Positions 1 through 48,537 of a DNA stretch of 48,537 nt are shown one piece after another; the first letter of the stretch is position 1, and each line of letters begins with the position of its first letter. A model generated the notes under the pieces. It did not search any database. It was not told where the DNA came from and worked only from the letters and a program-made list of their open reading frames with translations. Source of the stretch: Caldifarciminota bacterium (GTDB lineage: Bacteria; Hydrothermota; UBA3073); NCBI GenBank assembly GCA_023129165.1, contig JAGMCL010000153.1:1-48537 (forward strand), in the 5' to 3' direction. The position numbers and the translations under genes were made by a program.

Positions 1-6
1 ACTGAT

Positions 7-29
7 CTTTGTTCAATTCCCAAACAAAG
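7..29 (+). repeat. 23-bp dyad element, copy 1
   Basis: CTTTGTTC, spacer AATTCCC, AAACAAAG. It precedes the ribosome-binding site of the gene at 45 and, if the genome is circular, follows the stop codon at 3-5 of the gene that begins at 48258. Confidence 0.85.
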
Positions 30-44
30 AAAGGCGGATATCTC

Positions 45-269
45 ATGACAGAAATCATTGGCGGATATTACTGTGAAAAGCTCCAACACTGGGTAAAGGT
101 TCTCAAGCCTACGAAGAACAGACACAGGCCTCGCATCTATAACAAAAGGAGCTTTCGCATGAAGGGACCTGAAAGGAAAAAAGCATGCGAACCTGCAACA
201 GTTGAAGATTCTTTGAAAAGAGAGATAGTAGGCTTTCTTATAAGAAAGAAAGAGAGGAGGAAGATTTGA
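45..269 (+). CDS. Small basic protein, unknown function
   Basis: This 74-residue protein is not recognised. An in-frame TTG lies at 9 inside the dyad repeat, but ATG 45 is chosen because AAAGGCGGA precedes it at normal spacing and the repeat elsewhere lies outside genes. The product is rich in Lys and Arg, especially in the last 15 residues, so nucleic-acid contact is possible but unproven. It is the first gene of the left-hand early segment and is followed closely by a small coiled-coil gene. Confidence 0.6.
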   Translation: MTEIIGGYYCEKLQHWVKVLKPTKNRHRPRIYNKRSFRMKGPERKKACEPATVEDSLKREIVGFLIRKKERRKI

Positions 270-338
270 AAAGGCGTAAGAAGGGGCAGAAGAGAATATC
301 ACTGAAGGGTCGCAGACTATTAAACACGGAGACGAACT

Positions 339-695
339 ATGCAGAAATCTATGAGGGAGATAATAGAGGGCAAGGTGACAGAGGAACTGGAAGAGCGCAA
401 AGAAGAACTATATCGAAAGATTTTGTACAAGCAGAGGCTTTTGGATAAATATAGATACTTGATTGCTCAAACAGACGGAAACTGCTTTGAATTTATTAGA
501 GAATATGAAATGATAGATAGAGTAGTATTCTTCAGACAGAAGAAGGTCAAGCTTATCTCCTCAATCAAATCAGAAGGAAAAAAGATGATACCTGTCAAAA
601 AGAAAGTGGAAGATTTAACAAAGACAGAGGCATCTACTCTCTTAGAACAACTACTAGCTCTTAAAAGAAGCAGGCAATCAGATAAACCTCTGTAA
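339..695 (+). CDS. Coiled-coil protein, unknown function
   Basis: A 118-residue protein with a charged heptad-like N-terminal half (residues 5-45, alternating Glu/Lys and Leu/Ile) and a basic C-terminus. No catalytic motif is visible. ATG 339 follows GGAG at about 8 nt; a second ATG four codons in is possible. The gene ends just before the promoter at 719, so it closes the transcription block that enters from the right end of the window. An ORF in another frame (266-448) overlaps its start and is probably not real. Confidence 0.6.
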   Translation: MQKSMREIIEGKVTEELEERKEELYRKILYKQRLLDKYRYLIAQTDGNCFEFIREYEMIDRVVFFRQKKVKLISSIKSEGKKMIPVKKKVEDLTKTEASTLLEQLLALKRSRQSDKPL

Positions 696-718
696 AACAC
701 CAGACAGGAATTTTTTTG

Positions 719-747
719 TTGACACTTGCCACAAGAGACTGTATAAC
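719..747 (+). promoter_or_regulatory. Sigma-70-type promoter
   Basis: TTGACA at 719-724 and TATAAC at 742-747 are 17 bp apart, with TG directly before the -10 box. Transcription would start near 754, upstream of the gene at 807. Confidence 0.75.
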
Positions 748-806
748 ACAATTAATGACATATGGAGACACCATCTAACAATTTAACTTTTAGAAGGAGG
801 CAAATT

Positions 807-1259
807 ATGGAGAACGAAGAAAGGAAAAGGGAAGGTGTGTCAGAGGAAGAGGAAAAAGGAAGAGAACCAGACGTATTATTTAATCTCGTCTACGCCGGCA
901 ACAATCCAGCACCTAATAAGAAGGGCTGTGTTGGAATTGTGGCTAGAAAAGATGGAAAAGAGGCAAGAGTATTCTATGACTATGGCGACGATGTTATGGA
1001 GATGATAGATCTTTTTGGGGAAGAAGTTGTATTCTCTAATGCTCGTGGCAAAATGGTAATCGGACTGCAGGCAGCTATGAGGGCCCGACTCAAGTCCGAT
1101 CAGAGCATTGAAGATCTTATGGCAAAATACAAACCAGGCGTTGCCTTGGAGAAGATTCCCACAGATATGAACAAAGCAACTGAAGATTACTTTGCTGGAC
1201 TTAGTGATGACGAACAGGACGCTATGATTGCCCGTCTTATGTCCCGTAAAGATATCTAA
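807..1259 (+). CDS. Acidic early protein, unknown function
   Basis: A 150-residue protein. The first 25 residues are highly charged and likely disordered; a compact middle follows (GVGIV-like and RVFYDYGDD stretches) and then a helical C-terminus. No family is recognised. ATG 807 is preferred to an in-frame ATG at 762 because AGAAGGAGG sits directly upstream of 807. The gene has its own near-consensus promoter (719) and an intrinsic terminator (1292-1330), so it forms a single-gene unit and may be made in quantity early in infection. Confidence 0.75.
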   Translation: MENEERKREGVSEEEEKGREPDVLFNLVYAGNNPAPNKKGCVGIVARKDGKEARVFYDYGDDVMEMIDLFGEEVVFSNARGKMVIGLQAAMRARLKSDQSIEDLMAKYKPGVALEKIPTDMNKATEDYFAGLSDDEQDAMIARLMSRKDI

Positions 1260-1291
1260 CCTCCGCTCCGTAGGTTAGATTTAGGCCGGCC

Positions 1292-1330
1292 AAAGCGGGG
1301 GAGTATGCCCAAACTCTCCCGCTTTTTCTT
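1292..1330 (+). terminator. Rho-independent terminator
   Basis: AAAGCGGGGGAG pairs across a 10-nt loop with CTCTCCCGCTTT (one G-U pair) and is followed by TTTTTCTT. It lies 33 bp after the stop codon at 1259. Confidence 0.85.
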
Positions 1331-1369
1331 GGCTAAGAATGGAGACATTTGTCAAGGGAGATACTTATA

Positions 1370-1591
1370 ATGGAAGAAAAAGAATGGAAAGCCGCAAGAA
1401 GGACTACAGAGGGATTACTTAGATCAGCAGAGAGGAGTATTAAAACTGCTAGAAGACTTAAGGTCCTTTTGGGAGCAGAAAATGAGTGCTGTGATACAAT
1501 TCTAACTTATATAGAGAGTATCCTTGGCTACTGGAATGAAAGAAGCGTAGCCTCAAAACTCCGTTTTGTTGAGGAAACTTGTAATGAGTAA
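1370..1591 (+). CDS. Small helical protein, unknown function
   Basis: A 73-residue protein with a helical Lys/Arg/Glu-rich N-terminal half and two adjacent cysteines (ECCDT) in the middle. ATG 1370 has AAGGGAG upstream; an in-frame TTG at 1349 would place the start before this site. Its last codons overlap the ligase start at 1584, which suggests translational coupling. Confidence 0.6.
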   Translation: MEEKEWKAARRTTEGLLRSAERSIKTARRLKVLLGAENECCDTILTYIESILGYWNERSVASKLRFVEETCNE

Positions 1592-2480
1592 ACGCTCAGG
1601 AATTCAGCTTGCATATCCCCTCGAAGAGAGACGTTTAACTAATCCTAAATTCGGTTGGTGTTGGCCAGTTATAGTTCAGCCTAAACTGAATGGTGAGAGA
1701 TGTAGAGCCGTCCTGACATCAGCCGGAATTAAGCTTTTATCTTCAGAGTGCAACGAAATAGTATCAGTTCCTCATATTAATAAGCAGATTGAAAATCTGG
1801 CTAGAAGGACTCCCTATACTGAACTTGATGGTGAGCTTTATATCCACGGCTGGGACTTCAATGATCTCCATTCAGTTATTAGTAGAAAAAGTGATGAAAC
1901 TCGTCATGAGAAGTCAGAACTAATGGAGTTTCATATTTTTGATACTATTTCAGAATTTCATCAACTTAAAAGAACTCAACTGCTCTACGATCGATACGAA
2001 GGGCTCTTTGAGGATAATCTCAAATCAGTTCCACTCAAATTTGCCTATAGTATGATTGATATTATGAAGATTTACGATAGTTATTTAGGTCAGGGTTATG
2101 AAGGTATAATTGTCAGACATATTAAATCTCCATACACCAAAAAGCACTCTCGATTTATGCTTAAGTTCAAGCCGAAGAAAAGTGATTATTATGAGATTGA
2201 TTCTGTTACTGAAGCCATAAGCAAATATGGAGTTCCTCTTGGTATTTTAGGAGCTTTTTGGTGTCAAGATTTAGAAGGAACTACTTTCAAGATAGGAGCG
2301 GGAAGGTTGACACATCTTAGGAGAAAAGAGCTCTGGAGGAACAGACAGAGTTTAAGAGGAAAGTTCTGTCATGTTCAGTACCAGACTCTCTCTCCTCGGG
2401 GAGCTCCTATCTTTGGCTTATGTAAAGGAGATGTTCTGAATAAGAATCCAGAAGAGGCATCCGGAGGAGGAATATTATGA
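1584..2480 (+). CDS. ATP-dependent DNA ligase
   Basis: The 298-residue protein carries nucleotidyltransferase motifs of ATP-dependent DNA ligases: motif I PKLNGER with the adenylated Lys34 (KxNG rather than the commoner KxDG), motif III ELDGELY, motif IV EGIIVR and motif V LKFKP, followed by an OB-fold-like C-terminus. It seals nicks after replication or repair. ATG 1584 is used because GAGG lies 9 nt upstream; an earlier in-frame start at 1566 lies inside the previous gene. The length matches small phage ligases without an N-terminal domain. The next gene overlaps its stop as ATGA. Confidence 0.92.
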   Translation: MSKRSGIQLAYPLEERRLTNPKFGWCWPVIVQPKLNGERCRAVLTSAGIKLLSSECNEIVSVPHINKQIENLARRTPYTELDGELYIHGWDFNDLHSVISRKSDETRHEKSELMEFHIFDTISEFHQLKRTQLLYDRYEGLFEDNLKSVPLKFAYSMIDIMKIYDSYLGQGYEGIIVRHIKSPYTKKHSRFMLKFKPKKSDYYEIDSVTEAISKYGVPLGILGAFWCQDLEGTTFKIGAGRLTHLRRKELWRNRQSLRGKFCHVQYQTLSPRGAPIFGLCKGDVLNKNPEEASGGGIL

Positions 2481-2662
2481 GAAATGAGCTCAATCTTGAT
2501 ATCACTCATGAAATATCTAAAATAGAAGGACAAATAAAACGGACTAAGGTGAGACTTCAAGGACTTCATGGAGAGCTCAGAGGACTCCATCGAGTCATTC
2601 AGCTATTACAAGACGAAACAGAGAGGAAGAGGGAAGAAGAAAGACAAATAGATGAATTATAA
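2477..2662 (+). CDS. Short coiled-coil protein
   Basis: A 61-residue, almost entirely helical protein with a heptad pattern (EISKIEGQIKRTKVRLQGL) and a charged tail. Its ATG overlaps the ligase stop (ATGA), so it is translationally coupled and may assist the ligase, although nothing in the sequence shows contact. The stop codon TAA is followed immediately by dyad element copy 2. Confidence 0.7.
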   Translation: MRNELNLDITHEISKIEGQIKRTKVRLQGLHGELRGLHRVIQLLQDETERKREEERQIDEL

Positions 2663-2685
2663 CTCCGTTCAATTCCCAAACGAAG
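2663..2685 (+). repeat. 23-bp dyad element, copy 2
   Basis: CTCCGTTC, spacer AATTCCC, AAACGAAG. It begins at the base after the stop codon at 2662 and is followed by AAAGGAG and the ATG at 2698. Confidence 0.9.
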
Positions 2686-2697
2686 AAAGGAGAAGCT

Positions 2698-2805
2698 ATG
2701 ATTAAAGATCCAAAAAAGAGATTTTGGTCAAAAGTAGCTATAAAAGGAATCGACGAATGTTGGAATTCAGAAAGATTTCCCTGCAAGGAGGGTTACTATG
2801 TCTAG
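2698..2805 (+). pseudogene. Remnant of an HNH endonuclease gene (35 codons)
   Basis: This short ORF with a good ribosome-binding site encodes an N-terminal piece (RFWSKVAIKGIDECW) joined directly to a C-terminal piece (WNSERFPCKEGYYV). The same two pieces are the ends of the 185-residue HNH protein at 37047-37604 and the 90-residue protein at 11160-11432. The HNH core and the DNA-binding region are both missing. The junction falls at a shared Cys-Trp/Trp-Asn-Ser context, as if two similar short sequences had recombined. Its last codons supply the ribosome-binding site (AAGGAGG) and overlap the start codon of the next gene, which may be why it has been kept. Confidence 0.75.
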
Positions 2806-3121
2806 GAAAGTTTATGTAGTCAACCGATCCGTGCATGACTTCTCCGCAGCCGTAGAATTCGGCAAACTTATCTATCTATCCAAAGGCTCTATCAACCGCT
2901 TTAATACTAGTCAGATATATAGGAAGTTTTATCCAATCCTGAAGAGTAGTGAGAAAACTGACTACATCCTGATCACCGGTCTTACAATTATGAATCTGGT
3001 AGCAGCCTTCATTTTTGCTATAAAACATAGAAGATTAAATCTATTATTGTTCAAATCTTATCGAGGAGAAAAGGAATACTTAGAGAGAATTTTGATAGGA
3101 GATGATTTTGATAGGAGATGA
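2798..3121 (+). CDS. Conserved-looking phage protein, unknown function
   Basis: A 107-residue protein. Residues 4-45 form a soluble alpha/beta-like region (VYVVNRSVHDFSAAVEFG), followed by a hydrophobic stretch near 57-75 (ILITGLTIMNLVAAFIFAI) that could be a buried core strand/helix or a membrane segment, then a basic tail. The style is familiar from phage genomes, but I cannot attach a function. ATG 2798 uses the AAGGAGG site inside the end of the HNH remnant. The gene overlaps the next one as ATGA. Confidence 0.7.
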   Translation: MSRKVYVVNRSVHDFSAAVEFGKLIYLSKGSINRFNTSQIYRKFYPILKSSEKTDYILITGLTIMNLVAAFIFAIKHRRLNLLLFKSYRGEKEYLERILIGDDFDRR

Positions 3122-3351
3122 TTGTGATTGTAGGACTGACAGAGAAAGATAACAAAGCAGAAATGGCCTTAATTGTAGTCCTTCATGGTAAATCCCGGGG
3201 AGAGCAACGAGAAATCTGTGTAGATTTTGGTGTTCCTTGGGAAGAATACTTAAGACTCTTGAGAAAGTGGTCAAGGGTAATAGCTCGATGGGAAAAGGAA
3301 GGAGGAAATAAGAATGAGCAACAACAAGCAGAAACCACCAGTGACATCTAA
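3118..3351 (+). CDS. Small protein, unknown function
   Basis: A 77-residue protein that opens with a beta-hairpin-like segment (MIVIVGLTEKDNKAEMALIVVLHG) and has a basic helix (WEEYLRLLRKWSRVIARW). No family is recognised. Its ATG overlaps the stop of the previous gene, and its last 13 codons overlap the start of the zinc-ribbon gene at 3314, so the three are probably translated together. Confidence 0.65.
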   Translation: MIVIVGLTEKDNKAEMALIVVLHGKSRGEQREICVDFGVPWEEYLRLLRKWSRVIARWEKEGGNKNEQQQAETTSDI

Positions 3352-3595
3352 GATTAAAATAGACATAAATAATCTCCCAATGCATATTTGTCCTGCGTGC
3401 TCTAATACAGTCTTCTCTGAGGCTACAGAGATCAGACTTCTCTCTGCAATAGTATCACCTTCAGGGAAAAGTGAAATTATAAAAGTTCCTGTGGCTATAT
3501 GTTCTTTGTGTGGAAAGAAGGTTATGAATAGTGATCTTGAAGAGAGTGCTCTTAGGGGATCGAGAGGAGAAAATAATGTCATACTACAATCCTGA
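3314..3595 (+). CDS. Zinc-ribbon protein
   Basis: A 93-residue protein with two CxxC knuckles, CPAC near residue 26 and CSLC near residue 62, spaced as in a zinc ribbon. Such small phage zinc ribbons often bind nucleic acid or proteins of the transcription or replication machinery; the role here is unknown. ATG 3314 has a strong GGAGG upstream. The end overlaps the nuclease gene that follows. Confidence 0.7.
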   Translation: MSNNKQKPPVTSKIKIDINNLPMHICPACSNTVFSEATEIRLLSAIVSPSGKSEIIKVPVAICSLCGKKVMNSDLEESALRGSRGENNVILQS

Positions 3596-4583
3596 TTTGA
3601 AATATCCAATAGAACCATCTCCAACTTGGAATATCCAAGATAGCTCTAAGATCAAAACTGCTATGGAGTGTTGGCGCAAGTACTTCTTTGAGTATGTCCT
3701 CGGATGGAGATCTATCCGTCCTAACATTCACCTTATATTTGGTTCAGCATGGCATGAAGCCCTTGCTCACCTTTATTTGACGGATTTTTCTGTTGAAAGT
3801 GTTAAAGCAGCTTACTATGATGACTTTCTGCCTGTTTATCGAAAGGCGTTTGATGAAGAGGATGATGAGGCAAACATGCCTAAAGTACCCAACAGAGCCT
3901 TTTTAGCTCTTGCTGCTTATGCTAATAGATACAAAGATGAAGAAAGGGAATACAAAATTCTCAAACATGATGGAGTTCCTATGGTAGAGATAGGAGGAAC
4001 TGTCAACCTTTCCAATGATAGAAACATTACTTTTCGCATGGATACTATTATGGAAGGCCCCCACGGAATTATATCCCGAGAGCATAAGACGGGTAGTTCA
4101 ACCTGGCTATGGGATCTTCAATTTTATCTATCACCACAAGTGGGAACTTATTCTCATGTCCTCTATTGTCTCTATCCTGAGAGGGATGTAAGAGGAGTAG
4201 TTGTTGATGGAACTTTCTTTAAGAAGACAAAAGATGATCCAAAGAAGGATGCCAAAGAGCCTTTCAGACATTTCGATTTTATATCTGTGCCAGTCTATAA
4301 ATCTCCAGATAATATGAATATGTGGCTTAATAATATGCTCTGGTGGTTAGATATGGTGGAGTGGAACTTTGATACTCTTGCTACATGCTCAGAGAATGAC
4401 AAAGTTATGAAGGCCTTTCCAATGAATCCTACTGGGTGTACTAACTGGGGAGGCTGCGCATATCATGATCTTTGTATGGCATGGAGCAATCCATTAGCTC
4501 ATTGTCAAAAGCCTCCGATAGGATTTCAAGTAGAACATTGGAATCCACTGGAGCTGCTAACAAGGGTTAAATTAGAAGTATAA
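3576..4583 (+). CDS. PD-(D/E)XK nuclease, RecB/Cas4-like, with a probable Fe-S cluster
   Basis: The 335-residue protein has the order of a RecB-family PD-(D/E)XK nuclease: N-terminal ECWRKYFFEYVLGWR, the motif GSAWHEALAHL with His60, then FRMDTIM followed by SREHKTG, giving the catalytic Asp, Glu and Lys. Cys32 and three cysteines near residues 288-301 (GCTNWGGCAYHDLC) match the four-Cys pattern that holds a 4Fe-4S cluster in Cas4 and AddB-type nucleases. It probably processes DNA ends for recombination or replication together with the Sak4-like ATPase downstream. ATG 3576 follows GAGGAG; an earlier start at 3531 lies in the previous gene. Confidence 0.85.
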   Translation: MSYYNPDLKYPIEPSPTWNIQDSSKIKTAMECWRKYFFEYVLGWRSIRPNIHLIFGSAWHEALAHLYLTDFSVESVKAAYYDDFLPVYRKAFDEEDDEANMPKVPNRAFLALAAYANRYKDEEREYKILKHDGVPMVEIGGTVNLSNDRNITFRMDTIMEGPHGIISREHKTGSSTWLWDLQFYLSPQVGTYSHVLYCLYPERDVRGVVVDGTFFKKTKDDPKKDAKEPFRHFDFISVPVYKSPDNMNMWLNNMLWWLDMVEWNFDTLATCSENDKVMKAFPMNPTGCTNWGGCAYHDLCMAWSNPLAHCQKPPIGFQVEHWNPLELLTRVKLEV

Positions 4584-4601
4584 AAGAAGGAGATGATTAT
4601 A

Positions 4602-4736
4602 ATGCCTAGAAAAGACAGAACAGGTCCTCCAAAAGATTCTATGGGACCTCATAATGGTAGAGGAAAGGGAAGAGGTCGAGCAATCGGTAAGGGAGTAGGC
4701 CCTAAAAAAGGTGGAAAGAAAGGAGAATGTAAATAA
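4602..4736 (+). CDS. Gly/Lys/Arg-rich small protein, DUF5320-like start
   Basis: A 44-residue protein with AAGGAGATGATTATA before its ATG. The opening MPRKDRTGPP and the later GPHNGRGKGRG resemble the conserved N-terminal signature of DUF5320-type small proteins (MPRxDxTGPxG...GPxTGRG). The function of that family is unknown to me. The protein is strongly basic and probably unstructured, so nucleic-acid binding is possible. It lies between the nuclease and the ATPase. Confidence 0.65.
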   Translation: MPRKDRTGPPKDSMGPHNGRGKGRGRAIGKGVGPKKGGKKGECK

Positions 4737-4741
4737 AGGAG

Positions 4742-5620
4742 GTGATAAAACTGTCAACATTACTAACCATTAAAAAGCATGCTCAAGAAATAAAAGATCT
4801 CTATGACTCTGACCCTCGAAATCTAACTTTCAACGCTATAATCCACGGACCGATCAAAGTGGGTAAAACCTCTCTTCTCAGAACCTGTCCGAAACCTATC
4901 TTTGTTCATAGCTTTGACCCAAATGGAACTTTGGTTCTACAAGATATGATAGAGACAGGAGAAGCTCTGGTTGATACCAGATTTGAGAAGGAAGATCCTT
5001 TCAAACCCAAAGCTTGTCGTTTGTGGGAAGATGAGTTCAACTATTTGTATCGGAAGGAGTTCTTTTCTCATGTAGGAACCTTTGCTATTGATTCTATGAC
5101 AACTTGGGCTCAAACGATTATGTATGAAGTTATCAGAAGAGCTGCTGATAAAAAGAAAGATCGAGAGATAGGAGGAGCTCCTCATGAAAATGACTGGTTA
5201 CCTCAGATGGCCTTTATAGAAAACTATATGAGAAAGTTCCTATCACTCCCTTGCCACTGTATTTTGTTAGGCCATTCTGATCAACCCAAAGATCGTGAAG
5301 GTAATGCAACAGGTGATCTTGGAATTATGATAACTGGAAAACTGAGGGAAAGAGTTCCAGCCTTATTCTCGGAGATTTACTATCTGAGGATTAAGAATTA
5401 TAAGGATGAAACACGGGAACTTCTAACAAAACCTGTTTACGGTATTCAAGCAGGTTCACGATTAGGATTTGGAGGTAAACTTAATAAAGAAGAGCCTCCG
5501 GACATTAAAAAGATCATGGACAAAGTAGGAATTGATTCAAGTAACAAACCGCTATTTAAGGATTTAGAAGAGAGAGAAGGAGGTGAGAACGATGAGTGCG
5601 TTAAAGATACTACCAAATGA
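4742..5620 (+). CDS. Sak4-like RecA-family ATPase
   Basis: About 290 residues with Walker A GPIKVGKTS (residues 36-44) and a Walker B-type strand ending in Asp (VGTFAIDSMT, near 115). Size and motif order match phage Sak4-like single-strand annealing ATPases, which act in recombination-dependent replication, often next to an SSB-like gene; here that partner is at 5841. The start is uncertain. GTG 4742 overlaps the Shine-Dalgarno sequence AAGGAGGTGAT itself, whereas an in-frame CTG at 4751 sits at the ideal distance. No ATG lies near. The 3' end overlaps the next gene. Confidence 0.85.
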   Translation: MIKLSTLLTIKKHAQEIKDLYDSDPRNLTFNAIIHGPIKVGKTSLLRTCPKPIFVHSFDPNGTLVLQDMIETGEALVDTRFEKEDPFKPKACRLWEDEFNYLYRKEFFSHVGTFAIDSMTTWAQTIMYEVIRRAADKKKDREIGGAPHENDWLPQMAFIENYMRKFLSLPCHCILLGHSDQPKDREGNATGDLGIMITGKLRERVPALFSEIYYLRIKNYKDETRELLTKPVYGIQAGSRLGFGGKLNKEEPPDIKKIMDKVGIDSSNKPLFKDLEEREGGENDECVKDTTK

Positions 5621-5816
5621 TCCTTGGGAACATAGAAGTAAGAAAATGAGTTGCAGTACCTGCATGTGGTACATTGTAAAAACTAAGTCTGAAGAAAGTA
5701 AGAATACTGCACCTATCGGCCGGTGCCGAAAACATGCTCCGACTATGGGTGGTTATCCTGTTGTCTTTGAGACTGACTGGTGCGGAGATTACAAACTTGA
5801 CGAAAATGTATTATAA
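5592..5816 (+). CDS. Small four-cysteine protein, probably metal-binding
   Basis: The 74-residue protein has a CSTCMWY knuckle, then GRCRKHAPT, then ETDWCGDY. This arrangement (CxxCxxW, CRxxPP/APT, DWCGxY) recurs in small uncharacterised bacterial and phage proteins and could bind zinc or iron. ATG 5592 is chosen for AAGGAGGTGAG upstream. The start lies inside the end of the ATPase gene, and the SSB-like gene follows 24 bp after its stop, so the three are probably co-translated. Confidence 0.75.
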   Translation: MSALKILPNDPWEHRSKKMSCSTCMWYIVKTKSEESKNTAPIGRCRKHAPTMGGYPVVFETDWCGDYKLDENVL

Positions 5817-5840
5817 CAACTAACAATAAGGAGAAGTAAA

Positions 5841-6275
5841 ATGGGAGAGAGTTTTTTGGACTTTATGGACGAGGATTTAGATGGCGCAGTCGAGCCTCAG
5901 GCAGTTGAGGAGGGAGAATATACTCTTAAATTGGTTGACTGGAAGACAGATAAGAAGGGAGCGATTCTACAGAAGGACAAGAATGATGCACCCTACATCA
6001 TGCCCATCTTTGAGGTTATCGAGTGTGAGGAGGCCGAATTTGCAAAGGGATTCTCCTCTTTTTTGCGTATTCCTTACGCAGATATGACAGTTAAAGAGAA
6101 GAATCAGGCAAAGTGGGAGCTGAGGGCATTCTTTACATGCTTCGGAATCGACTACTCTCAGAGAATCGACTATGAGGAGTGCGTCGGTGCTACCGGAGAT
6201 GCTCTGCTGGTTGTTACTCCTGATGAAGGTTATGGAGAGCAAAACAGGATTAAGAAGTTTATGAGCCCCCGATAG
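5841..6275 (+). CDS. DUF669/SSB-like protein
   Basis: A 144-residue acidic protein. The opening (FMDEDLDGAVEPQAVEEGEYTLKLVDWKTDKKG) matches the pattern of phage DUF669-type proteins, where a PxGEY turn leads into an OB-like barrel, and the last part is Asp/Glu-rich. Such proteins sit beside Sak4/Sak3-like annealing ATPases and probably bind single-stranded DNA. ATG 5841 follows AAGGAG. The tRNA-like sequence begins 12 bp after the stop. Confidence 0.65.
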   Translation: MGESFLDFMDEDLDGAVEPQAVEEGEYTLKLVDWKTDKKGAILQKDKNDAPYIMPIFEVIECEEAEFAKGFSSFLRIPYADMTVKEKNQAKWELRAFFTCFGIDYSQRIDYEECVGATGDALLVVTPDEGYGEQNRIKKFMSPR

Positions 6276-6287
6276 ATGATAACAACT

Positions 6288-6439
6288 GCTGAAATGGCGG
6301 AATTGGCAAGCAGATCACATGGAAAGGATTAGATTCCAGCTTGTCATTGGAGTTTAGACGCACCCACGCTGGGCGAGGATAATACGAAAACACTTAGCGG
6401 TCTAAGTACCTCGTGCAGGTTCGAATCCTGCTTCCAGCA
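6288..6439 (+). tRNA. tRNA-like sequence, Leu-type, with expanded or disrupted core
   Basis: The 5' part (acceptor strand GCTGAAA, then TGGCGGAATTGGCA) reads like a leucine-type tRNA. The 3' part is canonical: T stem GCAGG, loop TTCGAAT, CCTGC, acceptor TTCCAGC (one mismatch), discriminator A, no encoded CCA. The span is 152 nt, about 65 more than a normal tRNA-Leu. The only good partner for the D stem GCG is the CGC at about 6360. Between them lies a hairpin closed by CAAGC/GCTTG. A second helix CGAGG/CCTCG encloses an ACTTAG-CGGT-CTAAGT hairpin. I see no regular 5-bp/7-nt anticodon arm. It may contain an intron, be degenerate, or be a tRNA mimic. Confidence 0.45.
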
Positions 6440-6466
6440 GTTAATCTTTTAATAGGAGGAGATAAA

Positions 6467-6709
6467 ATGGAAATAGACTATCCTAAAGTACAACTGGAAG
6501 ACAAAGATAAGGAAGATACTATAATAATAGAGGAAGAACAATTGATTGACAAACTCTCACGGGTAGGTATAATAGAGAGAACTGAGAGCAACCTGACTGG
6601 TAAATCTTTCTTTTTACCAAGCGTTTATGACTGGATTATCGTTAAAGATTCGGTTGGTATCCTTTGTCTCGTTCCTCTAAGGAAATACCCATCTCCGTTC
6701 GGAAATTGA
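6467..6709 (+). CDS. Acidic small protein, unknown function
   Basis: An 80-residue protein with an acidic N-terminal half (DKDKEDTIIIEEEQ) and a beta-rich C-terminal half (SVYDWIIVKDSVGILCLVPL). No family is recognised. ATG 6467 has TAGGAGGAG upstream; an in-frame ATG at 6413 lies in the T arm of the tRNA-like sequence and is rejected. The stop codon lies inside dyad element copy 3, so the final codons are part of that repeat. Confidence 0.65.
   Translation: MEIDYPKVQLEDKDKEDTIIIEEEQLIDKLSRVGIIERTESNLTGKSFFLPSVYDWIIVKDSVGILCLVPLRKYPSPFGN
6546..6573 (+). promoter_or_regulatory. Possible internal promoter
   Basis: TTGACA (6546-6551) and TATAAT (6568-6573), 16 bp apart, lie inside the gene at 6467. 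They could boost expression of the ParB-methyltransferase and polymerase genes downstream. A chance match in AT-rich coding DNA remains possible. Confidence 0.4.
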
Positions 6710-6715
6710 ACGAAG
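6693..6715 (-). repeat. 23-bp dyad element, copy 3
   Basis: CTCCGTTC, GGAAATT, GAACGAAG; the spacer reads AATTTCC on the minus strand. It contains the stop codon of the preceding gene and lies just before AGGAG and the ATG at 6730. Confidence 0.9.
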
Positions 6716-6729
6716 CATAGGAGAATCTC

Positions 6730-6939
6730 ATGACATCGCAGCGCCCCCGATTATCTATTGATTTAACACCAAGACATCAAGAATTCTTACAAAGATTGCC
6801 ATTCGGCTGGAAGCAGCAGCTCTTCTCAGTCCTTATTGAGATGTTGATTGAGATGACCGACCGCTGCGGTATGGAAGCTCTTGGTGTTATTGCTGCTAAG
6901 AGGATTAAATTAGAGGATTATTTTGAAGGAGGAGAATAA
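6730..6939 (+). CDS. Small helical protein, possibly ribbon-helix-helix-like
   Basis: The 69-residue protein opens with a strand-like RPRLSIDLTPRHQEFLQRL followed by two amphipathic helices (KQQLFSVLIEMLIEM). That order fits a ribbon-helix-helix DNA-binding fold, but similarity is weak and no partner is seen. TAGGAG precedes the ATG. It lies directly downstream of dyad copy 3, the kind of position a regulator acting on that dyad might have; this is speculation. Confidence 0.6.
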   Translation: MTSQRPRLSIDLTPRHQEFLQRLPFGWKQQLFSVLIEMLIEMTDRCGMEALGVIAAKRIKLEDYFEGGE

Positions 6940-6977
6940 TAGCTACTATTGCAAACCTCCATATCTCAATTTCTGAT

Positions 6978-7184
6978 ATGTCCGATGAGGATATCTTCTC
7001 ACTCATTCGAAACATCAGAAGTCTCCGTCGAGAAATTCCCGTTAAACCCCTCAGAAAGACATCTAAAAAGAAAGATAAGAAACAGATGACTATTGAAGAT
7101 CATCTCAGTAATATAAAAGATGTCAAGCGAGAAGAACTTCTTAAAAAACTTTTGGAGATTAAAAAGAGGAGACAAAATGGCTAG
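6978..7184 (+). CDS. Small basic protein, unknown function
   Basis: A 68-residue Lys/Arg-rich protein (PLRKTSKKKDKKQ) with a helical end. ATG 6978 lacks a Shine-Dalgarno site. A strong AAGGAGGAG lies at the end of the previous gene, and the frame stays open from the overlapping TAATA, so initiation at a non-ATG codon (ATA 6939 or ATT 6948) about 10-13 codons upstream is possible. The 3' end overlaps the methyltransferase gene start at 7177. Confidence 0.5.
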   Translation: MSDEDIFSLIRNIRSLRREIPVKPLRKTSKKKDKKQMTIEDHLSNIKDVKREELLKKLLEIKKRRQNG

Positions 7185-8556
7185 AGATATACAATCAAAA
7201 ATCTGTAATATAAAGATAATAGATGTTAAAATAAGTGATATTGAAGTAGGCAAGCGGTTCCGAGCTGAGATGGGAGATATAGAGGCTCTGGCAGCAAGCA
7301 TAACTAAGGATGGCCTAGTTCAGCCTTTTGCAATTTTCAAGAATCCTGAGCCGGGGAAGCCTTATAAGCTGATTGCTGGAGGCAGAAGATATCAAGCTAT
7401 TGAGTTCATCAAAAGTAGAGAGAATATAGAATTTGTTAGCTGTCGTTTGTATGACCAGGAATTGTCTGAGCTTGAACTTCGTCTGCTGGAGTTTGCCGAA
7501 AACCTCTTTCGTAAGGATCTGAACTGGCAAGAAGACTGTGATCTGAAAGAGCGTATTTTCAATCTACAGCAGAAGATCCACGGAGTCAAAGTCTCAACTG
7601 CCAAAGATGCTCCAGGATACTCGTTAACAGATATGGCTAAGATGACAGGGAGATCGAAGGGATCTTTATCTGAAGATATCTCAATGGCTAAAATGATGAG
7701 AGATGTTCCAGAGGTCGACTGGAACCGGTTCGATACAAAGGAAGATGCGAAAAAGGCTCTAAAAGGAGCTAAGAAGAAGATCATCCAAACTGCTGATGCT
7801 AAGAAGGCAAGGGCTTCACTCGGAACTGGAGAAAGTCTGAAGAGAAAGATCATAGATTCCTATCATGTTGAAGATTTCTTTGAGGGAGTACGAAAGATCG
7901 GAGATAGCACCATTGATCTTATTGATCTTGACCCTCCCTATGCTATTGACCTCGAGAATCAAAAGAAAGGATATGCTTATACAGGCTACAATGAGATAGA
8001 TCCCAAAGACTATCCAAATTTCATGAGGAGAGTTCTCTCTGAATGTTACAGAGTTCTCAAGCCAAACAGCTGGCTTATAAACTGGTTTGGGCCTGAACCC
8101 TGGTTCGATCCTCTTCATCATTGGCTACTAGATGCAGGATTTAAGAACAAACGTATGCCTGCTGAGTGGGTCAAAGGAGAGGAAACGGATGCCCACGTAA
8201 TCGAGCAGACTTCTGGTCAGTGTATGCAGCCTGAGAGAGATCTTGCAAAAACATTCGAGTTTTTCTTTTATGCTCGCAAAGGAGTTCCTCTTTTGGCCAA
8301 ACCAGGTTCCACCAATGTCTTCGGCTATAAGCCTATTCCACCTCAGTTCAAGGTCCATCCAACTGAACGGCCGATTGAGATGATGGCAGATATTCTGACT
8401 ACCTTCGCTCAGCCAAACTCAAATATTTTGGCTCCTTTTGCAGGTTCTGGTAATACTCTGATTGCTGCAGTGATGAATCAGATGATACCGATAGGTTTTG
8501 ATTTGACAGAAGAATATTACGAGAGTTATATAATCAAATGTCATAAGTTGCTATAA
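7177..8556 (+). CDS. ParB-like domain fused to DNA methyltransferase
   Basis: 459 residues. The N-terminal 90 form a ParB/sulfiredoxin-like domain (IEVGKRF..., ALAASITKDGLVQPF, LIAGGRRYQAI). A helix-turn-helix region follows near residues 140-175 (SLTDMAKMTGRSKGSLSEDI). The C-terminal half is a beta-class amino-methyltransferase with motif IV DPPY near 251, HPTERPIEM, and the AdoMet-binding FAGSGNT near 420. DPPY enzymes methylate adenine N6 or cytosine N4. No restriction nuclease gene is adjacent, so protection from host restriction or marking of phage DNA is likely. ATG 7177 follows AGAGGAG. An upstream extension to 7120 would overlap the previous gene. Confidence 0.88.
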   Translation: MARDIQSKICNIKIIDVKISDIEVGKRFRAEMGDIEALAASITKDGLVQPFAIFKNPEPGKPYKLIAGGRRYQAIEFIKSRENIEFVSCRLYDQELSELELRLLEFAENLFRKDLNWQEDCDLKERIFNLQQKIHGVKVSTAKDAPGYSLTDMAKMTGRSKGSLSEDISMAKMMRDVPEVDWNRFDTKEDAKKALKGAKKKIIQTADAKKARASLGTGESLKRKIIDSYHVEDFFEGVRKIGDSTIDLIDLDPPYAIDLENQKKGYAYTGYNEIDPKDYPNFMRRVLSECYRVLKPNSWLINWFGPEPWFDPLHHWLLDAGFKNKRMPAEWVKGEETDAHVIEQTSGQCMQPERDLAKTFEFFFYARKGVPLLAKPGSTNVFGYKPIPPQFKVHPTERPIEMMADILTTFAQPNSNILAPFAGSGNTLIAAVMNQMIPIGFDLTEEYYESYIIKCHKLL

Positions 8557-8687
8557 TGAAAAGACTTCTCAACTGGCTTATAAATTCAAAACATTCTGAG
8601 ATCCTTGGTTCTATTCTTGTTGGGGTAGGTTATGTAGCACTTCTTGTCTTGGTCTTTTTTGTTTATGTTAGTGTGAAAGGGACTTAA
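8556..8687 (+). CDS. Small single-span membrane protein
   Basis: A 43-residue protein with a basic N-terminus (MKRLLNWLINSKHSE) and one transmembrane helix (about residues 17-38). Start and stop interlock with both neighbours: TAATG with the methyltransferase stop, and TAATG with the DNA polymerase start. The tight packing supports real translation. A role in anchoring replication proteins or in membrane disturbance is possible but not shown. Confidence 0.65.
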   Translation: MKRLLNWLINSKHSEILGSILVGVGYVALLVLVFFVYVSVKGT

Positions 8688-11167
8688 TGCAGCCTCCGAA
8701 CTCTAAAACCTTTGTACCTCCTTCGGGGCGATTGGACGCCTCATATGTCTTGGTAGGCGAGCAGCCTGGAAGAGTTGAAGTTAGAGAACGTAGGGTCTTT
8801 GTTGGGCCTGCCGGTAATGAACTCAACAGCGAGCTCAACGCTGCCAATGTTGACCGACCCTTGTGCTATCTGACCAATGTTATCAAAGATCTTGATCGGC
8901 ACAAAGATGCTTATATACAGCTATATAAAAATAAGCGTCTGCTTCCGGACCCTATAGTATCTTCTCAAGGTCAAGCTTACATAGATTTTCTCAGATGGGA
9001 ACTCTCTCAGACCTCTTCTAAATACTTCGGAACTATTGGCGGAATAGCATTGTTTGCTCTTACAGGTCGGACAGGTATTACAAAATGGCGGGGAAGTCTC
9101 CTCGACTGTACTCTTGTTGAGGGACGCAAAGTCATACCGATGCTTCATCCTGCTACTGTGATTGCTCCCAAGTTTCACTATCTTAATAAGCGTTTAATAA
9201 TATTTGATCTCAAGCGCCTCAGAAGCTATCAATCAGGATTAGTAGTTCCTACAGAACGTGAGGTAACTATAGCTCCTACCTTTATCCAAGTTATAGACTT
9301 CCTCAACTATTGTCAGCAAAAAGGACTTGAAGGAAATAGAATTAGCTATGATATTGAGGTCTTCATGAATCGAGTCCATAAGCAGGTCAGCTGTATAGCG
9401 TTTGCTGTCAATCGTCATGCTATGTGTATTCCTTTCACAGATAGTAATGGCGACTACTTTGTTACCAGACAAGAGATTGAAATATGGAAGAAGATAGCAG
9501 AGATCCTTGAAGAGCCCAAAATCCGTATCTGTGGGCAGAATCTCACTTTCGATGGCCACTTTCTTCTACGCCTCTATGGTATCAGAGTTACTAATCTTGA
9601 TGATACTATGGTAGCCCAGAATACTATTATGCCTGACTATCCGAAGGGACTTGATTTTATAACATCTTTATGGACAGATCATCCTTATTATAAAGCAGAC
9701 GGAAAGGCCTTCTTTAAAGGTAGTGGAAAGTATCAGAAGTTCTGGATCTACAATGCTACCGACGCTAACATCTGTGATGAGGTTATATCCAAACAGATGA
9801 TAGAGGTTGATCGTCTTGATAACATGAATATTTATAAGGAACAAGTGCGATTGATAGAACCTCTCGTTTATATGATGGAGAAGGGTCTCAAAGTCAATGT
9901 CAAAAAGATGGAGACTACAAATAGGGACTATGAAAGTAAGATAATAGAATTTCAAGAACAGCTGAATGAGATGGTTGGAAGACCTCTTAATGCCAACAGT
10001 TCAAAACAGTTGAAAGAATATTTTCTAAATGAGAAGAAAATGAAGCCTTTCACAAAGAATCATAAGATCACCTACGACGACGATGCTATGAAGAGAATGG
10101 TAAGAAAAGGAGTTAAAGAAGCCAAACTTATCCAGCAGATCAGACGCTATACAAAGCTTAGATCAACATATCTGAATCTTGGAAAGATTGACAGTGATGG
10201 AAGAATAAGATGTTCATATAATCCTGTTGGGACTCGTTATAGTCGACTATCATCAAGTAAAAATATATGGGGAACTGGAGGAAATCAACAGAATTGGCCT
10301 CATCACCTTCAAGAATTTCTAATTCCAGACTCTGGCTATATTTATTATGCTTTTGATTTAGAGCAAGCTGAAAATCGTATTGTCGCCTATGTAGGTGAGA
10401 TAATTAATATGATAGAGTGTTTTGAGACCAATCAAGATGTTCATTCGAAGACTGCTAGAATGATTATGATGGTTTATTATCAGATGAGAGAGCTTGGTGA
10501 CCATAATGTATTGGATCTAGCACCGCTTGGTGACGGTACTCATGACTGGAGATTTTATGGAAAGAAAAGTAATCATGGTCTTAATTATGATCTTGGATAC
10601 AAGAACTTTTCTTTGGTCAACGAAATATCTGAGACAGACAGTAAGATGATATACTTAGCCTATCATCGACTCTATCCAGGAGTTCAGCAATCCTACCATT
10701 CTTACGTCAAACAGGAGCTGAGGAACGGAAGAACTCTTACAAATCTTATGGGACGTCAGACACTCTTTCTCGGCGCTATTTCAGGCCCAAAAGCCGATGC
10801 AACATTTAAAGAAGCTTTCTCCTGTATTCCTCAAGGAACAGTAGGAGATATTATTAACCGACAAGGAGTTAACTATATCTATTACAATCAAGATCTCTTT
10901 GAACCAATAGAAATTTTGAGACAAGTTCATGATGAAATAGGGCTCCAGGTTCCTCTAACAACATCCTGGACAGGTCATGCAAAGATGTTAAGATTGATTA
11001 AGAGAAGTCTTGAGCAACCCCTAACAACTCACAATGGACGTACTTTCGTCATTCCGGCCGGTCTGACAATGGGAACTCATATGAATAAAGAGCAGGGGGC
11101 AGAGATCAGTTTTGACGGCGATCTGGCAAATAATTTGAAGCAGAGTTGGGAGAAGCTTAATGAATAA
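8687..11167 (+). CDS. Uracil-DNA glycosylase-like domain fused to family A DNA polymerase
   Basis: 826 residues. The first 190 resemble family 4/5 uracil-DNA glycosylases: YVLVGEQPGRVEVRER, FVGPAGNEL and a later MLHPATVI. Then comes a DnaQ-type 3'-5' exonuclease (YDIEVF near 220; QNLTFDGHFLL) and a polymerase domain with motif A FDLEQAENRIVA near 556 (the usual DYSQIELR is altered), motif B GKKSNHGLNYDLG near 627 and motif C QVHDEIGLQV near 747. It is the replicative polymerase. The fusion could check for uracil in the template or act structurally. Its start shares TAATG with the upstream membrane gene, and its stop overlaps the HNH-derived gene. Confidence 0.92.
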   Translation: MQPPNSKTFVPPSGRLDASYVLVGEQPGRVEVRERRVFVGPAGNELNSELNAANVDRPLCYLTNVIKDLDRHKDAYIQLYKNKRLLPDPIVSSQGQAYIDFLRWELSQTSSKYFGTIGGIALFALTGRTGITKWRGSLLDCTLVEGRKVIPMLHPATVIAPKFHYLNKRLIIFDLKRLRSYQSGLVVPTEREVTIAPTFIQVIDFLNYCQQKGLEGNRISYDIEVFMNRVHKQVSCIAFAVNRHAMCIPFTDSNGDYFVTRQEIEIWKKIAEILEEPKIRICGQNLTFDGHFLLRLYGIRVTNLDDTMVAQNTIMPDYPKGLDFITSLWTDHPYYKADGKAFFKGSGKYQKFWIYNATDANICDEVISKQMIEVDRLDNMNIYKEQVRLIEPLVYMMEKGLKVNVKKMETTNRDYESKIIEFQEQLNEMVGRPLNANSSKQLKEYFLNEKKMKPFTKNHKITYDDDAMKRMVRKGVKEAKLIQQIRRYTKLRSTYLNLGKIDSDGRIRCSYNPVGTRYSRLSSSKNIWGTGGNQQNWPHHLQEFLIPDSGYIYYAFDLEQAENRIVAYVGEIINMIECFETNQDVHSKTARMIMMVYYQMRELGDHNVLDLAPLGDGTHDWRFYGKKSNHGLNYDLGYKNFSLVNEISETDSKMIYLAYHRLYPGVQQSYHSYVKQELRNGRTLTNLMGRQTLFLGAISGPKADATFKEAFSCIPQGTVGDIINRQGVNYIYYNQDLFEPIEILRQVHDEIGLQVPLTTSWTGHAKMLRLIKRSLEQPLTTHNGRTFVIPAGLTMGTHMNKEQGAEISFDGDLANNLKQSWEKLNE

Positions 11168-11432
11168 AATGAATAGAAAATTCTGGTCTAAAGTAAATAT
11201 TGGAAAGTCTGACGAGTGCTGGAACTATAAGGAAGGTAAATTTAGTAATGGCTATGATGAGGCTCCCTTTCATAGAGCAAAAATATCTGCAAATACTATT
11301 AAATTTATAAGAAGAATGAAAGGAAAATATTCTCGAAGACATATGGCTAAGATTTGTAGAGTTAATGATAACGCAATATATCGTATTTGGAACTCAAACA
11401 AATATCCATGTATAGAAGGCTTCTATGCCTGA
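11160..11432 (+). CDS. HNH-endonuclease-derived protein lacking the HNH core
   Basis: The 90-residue protein matches both ends of the full HNH protein at 37047. FWSKVNIGKSDECWNYK corresponds to FTSKIDICSDDECWLWK, and the last 65 residues, through a helix-turn-helix-like stretch (KYSRRHMAKICRVNDNAIYRIW) to the ending NKYPCIEGFYA, correspond to the full protein's C-terminus. The central part with the catalytic His-Asn-His region is absent, so it should not cut DNA but could still bind it. The start overlaps the polymerase stop, and its last codons overlap the next ATG (11425). Confidence 0.7.
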   Translation: MNKMNRKFWSKVNIGKSDECWNYKEGKFSNGYDEAPFHRAKISANTIKFIRRMKGKYSRRHMAKICRVNDNAIYRIWNSNKYPCIEGFYA

Positions 11433-12642
11433 TAAACGAGAATTGAAAGACTGGTTTGATACGTACATGTATTATACTCATGGAAGTTTGGAAGATCTTC
11501 ATTCCGAGCCTCCTATAAACTACCATAAGTGGATGGCTATAGCTACAATTGCAGCAGCTCTTCAAAGAAAGTGTAGAATAAGATGGGGTTCGATTACTTT
11601 TTATCCTAATTTCTATATTATTTTAGTAGCTCCTGCAGGTCAGGCTCGTAAGGGAACAGCTATGGATTTTGCTAAAGGATTCCTTGATAGACTAATGATA
11701 CCTATGTCTCCTGATGCTACATCATTACAAGCTCTTATCAGACGTATGAGTGAATGTACCAATACTGAGGAAGAGGCAGAAAAAGGATACTTTGAGAGTC
11801 ACTCATCATTGACAGCTTTCTCACCTGAACTAACTGTCTTTCTTGGATTTGCTAACAAAGAGTTAATATCGAATCTTTGTGACTTCTATGACTGCCGAAA
11901 TAGATTCGTATATGAAACTATAAGTAGAAATGCTGAGGAGATTGTTGGAGTATTTCTCAATCTTGTAGGAGCTACAACACCGGAACTAATCCAAGGAAGT
12001 ATGTCAGCTGATACCATTGGAAGTGGTCTACCAAGTCGAATGATCTTTGTCTATGAGCCAAGAATAGTTAAAAGAGTAGTCTATCCTTTCTTTACTCTAT
12101 CTAACAAAGGTCAAGTCATCGAACAGCAACTAGTAAAGGATCTAACACAGATAAGATCTCTTAAAGGTGATTTTAAGGTATCTAAAGATTTCCTCGATCT
12201 ATGGACAGACTGGTACGGAAATTATCCAGATATCTGTCCGTTTGATCCTACTCATTTTGGGGGCTACTGGGAGAGACGCCCAACACACATTATGAAAATG
12301 TCTATGGTTATGTCTGCCAGTAGATCTAATAGTATGCTTTTGACAGAGAATGATTTAAAGAAGTCTATAAAACTGTTAGAGGATACAGAACAAAAAATGG
12401 CTAACGTATTTAATCTTATGGGAAGAAGTGATCAGGCAGATACTATTCAGAAGGTAATGAACTTCGTAGCTCGTTATGGAGAGGTTTCAATGACTCAACT
12501 TATGCAAAAGTTTTTGATGTTTGTCAGCGAAGTAGAGCTTGATCAGATTCTTGGCTCTCTTAGGGCATCGAAGTTCATCCATGCACCGATCTCAAGAGGG
12601 AGTGAGATTTATATTAAACATAAAGGGTTAGGAGAATTATGA
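11425..12642 (+). CDS. DUF3987-like P-loop ATPase, probable replicative helicase/primase-associated protein
   Basis: The 405-residue protein has the DUF3987 layout: PPINYHKWMAIATIAAAL near the N-terminus, a P-loop-like APAGQARKGTAM near residues 71-82, and an acidic strand SSLTAFSPELTVFL. A helical tail and a winged-helix-like end follow (EVSMTQLMQKFLMFVSEVELDQIL). Such proteins are found in phage and mobile-element replication modules and are thought to act as helicases. No DnaB- or RepA-type helicase is otherwise evident here, so this is the best candidate. It follows the polymerase, separated only by the HNH-derived gene. Confidence 0.75.
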   Translation: MPDKRELKDWFDTYMYYTHGSLEDLHSEPPINYHKWMAIATIAAALQRKCRIRWGSITFYPNFYIILVAPAGQARKGTAMDFAKGFLDRLMIPMSPDATSLQALIRRMSECTNTEEEAEKGYFESHSSLTAFSPELTVFLGFANKELISNLCDFYDCRNRFVYETISRNAEEIVGVFLNLVGATTPELIQGSMSADTIGSGLPSRMIFVYEPRIVKRVVYPFFTLSNKGQVIEQQLVKDLTQIRSLKGDFKVSKDFLDLWTDWYGNYPDICPFDPTHFGGYWERRPTHIMKMSMVMSASRSNSMLLTENDLKKSIKLLEDTEQKMANVFNLMGRSDQADTIQKVMNFVARYGEVSMTQLMQKFLMFVSEVELDQILGSLRASKFIHAPISRGSEIYIKHKGLGEL

Positions 12643-12700
12643 GGTAATTTTTGGTACAGATCAACTTAATCATTATATTGCTAACAGAAAAAGGTATATT

Positions 12701-12910
12701 ATGTATTTAGATATAAAAACTAGAGAAAGTGATAAGTGCGTAATCTGTCACAGACTTTTAGATGGAGGGGATAGTCCGTGGTCAATATGCTTTGACCCAT
12801 ACTGGAAGCACAACTGTTGGGGCGGAGACACGCATGAATATAAAGCATTGTTGTGCCAGGATTGCGTAGATAAACTATTGAATCCCGTAAAAGCCCCACT
12901 CCGTTCATAA
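12701..12910 (+). CDS. Small zinc-finger protein
   Basis: The 69-residue protein has CVICHRL near residues 13-19 and LCQDC near 51-55, a treble-clef or HNH-like zinc arrangement, with intervening His and Cys (WKHNCWGGDTHE). It may be a zinc-binding regulator or a very short HNH relative. AAAAAGG precedes its ATG. The stop codon falls in the spacer of dyad element copy 4. The 58 bp between it and the DUF3987 gene contain nothing recognisable. Confidence 0.6.
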   Translation: MYLDIKTRESDKCVICHRLLDGGDSPWSICFDPYWKHNCWGGDTHEYKALLCQDCVDKLLNPVKAPLRS

Positions 12911-12921
12911 TCCGAATGAAG
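12899..12921 (+). repeat. 23-bp dyad element, copy 4
   Basis: CTCCGTTC, ATAATCC, GAATGAAG. It includes the preceding stop codon and runs straight into GGAGG, the ribosome-binding site of the capsid-arm-like gene at 12935. Confidence 0.9.
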
Positions 12922-12934
12922 GAGGTGAAGGAAG

Positions 12935-13204
12935 ATGAATAGAAGAAGATTTATAAAAGGGTCTCTGATTTTACTTAGTTTATCTATAACCAACCCAAGA
13001 CAGTTTATAGATACCATAGCTAATTTATATAAGTCCAAAAAGAAAGAGAAATGGAAAGGCAAGATGCTTATATCTGGAGAAAGCTGGAGAAATAAGATAC
13101 TTCATCTGCACCCGGATAAAAATGCTCCATTATATGAGATACTGAAGAGATCAAAACCACTCAAAGATCCTAAATTTTCCTGGTGGGGGGACAGACCAAA
13201 ATGA
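12935..13204 (+). CDS. Capsid N-arm-like protein with twin-arginine-like N-terminus
   Basis: 89 residues. Residues 3-8 (RRRFIK) followed by a hydrophobic run (GSLILLSLSI) resemble a twin-arginine signal or signal anchor, though the hydrophobic run is short and no AxA cleavage site is seen. Residues 51-84 match residues 21-56 of the major capsid protein at 30126: WR.K.L.L.P...APL..IL, then DP.F.WW, about 18 identities in 34 with one two-residue gap. The rest of the capsid fold is absent. It is made with the replication genes, not the virion genes. Possible roles are assembly control, capsid tethering or superinfection exclusion. Its stop overlaps the next ATG. Confidence 0.8.
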   Translation: MNRRRFIKGSLILLSLSITNPRQFIDTIANLYKSKKKEKWKGKMLISGESWRNKILHLHPDKNAPLYEILKRSKPLKDPKFSWWGDRPK

Positions 13205-13521
13205 CGACTTCCAGAGCTGATATGAAGAAAATAGCTGATCTCTTACACACCATCTACTGTGGTAAGCAACATGAGCTACAGATGGAACTCTTCAGCAAAA
13301 CTAACAAGTGCAAGTATTACCTCGAGGAAAGTATAGATCGAACATGGGAGTTAGAAGAACATAGGGAGTGGCTAGGACAAGCTCAGTGTCTGATATCTGT
13401 CTCTCATCCACTAGAAGTCACAGAAGTTCTTGGGGACATTGTTAAGATATATCAGATAGCTGAAAAGCTACGGAAAGTTAATCCGAAGCTTTTTAGTTAT
13501 ATTTTAATGTTGATAAAGTAA
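13201..13521 (+). CDS. Helical protein, unknown function
   Basis: A 106-residue helical protein with three Cys scattered in the first two thirds and a hydrophobic C-terminus. No family is recognised. ATG 13201 forms an ATGA overlap with the capsid-arm-like gene, indicating coupling, so the two may act together. An earlier in-frame start at 13183 would lie further inside that gene and is less likely. Confidence 0.65.
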   Translation: MTTSRADMKKIADLLHTIYCGKQHELQMELFSKTNKCKYYLEESIDRTWELEEHREWLGQAQCLISVSHPLEVTEVLGDIVKIYQIAEKLRKVNPKLFSYILMLIK

Positions 13522-13535
13522 AAGGAGGAAAGATA

Positions 13536-13811
13536 ATGAAAGAAGATCTAAAACATCAAATAGGAAAACAGTTGAAGTATACAAGTGCAGCCATTGATCT
13601 CATTAAGATCTCTCAGAGAACTCAGCATACATCTATTAAGGAGGCTTTGAGAAAGATGCTGAGAAGTGTCTCTATGTTGGCAGGAGTTGAAATAGAGGAT
13701 ATAACAAAAGACCGTGTGAGGGCGGTTAATAAAGATCTTATGAAAAAGGCTAAAGAGATTAGAGAAAATAGGGAAAGGAGGGAAAGAGAAAATGCAGAAC
13801 AATCAAGCTAA
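13536..13811 (+). CDS. Helical basic protein, unknown function
   Basis: A 91-residue protein, entirely helical, with a strongly charged coiled tail (KKAKEIRENRERRERENAE). AAAGGAGG precedes its ATG. No function is recognised. The 3' end overlaps the deaminase start at 13792. Confidence 0.65.
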   Translation: MKEDLKHQIGKQLKYTSAAIDLIKISQRTQHTSIKEALRKMLRSVSMLAGVEIEDITKDRVRAVNKDLMKKAKEIRENRERRERENAEQSS

Positions 13812-14334
13812 GTGGGATCAGCGATTCTATAAAATCTGTATCGAACTGGCCTCTTGGTCTTCCTGTCTATCTCGCAAGATAGGAGCCATTTTGGTTAGAG
13901 ACAGAACTATCATAGCTACAGGTTATAATGGTCCTCCGCGAGGTCTCCCCCACTGCGGAGCAGAAAGAAGGAAGTCAGATATGACTCTCTTTCACCGGCT
14001 CAGCGACAATAATTTTGAACCTGTCTTTGGGGATGACTCTATGTGCCCAAGACAGAGGCTGGGTTATGCTTCCGGAGACGGCCTACATCTCTGTCCAGCT
14101 GCTCATGCAGAAGACAACTGTATCTTAAATGCAGCAAGAACAGGAGTTGTTACGATGGGAGCTACTATGTACGTCTCATGTAAAATTCCTTGTAAGAATT
14201 GTTTGGGGAAGATTATCAATGCAGGGATAGTAGAGATTGTATGTAAATCAATGGAGACTTATGATGAGTTGTCTAAGTGGATGTTGAAGGAATCTAAGAT
14301 TAAGATTAGAACTTACGAAAAGGAGGAGGCATGA
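13792..14334 (+). CDS. Deoxycytidylate (dCMP) deaminase
   Basis: 180 residues with the zinc site of the cytidine/deoxycytidylate deaminase family: HAE (His105, catalytic Glu107) and PCKNC (Cys134, Cys137). The N-terminal SRKIGAILVRD and TGYNGPPRGL are typical of dCMP deaminases, including those of T-even phages. It converts dCMP to dUMP, feeding dTTP synthesis for phage replication. No thymidylate synthase is visible, so host enzyme would complete the route. A dUMP-producing enzyme beside a polymerase with a uracil-glycosylase-like domain is a suggestive pairing. GGAGG precedes the ATG. Confidence 0.93.
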   Translation: MQNNQAKWDQRFYKICIELASWSSCLSRKIGAILVRDRTIIATGYNGPPRGLPHCGAERRKSDMTLFHRLSDNNFEPVFGDDSMCPRQRLGYASGDGLHLCPAAHAEDNCILNAARTGVVTMGATMYVSCKIPCKNCLGKIINAGIVEIVCKSMETYDELSKWMLKESKIKIRTYEKEEA

Positions 14335-14627
14335 ACATTCCAAACTTAATAAAATTCGGAGGCCATCAGATCAAAATTGAGAAAGTCTTAAATAAAGACA
14401 TTGACGGTCCCGGCGAATATAATGACTACTATAGAGTAATAAGAATAAGAAAAGATACAGGTATTTCTGAGGATGTTGTAGCTGAGGTTTTCTTACATGA
14501 GTTATTGGAAGTGATAAGAATATGTAATAATCTGGAAATTAATCATACTTACTTAACAGTTCTCTCAGAGGGACTATTTCAGATTATTAGAGACAATAAT
14601 CTAAATTTTTCAGAAAAGGAGAAATAA
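14331..14627 (+). CDS. Small metallopeptidase-like phage protein (HELLE motif)
   Basis: The 98-residue protein has the layout of a common small phage family: N-terminal KFGGHQIKIEKV strand region, a conserved acidic/aromatic middle, then EVFLHELLEVI and LSEGLFQIIRDN. Family members as I remember them carry HExxH, like ImmA/IrrE-type peptidases; here residues 56-60 are H-E-L-L-E, so the second histidine is replaced by Glu. It may be inactive or bind metal differently. Its ATG overlaps the deaminase stop. Confidence 0.65.
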   Translation: MNIPNLIKFGGHQIKIEKVLNKDIDGPGEYNDYYRVIRIRKDTGISEDVVAEVFLHELLEVIRICNNLEINHTYLTVLSEGLFQIIRDNNLNFSEKEK

Positions 14628-14629
14628 AG

Positions 14630-15199
14630 ATGGAACTATTTTTTGACACTGAGACCTCAGGCTTTGTAAACAAGAACCTTGCATCAAATCATCCTGAGCA
14701 GGCATGGATAATGCAGATAGCTTTTATTTTGAGTGATGAGAAGAGGATTTATACTGAGTTTAGTTCTCTCATTAGATCCGGTGGAAGATCCTGCCATCCG
14801 AGTGCTCAGGCAGTTCATCAGATCTCTATAGAAGAATGTGATAAAGGAGGAATGCCAGAAAATGAAATTTTTGATATTATAGGTCAAATGTTTTTTGATG
14901 ATGGAAGATATCTGGTAGCCCATAATTATTCTTTTGATATAGAATTATTATGTCAATATATAGAAAGAAATGATTGTAAAATAGAAGCAGAGAATCTTAG
15001 AAAAATTCCTCACTTCTGCACTATGAAAAGCTCTACTAATCTTTGTAAACTCCCTGGAAAGTTCGGAAAATATAAGTGGCCAAAGTTGACAGAACTACAT
15101 AGGTTTCTCTTTGCTGAGGATTTTGAAGGAGCTCACGATGCGTTGGCAGATGTTAGAGCCACAAGGAGATGCTTTTACAAGCTTAGGGAGATTTTATGA
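14630..15199 (+). CDS. DnaQ-like 3'-5' exonuclease
   Basis: 189 residues with the DEDDh exonuclease motifs: FDTETSG (Asp6, Glu8), a central LVAHNYSFDIELL and the C-terminal GAHDALADV (His, Asp). This is the fold of the DNA polymerase III epsilon subunit and RNase T. The polymerase at 8687 already has its own exonuclease domain, so this enzyme probably degrades other DNA or RNA, for example host nucleic acid or recombination intermediates. AAAGGAG precedes the ATG, two bases after the previous stop. Confidence 0.9.
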   Translation: MELFFDTETSGFVNKNLASNHPEQAWIMQIAFILSDEKRIYTEFSSLIRSGGRSCHPSAQAVHQISIEECDKGGMPENEIFDIIGQMFFDDGRYLVAHNYSFDIELLCQYIERNDCKIEAENLRKIPHFCTMKSSTNLCKLPGKFGKYKWPKLTELHRFLFAEDFEGAHDALADVRATRRCFYKLREIL

Positions 15200-15375
15200 T
15201 AATACTTTATACATTGATCTATGGACTAATTGCAGTTTTAATTCTAGCCTACTTTGGTAACGGACTCTATACACTATATCAAGGAATAGCAGGCCTTATA
15301 GGAATACTAGCAGGAGTATTTGTATGTATAGTAGCTACAATAACTGACCATTTCATAAAGAATAGAAAAATCTAA
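15196..15375 (+). CDS. Small two-span membrane protein
   Basis: A 59-residue protein with two hydrophobic helices (about 2-20 and 29-49) and a basic C-terminus (HFIKNRKI). Its ATG overlaps the exonuclease stop. It is the last gene of the rightward arm, and its stop overlaps by 4 bp the stop of the leftward arm's last gene. Size and topology suit a small holin or other membrane-active protein, but early-arm placement makes that uncertain. Confidence 0.6.
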   Translation: MIILYTLIYGLIAVLILAYFGNGLYTLYQGIAGLIGILAGVFVCIVATITDHFIKNRKI

Positions 15376-18300
15376 TCCTCTCCAATAGGAGCCAACAAAT
15401 CTGTTTTTCTTCCTCCCATAGGAGCAGTAATACCTCTCTTTCTCGGCTCTACATAGCGACCAAGAGCTATATCTATATCTGTTCCTCTTCTCTCATGAGC
15501 TCGTACCATCTTAAAGAATTGATTAGATCCTGGAATTCCTATAAGCTTAATCAGAGCATCAATATTACCATCTTCTATAAGCTTCAAAAGCTCACTCAAA
15601 ACAGGACCTCCAATCTCACTTCCATATCGAAGTCTTCCGCCCCAAAGAGGAATATACTCAGCAATCTCTTTTACACCTCTCGCAAAAGCTTTCTTAGGAT
15701 CTCCTGTCTCTTCGAATATTTCTCGATAGGCTCTAATAGGAGTAGGATTTGGAGAGTTTAATTTAAGACCTTCCTCATAAAAAGCATTGACGGCTGTCGT
15801 AGCAAGAATAAATCTAATAACTCGTTTGACAATGGTAGCATTATTGATATTAGCATTTTTGATACCTAAGACATCTTTAGTTAAAAATCCCCAATGATTA
15901 ATTACAAAGGTTTGAAGACAGGTAACGGTCTTTCCTAACTGAGTTCTCTGGATAGGGGCTACATCACTTCTAGCAGCTGATGCCTGAGTCCTTATAACTA
16001 CATCATCTGCATAATTCCAAGCCGCTTCCTCAGACAGTTTTAGTCTTTGCTTACCTTTTGCATAAGCTCCTAATAAGGTTATCCTAGCTGCTACACTATC
16101 AAGAACTGTCAGAGGTATCATTCCTACTCCAGCTACTTTCTTCTTAAACATACTTGGAAATTTTCCACCTGCTTCCATAGCTTCATAAATAGCTACCTCA
16201 GGAGTTCTTGTATTTATAATCTTAGATTTCTTACCTGCCATTTTCCACTTAGCCGGACTCATAGCATGAGATAGGCCAACTCCCGTATAATACTCACCTA
16301 GTATAGTATAGGAACTAGCCAAAGCAGCCGGCTGTATTAGTGCTGATCTTATATTAAAAGCCAATAGAGAGTAAACTATATTACTGTTCAGAGTTCTCAT
16401 AGCCCATCGAGTAGTTGGGTGAGCTATATCCCATGCAGGTATTTTTCCGGCTTGATAGTTCAGCCAATGGCGAATAAAGTTGTAGGCATGAGGAGCATTC
16501 TGAGCCATACCGAATTTTTCAGTTAGAAGCTCATTGAGCTTAGCCAATCTCGGAGCCATTTCAATATAGTTGGCAGCTATTTTTGAGTAAGTGTCAAGAA
16601 CGGTAAAAGGATTAAGATTGAGTTTCCGAGGCATTTCAGGACCTGCTCTAAATTTAGCAAAGCGGAAACTAGGAACTTTCTTAATCTCGGCCAGCTTACT
16701 TTCAATAGTTCTCCAATTACTAAAAAGTCCTATTCCCTCAATCTTATCGAGGTATGTCATATCTTGGATCCAAGTAGCATAATTTCCTATTGGAGGAAAG
16801 GGCTTCTCTCCAGCAGCCTTCCTGGATCTATTAACAGCTATATAAAGCTCATCATAGATAGCCCTGAGATCTTCATAAGCCTTAAGCTCTTTTGACTTTA
16901 GCTTAGGAATCTTAGTAATTCCTTGCTGAGCAAGAACTGCAATTCCATCAGGTTGTACTGCATTACTGTGAACTCCTATCCGCTTATGGCTTGTATAACT
17001 AACAGAATGTCTGATCTTCTTCGATCGCTTGAGAAGATCATGGAGACGATCAAAGGCAAGACTCTCACCTTCTTTAATTGATCGATAGAAGGTCTCCTTT
17101 ATTTCCGCCGGAAGTTTCTCAAATGTTCTAATAGTATTCTCCCATGAGAGATGTTCAGCAGTCAACCTTGCTGGCATATCTTTCATAGTGGCTATCGTAT
17201 GAGCTTCACCACGAGTTATAGCAGGAGCTCTCAGACCGCTCGGGAGTTTCCTTCTTGGTAGAAGCTCCAAAGAATCCTGACCTTTCTTCCACCACTTTGA
17301 TTCAATACCTTCGTTCAATATCCGAACGGAGGCATCCGGAAAGACTCTGAGGATATCTTCATCAGTTGCTCCTCGTTCTCTGAGTTCTTTGATTACTCGA
17401 TTGCGAGTGTATGCTCCTGTTTTAACAAGATCTTTTATCTTTTTTACTGTCTTACGATGGAAGGTTATAGCTCCTTTCTCTCCCCAAAGATGATCTATGT
17501 CTACATCAACTCTCTCACCAAGACCTTCCTTACCGATCTCACCAATCTCCTCCTCTTTGAGAACCTCTTCCCACTCTCTCTGCTCAGCTTTGACCTCAGC
17601 TTCTCGTTGGGCCTTTGTCCTTTTTACTAACCAACCCTCGCCTTTAGGATTCTTAACAAGATCTCCTGTTTTGCCAAGTTCTTTAGCTCTCTTCATCGCA
17701 ACGAACTTAGATTTAGCAATACTTCCATCTTCCTTTGTTATAGGCATCTGCGCCTGTTCCCATTTCATTCGCACTTCATCAACTTCTTTTGGGATAGATA
17801 TTAGATCTTCTTTAACTCCTGCAGGTCGACCAGTCTCAGGATGAACCCGCTCAATATCAATAAGAGGTTCAATCTCCTCAGTCTCAGGAATCTTCTCAAC
17901 TTCTCTTTCCTCCTCCTTAAGCATCTTTCGAACTCGTTCTATAGCTTTTTTATCCCCCATCTCAGCTTTGATAGCATCTATAGAACTGCGGATATCCTTC
18001 TCAGTATATCCAAAGTCTTTGAGATCCTCTTCATAATAAGCTTTCTGTTTAAACTCTTTTATGATCTCTCCGACCTTACGCTTCTTTCCAATCATCTCCC
18101 TGATGTCAGCATATAAACCCATATCTTCAGCGGTTCGAATATCATCTGAAATGAGAGTTTTGACAGCTTCTGAAGGAGGTTCAATCTCAGAAGGCTTTTC
18201 TATCTTCTCTTCAAACGCTTTCTTTGTCTTAGCTATCTTTTTAATAAGAGCTTCTCTACTAACTCCCTTAGTAGTAATAGTAGTCTCGCCATCAGGTACT

Positions 18301-19862
18301 TTCATTCCATAATTCTCAAGACCCTCTGCCTCGCCTATATAACGAAGATCAAATTCTTCAGCAAGAGACTCTCCGGTATCAATAGGCTTTTTAACCTCAA
18401 CTACCTCTTCTTTTGCTTCTTTCTTGATGGCTTCCAGCCTGTCTGTCTCAACGTCCCGTAGACGTATTTGTCTTTCCTCTTCCCTTTTAATCCTAGCTTC
18501 TTCGCCTGCTTCCCGAGCTTCTCTTCCAATTCTTTCGGCATCTGCAACCTCCTCTTTACCTTTTTTAAGCTCTTCTATAAACTCCTTTGCACTCCCTCTA
18601 TCCATATCCATCATAGATCTTTTGCCTGTGACTTGTTCGGCAAGATCTCGACGCTCAACTTCCGTAAAGCCTTTCTCCTTTGCTATCTTATGAGCCCTCA
18701 TCTTCTGACTCTTTGTAATGCCTTTGGGAATCTCTGTAGGTATTATAGCCTCTTCCTTTGGGATACCCATCTCATCAAAGACTTCTCCAAGAGTCTTCTC
18801 TGCCTCAGCAACTGGAGCCTTCTTACGAATCTTCTTTCCCAACTTCTTAATCTTAGCAGTGGATCTAACTCCAAAACCATGCGCTGCCTTGAAGAAAATC
18901 ATCTCACCTGCAAATCTGAGAGCATACCCCAAATTAGGGTAACCCTTCTTTGTATAATATTCGTCAGCAATCCTAAAGGGAGTTAAGACCTTATCAAGAC
19001 CTACTCCAACTTTCTCCAAAACAAACTTAGCCTCATCCGTTTCAGGTGCGGGTAACATCTGCCAGAGAGATTCAGACTGTTCTGCCATTTCTCTAATCTT
19101 CTTAGGAGAATATACTCCCTTTCTAAATAACTCTCTTTCCTCAGGAGTCCTTTTTATATTCTTTGCCTCAGATCCAAAGATAGCATTATTGAGCTTTTGG
19201 AAGCCTATCTGACCTAAACCAGAGAGTTTGGAAGGAATCCAACTAGCTAGTCCCCAACCAAGATGGGCAACTGTCTCAGTAATAGGAGAGGGCTTGAGCT
19301 TTTCCTCCAAAGCACCCCTCCAACTAATGTCAGGTTTTTCAACAGCAGCTTTAGGTTTTACCATCATCTGATCATACCAACCTAATTCCTCAGTAGGAGA
19401 AACTTTAACAGGTTGCATAAGACGGTTATACCAATCGGACTCTTTAGGTTTCTTAGTACCAGTCAATACTTTGCTCTCCTCATAACTTTTCTTTACCCTA
19501 CTAACATAGTCTTGAGTCTCTTTGAAAGGGGGAATACCTTTATACTTTTTAACATTTCCAGGACCTGCATTATAAGCTGCAAGAGCAAGATCAATATCTC
19601 CTCCAAATGCCTTAAGTTGTGCAGCAAAATATTTAGTTCCCATCATTATATTCTCACGGGGATCTGTAAGATCTTTAACTCCTAGACTTTTTGCGGTTGC
19701 CGGCATAAGCTGCATAAGTCCCATTGCACCTTTAGGAGAGACTGCTATGGGTCCAAAACCACTTTCAGCTCCTATTATGGCTCTTATCAACTCAGAATCT
19801 ACATTGTAGGCTCTCGAAGCATCGGAAATAAAAGTATCATAATCTGAGGAATTTTTGTTCAT
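15372..19862 (-). CDS. Large internal virion protein with N-terminal lytic transglycosylase
   Basis: 1,496 residues. Residues 10-115 are a Slt-type transglycosylase: ELIRAIIGAESGFGP with catalytic Glu33, KGAMGLMQLMPATA and AAYNAGPGNVKKY. A long Lys/Glu-rich region (about 370-820) is probably coiled coil, and the remainder is a large alpha-helical domain resembling those of big phage ejection or polyvalent proteins. In short-tailed phages such proteins are packaged in the head and injected to open the cell wall. CGGAG precedes the ATG. Dyad element copy 5 lies inside the frame at codons 844-852. It is the final gene of the late arm and overlaps the convergent gene by 4 bp. Confidence 0.85.
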   Translation of the reverse strand: MNKNSSDYDTFISDASRAYNVDSELIRAIIGAESGFGPIAVSPKGAMGLMQLMPATAKSLGVKDLTDPRENIMMGTKYFAAQLKAFGGDIDLALAAYNAGPGNVKKYKGIPPFKETQDYVSRVKKSYEESKVLTGTKKPKESDWYNRLMQPVKVSPTEELGWYDQMMVKPKAAVEKPDISWRGALEEKLKPSPITETVAHLGWGLASWIPSKLSGLGQIGFQKLNNAIFGSEAKNIKRTPEERELFRKGVYSPKKIREMAEQSESLWQMLPAPETDEAKFVLEKVGVGLDKVLTPFRIADEYYTKKGYPNLGYALRFAGEMIFFKAAHGFGVRSTAKIKKLGKKIRKKAPVAEAEKTLGEVFDEMGIPKEEAIIPTEIPKGITKSQKMRAHKIAKEKGFTEVERRDLAEQVTGKRSMMDMDRGSAKEFIEELKKGKEEVADAERIGREAREAGEEARIKREEERQIRLRDVETDRLEAIKKEAKEEVVEVKKPIDTGESLAEEFDLRYIGEAEGLENYGMKVPDGETTITTKGVSREALIKKIAKTKKAFEEKIEKPSEIEPPSEAVKTLISDDIRTAEDMGLYADIREMIGKKRKVGEIIKEFKQKAYYEEDLKDFGYTEKDIRSSIDAIKAEMGDKKAIERVRKMLKEEEREVEKIPETEEIEPLIDIERVHPETGRPAGVKEDLISIPKEVDEVRMKWEQAQMPITKEDGSIAKSKFVAMKRAKELGKTGDLVKNPKGEGWLVKRTKAQREAEVKAEQREWEEVLKEEEIGEIGKEGLGERVDVDIDHLWGEKGAITFHRKTVKKIKDLVKTGAYTRNRVIKELRERGATDEDILRVFPDASVRILNEGIESKWWKKGQDSLELLPRRKLPSGLRAPAITRGEAHTIATMKDMPARLTAEHLSWENTIRTFEKLPAEIKETFYRSIKEGESLAFDRLHDLLKRSKKIRHSVSYTSHKRIGVHSNAVQPDGIAVLAQQGITKIPKLKSKELKAYEDLRAIYDELYIAVNRSRKAAGEKPFPPIGNYATWIQDMTYLDKIEGIGLFSNWRTIESKLAEIKKVPSFRFAKFRAGPEMPRKLNLNPFTVLDTYSKIAANYIEMAPRLAKLNELLTEKFGMAQNAPHAYNFIRHWLNYQAGKIPAWDIAHPTTRWAMRTLNSNIVYSLLAFNIRSALIQPAALASSYTILGEYYTGVGLSHAMSPAKWKMAGKKSKIINTRTPEVAIYEAMEAGGKFPSMFKKKVAGVGMIPLTVLDSVAARITLLGAYAKGKQRLKLSEEAAWNYADDVVIRTQASAARSDVAPIQRTQLGKTVTCLQTFVINHWGFLTKDVLGIKNANINNATIVKRVIRFILATTAVNAFYEEGLKLNSPNPTPIRAYREIFEETGDPKKAFARGVKEIAEYIPLWGGRLRYGSEIGGPVLSELLKLIEDGNIDALIKLIGIPGSNQFFKMVRAHERRGTDIDIALGRYVEPRKRGITAPMGGRKTDLLAPIGED
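17309..17331 (+). repeat. 23-bp dyad element, copy 5 (inside a coding region)
   Basis: CTTCGTTC, AATATCC, GAACGGAG. This is the only complete copy inside a gene; read on the minus strand it encodes SVRILNE within the internal virion protein without breaking the frame. Confidence 0.9.
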
Positions 19863-19864
19863 TT

Positions 19865-20824
19865 CTATCTCCGTTCCTGTGACACATCGTAAATATCCTG
19901 GAGAATTTCAGAAACATCTCTTCCCTGTTTTTCAGCCTCCGCATAAACCATATCAGCAGTTACATTAGGAGGCAGAGTAACTGTTACAGCTTCTGTTTCT
20001 CCCCATAGTCTACCTATAGCCGCGCCCGTAACAGGAACTCTCAACATCATATGAGAAGTATGCAACTTTCTACCCAGATCATTAACGGTATTTATAAGAG
20101 CTTCATCAGGACTCCTCAGCTTTAGAATATTATCAGTCAACGTAACATGAAGATTAGTATAATGACGATAGTGAGCATCTGAAAGTCCTACAGTATCACC
20201 AGCAAGAGCTATTCTATTAGCAAGAGCAGCTACACCCCCAGTTCCACCAAGAGTAGCAAAATCAGCAATATTCATATCACCGAGTTTACTGAGACTCACC
20301 TTTTCATACTTCTCAAGAAGTTTTGTACGAATCTCAGCCTCTTTTCTCTCCTGAATGGCCTTAGCTACAGCCGGAAACTGAGCAGTAGGTACCTGATAGG
20401 TTTCCTCCTTACCTGCAGCATCTTTAACCTTCATAGGAATTCTCTCTCGTAAGGCCTTCAACTGCTCATCCATAAGCTCGCCCTGCTTAGCCCTGTACTT
20501 AGCTAAATCTATATATTTTAAACTTTCAGTAAGATCCTTCCTCTGAATTTGATAAGGCTTATCATCAGGACCCACTATAGTCATCTCTTCAGCTCCAGCC
20601 TTCTCCTGTCGAAGTCTCTCCTCACTTAAACGAGTAGCTGCTTCCCGACCTGCTATAGTAGCCTCTCTTCCTCGCTGACCGACCAGGAGATTAATCATTC
20701 TCTCCATCATCTGTCCACGACCGATTCGACTTGCAGATACTCCTCGAATCTCTTCGGGAGATAAACCAGTAAGATCAAGAGGAGAAGCCTCTCCTTGATT
20801 ATCTAAGAAAGTCGTCGCATCCAT
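19865..20824 (-). CDS. Probable internal virion or ejection protein
   Basis: A 319-residue protein, mostly helical, with charged coiled-coil stretches around residues 55-160. The C-terminal half is more compact. No family is recognised. ATG 20824 is chosen because GGAGGAGG precedes it and it starts just after the upstream stop (20826-20828); an open frame continues upstream but lies in the neighbouring gene. Its place directly before the transglycosylase protein suggests a partner in the ejected internal core. Confidence 0.7.
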   Translation of the reverse strand: MDATTFLDNQGEASPLDLTGLSPEEIRGVSASRIGRGQMMERMINLLVGQRGREATIAGREAATRLSEERLRQEKAGAEEMTIVGPDDKPYQIQRKDLTESLKYIDLAKYRAKQGELMDEQLKALRERIPMKVKDAAGKEETYQVPTAQFPAVAKAIQERKEAEIRTKLLEKYEKVSLSKLGDMNIADFATLGGTGGVAALANRIALAGDTVGLSDAHYRHYTNLHVTLTDNILKLRSPDEALINTVNDLGRKLHTSHMMLRVPVTGAAIGRLWGETEAVTVTLPPNVTADMVYAEAEKQGRDVSEILQDIYDVSQERR

Positions 20825-20825
20825 T

Positions 20826-21290
20826 TTAGAAACCTCCTCCGAATCGAGATGCAAAATCCTCTTCGGTAAGAACTCCAGGAGTTGCCACCCCTGGCAGTTT
20901 TGGTATTCCTGGTAATCTTCTAGATTCTTCAAGTCCTTCAGGTCCCTGCATCCCAGATATTTTATAATCAATACCTTTACCATTTGGACTTAAAGAAGTA
21001 AGCATAGATGTAGGACCTGGTTTGTCCTTAGCTGTAAGAGCTTCTAACATCTGTTCAAACATAGTCATTGATCGTGTCTGTCCAGCAGTCTCGGCCTTAG
21101 CCGCCAAACTACTCTTACCTAAGGCAGTTCCTATTCCAGCAAAAGGATTCTTTGGGTCGAAGCCTCTACCAAGCATATCAAGGGCTATGGCAAATTTTTC
21201 AGGCCGTTCTTCCATAGTCTTTCCGACACCGCCTAAAGCATCCCAGGCTCTAGACCAAAAACCTCCTTGTTCAGAATTGACACCATTCAT
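20826..21290 (-). CDS. Probable small internal virion protein
   Basis: A 154-residue protein with an N-terminal helical part (FWSRAWDALGGVGKTMEERPEKFAIALDMLGRGF) and a Gly/Pro-rich C-terminal half. Gly/Ala-rich N-terminal helices of this sort occur in virion ejection proteins of podoviruses, and the gene lies in that block. No firm family match. Strong AAGGAGG precedes the ATG. Confidence 0.65.
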   Translation of the reverse strand: MNGVNSEQGGFWSRAWDALGGVGKTMEERPEKFAIALDMLGRGFDPKNPFAGIGTALGKSSLAAKAETAGQTRSMTMFEQMLEALTAKDKPGPTSMLTSLSPNGKGIDYKISGMQGPEGLEESRRLPGIPKLPGVATPGVLTEEDFASRFGGGF

Positions 21291-21302
21291 TTTGTTCCTC
21301 CT

Positions 21303-22247
21303 TTAGAGAAATGACGAACCCAGTCCAAGCAATGCACCTACTCCTGCCCCAACAACAGGATTAGCAGGAAACATCATAGCACCCATACCAGCACCGGATA
21401 AGGCCCCTCCTATAGCTTTTTGTATCTGTGAGGCTCCGGCAACATCGGAAGTTACGGTTGTAGCTCCTTGTAGTGCGCCAAGAGCTGCTCTATCATATTC
21501 TAATACAGTAAAAGGCCATAATTTATCTTTTGCGCTCATACTATAATTAAAATCATCTGTATCTATCCTAGCTGAATAATATAGTTTCATTATCTCAGCA
21601 TACGTCATTATAACATTTCTATTCCACTCAAGATGTGTTTTCCATCTGTCTGAAACTATAGGAATTAAACGATATTTTAATTCAGCACTGAACTTTTCTA
21701 TTGCCTTAACCCTCGCATCTTCTATGAGAGATTTTCCTATTACATAAGAACTACTCATAACAGAATTTATGTCCCTCATCCCTGTCTGAAATCGTGGAAG
21801 AACATTTGCTTCAATGTCATCGTCTAATAATGCAGCTTCAGTAGAAACAAGCCTATGTACTTCTGGAGATTCTATAGTATCTTCAAATATCTGAGCATAT
21901 AAAGCACAAACATCAAGCCCAGCCATGAACTTACCGTACATATCATATAAAGAAGGAAAACTACTAATTGTATAACCAGCGCCAAAAAAAGCAACTTCGA
22001 TATCTATATCTTCATAATCTACATAAGGAGAATCACTAATAACAGCATCTCTGTGAGTTGCTACCAAATCTAAAAATGTACTATGATGACTTTCTATATA
22101 TTTAGCATATCTTTGGGTTATTACTTGATCACCATCACCACCACTACTCTTCTTACATAACGCAATCCTGCCTTGATAGTCAAAACTATCTTCATAAAGA
22201 GTATTACCAGATTCCATATCGATAATAATTTTAGAATATATTTTCAT
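21303..22247 (-). CDS. Probable internal virion/ejection protein with hydrophobic Gly-rich tail
   Basis: A 314-residue protein. The first 260 residues are soluble and mixed alpha/beta. The last 45 are Gly/Ala-rich and hydrophobic (IGGALSGAGMGAMMF, then VGAGVGALLGLGSSF), a pattern seen in small membrane-penetrating virion proteins. It could insert into the host membrane during DNA entry. The start lies 2 bp from the next gene's stop, so it is part of one tightly packed late operon. Confidence 0.65.
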   Translation of the reverse strand: MKIYSKIIIDMESGNTLYEDSFDYQGRIALCKKSSGGDGDQVITQRYAKYIESHHSTFLDLVATHRDAVISDSPYVDYEDIDIEVAFFGAGYTISSFPSLYDMYGKFMAGLDVCALYAQIFEDTIESPEVHRLVSTEAALLDDDIEANVLPRFQTGMRDINSVMSSSYVIGKSLIEDARVKAIEKFSAELKYRLIPIVSDRWKTHLEWNRNVIMTYAEIMKLYYSARIDTDDFNYSMSAKDKLWPFTVLEYDRAALGALQGATTVTSDVAGASQIQKAIGGALSGAGMGAMMFPANPVVGAGVGALLGLGSSFL

Positions 22248-22249
22248 AA

Positions 22250-22684
22250 TTACTCCAGATCATAAACAAATAATCGGTATGTTTCTCTGCATCCTAAATA
22301 AGACATTATTTCCCATATTTTCTCATGTTTAGATGCAGATGTTATATTGTCACATTTTTCTTGTTTTCCGAATTGGATTAATAAGTCAAAATCTTCTCGC
22401 CATAAATCAAATGGGACATGTCTGAAAGAGAAGATACATCGTAAATGCAATGATTTTTTAGTAGTTATCTTATCGATTGTTATTTGTGTTATTAAAAGTG
22501 CAATGATTGTTCTATCTTCATCCAATCTAACCCAGCACTGAGTCTTATCAGAAAGAAGAAGATGCAAGAACCAATTCAGGTATACTGGTAAATCTTCGTT
22601 ATCAACTTCTTCAGCCTTTGTAGCAGCAAATTTGATAATCTCCCAGTATTGCGGAATCTGTATCGATAGTAGTTTAATAATCAT
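22250..22684 (-). CDS. Virion-block protein, possibly acyltransferase-like
   Basis: A 144-residue protein with alternating helices and strands (RTIIALLITQITIDK, LHLRCIFSF) ending in CRETYRLFVYDLE. The order, with a late CRETYR-like segment, recalls GNAT-fold proteins found near internal virion genes of some podoviruses, but I see no clear acetyl-CoA loop, so the assignment is tentative. It lies between a tail/fibre gene and the ejection-protein genes. Confidence 0.55.
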   Translation of the reverse strand: MIIKLLSIQIPQYWEIIKFAATKAEEVDNEDLPVYLNWFLHLLLSDKTQCWVRLDEDRTIIALLITQITIDKITTKKSLHLRCIFSFRHVPFDLWREDFDLLIQFGKQEKCDNITSASKHEKIWEIMSYLGCRETYRLFVYDLE

Positions 22685-22701
22685 AAACTGTCCCTTTTGG
22701 T

Positions 22702-24600
22702 TTACTTAAATCCATGCTTAGTATGCGAATAGTCATTAATAAATCCGTTTATAATAAGATAGTCAATCTCAAGATACTCATAAGACAGGGCCTTTAATCT
22801 GAATCTAAACTCAACTCCATAACAGGGGATATAAGCTACTCCACTAGGGTTTACAAGGTGCCAACCAAGGGTAGTAAAAGGTCCCTTATTGGATACTCTA
22901 AAATCAACTGAAGCCTGTAGATACTCAGTCAGATCTGTTCCTACTTCTATAGAATAGACCGTTTTAAAATTTCTAGTTCCCAGGTCATAAATATCAGTGC
23001 AGATTTCAAAAGTGGGAGTCGCTATCGCAGCCGGAGCTACTGCATACAAAACTCCCCCTTGAGAACCTATTCCTGTAATATTAGTAGGACCTTTACCAAG
23101 ACTATTCGACTTAGGTGAGTAGACATATCCTAAAATCCCATCACAAATATAGATAAGATCATTCTCTACATCATAGGACATTACTAGATTATTTTCCATA
23201 GAGGACAAATATTCTGAATAATCAAGTAGTTTCAATGTATCAGTTATGCTCCATAATTGTCCTTTTATATCTATAAAATACTGTGCTGACTCTGTTCCTC
23301 CTACAGCATTCTTTCCTTTTAATTCCATCTCGTAGATAGTTTGATCGCCATCTTCCAAAGGTAAAATAATGATACCGCCATCGCCGTACGTAACTATTCG
23401 TTCTCCGAGTCTCTCAATAGCATAAACTTTCTCCCACTCAAGAGGTCTTCTTTCAGCTATATTAACATTTCCCTTAATTTCAATATAGTCAAGTTCAAAA
23501 TATTCATAAGCATCGGTCTTGATCCTGAATCTAAATTCACAACCATAACAAGGGAAAAACACTTTGCCCTCCTTGTCTGTTTCGTACCATGAAGATTGGA
23601 TAAAATCCTCTGCCTTATCAGTTCGATAATCTATAGCTACTGATAAAACTTTTGTTGTCTCAGTCCCTATTTTAACACTGGAAATGATTTTATTTTCTCT
23701 TGTTTCCAGATCATAAATATCTGTACAGATCTCAAAAACAGGAATCACTATTGTAGCCGGAGATACCACATATAAAACTCCGTTTTGTGAGAAAATGCCT
23801 GTGATATTAATAGGACCTCTCCCCAGACTTTTATCTTTTGGGGAATAGACATATCCATAAGTTCCGTCACATATATAAACAAGGTCATTTTCAGCGTCAT
23901 AGGACATTACAGGACTGCTCATAATTGAAAGATATTCTGAGTAATCAAGTTTATGTAGCGAATCGTCAAGACTAAATAATTGTCCTTCATTATCAATAAA
24001 GTAATGAACTGTATCGTTACCTGTAACAGCTTGTTTGCTTTTAAGACCTATTCTATAAATCGTATTCAGACCATAAGCATTTCCAGAAGGCGTTAATATT
24101 GAAACTCCGTTCTCGCCATAAACAACAACTTTATCCCTAAGTTTTTTAATAGCATAAATCCATCCTGCCCAATCAACACGTCTTTCACCAGCTACATTAC
24201 CTCTATTTATAGTAAAATCAAGATGTCCAATATCAGACCATCTTATCAAATTGCTTTTAAGAGCCTCTGGATGAAAAGGTGGGAAAGGATCTAGGTCACC
24301 TTCCCCTTTAAGAGTTACATAAATATATATTGGATCTGCAGCAACAACAAATCCTGTATTGCCTCCAGGAAGACCTCCAAGTAGAGTTAAAGTAATAATT
24401 ATAGGATCTGCACTCTTATTAAAACTCTTATTAAGCCAATCCCCTTCAAGACTGATAGTTATTTCGGGAATCGCATCTTCATATCTACAATCAAAAGTAC
24501 CATCAAGAGCAGAATTTCGAGGAGCAGGCGGATATTGAGATGCAGTAAAATAGGCATCAAGAGTTAAAACAATAGGATCCGCTGATACATTAATCGCCAT
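22702..24600 (-). CDS. Repetitive tail or fibre protein
   Basis: 632 residues. The N-terminal 90 hold three short related units (ADPIVLTLDAYF, ADPIIITLTLLGG, ADPIYIYVTLKGEG). After that come two tandem copies of a roughly 200-residue module, with matching landmarks HYFIDNEGQLFSL / QYFIDIKGQLWSI, LVYICDGTYGYVYSPK / LIYICDGILGYVYSPK, FEICTDIYDLETR / FEICTDIYDLGTR and CYGCEFRFRIK / CYGVEFRFRLK. Beta-propeller-like strands are likely. It is probably a receptor-contacting or tail-tube component. AAAGGTAAG precedes the ATG. Confidence 0.75.
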   Translation of the reverse strand: MAINVSADPIVLTLDAYFTASQYPPAPRNSALDGTFDCRYEDAIPEITISLEGDWLNKSFNKSADPIIITLTLLGGLPGGNTGFVVAADPIYIYVTLKGEGDLDPFPPFHPEALKSNLIRWSDIGHLDFTINRGNVAGERRVDWAGWIYAIKKLRDKVVVYGENGVSILTPSGNAYGLNTIYRIGLKSKQAVTGNDTVHYFIDNEGQLFSLDDSLHKLDYSEYLSIMSSPVMSYDAENDLVYICDGTYGYVYSPKDKSLGRGPINITGIFSQNGVLYVVSPATIVIPVFEICTDIYDLETRENKIISSVKIGTETTKVLSVAIDYRTDKAEDFIQSSWYETDKEGKVFFPCYGCEFRFRIKTDAYEYFELDYIEIKGNVNIAERRPLEWEKVYAIERLGERIVTYGDGGIIILPLEDGDQTIYEMELKGKNAVGGTESAQYFIDIKGQLWSITDTLKLLDYSEYLSSMENNLVMSYDVENDLIYICDGILGYVYSPKSNSLGKGPTNITGIGSQGGVLYAVAPAAIATPTFEICTDIYDLGTRNFKTVYSIEVGTDLTEYLQASVDFRVSNKGPFTTLGWHLVNPSGVAYIPCYGVEFRFRLKALSYEYLEIDYLIINGFINDYSHTKHGFK

Positions 24601-24629
24601 AACTTACCTTTAATTAAGAAGTCAATTCC

Positions 24630-25166
24630 TTATGAAAAATAGAAACCCATAACAGCACTAAGGGCAACTGCACCTGTCACTGCATAAAGAGATAGCATAA
24701 CATTTTTAGGGACAATCAGTCCACTTTTCCACTCCCAGAGAAAAGGAACATTCAGACCATCAACCGCATCAACAATGTTACCTCCACTAAGATCAGTTAT
24801 ATCCACTCCACTTTCACACGTAACGATAGCTGTCTTTCCACTCCCGCCATGCCTAGAAACAGGTGTCAATACTGCATGAGTTCCGCCAACTGTTCCAGAA
24901 TCACCGAGTTTGATCTGAATCCTTTCTGCTGAAGCACTCCATAATTTTAAGGATGTTACAACAATATCCATGTCAGGATCATCATTCTTAATATAAAAGA
25001 AACAATCGCCTGCTCCAGTAGGAGTTACACTAATAACAGCACTATAGGAATTTTTATGATTTCTATTTACATGAAGTCGATACGCTCGATTTAAAACATC
25101 TCCGAGACTATATCCCTCGCTGTTTACATCCATTCCTTCCATACTTCTAACGCCTCTAATAATCAT
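24630..25166 (-). CDS. Probable minor tail/structural protein
   Basis: A 178-residue protein with a beta-rich body (SYSAVISVTPTGAGDCFFYIKNDDPDMDIVVTS-type strands) and a hydrophobic C-terminal segment (LSLYAVTGAVALSAVMGFYF). No catalytic motif. ATG 25166 overlaps the end of the previous gene and has GGAGGACATAGAAG upstream. Within the late operon it lies among fibre and tail genes, so a structural role is inferred from position. Confidence 0.65.
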   Translation of the reverse strand: MIIRGVRSMEGMDVNSEGYSLGDVLNRAYRLHVNRNHKNSYSAVISVTPTGAGDCFFYIKNDDPDMDIVVTSLKLWSASAERIQIKLGDSGTVGGTHAVLTPVSRHGGSGKTAIVTCESGVDITDLSGGNIVDAVDGLNVPFLWEWKSGLIVPKNVMLSLYAVTGAVALSAVMGFYFS

Positions 25167-25347
25167 CTTCTATGTCCTCCACAGTTATTTCTTCGTCTGT
25201 ATTTATGGCATTATAAACATTTGCCTTTTTGAGCTCCTTTAAAATCTCAGTCAGAAGATCTCTAACTGTCATTTCATGAACGTCAAGACCCTCATCCAAG
25301 ATCGTCTGAATACCATGAACCTCTAAAGGATATTGCTCTCTTGGCAT
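25156..25347 (-). CDS. Small acidic structural-block protein
   Basis: A 63-residue acidic protein, mainly helical, with no recognised family. Its ATG overlaps the stop of the upstream gene (TAATG) and its end overlaps the downstream start, so it is translated as part of a coupled chain. It could be a small chaperone or a virion component. Confidence 0.6.
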   Translation of the reverse strand: MPREQYPLEVHGIQTILDEGLDVHEMTVRDLLTEILKELKKANVYNAINTDEEITVEDIEDDY

Positions 25348-25658
25348 TAATTACCCCCAACTTGGAAAGTAACGTTACTATTATCTGAATAACCTACGAT
25401 TGATTGATTGCCAGCCATTGAAATACCAGAACGTTCCAGATTTCCGTTTGCTCTTATAATAGTATCATATTCAAGATAATCATCGTTAGATAATGTGCTG
25501 AGACCACCTTCAGTCAATGCCAGACGGATTTTTATATCTGTGTCATTACAATTGCATATTCGGACTGTGACATTGAAGGCCTGACCGCCTGGAGTCTGAT
25601 AGATAAGAATATTTGCTCCAGCTTTTATATCAACAGCAGCTAATCTTCCTGAGGGCAT
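25347..25658 (-). CDS. Small beta-rich structural protein
   Basis: A 103-residue protein with beta-sandwich-like spacing (ANILIYQTPGGQAFNVTVRICNC...). Such sequences occur as head or tail fibre attachments and decoration proteins. The ATG follows AAGGAGG, and this ribosome-binding site is formed partly by the end of dyad element copy 6, which lies directly upstream in this gene's orientation. Confidence 0.6.
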   Translation of the reverse strand: MPSGRLAAVDIKAGANILIYQTPGGQAFNVTVRICNCNDTDIKIRLALTEGGLSTLSNDDYLEYDTIIRANGNLERSGISMAGNQSIVGYSDNSNVTFQVGGN

Positions 25659-25666
25659 TTAACCTC

Positions 25667-25689
25667 CTTCGTTCATAATATGAACAAAG
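25667..25689 (-). repeat. 23-bp dyad element, copy 6
   Basis: CTTCGTTC, ATAATAT, GAACAAAG. On the minus strand its last bases merge into AAGGAGG, the ribosome-binding site of the gene starting at 25658. Confidence 0.9.
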
Positions 25690-25694
25690 CATGT

Positions 25695-26123
25695 TTAAGC
25701 TATTCTGACTTCTATGTTGGAGATTGTGGCAACTCCGCCATCAGCCTGAGTCTGGTCACCACCAAAGTCAATATAGCCCACAAGTGGTTTGTCAGCATGC
25801 GTGTCATCGTAAAGGATAGCGCCCGGAGACGGCCCTATATTTCCGCCACTGGCTGTCCAGGTCGTATTGTTCCAGGTGATTTCCGTCCTATCATCTACAT
25901 CATCTTCAATTACAGATACACCGCCAAGTGTATTTCCCCCTGCTGTGTAGCCGTTAGCAGTCCCAAGTTCACTTCCAGACACATTTGCATAACCATGGTG
26001 AGTGTCTTTATCGAACCCAAAGCCACTTTGCATAAGAATAATCTTAAATACATCATTTGCAAAGTCGATTGCTTTTGTAGCTAAAAGGTACTTAATCTTG
26101 TTTGAAGCACATGTCTCTCCCAT
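25695..26123 (-). CDS. Phage structural protein, fibre/tail block
   Basis: 142 residues. The stretch IDFANDVFKIILMQSGFGFDKDTHHGYANV followed by SELGTANGYTAGG is a pattern I recognise from uncharacterised minor structural proteins of many phages. The rest is beta-rich and Gly/Asp-rich. Exact place in the virion is unknown. AAGGAG precedes the ATG. Dyad copy 6 begins 5 bp after its stop codon. Confidence 0.7.
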   Translation of the reverse strand: MGETCASNKIKYLLATKAIDFANDVFKIILMQSGFGFDKDTHHGYANVSGSELGTANGYTAGGNTLGGVSVIEDDVDDRTEITWNNTTWTASGGNIGPSPGAILYDDTHADKPLVGYIDFGGDQTQADGGVATISNIEVRIA

Positions 26124-26134
26124 TTTGTTTCTCC

Positions 26135-26656
26135 TTATACAATCCTAATCGCCATAGTATGTTCAGTTCCACAGACTACAAATTCCCAAGTATCTTCGCC
26201 TCTGTCAGGTACAGATTGCGATATTGAACCAAATTCATTTCTATTCGTTGCGTCACCGCTTGTACCTATTGCAAGCTGACCTTTCCTATTTCTTCCAGTG
26301 CTTTGAAGCTTTAAATTACTATAAAGAGCTAAAGAATGTTGAGAACCTCCGCTAAACTGTGGAAGACCATTAAAACCATTGTATTTCCAACCTTCTGATA
26401 TTTTAGTAAAAACATTTCTATTAGTATTATCTGCCAAACCTAACTGACCATAATAATTATATCCGGTTCCATATAGTGATCCGCCTGTCTTCACTGCTAA
26501 AGTAAAATCAGCTCCGCACTCTGCATATTCCCAATCAGAATCAGAACCAACCTGTGTCCATATATTTCTATAAGTAGTATCACCCTGCCCTAACTGTCCT
26601 TTATGATTTCTTCCTGTTGTCCAGAGTGTTCCGTCAGACCTGACGGCAGCAGCATG
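26135..26656 (-). pseudogene. 3' part of the RCC1-repeat gene, after an in-frame UGA
   Basis: The reading frame of the RCC1-repeat protein continues without shift for 173 more codons after the TGA at 26657-26659. It encodes at least three more RCC1-type blades (RSDGTLWTTGRNHKGQLGQG, GSLYGTGYNYYGQLGLA and others) and ends at TAA 26135. An internal restart at ATG 26494 is possible but has no ribosome-binding site that I can see. Either UGA is read through to give a 779-residue protein, or this part is lost. Confidence 0.7.
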
Positions 26657-28474
26657 TCAAGCTCCGATGGAAACTTGCTTCCATCCAGTTCCTATCGCCT
26701 GCGTAAAAGTATTTCTATTAACTTCATCCCCAAGACCTAATTGGCCTGCGCTTGAACCGCTATTACGACCAACAACCCACAATGTACCGTCGTTCTTAAT
26801 TGCCATAGTAGCATAACTACCAGCAGCCAGAAATATCCAGTCAGAACTTATTTGAGTAAACACATTTCTCTTAGTATTATCACCTAAGCCAAGCTGGCCA
26901 TAATAATTATGCCCAGTACCCCAAAGAATACCATCTTTTCCAAGTCCTACTGTATGCCAAATTCCACAAGCAACTTGTTGCCAAGAAGCAGACGATATTT
27001 GGATAAAACCATATACTATTTCACTTTTGTTATCTCCGAGTCCTAATTGACTATAAACATTTCTTCCGGTTCCCCATAAAGAATCATCGTCTTTAATAGC
27101 CACCGTATGATCTTGCCAACTATCAACAGCTAACCATGTATCTTCATTACATAAAGTTAATTGAGTTACTATACCATGATAGCCAATTCCCATCTGACCT
27201 TTGAAAGAATATCCAACCGCCCATAAAGTTCCATTACTTTTTAAAGCAATCCGATGCCACCATCCACCACTGGTCAAAGACCAAAATTCATCTACTTTTT
27301 GGAGAGTTGTTATATTTTTATCATAACTTCCTATGCCTAATTTACCGTAGTTATTAGAGCCAGTTGCCCAAATTTCGCCATTTGTCTTAGTAACATATGT
27401 TGAATCAACTCCACATTCCACAGAAGCCCAATCGCTGTCAGAACCAATCTGTGTAAATAAATCTACGCTGGCAGTAGCGCCAAGTCCTATCTGGCCTACA
27501 TTATTGAGTCCGGTTCCCCATAATGTTCCGTCTGTTTTTATAGCAACTGTATAATATGTACCACAACCAACTTTACTCCAACCAGCTCCAACCAAGGTAA
27601 ATACAGTCTTGTGATCATAAGCAGGAAATCCTAATTCACCGTACGGATTATAACCAGTAGTATAAAGACTTCCATCATCTTTAATGATTGCTGAATGAAG
27701 TTCTCCACAGGCCGCTACTGCATGATCAGTATCCGAGCCAATTTGAGTAAATGTAGTTACATTTCCAACTGCCCCCATACCAAGCTGGCCAAGAGAATTA
27801 TCGCCAGATCCCCAGAGAGTTCCAGTCGTTTTAATAATCAGTACATGGCCATATCCGCAGGCAATACTCTCAAAGTTCGATATAGAAACCTGCGTAAATG
27901 TTGTTCTTTGTGTAGTATCTCCAAGCCCTAACTGACCACTACTATTGGCGCCTGTTGCCCACACAGTACCATTTGTTTTAATAGCGAAGGTAAAATATGC
28001 ACCACAGACAACTTGATCCCAATCAGAATCAGAACCCACTTGAGTAAGCTCATATCTCGTCGTTGTATCTCCAAGTCCGAGTTGACCATTGGAATTATAT
28101 CCAGTAGCCCAAAGTGTACCATCACTTTTAATAGCCATTGAATGAAGAAGACCTGCCGATATATCTGACCATGTTTCCGCAGATATCAAAAGATAATAAA
28201 TAGAACCAATTGGAATATCGTCTATTCCTAACTGATTATATTCATTATCTCCTGCTCCATAGAGATTGCCATATAAAGATGGAGGTGCGTAACCTTTTGG
28301 CCAATAACCACACCAAGGATTATGAACTGGAGTCACAAGAGGGCCTGGAAAGTCCATATCCCATACGGGATTACCGGCATTGCTGATAAGATTGCCTTCG
28401 TTATAATGAGGCTTATCTGGCTGCGGTATAAACGGCCAAGGTCCTGCCCCTTTATATTTATCAATCCAAGTCAT
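26657..28474 (-). CDS. RCC1-repeat (beta-propeller) fibre protein
   Basis: 605 residues. After a 75-residue Pro-rich N-terminus it consists of about eleven 48-52-residue RCC1-type repeats (consensus CG..HT.AIK.DGTLW.TG.N..GQLGLGD...). RCC1 repeats form seven-bladed propellers; with the part after the stop there may be two propellers. In this late-operon position it is most likely a tail fibre or receptor-binding protein. It ends at TGA 26657-26659, where aligned repeats have an aromatic residue such as Trp. The start overlaps the upstream stop as ATGA. Confidence 0.8.
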   Translation of the reverse strand: MTWIDKYKGAGPWPFIPQPDKPHYNEGNLISNAGNPVWDMDFPGPLVTPVHNPWCGYWPKGYAPPSLYGNLYGAGDNEYNQLGIDDIPIGSIYYLLISAETWSDISAGLLHSMAIKSDGTLWATGYNSNGQLGLGDTTTRYELTQVGSDSDWDQVVCGAYFTFAIKTNGTVWATGANSSGQLGLGDTTQRTTFTQVSISNFESIACGYGHVLIIKTTGTLWGSGDNSLGQLGMGAVGNVTTFTQIGSDTDHAVAACGELHSAIIKDDGSLYTTGYNPYGELGFPAYDHKTVFTLVGAGWSKVGCGTYYTVAIKTDGTLWGTGLNNVGQIGLGATASVDLFTQIGSDSDWASVECGVDSTYVTKTNGEIWATGSNNYGKLGIGSYDKNITTLQKVDEFWSLTSGGWWHRIALKSNGTLWAVGYSFKGQMGIGYHGIVTQLTLCNEDTWLAVDSWQDHTVAIKDDDSLWGTGRNVYSQLGLGDNKSEIVYGFIQISSASWQQVACGIWHTVGLGKDGILWGTGHNYYGQLGLGDNTKRNVFTQISSDWIFLAAGSYATMAIKNDGTLWVVGRNSGSSAGQLGLGDEVNRNTFTQAIGTGWKQVSIGA

Positions 28475-28962
28475 AGTGCGTATCCTACATTGGGTGCTCC
28501 GATAATAACCTGTCCGTTAAAATTACAAGCAGACATACACGTAGGCAAATCTGTGGTTTCAGTATAAATCTTATCTTCAGATCTTCTTATCACCGCTACC
28601 TTCTCATTACTCATATAAACGTAATCAAAGAAATCAACGGCTGTCCAGGTTGACCCTGCTGCAACTGTTAATTTAAGAACGAGAGATCCACCTATCCATT
28701 CATATATTTTCGTTTCTCCACATATAATAATGACATTTGTGAATACGAATATTTGAGGATAGGGAAAGCCATCTGTAATAGCAGTGGTAGCTAATCGAGT
28801 TATTTCATCAAGAACTTGGAGAACTCCATCCTTACCCACTGCTCCCAAAGATTTGATAAGATAACCGCTATTTCGGGGTACTCTTTTTGAGGGTCGAAGA
28901 CCCCTAACCAAAGAATCAGCATCTATAGAAAATGAAAACTTACCGCCTCGTGTTGTCTGCAT
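28471..28962 (-). CDS. Tail-related protein, unknown function
   Basis: A 163-residue protein, beta-rich after a basic N-terminus (TTRGGKFSFSIDADSLVRGLRPSKRVPRNSGYL). Short-tailed phages often have a protein of this style between head-tail adaptors and fibres, and the arrangement YPQIFVFTNVIIICGETKIYEW suggests propeller-type strands. No precise family. Its start shares a base with the upstream stop, and its stop overlaps the RCC1 gene start. Confidence 0.6.
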   Translation of the reverse strand: MQTTRGGKFSFSIDADSLVRGLRPSKRVPRNSGYLIKSLGAVGKDGVLQVLDEITRLATTAITDGFPYPQIFVFTNVIIICGETKIYEWIGGSLVLKLTVAAGSTWTAVDFFDYVYMSNEKVAVIRRSEDKIYTETTDLPTCMSACNFNGQVIIGAPNVGYAL

Positions 28963-29327
28963 TAGAGTTCTCCATGAGGTTTATCTGAAGGTGCATCTAA
29001 TTTCTCAAAACTCCTATTTGGCTTTTTAGACACATTATTCATATCCAAAGTTCCTAATGTCTTTATTCGTCGTTTGATCTCCGGTACAGCTTCCCTCAAA
29101 ATATCTTCATATTTCATTAAAGGATTTCTACCTTCAACCAACTCAATAACTGATGATACAGCCTCTCTTTGTTTGTTAAACTCTGGATACTTTGTATAAA
29201 ACTCTCTATTGAGTTTATGCAAAACTGCCTGATTTACCATTAGTGAGCCTACCGCCTCAGGAAGTAAGAGAAGAGCCTTCTCAACTGCCTTATCTATAAT
29301 TTCTTGTTTTTCTTTTTCAGTTATCAT
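28962..29327 (-). CDS. Helical structural-block protein
   Basis: A 121-residue helical protein (EKEKQEIIDKAVEKALLLLPEAV...) with a basic, Pro/Asp-containing tail. No family recognised. ATG 29327 is preferred over the longer ORF to 29390 because the upstream part lies in the adaptor gene and AAGG precedes 29327. It lies directly downstream of the head-tail adaptor candidate and may be a connector or assembly factor. Confidence 0.6.
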   Translation of the reverse strand: MITEKEKQEIIDKAVEKALLLLPEAVGSLMVNQAVLHKLNREFYTKYPEFNKQREAVSSVIELVEGRNPLMKYEDILREAVPEIKRRIKTLGTLDMNNVSKKPNRSFEKLDAPSDKPHGEL

Positions 29328-29334
29328 ATCAACC

Positions 29335-30048
29335 TTATCCTTCAATCTGAGAAATATTTGAGACGACCTCTGCAACAACGTCCTTATCAAGTCCTAGAAG
29401 ATCGTCATTGATAGCCCTCATCCATCCTTCTGCTCCACTAGGATTCTTACAGAAGACATCATTTTGATAGAGAGCAGCCTTAACAAGAGTCTCAGGCCAG
29501 TTAATAGTCCAATAACTCTCACTACCGTCAGCAGTTAAAGCATCTGAATAAAAAAGACCTTGAACCTCAACCACTATCGACTCATCCGGAGGTCCTAAGA
29601 TCAAAATCCCCCGTAAATCATCACTATCAGCTAAAACATAGTTGAAGAAAGTTCCTAGACTCATCTGATCAGTCATATCAGTTGATCGAAGTCTGGCAGG
29701 ACAATAATAAAGAGGTGTACCTTGATCAGTTGTACTAATAGTTGCAGAGAACTCTTGGTAGAGCCAAGGAAGATCCTTCTTTTCTAACTCTGACCGACCT
29801 TCACTATTATTAATCCAGACTTCTCGAATAGCACGACAACCGCTGAAGGTTAGATACCAACTACCAGAGGTCAGTTCCTTAAAGATAGTATTATTAGACT
29901 TAGGAGTATCTCTCAGTCTATCAAGAAAGTTTTGGCCGGCTTGAATAAAAAAATCTGCCCCATTATCAACCCAGCCAGTATCATCTATAACAAGATCATA
30001 ACGACCTGAATGTCTTACAAACTGTTCTCGTACCTCAACCAACGTCAT
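29335..30048 (-). CDS. Probable head-tail adaptor protein
   Basis: A 237-residue protein. The N-terminus (LVEVREQFVRHSGRYDLV, then GADFFIQAGQNFLDRL) matches the helical opening seen in phage adaptor proteins that sit under the portal (gp4/gp6-like), and the gene follows portal and capsid in the late order. ATG 30048 is used; its GGAG ribosome-binding site is the last four bases of dyad copy 7. An upstream in-frame TTG at 30054 has no suitable site. Confidence 0.65.
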   Translation of the reverse strand: MTLVEVREQFVRHSGRYDLVIDDTGWVDNGADFFIQAGQNFLDRLRDTPKSNNTIFKELTSGSWYLTFSGCRAIREVWINNSEGRSELEKKDLPWLYQEFSATISTTDQGTPLYYCPARLRSTDMTDQMSLGTFFNYVLADSDDLRGILILGPPDESIVVEVQGLFYSDALTADGSESYWTINWPETLVKAALYQNDVFCKNPSGAEGWMRAINDDLLGLDKDVVAEVVSNISQIEG

Positions 30049-30055
30049 AATCAAA

Positions 30056-30078
30056 CTCCATTCGGGAATTGAACAAAG
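30056..30078 (-). repeat. 23-bp dyad element, copy 7
   Basis: CTCCATTC, GGGAATT, GAACAAAG; spacer AATTCCC on the minus strand. Its minus-strand end GGAG is the ribosome-binding site of the adaptor gene, and its other arm serves as the T-rich tail of the terminator at 30070-30095. Confidence 0.9.
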
Positions 30079-30095
30079 GAGAGCCGAAGCTCTCC
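30070..30095 (-). terminator. Intrinsic terminator after the capsid gene
   Basis: On the minus strand GGAGAGC-TTCG-GCTCTCC is a perfect 7-bp stem closed by a stable cUUCGg tetraloop, followed by TTTGTT. It lies 30 bp after the capsid stop and would partly stop transcription, keeping capsid levels above downstream genes. Confidence 0.75.
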
Positions 30096-30125
30096 AATGC
30101 TCAGGTTAATAATTGCTCCTCACCA

Positions 30126-31412
30126 TTAAGGAGTACCGTTGTCAGAACCAAAACCACTTAGGAAGCCTGTCTTTGCATAGTGATGAAATTCAAGACCTGC
30201 CTCAGTCAGATATTCCTCATCGGTTCCGTCAATTCTATTCCGACCTGTGTTCTGTTTGTCCGGATCGTTATAGAAAGTGGTATCGTCGATATAGCGATAG
30301 TTGAGATCTTTAGGCTCAAAGACCACCATACAATTACGGTTCGTTACCTCATAACTGAACAATGGATGAATCTTAATATGAAGGTCTCCAAAAGGAGTAG
30401 TCCATGTCTTAACCTTGATCCCATAGTCAGTTGTAGTTGATTTAAACTCGTAATTACCGTATTCCTTGATCAGTTTATTGATTGCAAGAACAACTCCTGA
30501 ACCGGCGAAGGCCAGACGATCTTCGGCACCATAACGGAAAAGTGCCTCGAGTTGAATATCCAGCCACTCCTCACCACCTGATAGCCAGGAGGTATCAGTA
30601 AAATCTGTATCAGTAGTGAAATCAGAAACATTACCGCTGTTGTCAATTACCGATCTTACAAGACCTGCAGTTGTTCTCTCCTGCTTACCGTTATCTCCGA
30701 TATTCTCGGTTCGAATCCCCCATAAGAAGGCCTTTTCCATCTCACATGAGTGAAGTTCAAGACACTCTCGTTTGGCTTCCTTATATTGATCACCAGTTCG
30801 AAGTTTGGTCTTTCGAGCTGTCCGGGTGATACTCAGAGGGGTTCGGAAGATCTGAGTGTAGTTATAATGCTTGGTCGGATCATAGGCAATCGCTGATGGC
30901 ATTGTACCACCCTCAGGATTGATATTACCTATAACCAGAATCCTATCACAATCAGCGATACCGGTTGTCGTTGGATCTGCCTCCAAAAGCTTAACAGCAA
31001 TATAACTTGAGGAACCGTTGAGAACAACATTGGTAATCTTCCCATTAGTATCATCAAGAAAGTTAACTGTATTACGAAGCAGAACCTGATGGCCTGCACG
31101 AAACTCCTTACAAGCCGCTTCAGTTGCGATGTTACAGTAGAGGATATCTCCGGCCGCTCCCCCTGTGGTATACTCAGTAGTCGAGAGATCTGCTGTTTTC
31201 CATACACTGACAACCGTAGCTGCCTGTGAAGCTAGACTCTTAGTCCACCAATTAAACTCAGGATCATCTGTTAATTCCTCCTTCATCATAGAAAGTATTG
31301 CAGTTAATGGGGCATCTCCATTTGGATAGAGTTGCAAGACTTTCTGTCTCCAGTTTTTGGGCCGTTGATCGGTTACCCAATCTCCATTGCCTCTCATACC
31401 TAAAAAGGCCAT
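30126..31412 (-). CDS. Major capsid protein (DUF5309-like)
   Basis: 428 residues. The N-arm DQRPKNWRQKVLQLYPNGD, then APLTAILSMMK and DPEFNWW, is characteristic of DUF5309-type major head proteins, followed by a mixed alpha/beta HK97-like body. Late landmarks are FGDLHIKIHPLFS and GLEFHHYAKTGFL. It forms the shell, assembled on the acidic scaffold encoded upstream. A terminator-like hairpin follows the gene. Residues 21-56 are copied in the early gene at 12935. AAGGAG precedes the ATG. Confidence 0.9.
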   Translation of the reverse strand: MAFLGMRGNGDWVTDQRPKNWRQKVLQLYPNGDAPLTAILSMMKEELTDDPEFNWWTKSLASQAATVVSVWKTADLSTTEYTTGGAAGDILYCNIATEAACKEFRAGHQVLLRNTVNFLDDTNGKITNVVLNGSSSYIAVKLLEADPTTTGIADCDRILVIGNINPEGGTMPSAIAYDPTKHYNYTQIFRTPLSITRTARKTKLRTGDQYKEAKRECLELHSCEMEKAFLWGIRTENIGDNGKQERTTAGLVRSVIDNSGNVSDFTTDTDFTDTSWLSGGEEWLDIQLEALFRYGAEDRLAFAGSGVVLAINKLIKEYGNYEFKSTTTDYGIKVKTWTTPFGDLHIKIHPLFSYEVTNRNCMVVFEPKDLNYRYIDDTTFYNDPDKQNTGRNRIDGTDEEYLTEAGLEFHHYAKTGFLSGFGSDNGTP

Positions 31413-31467
31413 AATATTTCTCCTTTGTTATAGGAAAACTTCGAAAAGCCTCCCGTTAGATTTATAT

Positions 31468-33420
31468 TTAAGCAGCAGTTACGGATGCTCCTGCTTCAAT
31501 TGGTCTATATCTCAGTTTCCAAGTAATCTCACCGGCAAAAGTCGCACCGGCCACCGTTAACTTAATTGTACCCGTATTGACGATGAAAGGAGTAACCTGT
31601 CCTTTCAGACCTGCATTATTACCTTCAACTAATGCATCTCCTGGATTACCTGTAGTTCCGTAAAGAGTTCCTACAGCATCAGCATCGCAGAGCAGAAGTG
31701 CTGCAAGATCAGTAGTACCATGTTTCAAAATATGATCTTGATCTGCTCCTATCTGTACAGTAACCTCCCCAGTTAGTGAGATTATTTCAACTAATCCCGT
31801 TGATACGGTAAAAAGATTTGTATCACCAGCACCAGATATAGCACCTGTCGCCTTTGTCACCAAAGTACCAATCTCAGTCTGTATCTGTCCCTTCATCGTC
31901 GTTGACATACCCCCAAGATCACTCAGTCCAGCACCTGCAGTTCCTATGTCGTCGGTCTGGCCTTCAATGATGTCAAGAGCTGCCTTGATATTATCGTCCA
32001 AAGCTACTCCATCATGAGGGCCTGTAAAATCTCCTAACAGATCAACCAAAGATGTACTAACTGGTAACTGTTTACCGAGAGTTGTTCCGCCTGAGGCAAT
32101 AAACGAAGCTAACGAAGCTGCTACTGGATCAGTTGCAATAGTAACTCCATCAAGTTTCAGTGTCTGAACTGCATCGGCAATTGCCGCTGTCACAAGTTGT
32201 TTGATGTAAGCCATTATCAAATCGGCATCTGTCACTGCACCTGCAGCAGCTGCTGTATCAAGAGCACCAATTACACCATCTCGAGCAATACCCTCTGTAA
32301 CAGCCTGTTTGGTATAGGCCATCACAGATTCCACTTCGGAGACAGCCCCCGAGGCGGCTGAGTCGGTCTTTCTTCCCACAACGTCTCTCATAAAAGCATC
32401 AGTAGCCGCATCCTTTGTAGGTACATCGTGAAGACCGTCTATAATATCAATCTTACCTTCAATACCACCAGCAAGAGATGTTCCAAGAGGCTCACCAGAG
32501 CCTCCATCGGCAGAATATCCTCTACAATCAGGTCCCCAGTTAATATCAGAATTATCTGAGAGATATCCAGTTCCGGATGCTATACGGCAGTTGACGTTTA
32601 TAGCAAAACCATCACAATCTGCATCCAACTTCATACAAGCTACAGGACCTGGAGCCAGATTATTCAGATAGATATCTTCGAATCGAACATTCAAGCACTC
32701 ATCCGTTATGTTCTCAATATTACTGGAATCAAAATCTCCACGAATGTCAATGTTCCTAAGAACAAGATCATCGACACCATTTAGTTGGATGTTAGACTCC
32801 TTTTGAGTACCGGTAGTAGACTCAAAATACTTCCAGCCATCAATGGTAAGACCTTTTGCAGCAGCAACAGCTACTATACAATCTGTAGCAGCCTTAGCAG
32901 CAGCATCATAATACTCACCGTTGATTATAGTAAAGTTAGCCTTATTGACATCAATAGGTCCAGTCAAGGCGTCAATAGCTGATTCAAATCTTGGATTGAC
33001 CAAAGTAATATTATCAGCATCAACATCCATATCAGCATCTACATCTGTACCAAAAGTTATCTTTGCCTGATCATCACCGTTACCTAAGAAGATAATCGTA
33101 ATACCTTCAACATCAAGATCAAGGCCAGCAACTGCAACAACTGCCTCAACATGACCTGCATGTACCCAGATCACATCAGCATTATTAGCGGCACACTTAC
33201 CAACAGCATAGTCGATAGTGGCAAAAGGTTTATCCTTCCTCATACCATATCCACTTGCATCAAAAGCATTAGTATGATTAGAATCTACATGAAAATGACT
33301 ACCTGCTAGTCTAGTTACAACATTTCGGGCATTTACAACACCTTCAAAGTTCCAATCATTAGCTCCATCAGGGCCTGTAATACTGACTCCGGCCCTGCGT
33401 AAAATTCCTTTCCAACTCAT
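31468..33420 (-). CDS. Large head-fibre or decoration protein, beta-helix type
   Basis: 650 residues. Residues 50-280 look like a right-handed beta-helix (KPFATIDYAVGKCAANNADVIWVHAGH, then repeated short strands such as DDLVLRNIDIRG). The middle has repeated helical units (ESVMAYTKQAVTE and DLIMAYIKQLVTA) and the C-terminus is a beta domain. No enzyme motif is evident. Immediately upstream of the capsid gene in the late operon, it is most likely an abundant surface fibre or decoration protein. GGAGG precedes the ATG. Confidence 0.7.
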   Translation of the reverse strand: MSWKGILRRAGVSITGPDGANDWNFEGVVNARNVVTRLAGSHFHVDSNHTNAFDASGYGMRKDKPFATIDYAVGKCAANNADVIWVHAGHVEAVVAVAGLDLDVEGITIIFLGNGDDQAKITFGTDVDADMDVDADNITLVNPRFESAIDALTGPIDVNKANFTIINGEYYDAAAKAATDCIVAVAAAKGLTIDGWKYFESTTGTQKESNIQLNGVDDLVLRNIDIRGDFDSSNIENITDECLNVRFEDIYLNNLAPGPVACMKLDADCDGFAINVNCRIASGTGYLSDNSDINWGPDCRGYSADGGSGEPLGTSLAGGIEGKIDIIDGLHDVPTKDAATDAFMRDVVGRKTDSAASGAVSEVESVMAYTKQAVTEGIARDGVIGALDTAAAAGAVTDADLIMAYIKQLVTAAIADAVQTLKLDGVTIATDPVAASLASFIASGGTTLGKQLPVSTSLVDLLGDFTGPHDGVALDDNIKAALDIIEGQTDDIGTAGAGLSDLGGMSTTMKGQIQTEIGTLVTKATGAISGAGDTNLFTVSTGLVEIISLTGEVTVQIGADQDHILKHGTTDLAALLLCDADAVGTLYGTTGNPGDALVEGNNAGLKGQVTPFIVNTGTIKLTVAGATFAGEITWKLRYRPIEAGASVTAA

Positions 33421-33452
33421 AATAAACCTCCTACTATTTAAAGTTCAAATAC

Positions 33453-33467
33453 TCGGTCAAAGACCGA
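33453..33467 (-). promoter_or_regulatory. Intergenic hairpin before the head-fibre gene
   Basis: TCGGTC-AAA-GACCGA forms a 6-bp stem with a three-base loop between genes at 33475 and 33420. No T-run follows, so it is not a typical terminator; it may be an mRNA-processing or stability signal. Confidence 0.4.
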
Positions 33468-33474
33468 CTAGGGG

Positions 33475-33843
33475 CTATGCTACACCATCCATGACAACTA
33501 GCCATGAGGCACCATTTGAGTATATAATTGCGTAATCACCGTCTGCATTAAAAGGCCCGACGGGACTTGTCACTATCAGCGCTGCAGTTTCCTTCTCAAA
33601 GAAAGAGATATCGCCTCCAGCAAGACCAGTCGGAGCTACAAGATAATAAAACTTTCCAACTGCCTCAGCCACTGAGGGAAGTGTTACAATACCGGCCGCA
33701 TCAGCGGCCGCAGAGATCACACTCAGGACAATATCACTTACCTTCATCTGATATGTCGGGGCTGCCACCGTCAGCGCAACGTGTCGGGGAAGTCCTTCCA
33801 AATCTAACTGTGTATCTTTATCAGAACCCATTACTCTATTCAT
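33475..33843 (-). CDS. Small virion protein, probably capsid decoration or head-fibre base
   Basis: A 122-residue beta-rich protein with an Ala/Gly-rich middle (LSVISAAADAAGIVTLPSVAEAVGKFYYLV) ending in a short beta-meander (GDYAIIYSNGASWLVVMDG). This ending is common in small head-decoration and fibre-base proteins. It lies between scaffold and head-fibre genes. AAGGAGG precedes the ATG. Confidence 0.65.
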   Translation of the reverse strand: MNRVMGSDKDTQLDLEGLPRHVALTVAAPTYQMKVSDIVLSVISAAADAAGIVTLPSVAEAVGKFYYLVAPTGLAGGDISFFEKETAALIVTSPVGPFNADGDYAIIYSNGASWLVVMDGVA

Positions 33844-33858
33844 AATCTTCCTCCTTAA

Positions 33859-34803
33859 TTAAAGTTCATCAATCTCTGCCTGCAGAGATGATTTTCGTTG
33901 TTTTAGGTTAGACTTCGAACCTCCTTTGGATTTAGCAAAAGCTGCATCCTCTGCAGAGGTTATATCTTCATCAACTGTTACCTTTTGAACAGACATTCCA
34001 AGAGTCTCCCGAGTTTTTATAGCTGCCTCAGTAAAGATCTTTTCAATCTCCCACTCAGGATTATTCTTTCGAAGCTGCTGAGCGCAGGCCTTAACAACCT
34101 GTTTCACATTGACAAGATCCTTATTGTCCTCATAGAAAGTATCTGCCATCTTCTTGAAATATGTCTGCTGCTGAACCTGAGATGTTACAACTTGAGGAAG
34201 ACTCCGAAGAATCTGCTCAGCTGTCTGTTGCCGGACTCTTATCTCAACAGCATGAAGAATCTTATTGAGAACAGCAGAATCAGAAGCAACATCGTCCATA
34301 TCGATATCTTTGACAAAGTCATAAATTGAGTCCTCAGCAGGTTTAACCTCACCCTTCTCCGGAGGTTTTTCCTCCTCATCCTCTTTCTCCTCAGACTTAG
34401 ACTCAATATCAGACTCGATCGGACCACTGAGACGATTGATCTCTGCCAAGAGTTTATCTACTTGAGAAACTTCTTCCTTAACATCTTTTTCTTCTTTAGA
34501 TTCGTCAGGCTTCTCTCCTTTATCCTCTGCCAATGTTTTCTTGTCTTCCTCCTCTTCAGAAGTTTTAGTATCTTCTTCCTTATTCTTCTCATCATCAAGG
34601 CCCTCCTCAGACTCATCAACTGATTTCTTATCATCACCAACAGTTTCATCCTTTTCCTCTCCTTCATCAACTGTTTTAGAGTCTTCCTCGGTAGAGGCCT
34701 CCAGAGGTTTATCATCACCGGTAAAATCAAGATCTGCAATCTCCTCAATCAGAGCCTTATTTCCCTCTGTAGTTCCATCTTCTGTTCTAACATCTTCAGC
34801 CAT
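33859..34803 (-). CDS. Capsid scaffolding protein
   Basis: A 314-residue protein. The first 165 residues are extremely acidic and low complexity (Glu/Asp/Lys blocks). A predicted helical region follows (AVEIRVRQQTAEQILRSL..., QQTYFKKMADTFYED) and a basic C-terminus (KSKGGSKSNLKQRKSS) that could bind the capsid protein. This architecture and the position between portal and capsid genes fit a scaffolding protein. No protease motif is seen. GGAGG precedes the ATG. Confidence 0.75.
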   Translation of the reverse strand: MAEDVRTEDGTTEGNKALIEEIADLDFTGDDKPLEASTEEDSKTVDEGEEKDETVGDDKKSVDESEEGLDDEKNKEEDTKTSEEEEDKKTLAEDKGEKPDESKEEKDVKEEVSQVDKLLAEINRLSGPIESDIESKSEEKEDEEEKPPEKGEVKPAEDSIYDFVKDIDMDDVASDSAVLNKILHAVEIRVRQQTAEQILRSLPQVVTSQVQQQTYFKKMADTFYEDNKDLVNVKQVVKACAQQLRKNNPEWEIEKIFTEAAIKTRETLGMSVQKVTVDEDITSAEDAAFAKSKGGSKSNLKQRKSSLQAEIDEL

Positions 34804-34816
34804 TGTTTCGCCTCCT

Positions 34817-35101
34817 TTATTTTTTGCTTACTTTCCTTTTTCTCTTCTCAAACTTGGCATTAGTCAAAAGAATATCTGGAAAGTTTAAGAGATTTCTTAC
34901 GGCCTCGGCATTTCCTCCTAATCGATCAAGAGTTCTTGTAGACAATTCTCCATCCAAATTTTCTAACATCAGATGAATATCATCTAGCCAGAGTCTCATC
35001 TCCGCCTGCATATCTTTCCATATAGAAGAAAATCTCACAAAGTCTTCTACTTGACTAAGAGTCGAAGCAGGCTTATAATCTTCTTCCCATTCTTTTTTCA
35101 T
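34817..35101 (-). CDS. Small helical protein between portal and scaffold
   Basis: A 94-residue, mostly helical protein (EDFVRFSSIWKDMQAEMRLWLDDIHLMLE) with a very basic tail (KFEKRKRKVSKK). No family recognised. It sits three bases after the portal stop and before the scaffold, so it may assist portal-capsid assembly. The ribosome-binding site is GGAGG within the portal's last codons. Confidence 0.65.
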   Translation of the reverse strand: MKKEWEEDYKPASTLSQVEDFVRFSSIWKDMQAEMRLWLDDIHLMLENLDGELSTRTLDRLGGNAEAVRNLLNFPDILLTNAKFEKRKRKVSKK

Positions 35102-35104
35102 TTA

Positions 35105-37033
35105 TTAACCTCCCAAAATCTGATCTATCGGCAACATATTTCCTTTTCCAGCCTGTCCCTCAGCCTCTTCATCCGTCTGCAGTTTCACTCGTACAAATTC
35201 GTCAACATTCTTAGCACCACTATTACGAGCAATATGCTTAAAAATTCTCACAATATCGAAAGTCTGCTGAAGCTCAGGTTGACTAGCCAAAGTCTCGAAC
35301 ATATTTATCCAAACTCCAGAGGTGTTACTTCCTGGAACAGAACCATCTCTTACCTTTACATCATAATCGATGAGAATGTCGAAGGGAGAAGCCTTTATAT
35401 GAGTGGTACCCCCAAATTCCTTCATTAAAGTCTCTTGCCATCGACCAGTAGTTGTAAGTGAGAGTTCCTTTGACATAAACTGCTGAGTATGATGAGCAAA
35501 CATATATCCAACATCTTGCATTGCCTGAACACCTATTAGACGAGCAATTCTTTCCAGTCTTGTATAGCCCCCCTGACGGGTACCCTCAAATTCTCCTTTA
35601 GTCAGTCTCTCAGGACCTCCTTGTCTCAGACTCCCCATCGTCCAAGAGTCAGTTGCTGCAATCTTATCCATAGCATTCTGAATTATCGAGGCATCTGCAA
35701 CATGTCCACGGGTAACATCTGAAACAGCTAATTGCATAACAGAGTCTTTCACACCTCTTCCCCATGCAGGCCTACGAAGTCTTACAATCCCTCCAGGTCT
35801 AGGATCTTTAAGATCAGGTACGTTAATGAGGTAAGGATCAACAATAAGAGTATCATTAATAACTTTTCTTACATTTGCTATATGAGCATTGAACATCCAG
35901 TCAAGAGTATGCTGCAATCCATAAAGGGTCTCTAGACGAGATACTGGAGTAGAACTATACCCATCAAAGTCCGGAGCAGAAATAGCTATAGGAAACATAT
36001 CATGAGCCAGACCAATAGATCTGGCCTCAAGAACTATTGCGTCAGCTCCAAGAACAAAGTACCATTTCTCAGGATACTCACCAACTCCAAGTTCCCACTC
36101 TTTTGGAATCAGTTTCATATACATTCTGATAACATCATAGGGATTAGTAGCATTATTATTAAAAGGAACTCGAGCTCCTCCACTCTTTTTATCTCTTCCA
36201 GACTGCTCAGCAGAGTAAATACTAGTTTGCTTTCCGGTTATCTGCTTCAAATATTTTACATTAAAAATCTTTCCATCAGAATGTTCTTCATCAGAAAGAA
36301 GATCATAATAATTAGTATGATCTATCCACCCAAAGAACTCACCTTTCTGAATATCTGCAATTGAAATATTAGGATCAGGTAAACACAAATAAGGATCTAT
36401 ATTAGACAGAGCATTCCCCTCAAAAATAATACCATTCCTCATAGTCTTCCGATGAGTATCAGGAGCAAACCAATGAGGGATAGTCTCCTTTACAATCTTC
36501 TTTCCCTGCGTCTTCCTCCATTCTGGAGCAACAACTCCAAAACCATAAGAGAGAGAATCCCTAAACATTGTATGAAGATTGAGAATTATCTTAAATCTAT
36601 TACAATGAATATCGATTATCTTCTCAAGCATTATGGCACCAATAGTATCCTCAGGTGAGACTCCCTCATATCTGAAAACAGGTTCTTGGAAAAATGCTGC
36701 AAGAAGATAGCCCAAAATAGTCTCTAAGATAGCATAGGAATAAGGATAGATAATAGAGATCGGCTTACGGTGATCCTTATCTATAATAGCTTCCTCAGCA
36801 TCATCTGTCTCAATATAAGATGTCAATGTCTCATCAATCTTATTCCAAGAATCAAAACGATTAGACATAGGTCCTGAGGCTTCTCGAGCCTTCTTCATAA
36901 CTTCAGTTTTAATTCTATTATGAAGCTTACTCCCAGGTCTAAGATCAAGATCTCCTGGATAGTCATACTTATAGTCAACTTTCCCAAGTTCTATAGCATT
37001 TCTATCCTTATTTGGATCAAGTATATGTGGCAC
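35105..37033 (-). CDS. Portal protein
   Basis: A 642-residue protein. The N-terminal part (KARE.SGPMSNRFDSWNKIDETLTSYI) and central helices (LETLYGLQHTLDWMFNAHIANVRK, then DPYLINVPDL) match podovirus-type portal proteins, which form the dodecameric DNA entry ring at one capsid vertex. Start codon is GTG 37033, with GGGGAGG six bases upstream. The first seven codons (MPHILDP) and the preceding leader are nearly repeated at the start of the HNH gene beside it. It is separated from the terminase by about 4.6 kb of lysis and accessory genes. Confidence 0.85.
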   Translation of the reverse strand: MPHILDPNKDRNAIELGKVDYKYDYPGDLDLRPGSKLHNRIKTEVMKKAREASGPMSNRFDSWNKIDETLTSYIETDDAEEAIIDKDHRKPISIIYPYSYAILETILGYLLAAFFQEPVFRYEGVSPEDTIGAIMLEKIIDIHCNRFKIILNLHTMFRDSLSYGFGVVAPEWRKTQGKKIVKETIPHWFAPDTHRKTMRNGIIFEGNALSNIDPYLCLPDPNISIADIQKGEFFGWIDHTNYYDLLSDEEHSDGKIFNVKYLKQITGKQTSIYSAEQSGRDKKSGGARVPFNNNATNPYDVIRMYMKLIPKEWELGVGEYPEKWYFVLGADAIVLEARSIGLAHDMFPIAISAPDFDGYSSTPVSRLETLYGLQHTLDWMFNAHIANVRKVINDTLIVDPYLINVPDLKDPRPGGIVRLRRPAWGRGVKDSVMQLAVSDVTRGHVADASIIQNAMDKIAATDSWTMGSLRQGGPERLTKGEFEGTRQGGYTRLERIARLIGVQAMQDVGYMFAHHTQQFMSKELSLTTTGRWQETLMKEFGGTTHIKASPFDILIDYDVKVRDGSVPGSNTSGVWINMFETLASQPELQQTFDIVRIFKHIARNSGAKNVDEFVRVKLQTDEEAEGQAGKGNMLPIDQILGG

Positions 37034-37046
37034 AGATCATCCTCCC

Positions 37047-37604
37047 CTACACAAAATAACCATCTCTACATGGATACTCATTACTATTCCATATTTTCCA
37101 TATAGTCATACTAGTAGTTTTAAATATTTTAGCAACATACTCACAAGAATGCTTATATCTCTTAGGACATATAGATCTGATGATCTTTAGTTTTCTAATT
37201 CGTCGAATATCCATTGCATAAAACTTTGCTGAAGAGAAGATTCCTTTCCCTATAACTTCCTTGGTCATTCTCTTTTGCCCTCTCTTGTAAGCATCATTCA
37301 TATTATCTGTATTGGTACCTAAATATAAATGATTAGGATTTACACAAGAAGAATTGTCGCATTTGTGGAGTACGAATATTCTCTGTCCTATTTCATTATA
37401 GAGTGGAATCTTTCCATATTTTATAAGATAAGCCATTCTACTAGACCGAACTGATCTATTCATAAAGTAAAACACTCCATATCCTTGAAGATCTCTACCT
37501 CCCTTCCACAGCCAACATTCATCATCCGAACAAATATCTATTTTACTCGTAAAACGTCTTAGAACAGAAATATCTATTAACTTCGGATCTAAAATATGAG
37601 GCAC
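37047..37604 (-). CDS. HNH homing-type endonuclease
   Basis: 185 residues. The HNH_3-type core is intact: VLHKCDNSSCVNPNHLYLGT with His80, Asn89 and His92, then NMNDAYKRGQ. The N-terminal DDECWLWKGG and the C-terminal helix-turn-helix-like CEYVAKIFKTTSMTIWKIWNS are standard for free-standing phage homing endonucleases. It would nick or cut related genomes lacking the insertion and promote its own copying. Start is GTG 37604 after AAGGAG. Its first seven residues equal those of the portal protein. Two shortened relatives are at 2698 and 11160. Confidence 0.9.
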   Translation of the reverse strand: MPHILDPKLIDISVLRRFTSKIDICSDDECWLWKGGRDLQGYGVFYFMNRSVRSSRMAYLIKYGKIPLYNEIGQRIFVLHKCDNSSCVNPNHLYLGTNTDNMNDAYKRGQKRMTKEVIGKGIFSSAKFYAMDIRRIRKLKIIRSICPKRYKHSCEYVAKIFKTTSMTIWKIWNSNEYPCRDGYFV

Positions 37605-37625
37605 AGACTATTCTCCTTATCACAT

Positions 37626-37648
37626 CTTCGTTCATAATTCGAACGAAG
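37626..37648 (+). repeat. 23-bp dyad element, copy 8 (perfect arms)
   Basis: CTTCGTTC, ATAATTC, GAACGAAG; both 8-bp arms pair without mismatch. It lies between the stop of the membrane gene (37652) and the ribosome-binding site of the HNH gene. Confidence 0.95.
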
Positions 37649-37651
37649 GGA

Positions 37652-37837
37652 TTATTCATCTTCAGATTTCTTAAAATAAAAAACGCCCGCCATTGAGGCC
37701 ATACCCATAACAGCACCAATAAGAGTCTCTTGAACCTCTTTTAAGCAAAACATTCCAATACATATTGCTATTAATGGAACAAGAAATGCCACCGATCTTG
37801 TAACAACCCTGATTAATTCATGTTTACCGTTTTCCAT
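37652..37837 (-). CDS. Small two-span membrane protein, holin candidate
   Basis: 61 residues with two hydrophobic segments (about 14-29 and 38-54) separated by a short charged turn (KEVQET), and charged ends. Size, topology and neighbourhood (peptidase-like endolysin at 38964, another membrane protein at 37824) fit a holin that opens the inner membrane at lysis. No sequence family is recognised, so this rests on topology and context. Confidence 0.6.
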   Translation of the reverse strand: MENGKHELIRVVTRSVAFLVPLIAICIGMFCLKEVQETLIGAVMGMASMAGVFYFKKSEDE

Positions 37838-37952
37838 AATTATTTCTCCGTCGCCCTTTCTTTATTAATAATTTAATCGGCAACAATATAATTGCAATTG
37901 CAAACGCAAGCCAGGCCACCCAGCCAAAATGTCTGATTATCGGTGGATACAT
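37824..37952 (-). CDS. Small single-span membrane protein
   Basis: A 42-residue protein with one membrane helix (about residues 9-30) and a strongly basic C-terminus (KKGRRRNNYGKR). The start shares TAATG with the protease stop and the end overlaps the holin-like gene in another frame. Nested placement supports a coupled lysis cassette; it might be a holin partner or regulator. Confidence 0.55.
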   Translation of the reverse strand: MYPPIIRHFGWVAWLAFAIAIILLPIKLLIKKGRRRNNYGKR

Positions 37953-38947
37953 TAATTTTTACCTTCCAGACGAACGTCCAACAACTCAAAAACATGTTCA
38001 ATGCGATTGCAAATAGTTATCTGGTCTGACCCTGCAAACAAAAGACCGCAAAGCTTACTATCCTCTGTTAAAATTGCTGAACCTGAATCGCCTCCAGTGC
38101 TCATAGGCCCACTCATTATTTGATCTGTAAATTGGGCTATCTTCCCCTCGCCATATTGGATATTTGCTGTTACGTTAATTTGGGTAATTTCACCTTGAGT
38201 TAATCCGGTTGTGCGTCCAGATTTTTGAATCTTCATTCCCAATATAGCTGATTTGACTCCTTCGATTTTCCCTATTTCCATGATTTCATCACTGATATCT
38301 TCATCGTTCAAGGGCTGAGCAATTGCTGCATCAACCAAGTTGCTTTCTGCTTGCTTAACAGCTTGCAGACGAGTATTGCTTCTAATTACATATAAAACGC
38401 CGTTAATAATTCTTATAAATAGTCCAGTGATGGGGCACTCAGACGGAATTCCAGAAAAGTTAATTGGCACAAAATCTTTTAAATCAGCAATATGGTCTTC
38501 TGGAAACTTGCCAGAGTCATGGGAGCCTGGCTGAAGTATAGAATCACCAATTTTGGCTTCGTTAGAGCAAGCTAAGACGTGATTATTTGATAACATATAT
38601 CTAATACTATCCTTTTTTACAACACATCCCAAAGTGCCCGCGCTGATCAAAACATGTCCCACCGAAACACCTCCGGGAGCCGGCCTATGACGATTAGTAT
38701 GCAGAGCTTTGATTACCCCTACCTCAATGACATCTGTTTTAACACCCTTAATCTCACGAGGAATTAAATCTTTTTTCGATATTTCTTCTATGGGAAGTTT
38801 TTTTCTTACTGAACAAATAATCGCCAATTCGCATGTCTGTTTTCCGTTTTTTACTTTGTACCCGATTCCTACAGCCTCTATATGTTTTTTTAAGAGTTTT
38901 TTTCGATTTTTAATTAGAGCTTTTTGTACTTTAATGAATAAGACCAT
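37952..38947 (-). CDS. Trypsin-like serine protease
   Basis: 331 residues. A complete chymotrypsin-fold triad can be assigned: His123 in LSNNHVLA, Asp206 in NLVDAAIA and Ser288 in GGDSGSAI. The preceding GTLGCVV strand and the later GSDQITICNRIEHVF are typical of bacterial trypsin-like peptidases of the Nal1-like type. There is no signal peptide; the N-terminal 30 residues are basic. Such proteases are unusual in tailed phages, whose capsid proteases are usually ClpP/S14, S49 or herpes-type. It could process virion proteins, cut host proteins or aid lysis. It lies next to lysis genes. Confidence 0.85.
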   Translation of the reverse strand: MVLFIKVQKALIKNRKKLLKKHIEAVGIGYKVKNGKQTCELAIICSVRKKLPIEEISKKDLIPREIKGVKTDVIEVGVIKALHTNRHRPAPGGVSVGHVLISAGTLGCVVKKDSIRYMLSNNHVLACSNEAKIGDSILQPGSHDSGKFPEDHIADLKDFVPINFSGIPSECPITGLFIRIINGVLYVIRSNTRLQAVKQAESNLVDAAIAQPLNDEDISDEIMEIGKIEGVKSAILGMKIQKSGRTTGLTQGEITQINVTANIQYGEGKIAQFTDQIMSGPMSTGGDSGSAILTEDSKLCGLLFAGSDQITICNRIEHVFELLDVRLEGKN

Positions 38948-38963
38948 GTTTGATTTTCCCTTA

Positions 38964-39308
38964 TTATGTCTTTATTGTATTCGGATGCACTTGAAGATGC
39001 AAATGGACGCCTCTACCTACATCATGAATTATACAGCACTCCATTGTTGGCCTTTCTGGATCATACGTCCATTTTGAATTTACATATTCTTGAATTTCTC
39101 TTAACTTCGCTGCTGAATAAATCCAACTTCGAATATCTATCCCTCGACAAGGATTAGTTGAATGAACACCTTTCCCTTCTCTCCAACCTTCTGTTACAAC
39201 AATTTCAGAGGCAATGGAGTAAATATCTAGCACAATTTCTATCAATAAAGGATGATAGTTCTTAGATAACAATGCTTTTAAAACAGATGTGTTTTTTATA
39301 AGTATCAT
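38964..39308 (-). CDS. M15-like peptidase (probable endolysin)
   Basis: The 114-residue protein has the metal-binding layout of D-Ala-D-Ala/M15-type peptidases: GVHSTNPCRGIDIRS (His49, Asp58) and GRGVHLHLQVHP (His102, His104). The opening TEGWREGKGVHS resembles the VTEGYR/S...H of this group. It probably cleaves peptide cross-links in peptidoglycan and is the best endolysin candidate. There is no signal peptide, so release would need a holin, two candidates for which lie downstream. Length is short but typical of single-domain phage members. Confidence 0.75.
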   Translation of the reverse strand: MILIKNTSVLKALLSKNYHPLLIEIVLDIYSIASEIVVTEGWREGKGVHSTNPCRGIDIRSWIYSAAKLREIQEYVNSKWTYDPERPTMECCIIHDVGRGVHLHLQVHPNTIKT

Positions 39309-39493
39309 TCTTTTATCTTCTTCCCTATCTCTGCATAAAACCAGGTTATTTCCCGCCCCAAACAGGCAAGATCATACTGTATTACGTCCAGAGTCTTATC
39401 TTTACATAGCCCAGGATTATAATCTGCCAAACTATCAGCAATCTTTTGAAGTTCTTCTACAAGATTATTTGCTTGTTCAGCTATTCTTTTCAT
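39305..39493 (-). CDS. Small helical protein, unknown function
   Basis: A 62-residue helical protein with a heptad-like N-terminus (RIAEQANNLVEELQKIADSL). Its stop overlaps the peptidase start and its ATG overlaps the upstream stop, so all three are translated as a chain. It might regulate the endolysin; nothing direct supports that. Confidence 0.6.
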   Translation of the reverse strand: MKRIAEQANNLVEELQKIADSLADYNPGLCKDKTLDVIQYDLACLGREITWFYAEIGKKIKE

Positions 39494-39735
39494 TTTGCCT
39501 CCAACAAATGATCAAATAATTTTTCTTCGACTTTAGTCAAATCTTCTCTCATCGGTTTTAGTTTAGTACAGATTTTCTTATCCACCTGATCAAAATCAGG
39601 GCGCTTTGTAATTTCTTCCACGGTATAAACAATATGATTATTCAACTCTTTTCCATGAGAATTAATCTTTGCATACAAAGCCCCGATTGCCACAACTACT
39701 ATACCATTGCTGATTATAGACACAATCTCAATCAT
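39490..39735 (-). CDS. Membrane-anchored coiled-coil protein
   Basis: 81 residues with an N-terminal membrane helix (IVSIISNGIVVVAIGALYA) and a charged helical rest (DFDQVDKKICTKLKPMREDLTKVEEKLFDHLLEAK). One membrane anchor with a soluble coiled coil recalls XhlA-like lysis accessories or spanin-type proteins, but there is no recognisable family motif. It is in the lysis block. Confidence 0.55.
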   Translation of the reverse strand: MIEIVSIISNGIVVVAIGALYAKINSHGKELNNHIVYTVEEITKRPDFDQVDKKICTKLKPMREDLTKVEEKLFDHLLEAK

Positions 39736-39779
39736 GATTAGTTTCTTTGTTCAATCTTTTTGCTGTATCCGGCATGGGT

Positions 39780-40139
39780 TTAGTCCTTTTTAATCCCAGT
39801 AAAATATTCAAGCTCAATAAATCGAAGTGTATCGAAACAGAATAAAGGAATAAAGCCAGTAGGGCATCTCTTCGTTGCTATAACTCCACAACCACTACTT
39901 TTTAGCCACCACCATTCATTATTAATTAATTTCTGCGCTTCAACATGCCCTAAGGTATGGCCACATTTCAAAGGAGCTCTCCCTTGACAAATCCTGGTTT
40001 GACCTCTTGCCATTAACACTCTATTAGTTGCGTCGGTTGTACAATCAGAATAAAACTGATGAATACCACAGCCAATCCCTGTTAGTACCCAGATTGCAAT
40101 AACAGTGCAGATTACTGATATGTAGAGATATTGTTTCAT
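39780..40139 (-). CDS. Cys-rich membrane or secreted protein
   Basis: 119 residues. An N-terminal hydrophobic segment (YLYISVICTVIAIWVLTGIGCG) could be a membrane anchor or signal; the Cys after TGIG sits near a lipobox position but the -3 residue is not Leu/Val/Ile. The outer part contains six or more Cys (CTTDATN, ICQG, KCGH, SGCG, RCPT), suggesting disulfides outside the cytoplasm. It may act at the host envelope, for example in superinfection exclusion or lysis. Confidence 0.55.
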   Translation of the reverse strand: MKQYLYISVICTVIAIWVLTGIGCGIHQFYSDCTTDATNRVLMARGQTRICQGRAPLKCGHTLGHVEAQKLINNEWWWLKSSGCGVIATKRCPTGFIPLFCFDTLRFIELEYFTGIKKD

Positions 40140-40477
40140 AATTTTTTAATCTTGCTTTCTGTTATTTCTGGCTTTTTACCGTCCTTAAAATGCTTAACCT
40201 TCTTTTCTGATTTCAGTTTTCCTTTGCCATCATAGACCTGCAAAATAATAATATCCACTTCGTCAGTTTCATAGTGGCTATAACTGTCTATCCGCTTAGA
40301 AAGCAGATTCCCGTCAATATCCCTGGTCTCTTCAGTCCACCTTTTGACTCTTTTCTTTTCATCCTTTTCAACATAGGAAGTTGTTGTACCCTCATCCTCA
40401 CCGCTCTTGATAGCCCGGACAAGATCAGGGCGATCTGTTATTAATTCTTTTAATGTAAGCTCTTCGATATCTTTCAT
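40136..40477 (-). CDS. Charged protein, unknown function
   Basis: A 113-residue protein with an acidic N-terminus and Lys-rich C-terminus; the beta-rich middle (HYETDEVDIIILQVYDGKGKLKSEKKVKHF) resembles hairpin repeats of attachment proteins. ATG 40477 after GGAAGG is chosen over an upstream start inside the neighbouring gene. The stop overlaps the next start. No function assigned. Confidence 0.55.
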   Translation of the reverse strand: MKDIEELTLKELITDRPDLVRAIKSGEDEGTTTSYVEKDEKKRVKRWTEETRDIDGNLLSKRIDSYSHYETDEVDIIILQVYDGKGKLKSEKKVKHFKDGKKPEITESKIKKL

Positions 40478-40497
40478 GCTACCTTCCTTTCTCAAAC

Positions 40498-41325
40498 TTA
40501 CCGAACAAGACGAACGCAATACCTAGCCGGCTTCTTATAAGCGCCGCTTACGGCCCCGCTGTAGAAACTTATGCGAAACGCAAGAGTACTATCGCACGCA
40601 TCTGTAGATGAACTCCAATGATAGGCGCTCACAGTTGACGGGAACGCCACAGTATCGATAGACGGACCGCAATTGCCAAGATCTATGATGCTCGACAATT
40701 CAAGGCAGTTCGGTATTCGCCAGTCATTGTATCCGCCAAGATTGTTTGTGTTTGCCTGGTCAAGGAAGTCCCAGATAAGGTCATCCTTTGTGGCGAAAGT
40801 AGTGTTTACCGGCCCTTCATTGACTAAGTCTTCAACAGTTGTAATTACGTTATTAGCAATGGCTGCAACTGTTATTTCTATGTTGTTATCCGCTGTCTCC
40901 GATAGATCAATTTTCCTTCCAACACAAAGCGCACTTACGTTAAAAGGCGTTCCTGCTGCCGCTGTTATCGTCTTTGCGCCAGCGTTAAATGTGCAGGATT
41001 CTGCCGCCAGCGTCCACTGCTCCCAGAATAGTTTACCGTCAGCTGCTGGGCCGATATCTGCAAACGGGACGTAGCGTGCCCATATCTTACCTGTACGATT
41101 ATCTTTTACACAGTTATTTGAAAGATTATGGGTTTTACCATTAATAAGAATAGTAGTTGTACCACTATATTGACCAACAGTTAGCGTTGTATAACTATGC
41201 GCAATACCAAGTTCCAAATCACCATCATCGTCTGCATGATAAGAAATTGTCTGTCCAGTCTTAAGTAGCAAATAAAGACTTATAAACTCTTGAATAGGCC
41301 CACCCTGAATAGGTCCTCTTAGCAT
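40498..41325 (-). CDS. DUF1566/Lcl-type protein, possible receptor-binding protein
   Basis: 275 residues. The C-terminal 80 match the DUF1566 (Lcl C-terminal) signature: GGYNDWRIPNCLELSSIID, then YHWSSSTDACDSTLAFRI, ending ARYCVRLVR. This domain adopts a C-type-lectin-like fold and is used for surface binding; related folds carry variable regions in diversity-generating retroelements, but no reverse transcriptase is present here. The N-terminus (GPIQGGPIQEF) looks like a fibre attachment. The second half of the gene is visibly richer in G and C than its surroundings, suggesting recent acquisition. Confidence 0.75.
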   Translation of the reverse strand: MLRGPIQGGPIQEFISLYLLLKTGQTISYHADDDGDLELGIAHSYTTLTVGQYSGTTTILINGKTHNLSNNCVKDNRTGKIWARYVPFADIGPAADGKLFWEQWTLAAESCTFNAGAKTITAAAGTPFNVSALCVGRKIDLSETADNNIEITVAAIANNVITTVEDLVNEGPVNTTFATKDDLIWDFLDQANTNNLGGYNDWRIPNCLELSSIIDLGNCGPSIDTVAFPSTVSAYHWSSSTDACDSTLAFRISFYSGAVSGAYKKPARYCVRLVR

Positions 41326-41334
41326 AATTATCTC

Positions 41335-41664
41335 CTAACAATCACCATAAAAAGGTGTTATCATCAAAGTAGCATGATCTCCAGAAGTATTACTTATATA
41401 CCTAAAAGCTCTTATATTAGCAGGATTCTCAAGATATAAGGTCTGACCTATAGCCAAGGTCATTCCAAGTCCACTTTGAACGGGAGTAGACCCATAACAA
41501 AATCTTAGATCATTATCCTGTACCTGTATAAGTAAGGCCGTAATCAGTCTACCATCAGAATCCTTAAAGGCTAAAGTAGTACCGGCATCAAGATCCTGAG
41601 CAGTATCTGTAGATACCTCTGAAAAGGTATCTCCAGCCTTACCCCTCATCTCTAAAATATTCAT
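41335..41664 (-). CDS. Small structural protein
   Basis: A 109-residue beta-rich protein (GTTLAFKDSDGRLITALLIQVQDNDLRFCYG). It resembles small head-decoration or fibre-associated proteins, with repeated short strands and no catalytic motif. GAAGGAG precedes the ATG, downstream of dyad copy 9. It is co-transcribed with the terminase genes. Confidence 0.6.
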   Translation of the reverse strand: MNILEMRGKAGDTFSEVSTDTAQDLDAGTTLAFKDSDGRLITALLIQVQDNDLRFCYGSTPVQSGLGMTLAIGQTLYLENPANIRAFRYISNTSGDHATLMITPFYGDC

Positions 41665-41680
41665 AATAAACTTCTCCTTC

Positions 41681-41703
41681 CTTTGTTCATTTTCCGAACG
41701 AAC
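41681..41703 (+). repeat. 23-bp dyad element, copy 9
   Basis: CTTTGTTC, ATTTTCC, GAACGAAC. It touches the terminase stop codon (41703-41705) and lies just upstream of the ribosome-binding site of the gene starting at 41664. Confidence 0.85.
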
Positions 41704-43220
41704 TATGCCACCCTCTGATAATCTAACGGCTTATCATAAGAAAGTCCAAGGAACTCATCTTCACTCGGATCACTATAAGTTGGGTCAAAATAGAAAGAAA
41801 AATCATCCAAAAGCTTAACAATATAAGCAACTGCATCCATTATATCCCAAAGTTTAGATCGAGGAAAACTAACCAGCTGTGATTCAAGTTTAGTACAACA
41901 AGTCTTATTATGATAAACATAGCCCTGACGATAATAAGGAACAAGATGGCCTATACGCTCCTCTTTACTAGCTACTGCTTTCAATTCATGATACTGAGCA
42001 AAGCAATTCTGCACTCTCATCTCATTTTCGATTGGTTGAGATATAAACTGATGCAGAGAGGTCACTTCAACAGCCAAAATCATAGCCTTCAAACGGGCAA
42101 TCATTTGAAAGGCTTCCTTATACATCTGATCTGGATACAACTTCGCTGATATAACATCCCTGATCAAAATTCGCTTAGAAGATCTGTCTATTCCTATCCC
42201 AACAATCGCTGTATCAGCATTGTGAAGTTGTGGCTCCTTAGCAGGATCAATAATAACTACATTTAAAAGATTTTCTGTTTCAATTTTCTCAATTTTCTTA
42301 TTATCATTATTATCAGGATAGAGTGTAAGCTGCTTAATCCCCTCAGTATAATAATGAAAGAACTCAGTTTTGAAAGAGGCAGTCTCAGTAGCAACTGGAA
42401 TATTCCTCATCTCACGATAGAAGATATCAAGAATCCCCTTCTTCTTATGCTCCTCAACTTCTTTCTTTATCTCCTCAGTAGTCATAAATAGAGGAGCATA
42501 TGTATTATAATCATCATCACAAACACTCTGGATAAGAGAGTGCCAATCATCTGCATCAAGAAGATCTTGCAAAAGAGCATCCTCATGTTTGAGAGTATCT
42601 ATATAGACAAACTGATAATCACTATCATAACGAGATACACACTTCAGAACATCTGAATAGAACCATTCCTTATTCTTCTTTCTTATCTTCTCATTTGTTA
42701 TTTCTGACTTGTCTTCAAGATCGTCAATGAGAATAAGATCAGGACGATGTCCGTGGTAGAGAAGACCACGAATCTGCTGTCCAGCTCCACGAGGAAGAAC
42801 AAGAGTCCCGCCAGAGGTCACCCAAGCCTTTTTAGAGAACTGTTCCTCATAATCCATCTCCACTCGCTTCGTTTTGACAGAACCGAAGAATTTTCTAACT
42901 GTCTGATTACTCAGAAGCTCATGTTTGAGAGAGTCTGTCTGTATCATAGCATTGTCAGCACTGTTAGAGAGATAAATGATAAACTTTTTATCTTCAAACA
43001 AAATATGTCTACTAGCCAGACCATAAAGAACTGTTGATGTTTTACCAAGACCTCGAGGAGCAGCTATAACAACTTTCTTATACTTAGAATCAATAGCATT
43101 AAGAATCTGCCGGTGTAAGATACTGTACTCAGAATAAAAAATATCTGGAAAGAAGAACTTTCCATGAAATCCTGTACTAGCTGCACATCGAATCATTATA
43201 TCTTTTACGTCAGAATCCAT
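41703..43220 (-). CDS. terL: Terminase large subunit
   Basis: 505 residues. The N-terminal ATPase has Walker A APRGLGKTS (54-62) and Walker B LILIDDLED (162-170, the second Asp or Glu169 catalytic). The C-terminal RNase H-like nuclease has VVIIDPAKE near 325 with the expected acidic residues (ADTAIVGIGID, then DIMDAVAYI near the end). It pumps DNA into the prohead and cuts concatemers. The start overlaps the small subunit stop by one base. The packaging strategy cannot be read directly. Confidence 0.93.
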   Translation of the reverse strand: MDSDVKDIMIRCAASTGFHGKFFFPDIFYSEYSILHRQILNAIDSKYKKVVIAAPRGLGKTSTVLYGLASRHILFEDKKFIIYLSNSADNAMIQTDSLKHELLSNQTVRKFFGSVKTKRVEMDYEEQFSKKAWVTSGGTLVLPRGAGQQIRGLLYHGHRPDLILIDDLEDKSEITNEKIRKKNKEWFYSDVLKCVSRYDSDYQFVYIDTLKHEDALLQDLLDADDWHSLIQSVCDDDYNTYAPLFMTTEEIKKEVEEHKKKGILDIFYREMRNIPVATETASFKTEFFHYYTEGIKQLTLYPDNNDNKKIEKIETENLLNVVIIDPAKEPQLHNADTAIVGIGIDRSSKRILIRDVISAKLYPDQMYKEAFQMIARLKAMILAVEVTSLHQFISQPIENEMRVQNCFAQYHELKAVASKEERIGHLVPYYRQGYVYHNKTCCTKLESQLVSFPRSKLWDIMDAVAYIVKLLDDFSFYFDPTYSDPSEDEFLGLSYDKPLDYQRVA

Positions 43221-43777
43221 TAAGCTTCTTTCTCCAATATACCAATCTCAAGAGCAACATTCTCAGCATTGTCTCGAATCTCTTTAATATCATCAGCTGT
43301 CAAAATAGCATGAACTCCTCTAACATTAATATTCTTAGCAGGACTGTGGCCTCCTATTGCCATAAGACCAAAGGCGTTTCGAGACTTAAGATTGTCAGAG
43401 ATCTCATCATCTTCTATTGTTTCATCTAAATACTTAATACACTTCGGAAGAGTCAGTTGAATTTGTCTTGCAATATCAACAGTTCCTGCATCTCTAGCAC
43501 CCGCAAGAATAGCGACCTGTTCTTTAACTGGAGGAGCATTCCTAACAGCACAAACAAACTCCTTCGTGATATTCAAGATCTTAGCTATCTCAGTATTTCT
43601 ATAACCAAGCAGTACCATCCTAGCAACCTCATGATGGCGCTCGTTCATCTCTCGTACTATCTGAGTCTTTCTTACAACACCAGGAAGAAGCTTTCTTCTC
43701 TCCTCAGGATCTCGCTCAAACTCCGGCCATCCAGATCTAGCAAGTCTTCCCTGTTGTCCTCTCTTATCTAAAATCAT
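43220..43777 (-). CDS. terS: Terminase small subunit
   Basis: The 185-residue protein has a helix-turn-helix in the first half (HHEVARMVLLGYRNTEIAKILNITKEFVCAVRN) and a helical central domain, as in small terminases that recognise the packaging site. It is the first gene of the leftward late arm and directly precedes terL. The dyad at 43843-43861 and the two tandem 11-bp repeats at 43901-43922 lie just upstream and are candidate control or packaging sites. Confidence 0.8.
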   Translation of the reverse strand: MILDKRGQQGRLARSGWPEFERDPEERRKLLPGVVRKTQIVREMNERHHEVARMVLLGYRNTEIAKILNITKEFVCAVRNAPPVKEQVAILAGARDAGTVDIARQIQLTLPKCIKYLDETIEDDEISDNLKSRNAFGLMAIGGHSPAKNINVRGVHAILTADDIKEIRDNAENVALEIGILEKEA

Positions 43778-43842
43778 AAAACCACCATAACATATCTGGA
43801 ATCCAGATGCAAGGATTATTTTGAGAGACGGTTTTACAGAGA

Positions 43843-43861
43843 GTGTTCAGTCTATGAACAC
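43843..43861. promoter_or_regulatory. 19-bp perfect dyad upstream of terS
   Basis: GTGTTCA-GTCTA-TGAACAC. It shares the core GTTC-N7-GAAC with the 23-bp element family but has different outer bases, so it may be a divergent operator for the same or a related protein, controlling the late arm. Confidence 0.6.
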
Positions 43862-43900
43862 GGAATCTAACCCTAACAGTTATTATACCTTTCATTCCTC

Positions 43901-43922
43901 CTATCCACCTCCTATCCACCTC
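43901..43922. repeat. Tandem repeat of an 11-bp unit
   Basis: CTATCCACCTC occurs twice without gap, about 125 bp upstream of the small terminase start; possible packaging-protein or activator site. Confidence 0.6.
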
Positions 43923-44166
43923 CAACCTTGTTCGCACCTTCGGTGCTCACGAGCCGTGCTGTGCTCTGCAAGAAATCTTCTAATCCTCACAGATCTCAGG
44001 TCAGTAACAAAGCGGAAATAAATCTTAAGCCTTATCAGGTCGATGAGCAGCATCACCTCACAAGCCTCAATAATCTCAACCAAAAGGTGCTAACTGACAG
44101 AGCCTGACCTTCTACCTAAGTCTCCGATAGGCAGAGTCTGAGATCTCAATATCAGCTCTGGGCTTT

Positions 44167-44189
44167 CTTCGTTCGGGCCTTGAACAGAG
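44167..44189 (-). repeat. 23-bp dyad element, copy 10
   Basis: CTTCGTTC, GGGCCTT, GAACAGAG. One mismatch in the arms; lies in the control region, away from any gene start. Confidence 0.8.
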
Positions 44190-44361
44190 TGGGTGATTGA
44201 GTGGTTAAGGCCTTGACAGGTCTCTCTCTTATCATCATTAGCTACAACATGGTTGCATTTGGTGACAGTGAGAGTTGGACACATTTTGTTTTAGAGGCTT
44301 CTCCCCCATGATTTTTTGTATTATCCCCCTTTTGCTTTGGCATAGCTGGTTTGTGTATTAT

Positions 44362-44390
44362 TTGACAAATCTTAGTATTAATGTTATAAT
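44362..44390 (+). promoter_or_regulatory. Consensus sigma-70 promoter of the rightward arm
   Basis: TTGACA (44362-44367), 17-bp spacer, TATAAT (44385-44390) with an extended -10 TGT. Both hexamers match consensus exactly. Start of transcription near 44397. Confidence 0.88.
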
Positions 44391-44396
44391 GTTTTC

Positions 44397-44564
44397 AACA
44401 TTTGATAATAGTTCATTGACAATTTGAGAGTGCTCGGCACCGGTATAGAAGCAACGCCCGGACACAGGTAAGGCTGTGATGGAGTGAAAGTATATACTGG
44501 CTGACACTGGAAAAGGCCGACGATTGCAGGCATATTCAGGCCTTGCTCGAAAGGGGTAAGGACT
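44397..44564 (+). other. Structured 5' leader
   Basis: The 168-nt leader can form at least three hairpins: GTGC-TCG-GCAC (44430-44440), CACAG-GTAAGG-CTGTG (44463-44478) and AAGGCC/GGCCTT (44513-44544), ending in AAGGGGTAAGG before ATG 44565. It matches no riboswitch class that I know. Confidence 0.5.
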
Positions 44565-44975
44565 ATGAGTAAAGACGCATACATAAAGGACGGACGGGTA
44601 TATAATGTAAGTATATCGGAGTACTTTAACGTCAGATTGAGTGATGATGAGAACCCATCAATCTGCCCTAATATAACCTTAGATGATATGCCCATCAGCA
44701 TTATGAAAAAGCTGGTACATGAGTCATTGAAGGTCCGAGGACGTCCAGCTATGAAAAAGATGGATGTGGAAACACTTAGAAAGACCTACAAAGGTGATAT
44801 CTCCTGGCGGGTGTTATTCAGCAAGGAAGGTGCTGAGATCCATCGATCACAAATTACCATGTCGGATAGCGAACTTGACAGTGAGATTGTACGGTTGAAC
44901 GCCTTGAGATCACAGCCGAAGGATGACTCTGACAAATCGGTTGACGAGGCTGAAGATGAGACTGAGTTGTCATAA
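44565..44975 (+). CDS. First gene of the rightward arm, unknown function
   Basis: A 136-residue protein. The N-terminal part is alpha/beta (YIKDGRVYNVSISEYFNVRLSDDENPSICPNITLDD); a helical middle includes KVRGRPAMKKMDVETLRKTY, and an acidic tail is probably disordered. No family recognised. As the first product from a consensus promoter it is likely an immediate-early host-takeover protein. AAGGGGTAAGG precedes the ATG. Confidence 0.7.
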   Translation: MSKDAYIKDGRVYNVSISEYFNVRLSDDENPSICPNITLDDMPISIMKKLVHESLKVRGRPAMKKMDVETLRKTYKGDISWRVLFSKEGAEIHRSQITMSDSELDSEIVRLNALRSQPKDDSDKSVDEAEDETELS

Positions 44976-45044
44976 CTAACAATCTGAGCAAGGTCTGAGT
45001 ATGTCTGTAATCATTGAAAATAACCATGAAGGGAGGTGAGAACT

Positions 45045-45191
45045 ATGCAAATAATACAAATCTTGAATGATATGGCTTCTAACATTGTTAGAGATTGTGA
45101 GGATAAGCATCTCACTAAGGAAGCCGTATTAGACCGTCTTATGCATCTGTGTTACGTACTCGATGTCAGTCCTTATGATTATATAGAATAG
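45045..45191 (+). CDS. Small acidic early protein
   Basis: A 48-residue helical protein with two Cys and an acidic ending (YVLDVSPYDYIE). GGGAGGTGAG precedes the ATG. It is followed eight bases later by dyad element copy 11. Function unknown. Confidence 0.6.
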   Translation: MQIIQILNDMASNIVRDCEDKHLTKEAVLDRLMHLCYVLDVSPYDYIE

Positions 45192-45198
45192 TCCTATG

Positions 45199-45221
45199 CT
45201 TCGTTCACAATCCGAACGGAG
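45199..45221 (+). repeat. 23-bp dyad element, copy 11
   Basis: CTTCGTTC, ACAATCC, GAACGGAG. It borders the left side of the large nested palindrome. Confidence 0.92.
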
Positions 45222-45228
45222 TTATGGT

Positions 45229-45556
45229 TGTAATTTGTAATCATTGTAATATTGTAACCACTGTAGGCTATGTAACCATTGTAATCAGGGGGGGCCTGTC
45301 CGTCATGTATCAGAACGAAGCTATGTAACCATAGTTCTAATGGAAGGATAGATGGGTAGTAGTTCTTCTCTAAAAAAAATTTTAACTACTCTCCTTCTCT
45401 CATTTCCTCATCTATTTAGCCTACTTATCCTACCTTCGTTCGGGACATTGATGACAAGGGCTATATGGATTACAGTGACTACAATGGTTACATGGGTGAC
45501 AATATTACAATATTACAATGTTACAATGTTACATTTGCTACAAATTACAAGGATAC
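45229..45556. repeat. Nested palindrome with facing TGTAA/TTACA arrays, candidate origin or centromere-like site
   Basis: TGTAA-type repeats start at 45229, 45236, 45245, 45253, 45262 (TGTAG), 45271 and 45280; TTACA repeats start at 45470, 45488, 45505, 45513, 45521, 45529 and 45545, with imperfect units between them, so units recur every 8-9 bp. The arrays face each other. Inside, GAACGAAG (45313-45320) mirrors CTTCGTTC (45434-45441), and ATAGATG/CATCTAT and AGTAGTT/AACTACT pair further in. All pairs centre near 45377, at an A/T run. No gene with a ribosome-binding site lies within. Iteron-like origins and partition sites look like this. Confidence 0.75.
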
Positions 45557-45577
45557 AAGTGCAGAGGTCATTAGATG

Positions 45578-45606
45578 TTGACACTGATGATTGGATGTGA
45601 TATAAT
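45578..45606 (+). promoter_or_regulatory. Consensus sigma-70 promoter
   Basis: TTGACA (45578-45583), 17-bp spacer, TATAAT (45601-45606) with extended -10 TGA. Located between the palindrome and the gene at 45656. Confidence 0.88.
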
Positions 45607-45655
45607 CCATATTATGATAAGGGTGATAATAAACTATGAAAGCGAGGTGATTACT

Positions 45656-45880
45656 ATGAAAATGAATCTTAGAATCATTAATGAGGTACCAGAGCTCGTA
45701 CATCCTAAGATAACTTTTAAGTTCTGGAGTCGGGGTGTGGTTATTACTAACTCTAAGACATACAGACAGGTGGAGCATGCCGTGACAGCGGCCAAAAGAT
45801 TAGCTCACAACCTGAGCGTGGATGTGGCGTCGGTTATTTACTGTGAGCCATCAAATAACTTTGAACAGCCTCTAACATAA
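45656..45880 (+). CDS. Small alpha/beta protein, unknown function
   Basis: A 74-residue protein with strand-rich start (ITFKFWSRGVVITNSKTYRQ), then a helix (VEHAVTAAKRLAHNLS) and a last strand. GAGGTGATTACT precedes ATG 45656; an earlier in-frame start at 45575 lies before the promoter. The first gene from the promoter at 45578, so a likely immediate-early product. Confidence 0.65.
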   Translation: MKMNLRIINEVPELVHPKITFKFWSRGVVITNSKTYRQVEHAVTAAKRLAHNLSVDVASVIYCEPSNNFEQPLT

Positions 45881-45896
45881 ACAGAAGGATTAGACA

Positions 45897-46472
45897 ATGA
45901 CAACTGATAATGAACTATGTACATTTGTAGCATCTGTCAGAGTTGATATGCGTATGATAGCCTCTATTGGAGAGTTTATGCTCAGCCGAGGAGTGTTTGT
46001 AGGCAGCACTGGCAAGATTGCAAGTGAGGCAGTAAAGATCTTATCAAACACAACTCAGAAAGAGTTTCCAGTTAGGTCTCATAGTGAGGCCATTATAAAA
46101 TTGAGAAAGATGGGATATGGAGATTGTCTTGAGAAAGGAACAAGATACTATGACGCTCTATACGGTCAGGTTGATTTAGAACAGCAAGTAGAGAATATTA
46201 AGGATAACATTGACACTGAAGTAAAAAAGCAAGTTACGGAGTATAACAAAGAACATTCATACGCAGCTCCAGCGGACATATCAGGTGTAGAGAGTATACT
46301 TGCGCCGGCCGAAGATGAGTCAGAACCTAAACAGCTCAAGATCAGAACTTCTGCTGATGAGACAAAAGACATTAAGAAGCTCCGAACAGCTATGGCTATT
46401 CCCGACGAAGCACCACTGAAGGTTCTCGGAGAGAGCAAACATCTTAATCAGCCGCAGTTAGACCTACCATGA
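45897..46472 (+). CDS. Early protein with acidic tail, unknown function
   Basis: 191 residues. The N-terminal 85 are helical and contain VDMRMIASIGEFMLSRGVFVGSTGKIASEAVKIL, which resembles a small nucleic-acid-binding helical domain; a coiled stretch (VDLEQQVENIKDNIDTEVKKQV) follows and then a disordered acidic region. Because it lies beside the iteron-like palindrome it is a candidate for the protein that binds it, but this is inference. AGAAGGA precedes the ATG. Confidence 0.65.
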   Translation: MTTDNELCTFVASVRVDMRMIASIGEFMLSRGVFVGSTGKIASEAVKILSNTTQKEFPVRSHSEAIIKLRKMGYGDCLEKGTRYYDALYGQVDLEQQVENIKDNIDTEVKKQVTEYNKEHSYAAPADISGVESILAPAEDESEPKQLKIRTSADETKDIKKLRTAMAIPDEAPLKVLGESKHLNQPQLDLP

Positions 46473-46487
46473 TAGCTATAATTGCAT

Positions 46488-46510
46488 CTTCGTTTATGGA
46501 TTGAACAAAG
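46488..46510 (-). repeat. 23-bp dyad element, copy 12
   Basis: CTTCGTTT, ATGGATT, GAACAAAG. It lies 15 bp after the stop at 46472 and before the promoter at 46550. The least regular copy. Confidence 0.8.
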
Positions 46511-46549
46511 GAAGGACATTCTGCATTTCACATCTTGGTTGTTCTTTGG

Positions 46550-46578
46550 TTGACACTTTTAGATAGATGTGGTATAAT
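46550..46578 (+). promoter_or_regulatory. Consensus sigma-70 promoter
   Basis: TTGACA (46550-46555), 17-bp spacer, TATAAT (46573-46578). Probably drives the small genes from 46608 onward. Confidence 0.85.
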
Positions 46579-46607
46579 AATGATAATAATGAGAATTTAA
46601 GTAGACA

Positions 46608-46763
46608 ATGAATCTTACTAACGCTAAAAAACAGTTTATTCGAGAACATCCTCTAGGAAGCCTAACAGTTTCTGAGCTAAGAAAAAGGCTGAGAGCGAGG
46701 ATATCCTTATTTATGGAGACAAGACACAGATACTCCAGTGCTTTAATCAAAGCAGGCAAATGA
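46608..46763 (+). CDS. Small basic protein
   Basis: A 51-residue protein, strongly basic and helical (SELRKRLRARISLFMETRHRY). It starts 30 bp after the -10 box and lacks a good ribosome-binding site, so expression is less certain. No family recognised. Confidence 0.5.
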   Translation: MNLTNAKKQFIREHPLGSLTVSELRKRLRARISLFMETRHRYSSALIKAGK

Positions 46764-46803
46764 CAAAGTTGTTTAGAACAAATAATGAAAGGTGGTGATA
46801 GAA

Positions 46804-47019
46804 ATGATTAGAAGTAGACCTCAGATTACCGTGGCAGAAGTTATTAGATTCTTGAGTAAACTTCCGAATGATCTTCTAGTCTTTTGCTCAGTTAGTGAAG
46901 TAAATATAGATGAGCCTGAGGAAACTCAGGAGTTCATACTAGACGATGAAAAAAGAGCTTGTGTGGCTATGGAGACAGATAAGAAGTCCTTAACATTCGG
47001 ATACATAGATTTAACATAA
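46804..47019 (+). CDS. Small acidic protein, unknown function
   Basis: A 71-residue protein. The start PQITVAEVIRFLSKLPNDLLVFCSVSE resembles short phage proteins of the form VxELIxxLxxLPxDxxV; the rest is beta-rich and acidic. ATG 46804 has AAAGGTGGTGAT upstream and is preferred to GTG 46792, which lies in that site. Function unknown. Confidence 0.65.
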   Translation: MIRSRPQITVAEVIRFLSKLPNDLLVFCSVSEVNIDEPEETQEFILDDEKRACVAMETDKKSLTFGYIDLT

Positions 47020-47032
47020 GGAAACTACTAGA

Positions 47033-47191
47033 ATGAAAGGAAGAATATTAGAATTTGTCTTATCAACACTGGTAATTAATGTTGTAGCTATCATTACTGC
47101 AGTTCTGATTACTACCAAAGTAGGGAAGTATATAGAAGGACTATTTGAGACTATGACAGATGTACTGACAAATGTTAATACCTTTTTGTAG
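47033..47191 (+). CDS. Small single-span membrane protein
   Basis: A 52-residue protein with a membrane helix at about residues 7-27 (EFVLSTLVINVVAIITAVLI) and a helical soluble tail. TAAGGA lies upstream. Early membrane proteins of this size are common in phages and may alter the host envelope. Confidence 0.6.
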   Translation: MKGRILEFVLSTLVINVVAIITAVLITTKVGKYIEGLFETMTDVLTNVNTFL

Positions 47192-47216
47192 ATCAACTTT
47201 GAGAAGGGAGGTCCTA

Positions 47217-47378
47217 ATGCTACCAAAAACAGCAAGAAGGTTTTTAACTCGAAACGGGTACAAGTTGGCAATTCATTCTATCAACAAGACAGGCAAAGCA
47301 ATGCTAAAAAGAGCCGAGATTGCAAGGAAGGTTCTTAGAAAGGAGGAAAATAAGAATGAGAAACGAAAAAGAACTTGA
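47217..47378 (+). CDS. Small very basic protein
   Basis: A 53-residue protein with about 17 Lys/Arg (RRFLTRNGYKLAIHSINKTGK... KNEKRKRT), likely to bind nucleic acid. ATG 47217 follows AAGGGAGG; an upstream in-frame start at 47172 lies in the membrane gene. The end overlaps the zinc-ribbon gene start. Confidence 0.6.
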   Translation: MLPKTARRFLTRNGYKLAIHSINKTGKAMLKRAEIARKVLRKEENKNEKRKRT

Positions 47379-47727
47379 AATTATTTTCTGTAAGTGGTGT
47401 GGGCAAGATACATCCATGCTTGGAATAGGGATATGCGACAGTTGCTGGGAACTAGAAACAAAAATAGAGAGAGATTTGGAGATAGCTGAGAGAATTATAC
47501 TATCTATCAAAGCTCATAAATGCAAGAAAACAGAAAAAGAAATTGAAAAGGCCGCTCTCATTATCTCACAAAGAGTGATGGATGAGTGGTATGGAAGTGA
47601 GGAATTTCCGGAGGATTGTCAGCTGTTTGAAGAGATCCTCTGCGGACTGCTGCAGGATAATCCTGAAGAATGTGAAAGATTGATAGGAACAGCTTTTTGT
47701 GAAGAGGAGGAGGTGAAAGATGATTAG
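47356..47727 (+). CDS. Zinc-finger helical protein
   Basis: 123 residues with a zinc knuckle pair (FCKWCGQD near residues 11-17 and ICDSCWE near 28-34) and a long helical, acidic C-terminal part with further Cys (DCQLFEEILCGL). Two CxxC pairs this close form a zinc ribbon that could bind DNA or RNA polymerase. ATG 47356 follows AAAGGAGG. The end overlaps the next gene. Confidence 0.65.
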   Translation: MRNEKELEIIFCKWCGQDTSMLGIGICDSCWELETKIERDLEIAERIILSIKAHKCKKTEKEIEKAALIISQRVMDEWYGSEEFPEDCQLFEEILCGLLQDNPEECERLIGTAFCEEEEVKDD

Positions 47728-48019
47728 AGGAAGAAAAGAAATAGAACTTCAGATCAAAGATGCAAAGAGGCAACTGGACAGGGTGATTGAGGGGGCGTTG
47801 GATCGTGAGAAAGCGGATGAGGAGACAATAAAGATGATTAATAATGAGGTTGCTGAACTTCGCTCCGAGATCTGTTTTGAGGATACCTTTGAGGGAAAGA
47901 TCGAAGATATTGAACAAAAGTCATTTGAGATAATTAAGGTCGTTCTCAAGAAACTGTCAGATATTACCGGAAAGAATTATCCGATACAGCCATCTCTTTC
48001 TGAGAGGAAAATCTTATGA
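47720..48019 (+). CDS. Coiled-coil protein, unknown function
   Basis: A 99-residue helical, acidic protein with heptads (EIELQIKDAKRQLDRVIEGAL) and no recognised domain. AGGAGGTGAAAG precedes the ATG, inside the previous gene's last codons, and its own stop overlaps the next ATG (ATGA). Confidence 0.65.
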   Translation: MIRGRKEIELQIKDAKRQLDRVIEGALDREKADEETIKMINNEVAELRSEICFEDTFEGKIEDIEQKSFEIIKVVLKKLSDITGKNYPIQPSLSERKIL

Positions 48020-48261
48020 AATTCTGCAAATACAGATTCACCGAAGGCCCTTTACGAGGACTGACCTGCGATGCTCCTCTTATAGCTACCTGTAATAGAT
48101 CAAAGTCTTCTGAATTAATCGAGTTTAAGGGGCGAGAATGGACTAAGAAAAAGCCTCAAAAGATGGCAATGTATCCAACTGCAGAGGAGCAAAGTGATTT
48201 GTGTTTTTGGCACCAAAGAAAAGATATTAGGGATAAGGTTGGAAGGGAGACAGAGATATGA
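48016..48261 (+). CDS. Small Cys/His protein, possibly metal-binding
   Basis: 81 residues. Cys4, Cys18, Cys26 and the late LCFWHQR provide a possible CCCH or C4 metal site. The opening (CKYRFTEGPLRGLTCDAPLIA) reads like a small zinc-binding module. ATG overlaps the previous stop. Function unknown. Confidence 0.6.
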   Translation: MKFCKYRFTEGPLRGLTCDAPLIATCNRSKSSELIEFKGREWTKKKPQKMAMYPTAEEQSDLCFWHQRKDIRDKVGRETEI

Positions 48262-48537
48262 TCTTAGAAAAAAATGTTAGTATGATCTTTCCGAGTTTGG
48301 AGCTCGGTAGAAAGATTGCTTCAGAAGACTTCAGAACACAGTGTCAGGTCCTTGAAGGTTTTGCCACTAAACAGCTTCTCGACTGTATCGGTCATAGCCA
48401 GCCTATTATAAGTCTTGTAGCACTACTACCTACGAATACTGTAATATGGTTTACTAGAGTTTATCAGGAGATGCTGAGTCAAGGAAAGATATCGAAGAAG
48501 TTAGATATAGAAGTAAATGAGATGGCAACAGCAGATA
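48258..48537 (+). CDS. Unknown protein, runs off the right edge
   Basis: 93 codons are visible from ATG 48258, which overlaps the previous stop. The sequence is helical (SMIFPSLELGRKIASEDFRTQCQVLEGF...) with no recognised family. If the last base is joined to base 1, the frame continues for one codon (AAC) and stops at TGA 3-5, giving a 94-residue protein that ends just before dyad copy 1. Confidence 0.65.
   Translation, partial: MILEKNVSMIFPSLELGRKIASEDFRTQCQVLEGFATKQLLDCIGHSQPIISLVALLPTNTVIWFTRVYQEMLSQGKISKKLDIEVNEMATAD

Follow-up and report, generated by a model that had tools for sequence, protein, structure and literature searches.

The closest described relatives of the protein reported here are the major capsid proteins of the SU10 type (PF17236; VP1 9in6, SU10, Caulobacter phage Kuura). 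In SU10 itself, the N-terminal arm is one of the regions in which pentamer subunits differ from hexamer subunits (PMC9509320). In phage phi12, whose capsid protein has the HK97 fold, the N-arm contacts the neighboring subunit's P-domain, and mutations in this N-arm/P-domain patch confer resistance to Ccm, a trans-acting capsid homolog of the satellite SaPIbov5 that is capsid-derived and thought to act in trans on assembly (PMC8569155). Tab, the tail assembly blocker of a Pseudomonas prophage, is likewise a phage protein that blocks the assembly of another phage's virion (PMC10884400). Pieces of the capsid are also recognized by the host, as illustrated by the Gol peptide of T4 Gp23, which triggers Lit, and by Gp57 of SEC-phi-27, which triggers CapRel (PMC9712102).

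The window analyzed here, by which we mean the whole stretch of 48,537 nucleotides, encodes a small protein that touches on several of these systems. It shares its residues 49-84 with the N-arm of SU10-type capsid proteins, but it has no HK97 body, carries an added signal-like N-terminus and departs from the capsid arms in its internal spacing. Whereas the satellite-encoded Ccm is a complete capsid-like protein, the small protein consists of the arm alone behind a signal-like N-terminus and is phage-encoded; the window possesses its own capsid, portal and terminase, unlike satellites lacking capsid genes. Tab, in contrast, hits tail assembly via the tape measure protein, is encoded by a prophage and has no capsid arm (PMC10884400), and the Gol peptide and Gp57 are parts of a working capsid protein, while the small arm protein is a separate gene. 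We would treat the CapRel and Lit triggers and Tab as precedents for ideas, rather than as evidence of membership. Since the capsid fold is absent and the phage has a capsid, portal and terminase of its own, the small protein is neither a capsid protein nor a satellite factor. What is new is the stand-alone capsid arm; a capsid-derived protein acting in trans is of a known kind, and the function in this case is a predicted one. In agreement with a sequence-only reading of the window, which knew of no protein of this design, a fusion of a capsid arm and a signal-like N-terminus was not described in the libraries and literature searched, a body of work that leaves most subscription journals outside.

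The free arm and its counterpart in the capsid protein

The open reading frame lies exactly where the sequence-only reading had placed it, and its translated product is MNRRRFIKGSLILLSLSITNPRQFIDTIANLYKSKKKEKWKGKMLISGESWRNKILHLHPDKNAPLYEILKRSKPLKDPKFSWWGDRPK (89 aa; Table 1). That reading had also aligned it with capsid residues 21-56 at about 18 of 34 identical positions. The homology is real and the figures come close: BLASTP pairs residues 49-84 with the stretch 19-56 in the window's own capsid protein at 17/38 identical and 25/38 similar positions (42 bits, E = 3e-10). This alignment scores 94, against a mean of 29 (sd 4.5, maximum 53) for 2,000 shuffles, none of which is as good, and the other ORFs of the window reach at most 47 against the capsid arm in the same alignment test. 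Profile comparison strengthened the similarity rather than dissolving it: when 19,436 frames were searched with an HMM built on 83 capsid arms, the arm ORF was recovered at E = 4.4e-8, and the best of the other non-capsid frames stood at E = 0.47. The residues kept are those that mark the capsid arm, namely WR..IL.L.P, PL and DP.F.WW.

Searches outside the window lead to the same family. A tblastn comparison of the small protein with 50,697 phage records gave four weak matches, all within capsid genes, and a sequence search of the PDB placed a phage VP1 capsid on top (E = 0.003). With the capsid arm as the reverse query, five capsids were returned along with a single further match, in a Bradyrhizobium phage. 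The latter protein is of a replication type and lacks both PL and DP.F.WW; we consider this match due to chance, as we do a match at G000:C23 that falls inside an unrelated long ORF. In the collections searched, the only credible matches to the copied stretch appear to come from the arms of SU10-type capsids and from a single sister protein with the same design, and the stretch is hence not a common motif unrelated to capsids. On the strength of these sequence comparisons, residues 49-84 are homologous to the N-terminal arm of SU10-type capsid proteins, as far as the WW in the first strand. As had been claimed, nothing further of the capsid fold is present: the 89-aa ORF does not match PF17236, it has none of the HK97-fold body (E-loop, P-domain, A-domain), and it stops five residues past the WW.

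A model of the capsid protein built with 39 sequences (pLDDT 79.6) has the HK97 fold, and its best PDB match is the VP1 capsid 9in6, followed by the crAss001 and SU10 capsids. In the monomer model, pLDDT is below 50 for nearly all of residues 1-38, and residues 52-59, including the WW, form a strand, which suggests that the copied stretch comprises the segment left unpacked against its own subunit, together with the beginning of a strand. For the small protein itself, AlphaFold gave a model too poor for use (pLDDT 58, pTM 0.29). As a separate observation, the capsid gene of a close relative (L008:5988-7790) is broken by two insertions with endonuclease-like ORFs, the second of which splits the codons of the arm, falling between DDPEYN and the WW region; the insertions look like self-splicing introns with homing endonucleases, with no Rfam family reaching threshold.

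Table 1. Features of the window discussed in the text
Feature	Coordinates	Strand	Remarks
ORF matching ParB N-terminal and N6/N4 DNA methylase families	7120..8556	+	One ORF
UDG-PolA DNA polymerase	8687..11167	+	Uracil-DNA-glycosylase-like domain fused to family A polymerase with 3'-5' exonuclease
Primase-like protein	11425..12642	+	
69-aa Cys-rich ORF	12701..12910	+	Same extra segment as the arm gene; no family match
Shine-Dalgarno AGGAGG	12920..12925	+	9 bases ahead of the arm-gene start codon; read from the sequence
89-aa gene, signal-like N-terminus and free capsid N-arm	12935..13204	+	ATG 12935, stop 13202-13204
Residues 1-19, MNRRRFIKGSLILLSLSIT, Tat-like motif and short hydrophobic run	12935..12991	+	Common to the sister protein
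Residues 49-84, copied capsid N-arm, ending at WW	13079..13186	+	BLASTP and arm HMM
Next gene, product beginning MTTS	13201..13521	+	ATGA translational coupling to the arm gene; directly 3' of the primase in relatives
Late-region repeat protein	26135..26494	-	
Late-region repeat protein	26657..28474	-	
Major capsid protein, SU10 type	30126..31412	-	Pfam SU10_MCP PF17236, E = 1.9e-33
Capsid residues 19-56, the N-arm that was copied	31245..31358	-	BLASTP alignment
Portal protein	35105..37033	-	Begins MPHILDP
HNH endonuclease ORF	37047..37604	-	PF13392, E = 5e-6; GTG start; begins MPHILDP
331-aa protein in the structural block	37952..38947	-	Weak trypsin-like and NAL1-like protease matches

A sister protein, gene setting and distribution

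The same fusion was sought in related phages and found once. When IMG/VR was scanned with the small protein aligned to natural capsid arms, a sister protein came to light at L095:128-367 (IMGVR_UViG_3300035698_001119), with the sequence MNRRSCLKRSIMLAGLVAIKPIELLNNIPTVKKIIDPTKIEGWHKKILDLYPSNELPLTKLIYKTRMKIDDPKFTWWNK (79 aa); it begins MNRR, continues through a short hydrophobic run into the arm and stops just past the WW. The window protein and its sister are 36% identical, have their parts in the same order and each end just after the WW; an alignment of just their N-terminal halves scores 49, whereas shuffled sequences average 20 (sd 3.9) and none of 2,000 does as well. The sister's contig also encodes an SU10-type capsid with a normal arm, and the sister gene lies on the opposite strand, just past the last late gene of that contig. 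Because two such divergent copies retain both halves, the fusion is very probably under selection. It looks old as well as selected, and like neither a chance ORF nor a recent copy; the arm proteins look like a real gene family, with two members known.

The manner in which the two free arms depart from the capsid arms is informative. Against 103 distinct capsid arms of equal length, with a position called fixed when at least 90% constant, the window protein keeps 11 and the sister 12 of the 16 capsid-fixed positions, versus 5 and 3 of the remaining 20 (Fisher p = 0.037 for fixed versus other positions in the window protein). Both small proteins have lost the NG turn of the capsid arm, and the distance from PL to DP, 13 residues in all 103 capsids, is 11 in the window protein and 12 in the sister. 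The own capsid ranks only 34 of 113 for the window protein's arm and 72nd for the sister's, and the arm DNA of the window is identical to its own capsid gene at 62/108 bases. The DNA identity and the rank of 34 rule out a recent duplication of the resident capsid arm, and, since the own-capsid rank is low in both proteins, the capture of the arm appears to be old, reflecting neither a recent copy of the resident capsid gene nor an assembly error.

The arm gene sits in a plus-strand block together with the UDG-PolA DNA polymerase, the primase-like protein, a deoxycytidylate-deaminase-like protein and an exonuclease, and the structural genes of the window are on the minus strand, away from it. 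Judging from this position, the arm gene would be made early, with the replication genes. Its stop overlaps the start of the next gene by four bases (ATGA), and relatives of that next gene use the same ATG as their start. In the nearest relatives by primase-like gene (L084-L087, 77-80% identity), the primase is followed directly by the MTTS gene; the window has the 69-aa and 89-aa ORFs in addition. A model of the two arm proteins, compared with two sets of whole virus records, matches 98 of them, in every case including the capsid arm, and a second, non-capsid match occurs in one of these 98 related records, that of the sister; some of the 98 are fragments, so the true frequency of the arm gene may be higher. 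Absent from the locus in L084-L087 and found in 1/98 records, the arm gene is therefore accessory, and it is rare. The other searches agree with this rarity: the 89-aa protein alone had no match in the IMG/VR close-relative search, the sister protein alone recovered only itself, plasmids and the other 146 genomes searched in the same phylum contained no match to the small protein, and DNA patterns for DPKF.WW found capsids, chance ORFs and the known sister, with no third member.

Several neighbors deserve mention in their own right. The 69-aa ORF bears CVIC...CQDC and is weakly and partially similar (E = 3) to a putative DNA endonuclease found in four Pseudomonas phages. Upstream of the polymerase, whose domain fusion is given in Table 1, one ORF matches both ParB N-terminal and DNA methylase families. 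On the minus strand, the HNH endonuclease gene seems to have acquired its start, by takeover or by copying, from the portal gene that lies just downstream, the two products having the same first seven residues. The late-region repeat proteins have repeats like LWGTGHNYYGQLGLGDNTKRNVFTQI, reminiscent of RCC1-type propellers and possibly host-binding, and the structural block includes a 331-aa protein with weak protease matches.

The signal-like N-terminus

The sequence-only reading had described the N-terminus as Tat-like, and this claim holds in part. The window protein does have the motif NRRRFIK and a hydrophobic run of about 11 residues, with NRRSCLK in the sister, and the combination of RR-x-[FLC]-[LIVMF]-K with a hydrophobic run occurs in just three of 4,801 distinct small ORFs of the loci compared, two of the three being the arm proteins. 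The charge pattern is N-in, C-out. A scan of the genomes of 85,462 species with the two-member alignment yielded one confirmed relative, by the N-terminus only, in a Flavobacterium protein (L196) beginning MNRRRFLKGSTLLSGLAVMSPTVIFSND, whose signal is 43% identical to the small protein over 39 residues. From its sequence, we take this to be a Tat substrate of the alkaline-phosphatase type.

In other respects, the small protein differs from Tat signal peptides as known from PF10518 and from the Flavobacterium protein. PF10518 scores 11.6 bits against a cut-off of 22.7 (E = 0.29), below threshold; NCBIfam has no match for the small protein, in which no AxA cleavage site is evident; and the best 19-residue hydropathy of the two arm proteins (0.96 and 1.35) is low for a full membrane helix. 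TatA and TatC were not found in the genome bin that contains the contig (94% completeness), a bin not proven to be the host, nor was TatC found in a congener of the bin, while TatC is present in other genera of its family. The composition of the contig is similar to that of the bin, in which there was no Cas1 and no SSU rRNA match. It is because of the sub-threshold PF10518 score, the lack of an evident AxA site, the short run and the failure to find TatA and TatC in the bin that we use the label signal-like: the N-terminus is predicted to be signal-like or membrane-seeking, and is not a proven Tat signal.

Possible roles of the free arm

We infer that the arm binds what the capsid arm binds. 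The best-supported candidate for that partner is the capsid protein itself, and for this reason we favor an action on assembly in trans. We tentatively propose, as a possibility still short of probable, that the free arm acts in trans by docking on the capsid protein, and that assembly near the membrane would thereby be modulated or blocked. The arm would be a ligand for the site where the arm of a neighboring capsid subunit normally docks, and the N-terminus would direct it to the inner membrane. Produced at the time of the replication genes, ahead of the capsid protein or together with it, the small protein would then act in trans on capsid subunits close to the membrane. The likeliest outcome would be that assembly is held back or diverted, either in a co-infecting phage of the same capsid type or for the phage's own early capsid protein; an essential part in assembly would be a less likely role than interference.

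This proposal is consistent with a homology to the capsid arm and to nothing else, with a second member that has both halves in a phage of the same capsid type, and with the retention of capsid-fixed positions over the others. In the monomer model, moreover, the copied stretch is not packed against its own subunit, and phi12 offers both the N-arm/P-domain contact and the resistance mutations (PMC8569155). Rarity, accessory status and distance from the structural genes suit interference better than a core role in assembly. Nevertheless, by poisoning arm docking a phage that looks virulent might harm itself, the shortened spacing and lost NG turn may misfit the site in the lattice, and a real export signal would put the arm outside the cytoplasm, away from the capsid protein.

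The main rival to action on assembly is a decoy for a capsid sensor, in which the arm, mimicking the most conserved piece of the capsid, would occupy a host sensor at the membrane without activating it. Small accessory genes located among replication genes and mostly absent in relatives are the usual pattern of counter-defence, and the arm gene, absent from nearly all relatives, fits this pattern. That the anchor residues are kept while their spacing drifts is also what a binding ligand free of lattice fit might display. We nonetheless consider a decoy unlikely, and we know of no sensor of this capsid arm. Capsid proteins do trigger CapRel and, via the Gol peptide, Lit (PMC9712102), but the CapRel escape sites are residues 114-115 of SEC-phi-27 Gp57 and hence not N-terminal. 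PADLOC gave no credible match, its only one being PD-T4-6 (E = 0.036) over residues 3-55, the signal and linker region, and no linked defence was seen in either carrier or in the one candidate host bin.

Next in order is an effector in the envelope, the arm having been re-used for another target, located at the inner membrane or past it, for example a partner in lysis or exclusion, with its link to the capsid lost. The Tat-like signal with its N-in, C-out charges, its resemblance to a bacterial signal and the altered anchor spacing point in this direction. The residues kept, however, are those fixed for capsid function, both carriers possess that capsid type, and neither TatA nor TatC was found in the bin, so we regard an envelope effector as rather unlikely.

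It is more unlikely still that the small protein is a structural or assembly-site part, with the arm filling vacant sites in the head, for instance by the portal, or tethering proheads to the membrane at initiation, and with the hydrophobic N-terminus serving as an anchor or an ejected piece. Such an arm would dock in the lattice, and both carriers own a matching capsid, but the occurrence of the gene, beside the window, in one of 98 related records and its placement with the replication genes argue against any general need for it in assembly. Finally, the gene is rare and small with only two members known, as would befit an ORF that is decaying or arose by chance, or a fragment of the capsid joined on through recombination, but an absence of function is improbable given the strong ribosome site and coupled start, the preservation of both halves in two divergent copies, and an arm DNA identity and own-capsid rank that speak against a recent fragment.

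Returning to the free arm as an agent acting in trans, one may envisage membrane-directed mimics of the capsid arm, made before the capsid and titrating either the capsid subunits of a competitor or a host sensor of the arm, as a new class of phage protein; we consider this generalization possible but doubtful. The capsid protein is a phage's main building block and a known trigger of bacterial immunity, and, if the hypothesis is true, phages have cut its arm loose as a tool, and the small arm protein would offer a natural peptide with which to probe the contacts of the arm during HK97-fold assembly.
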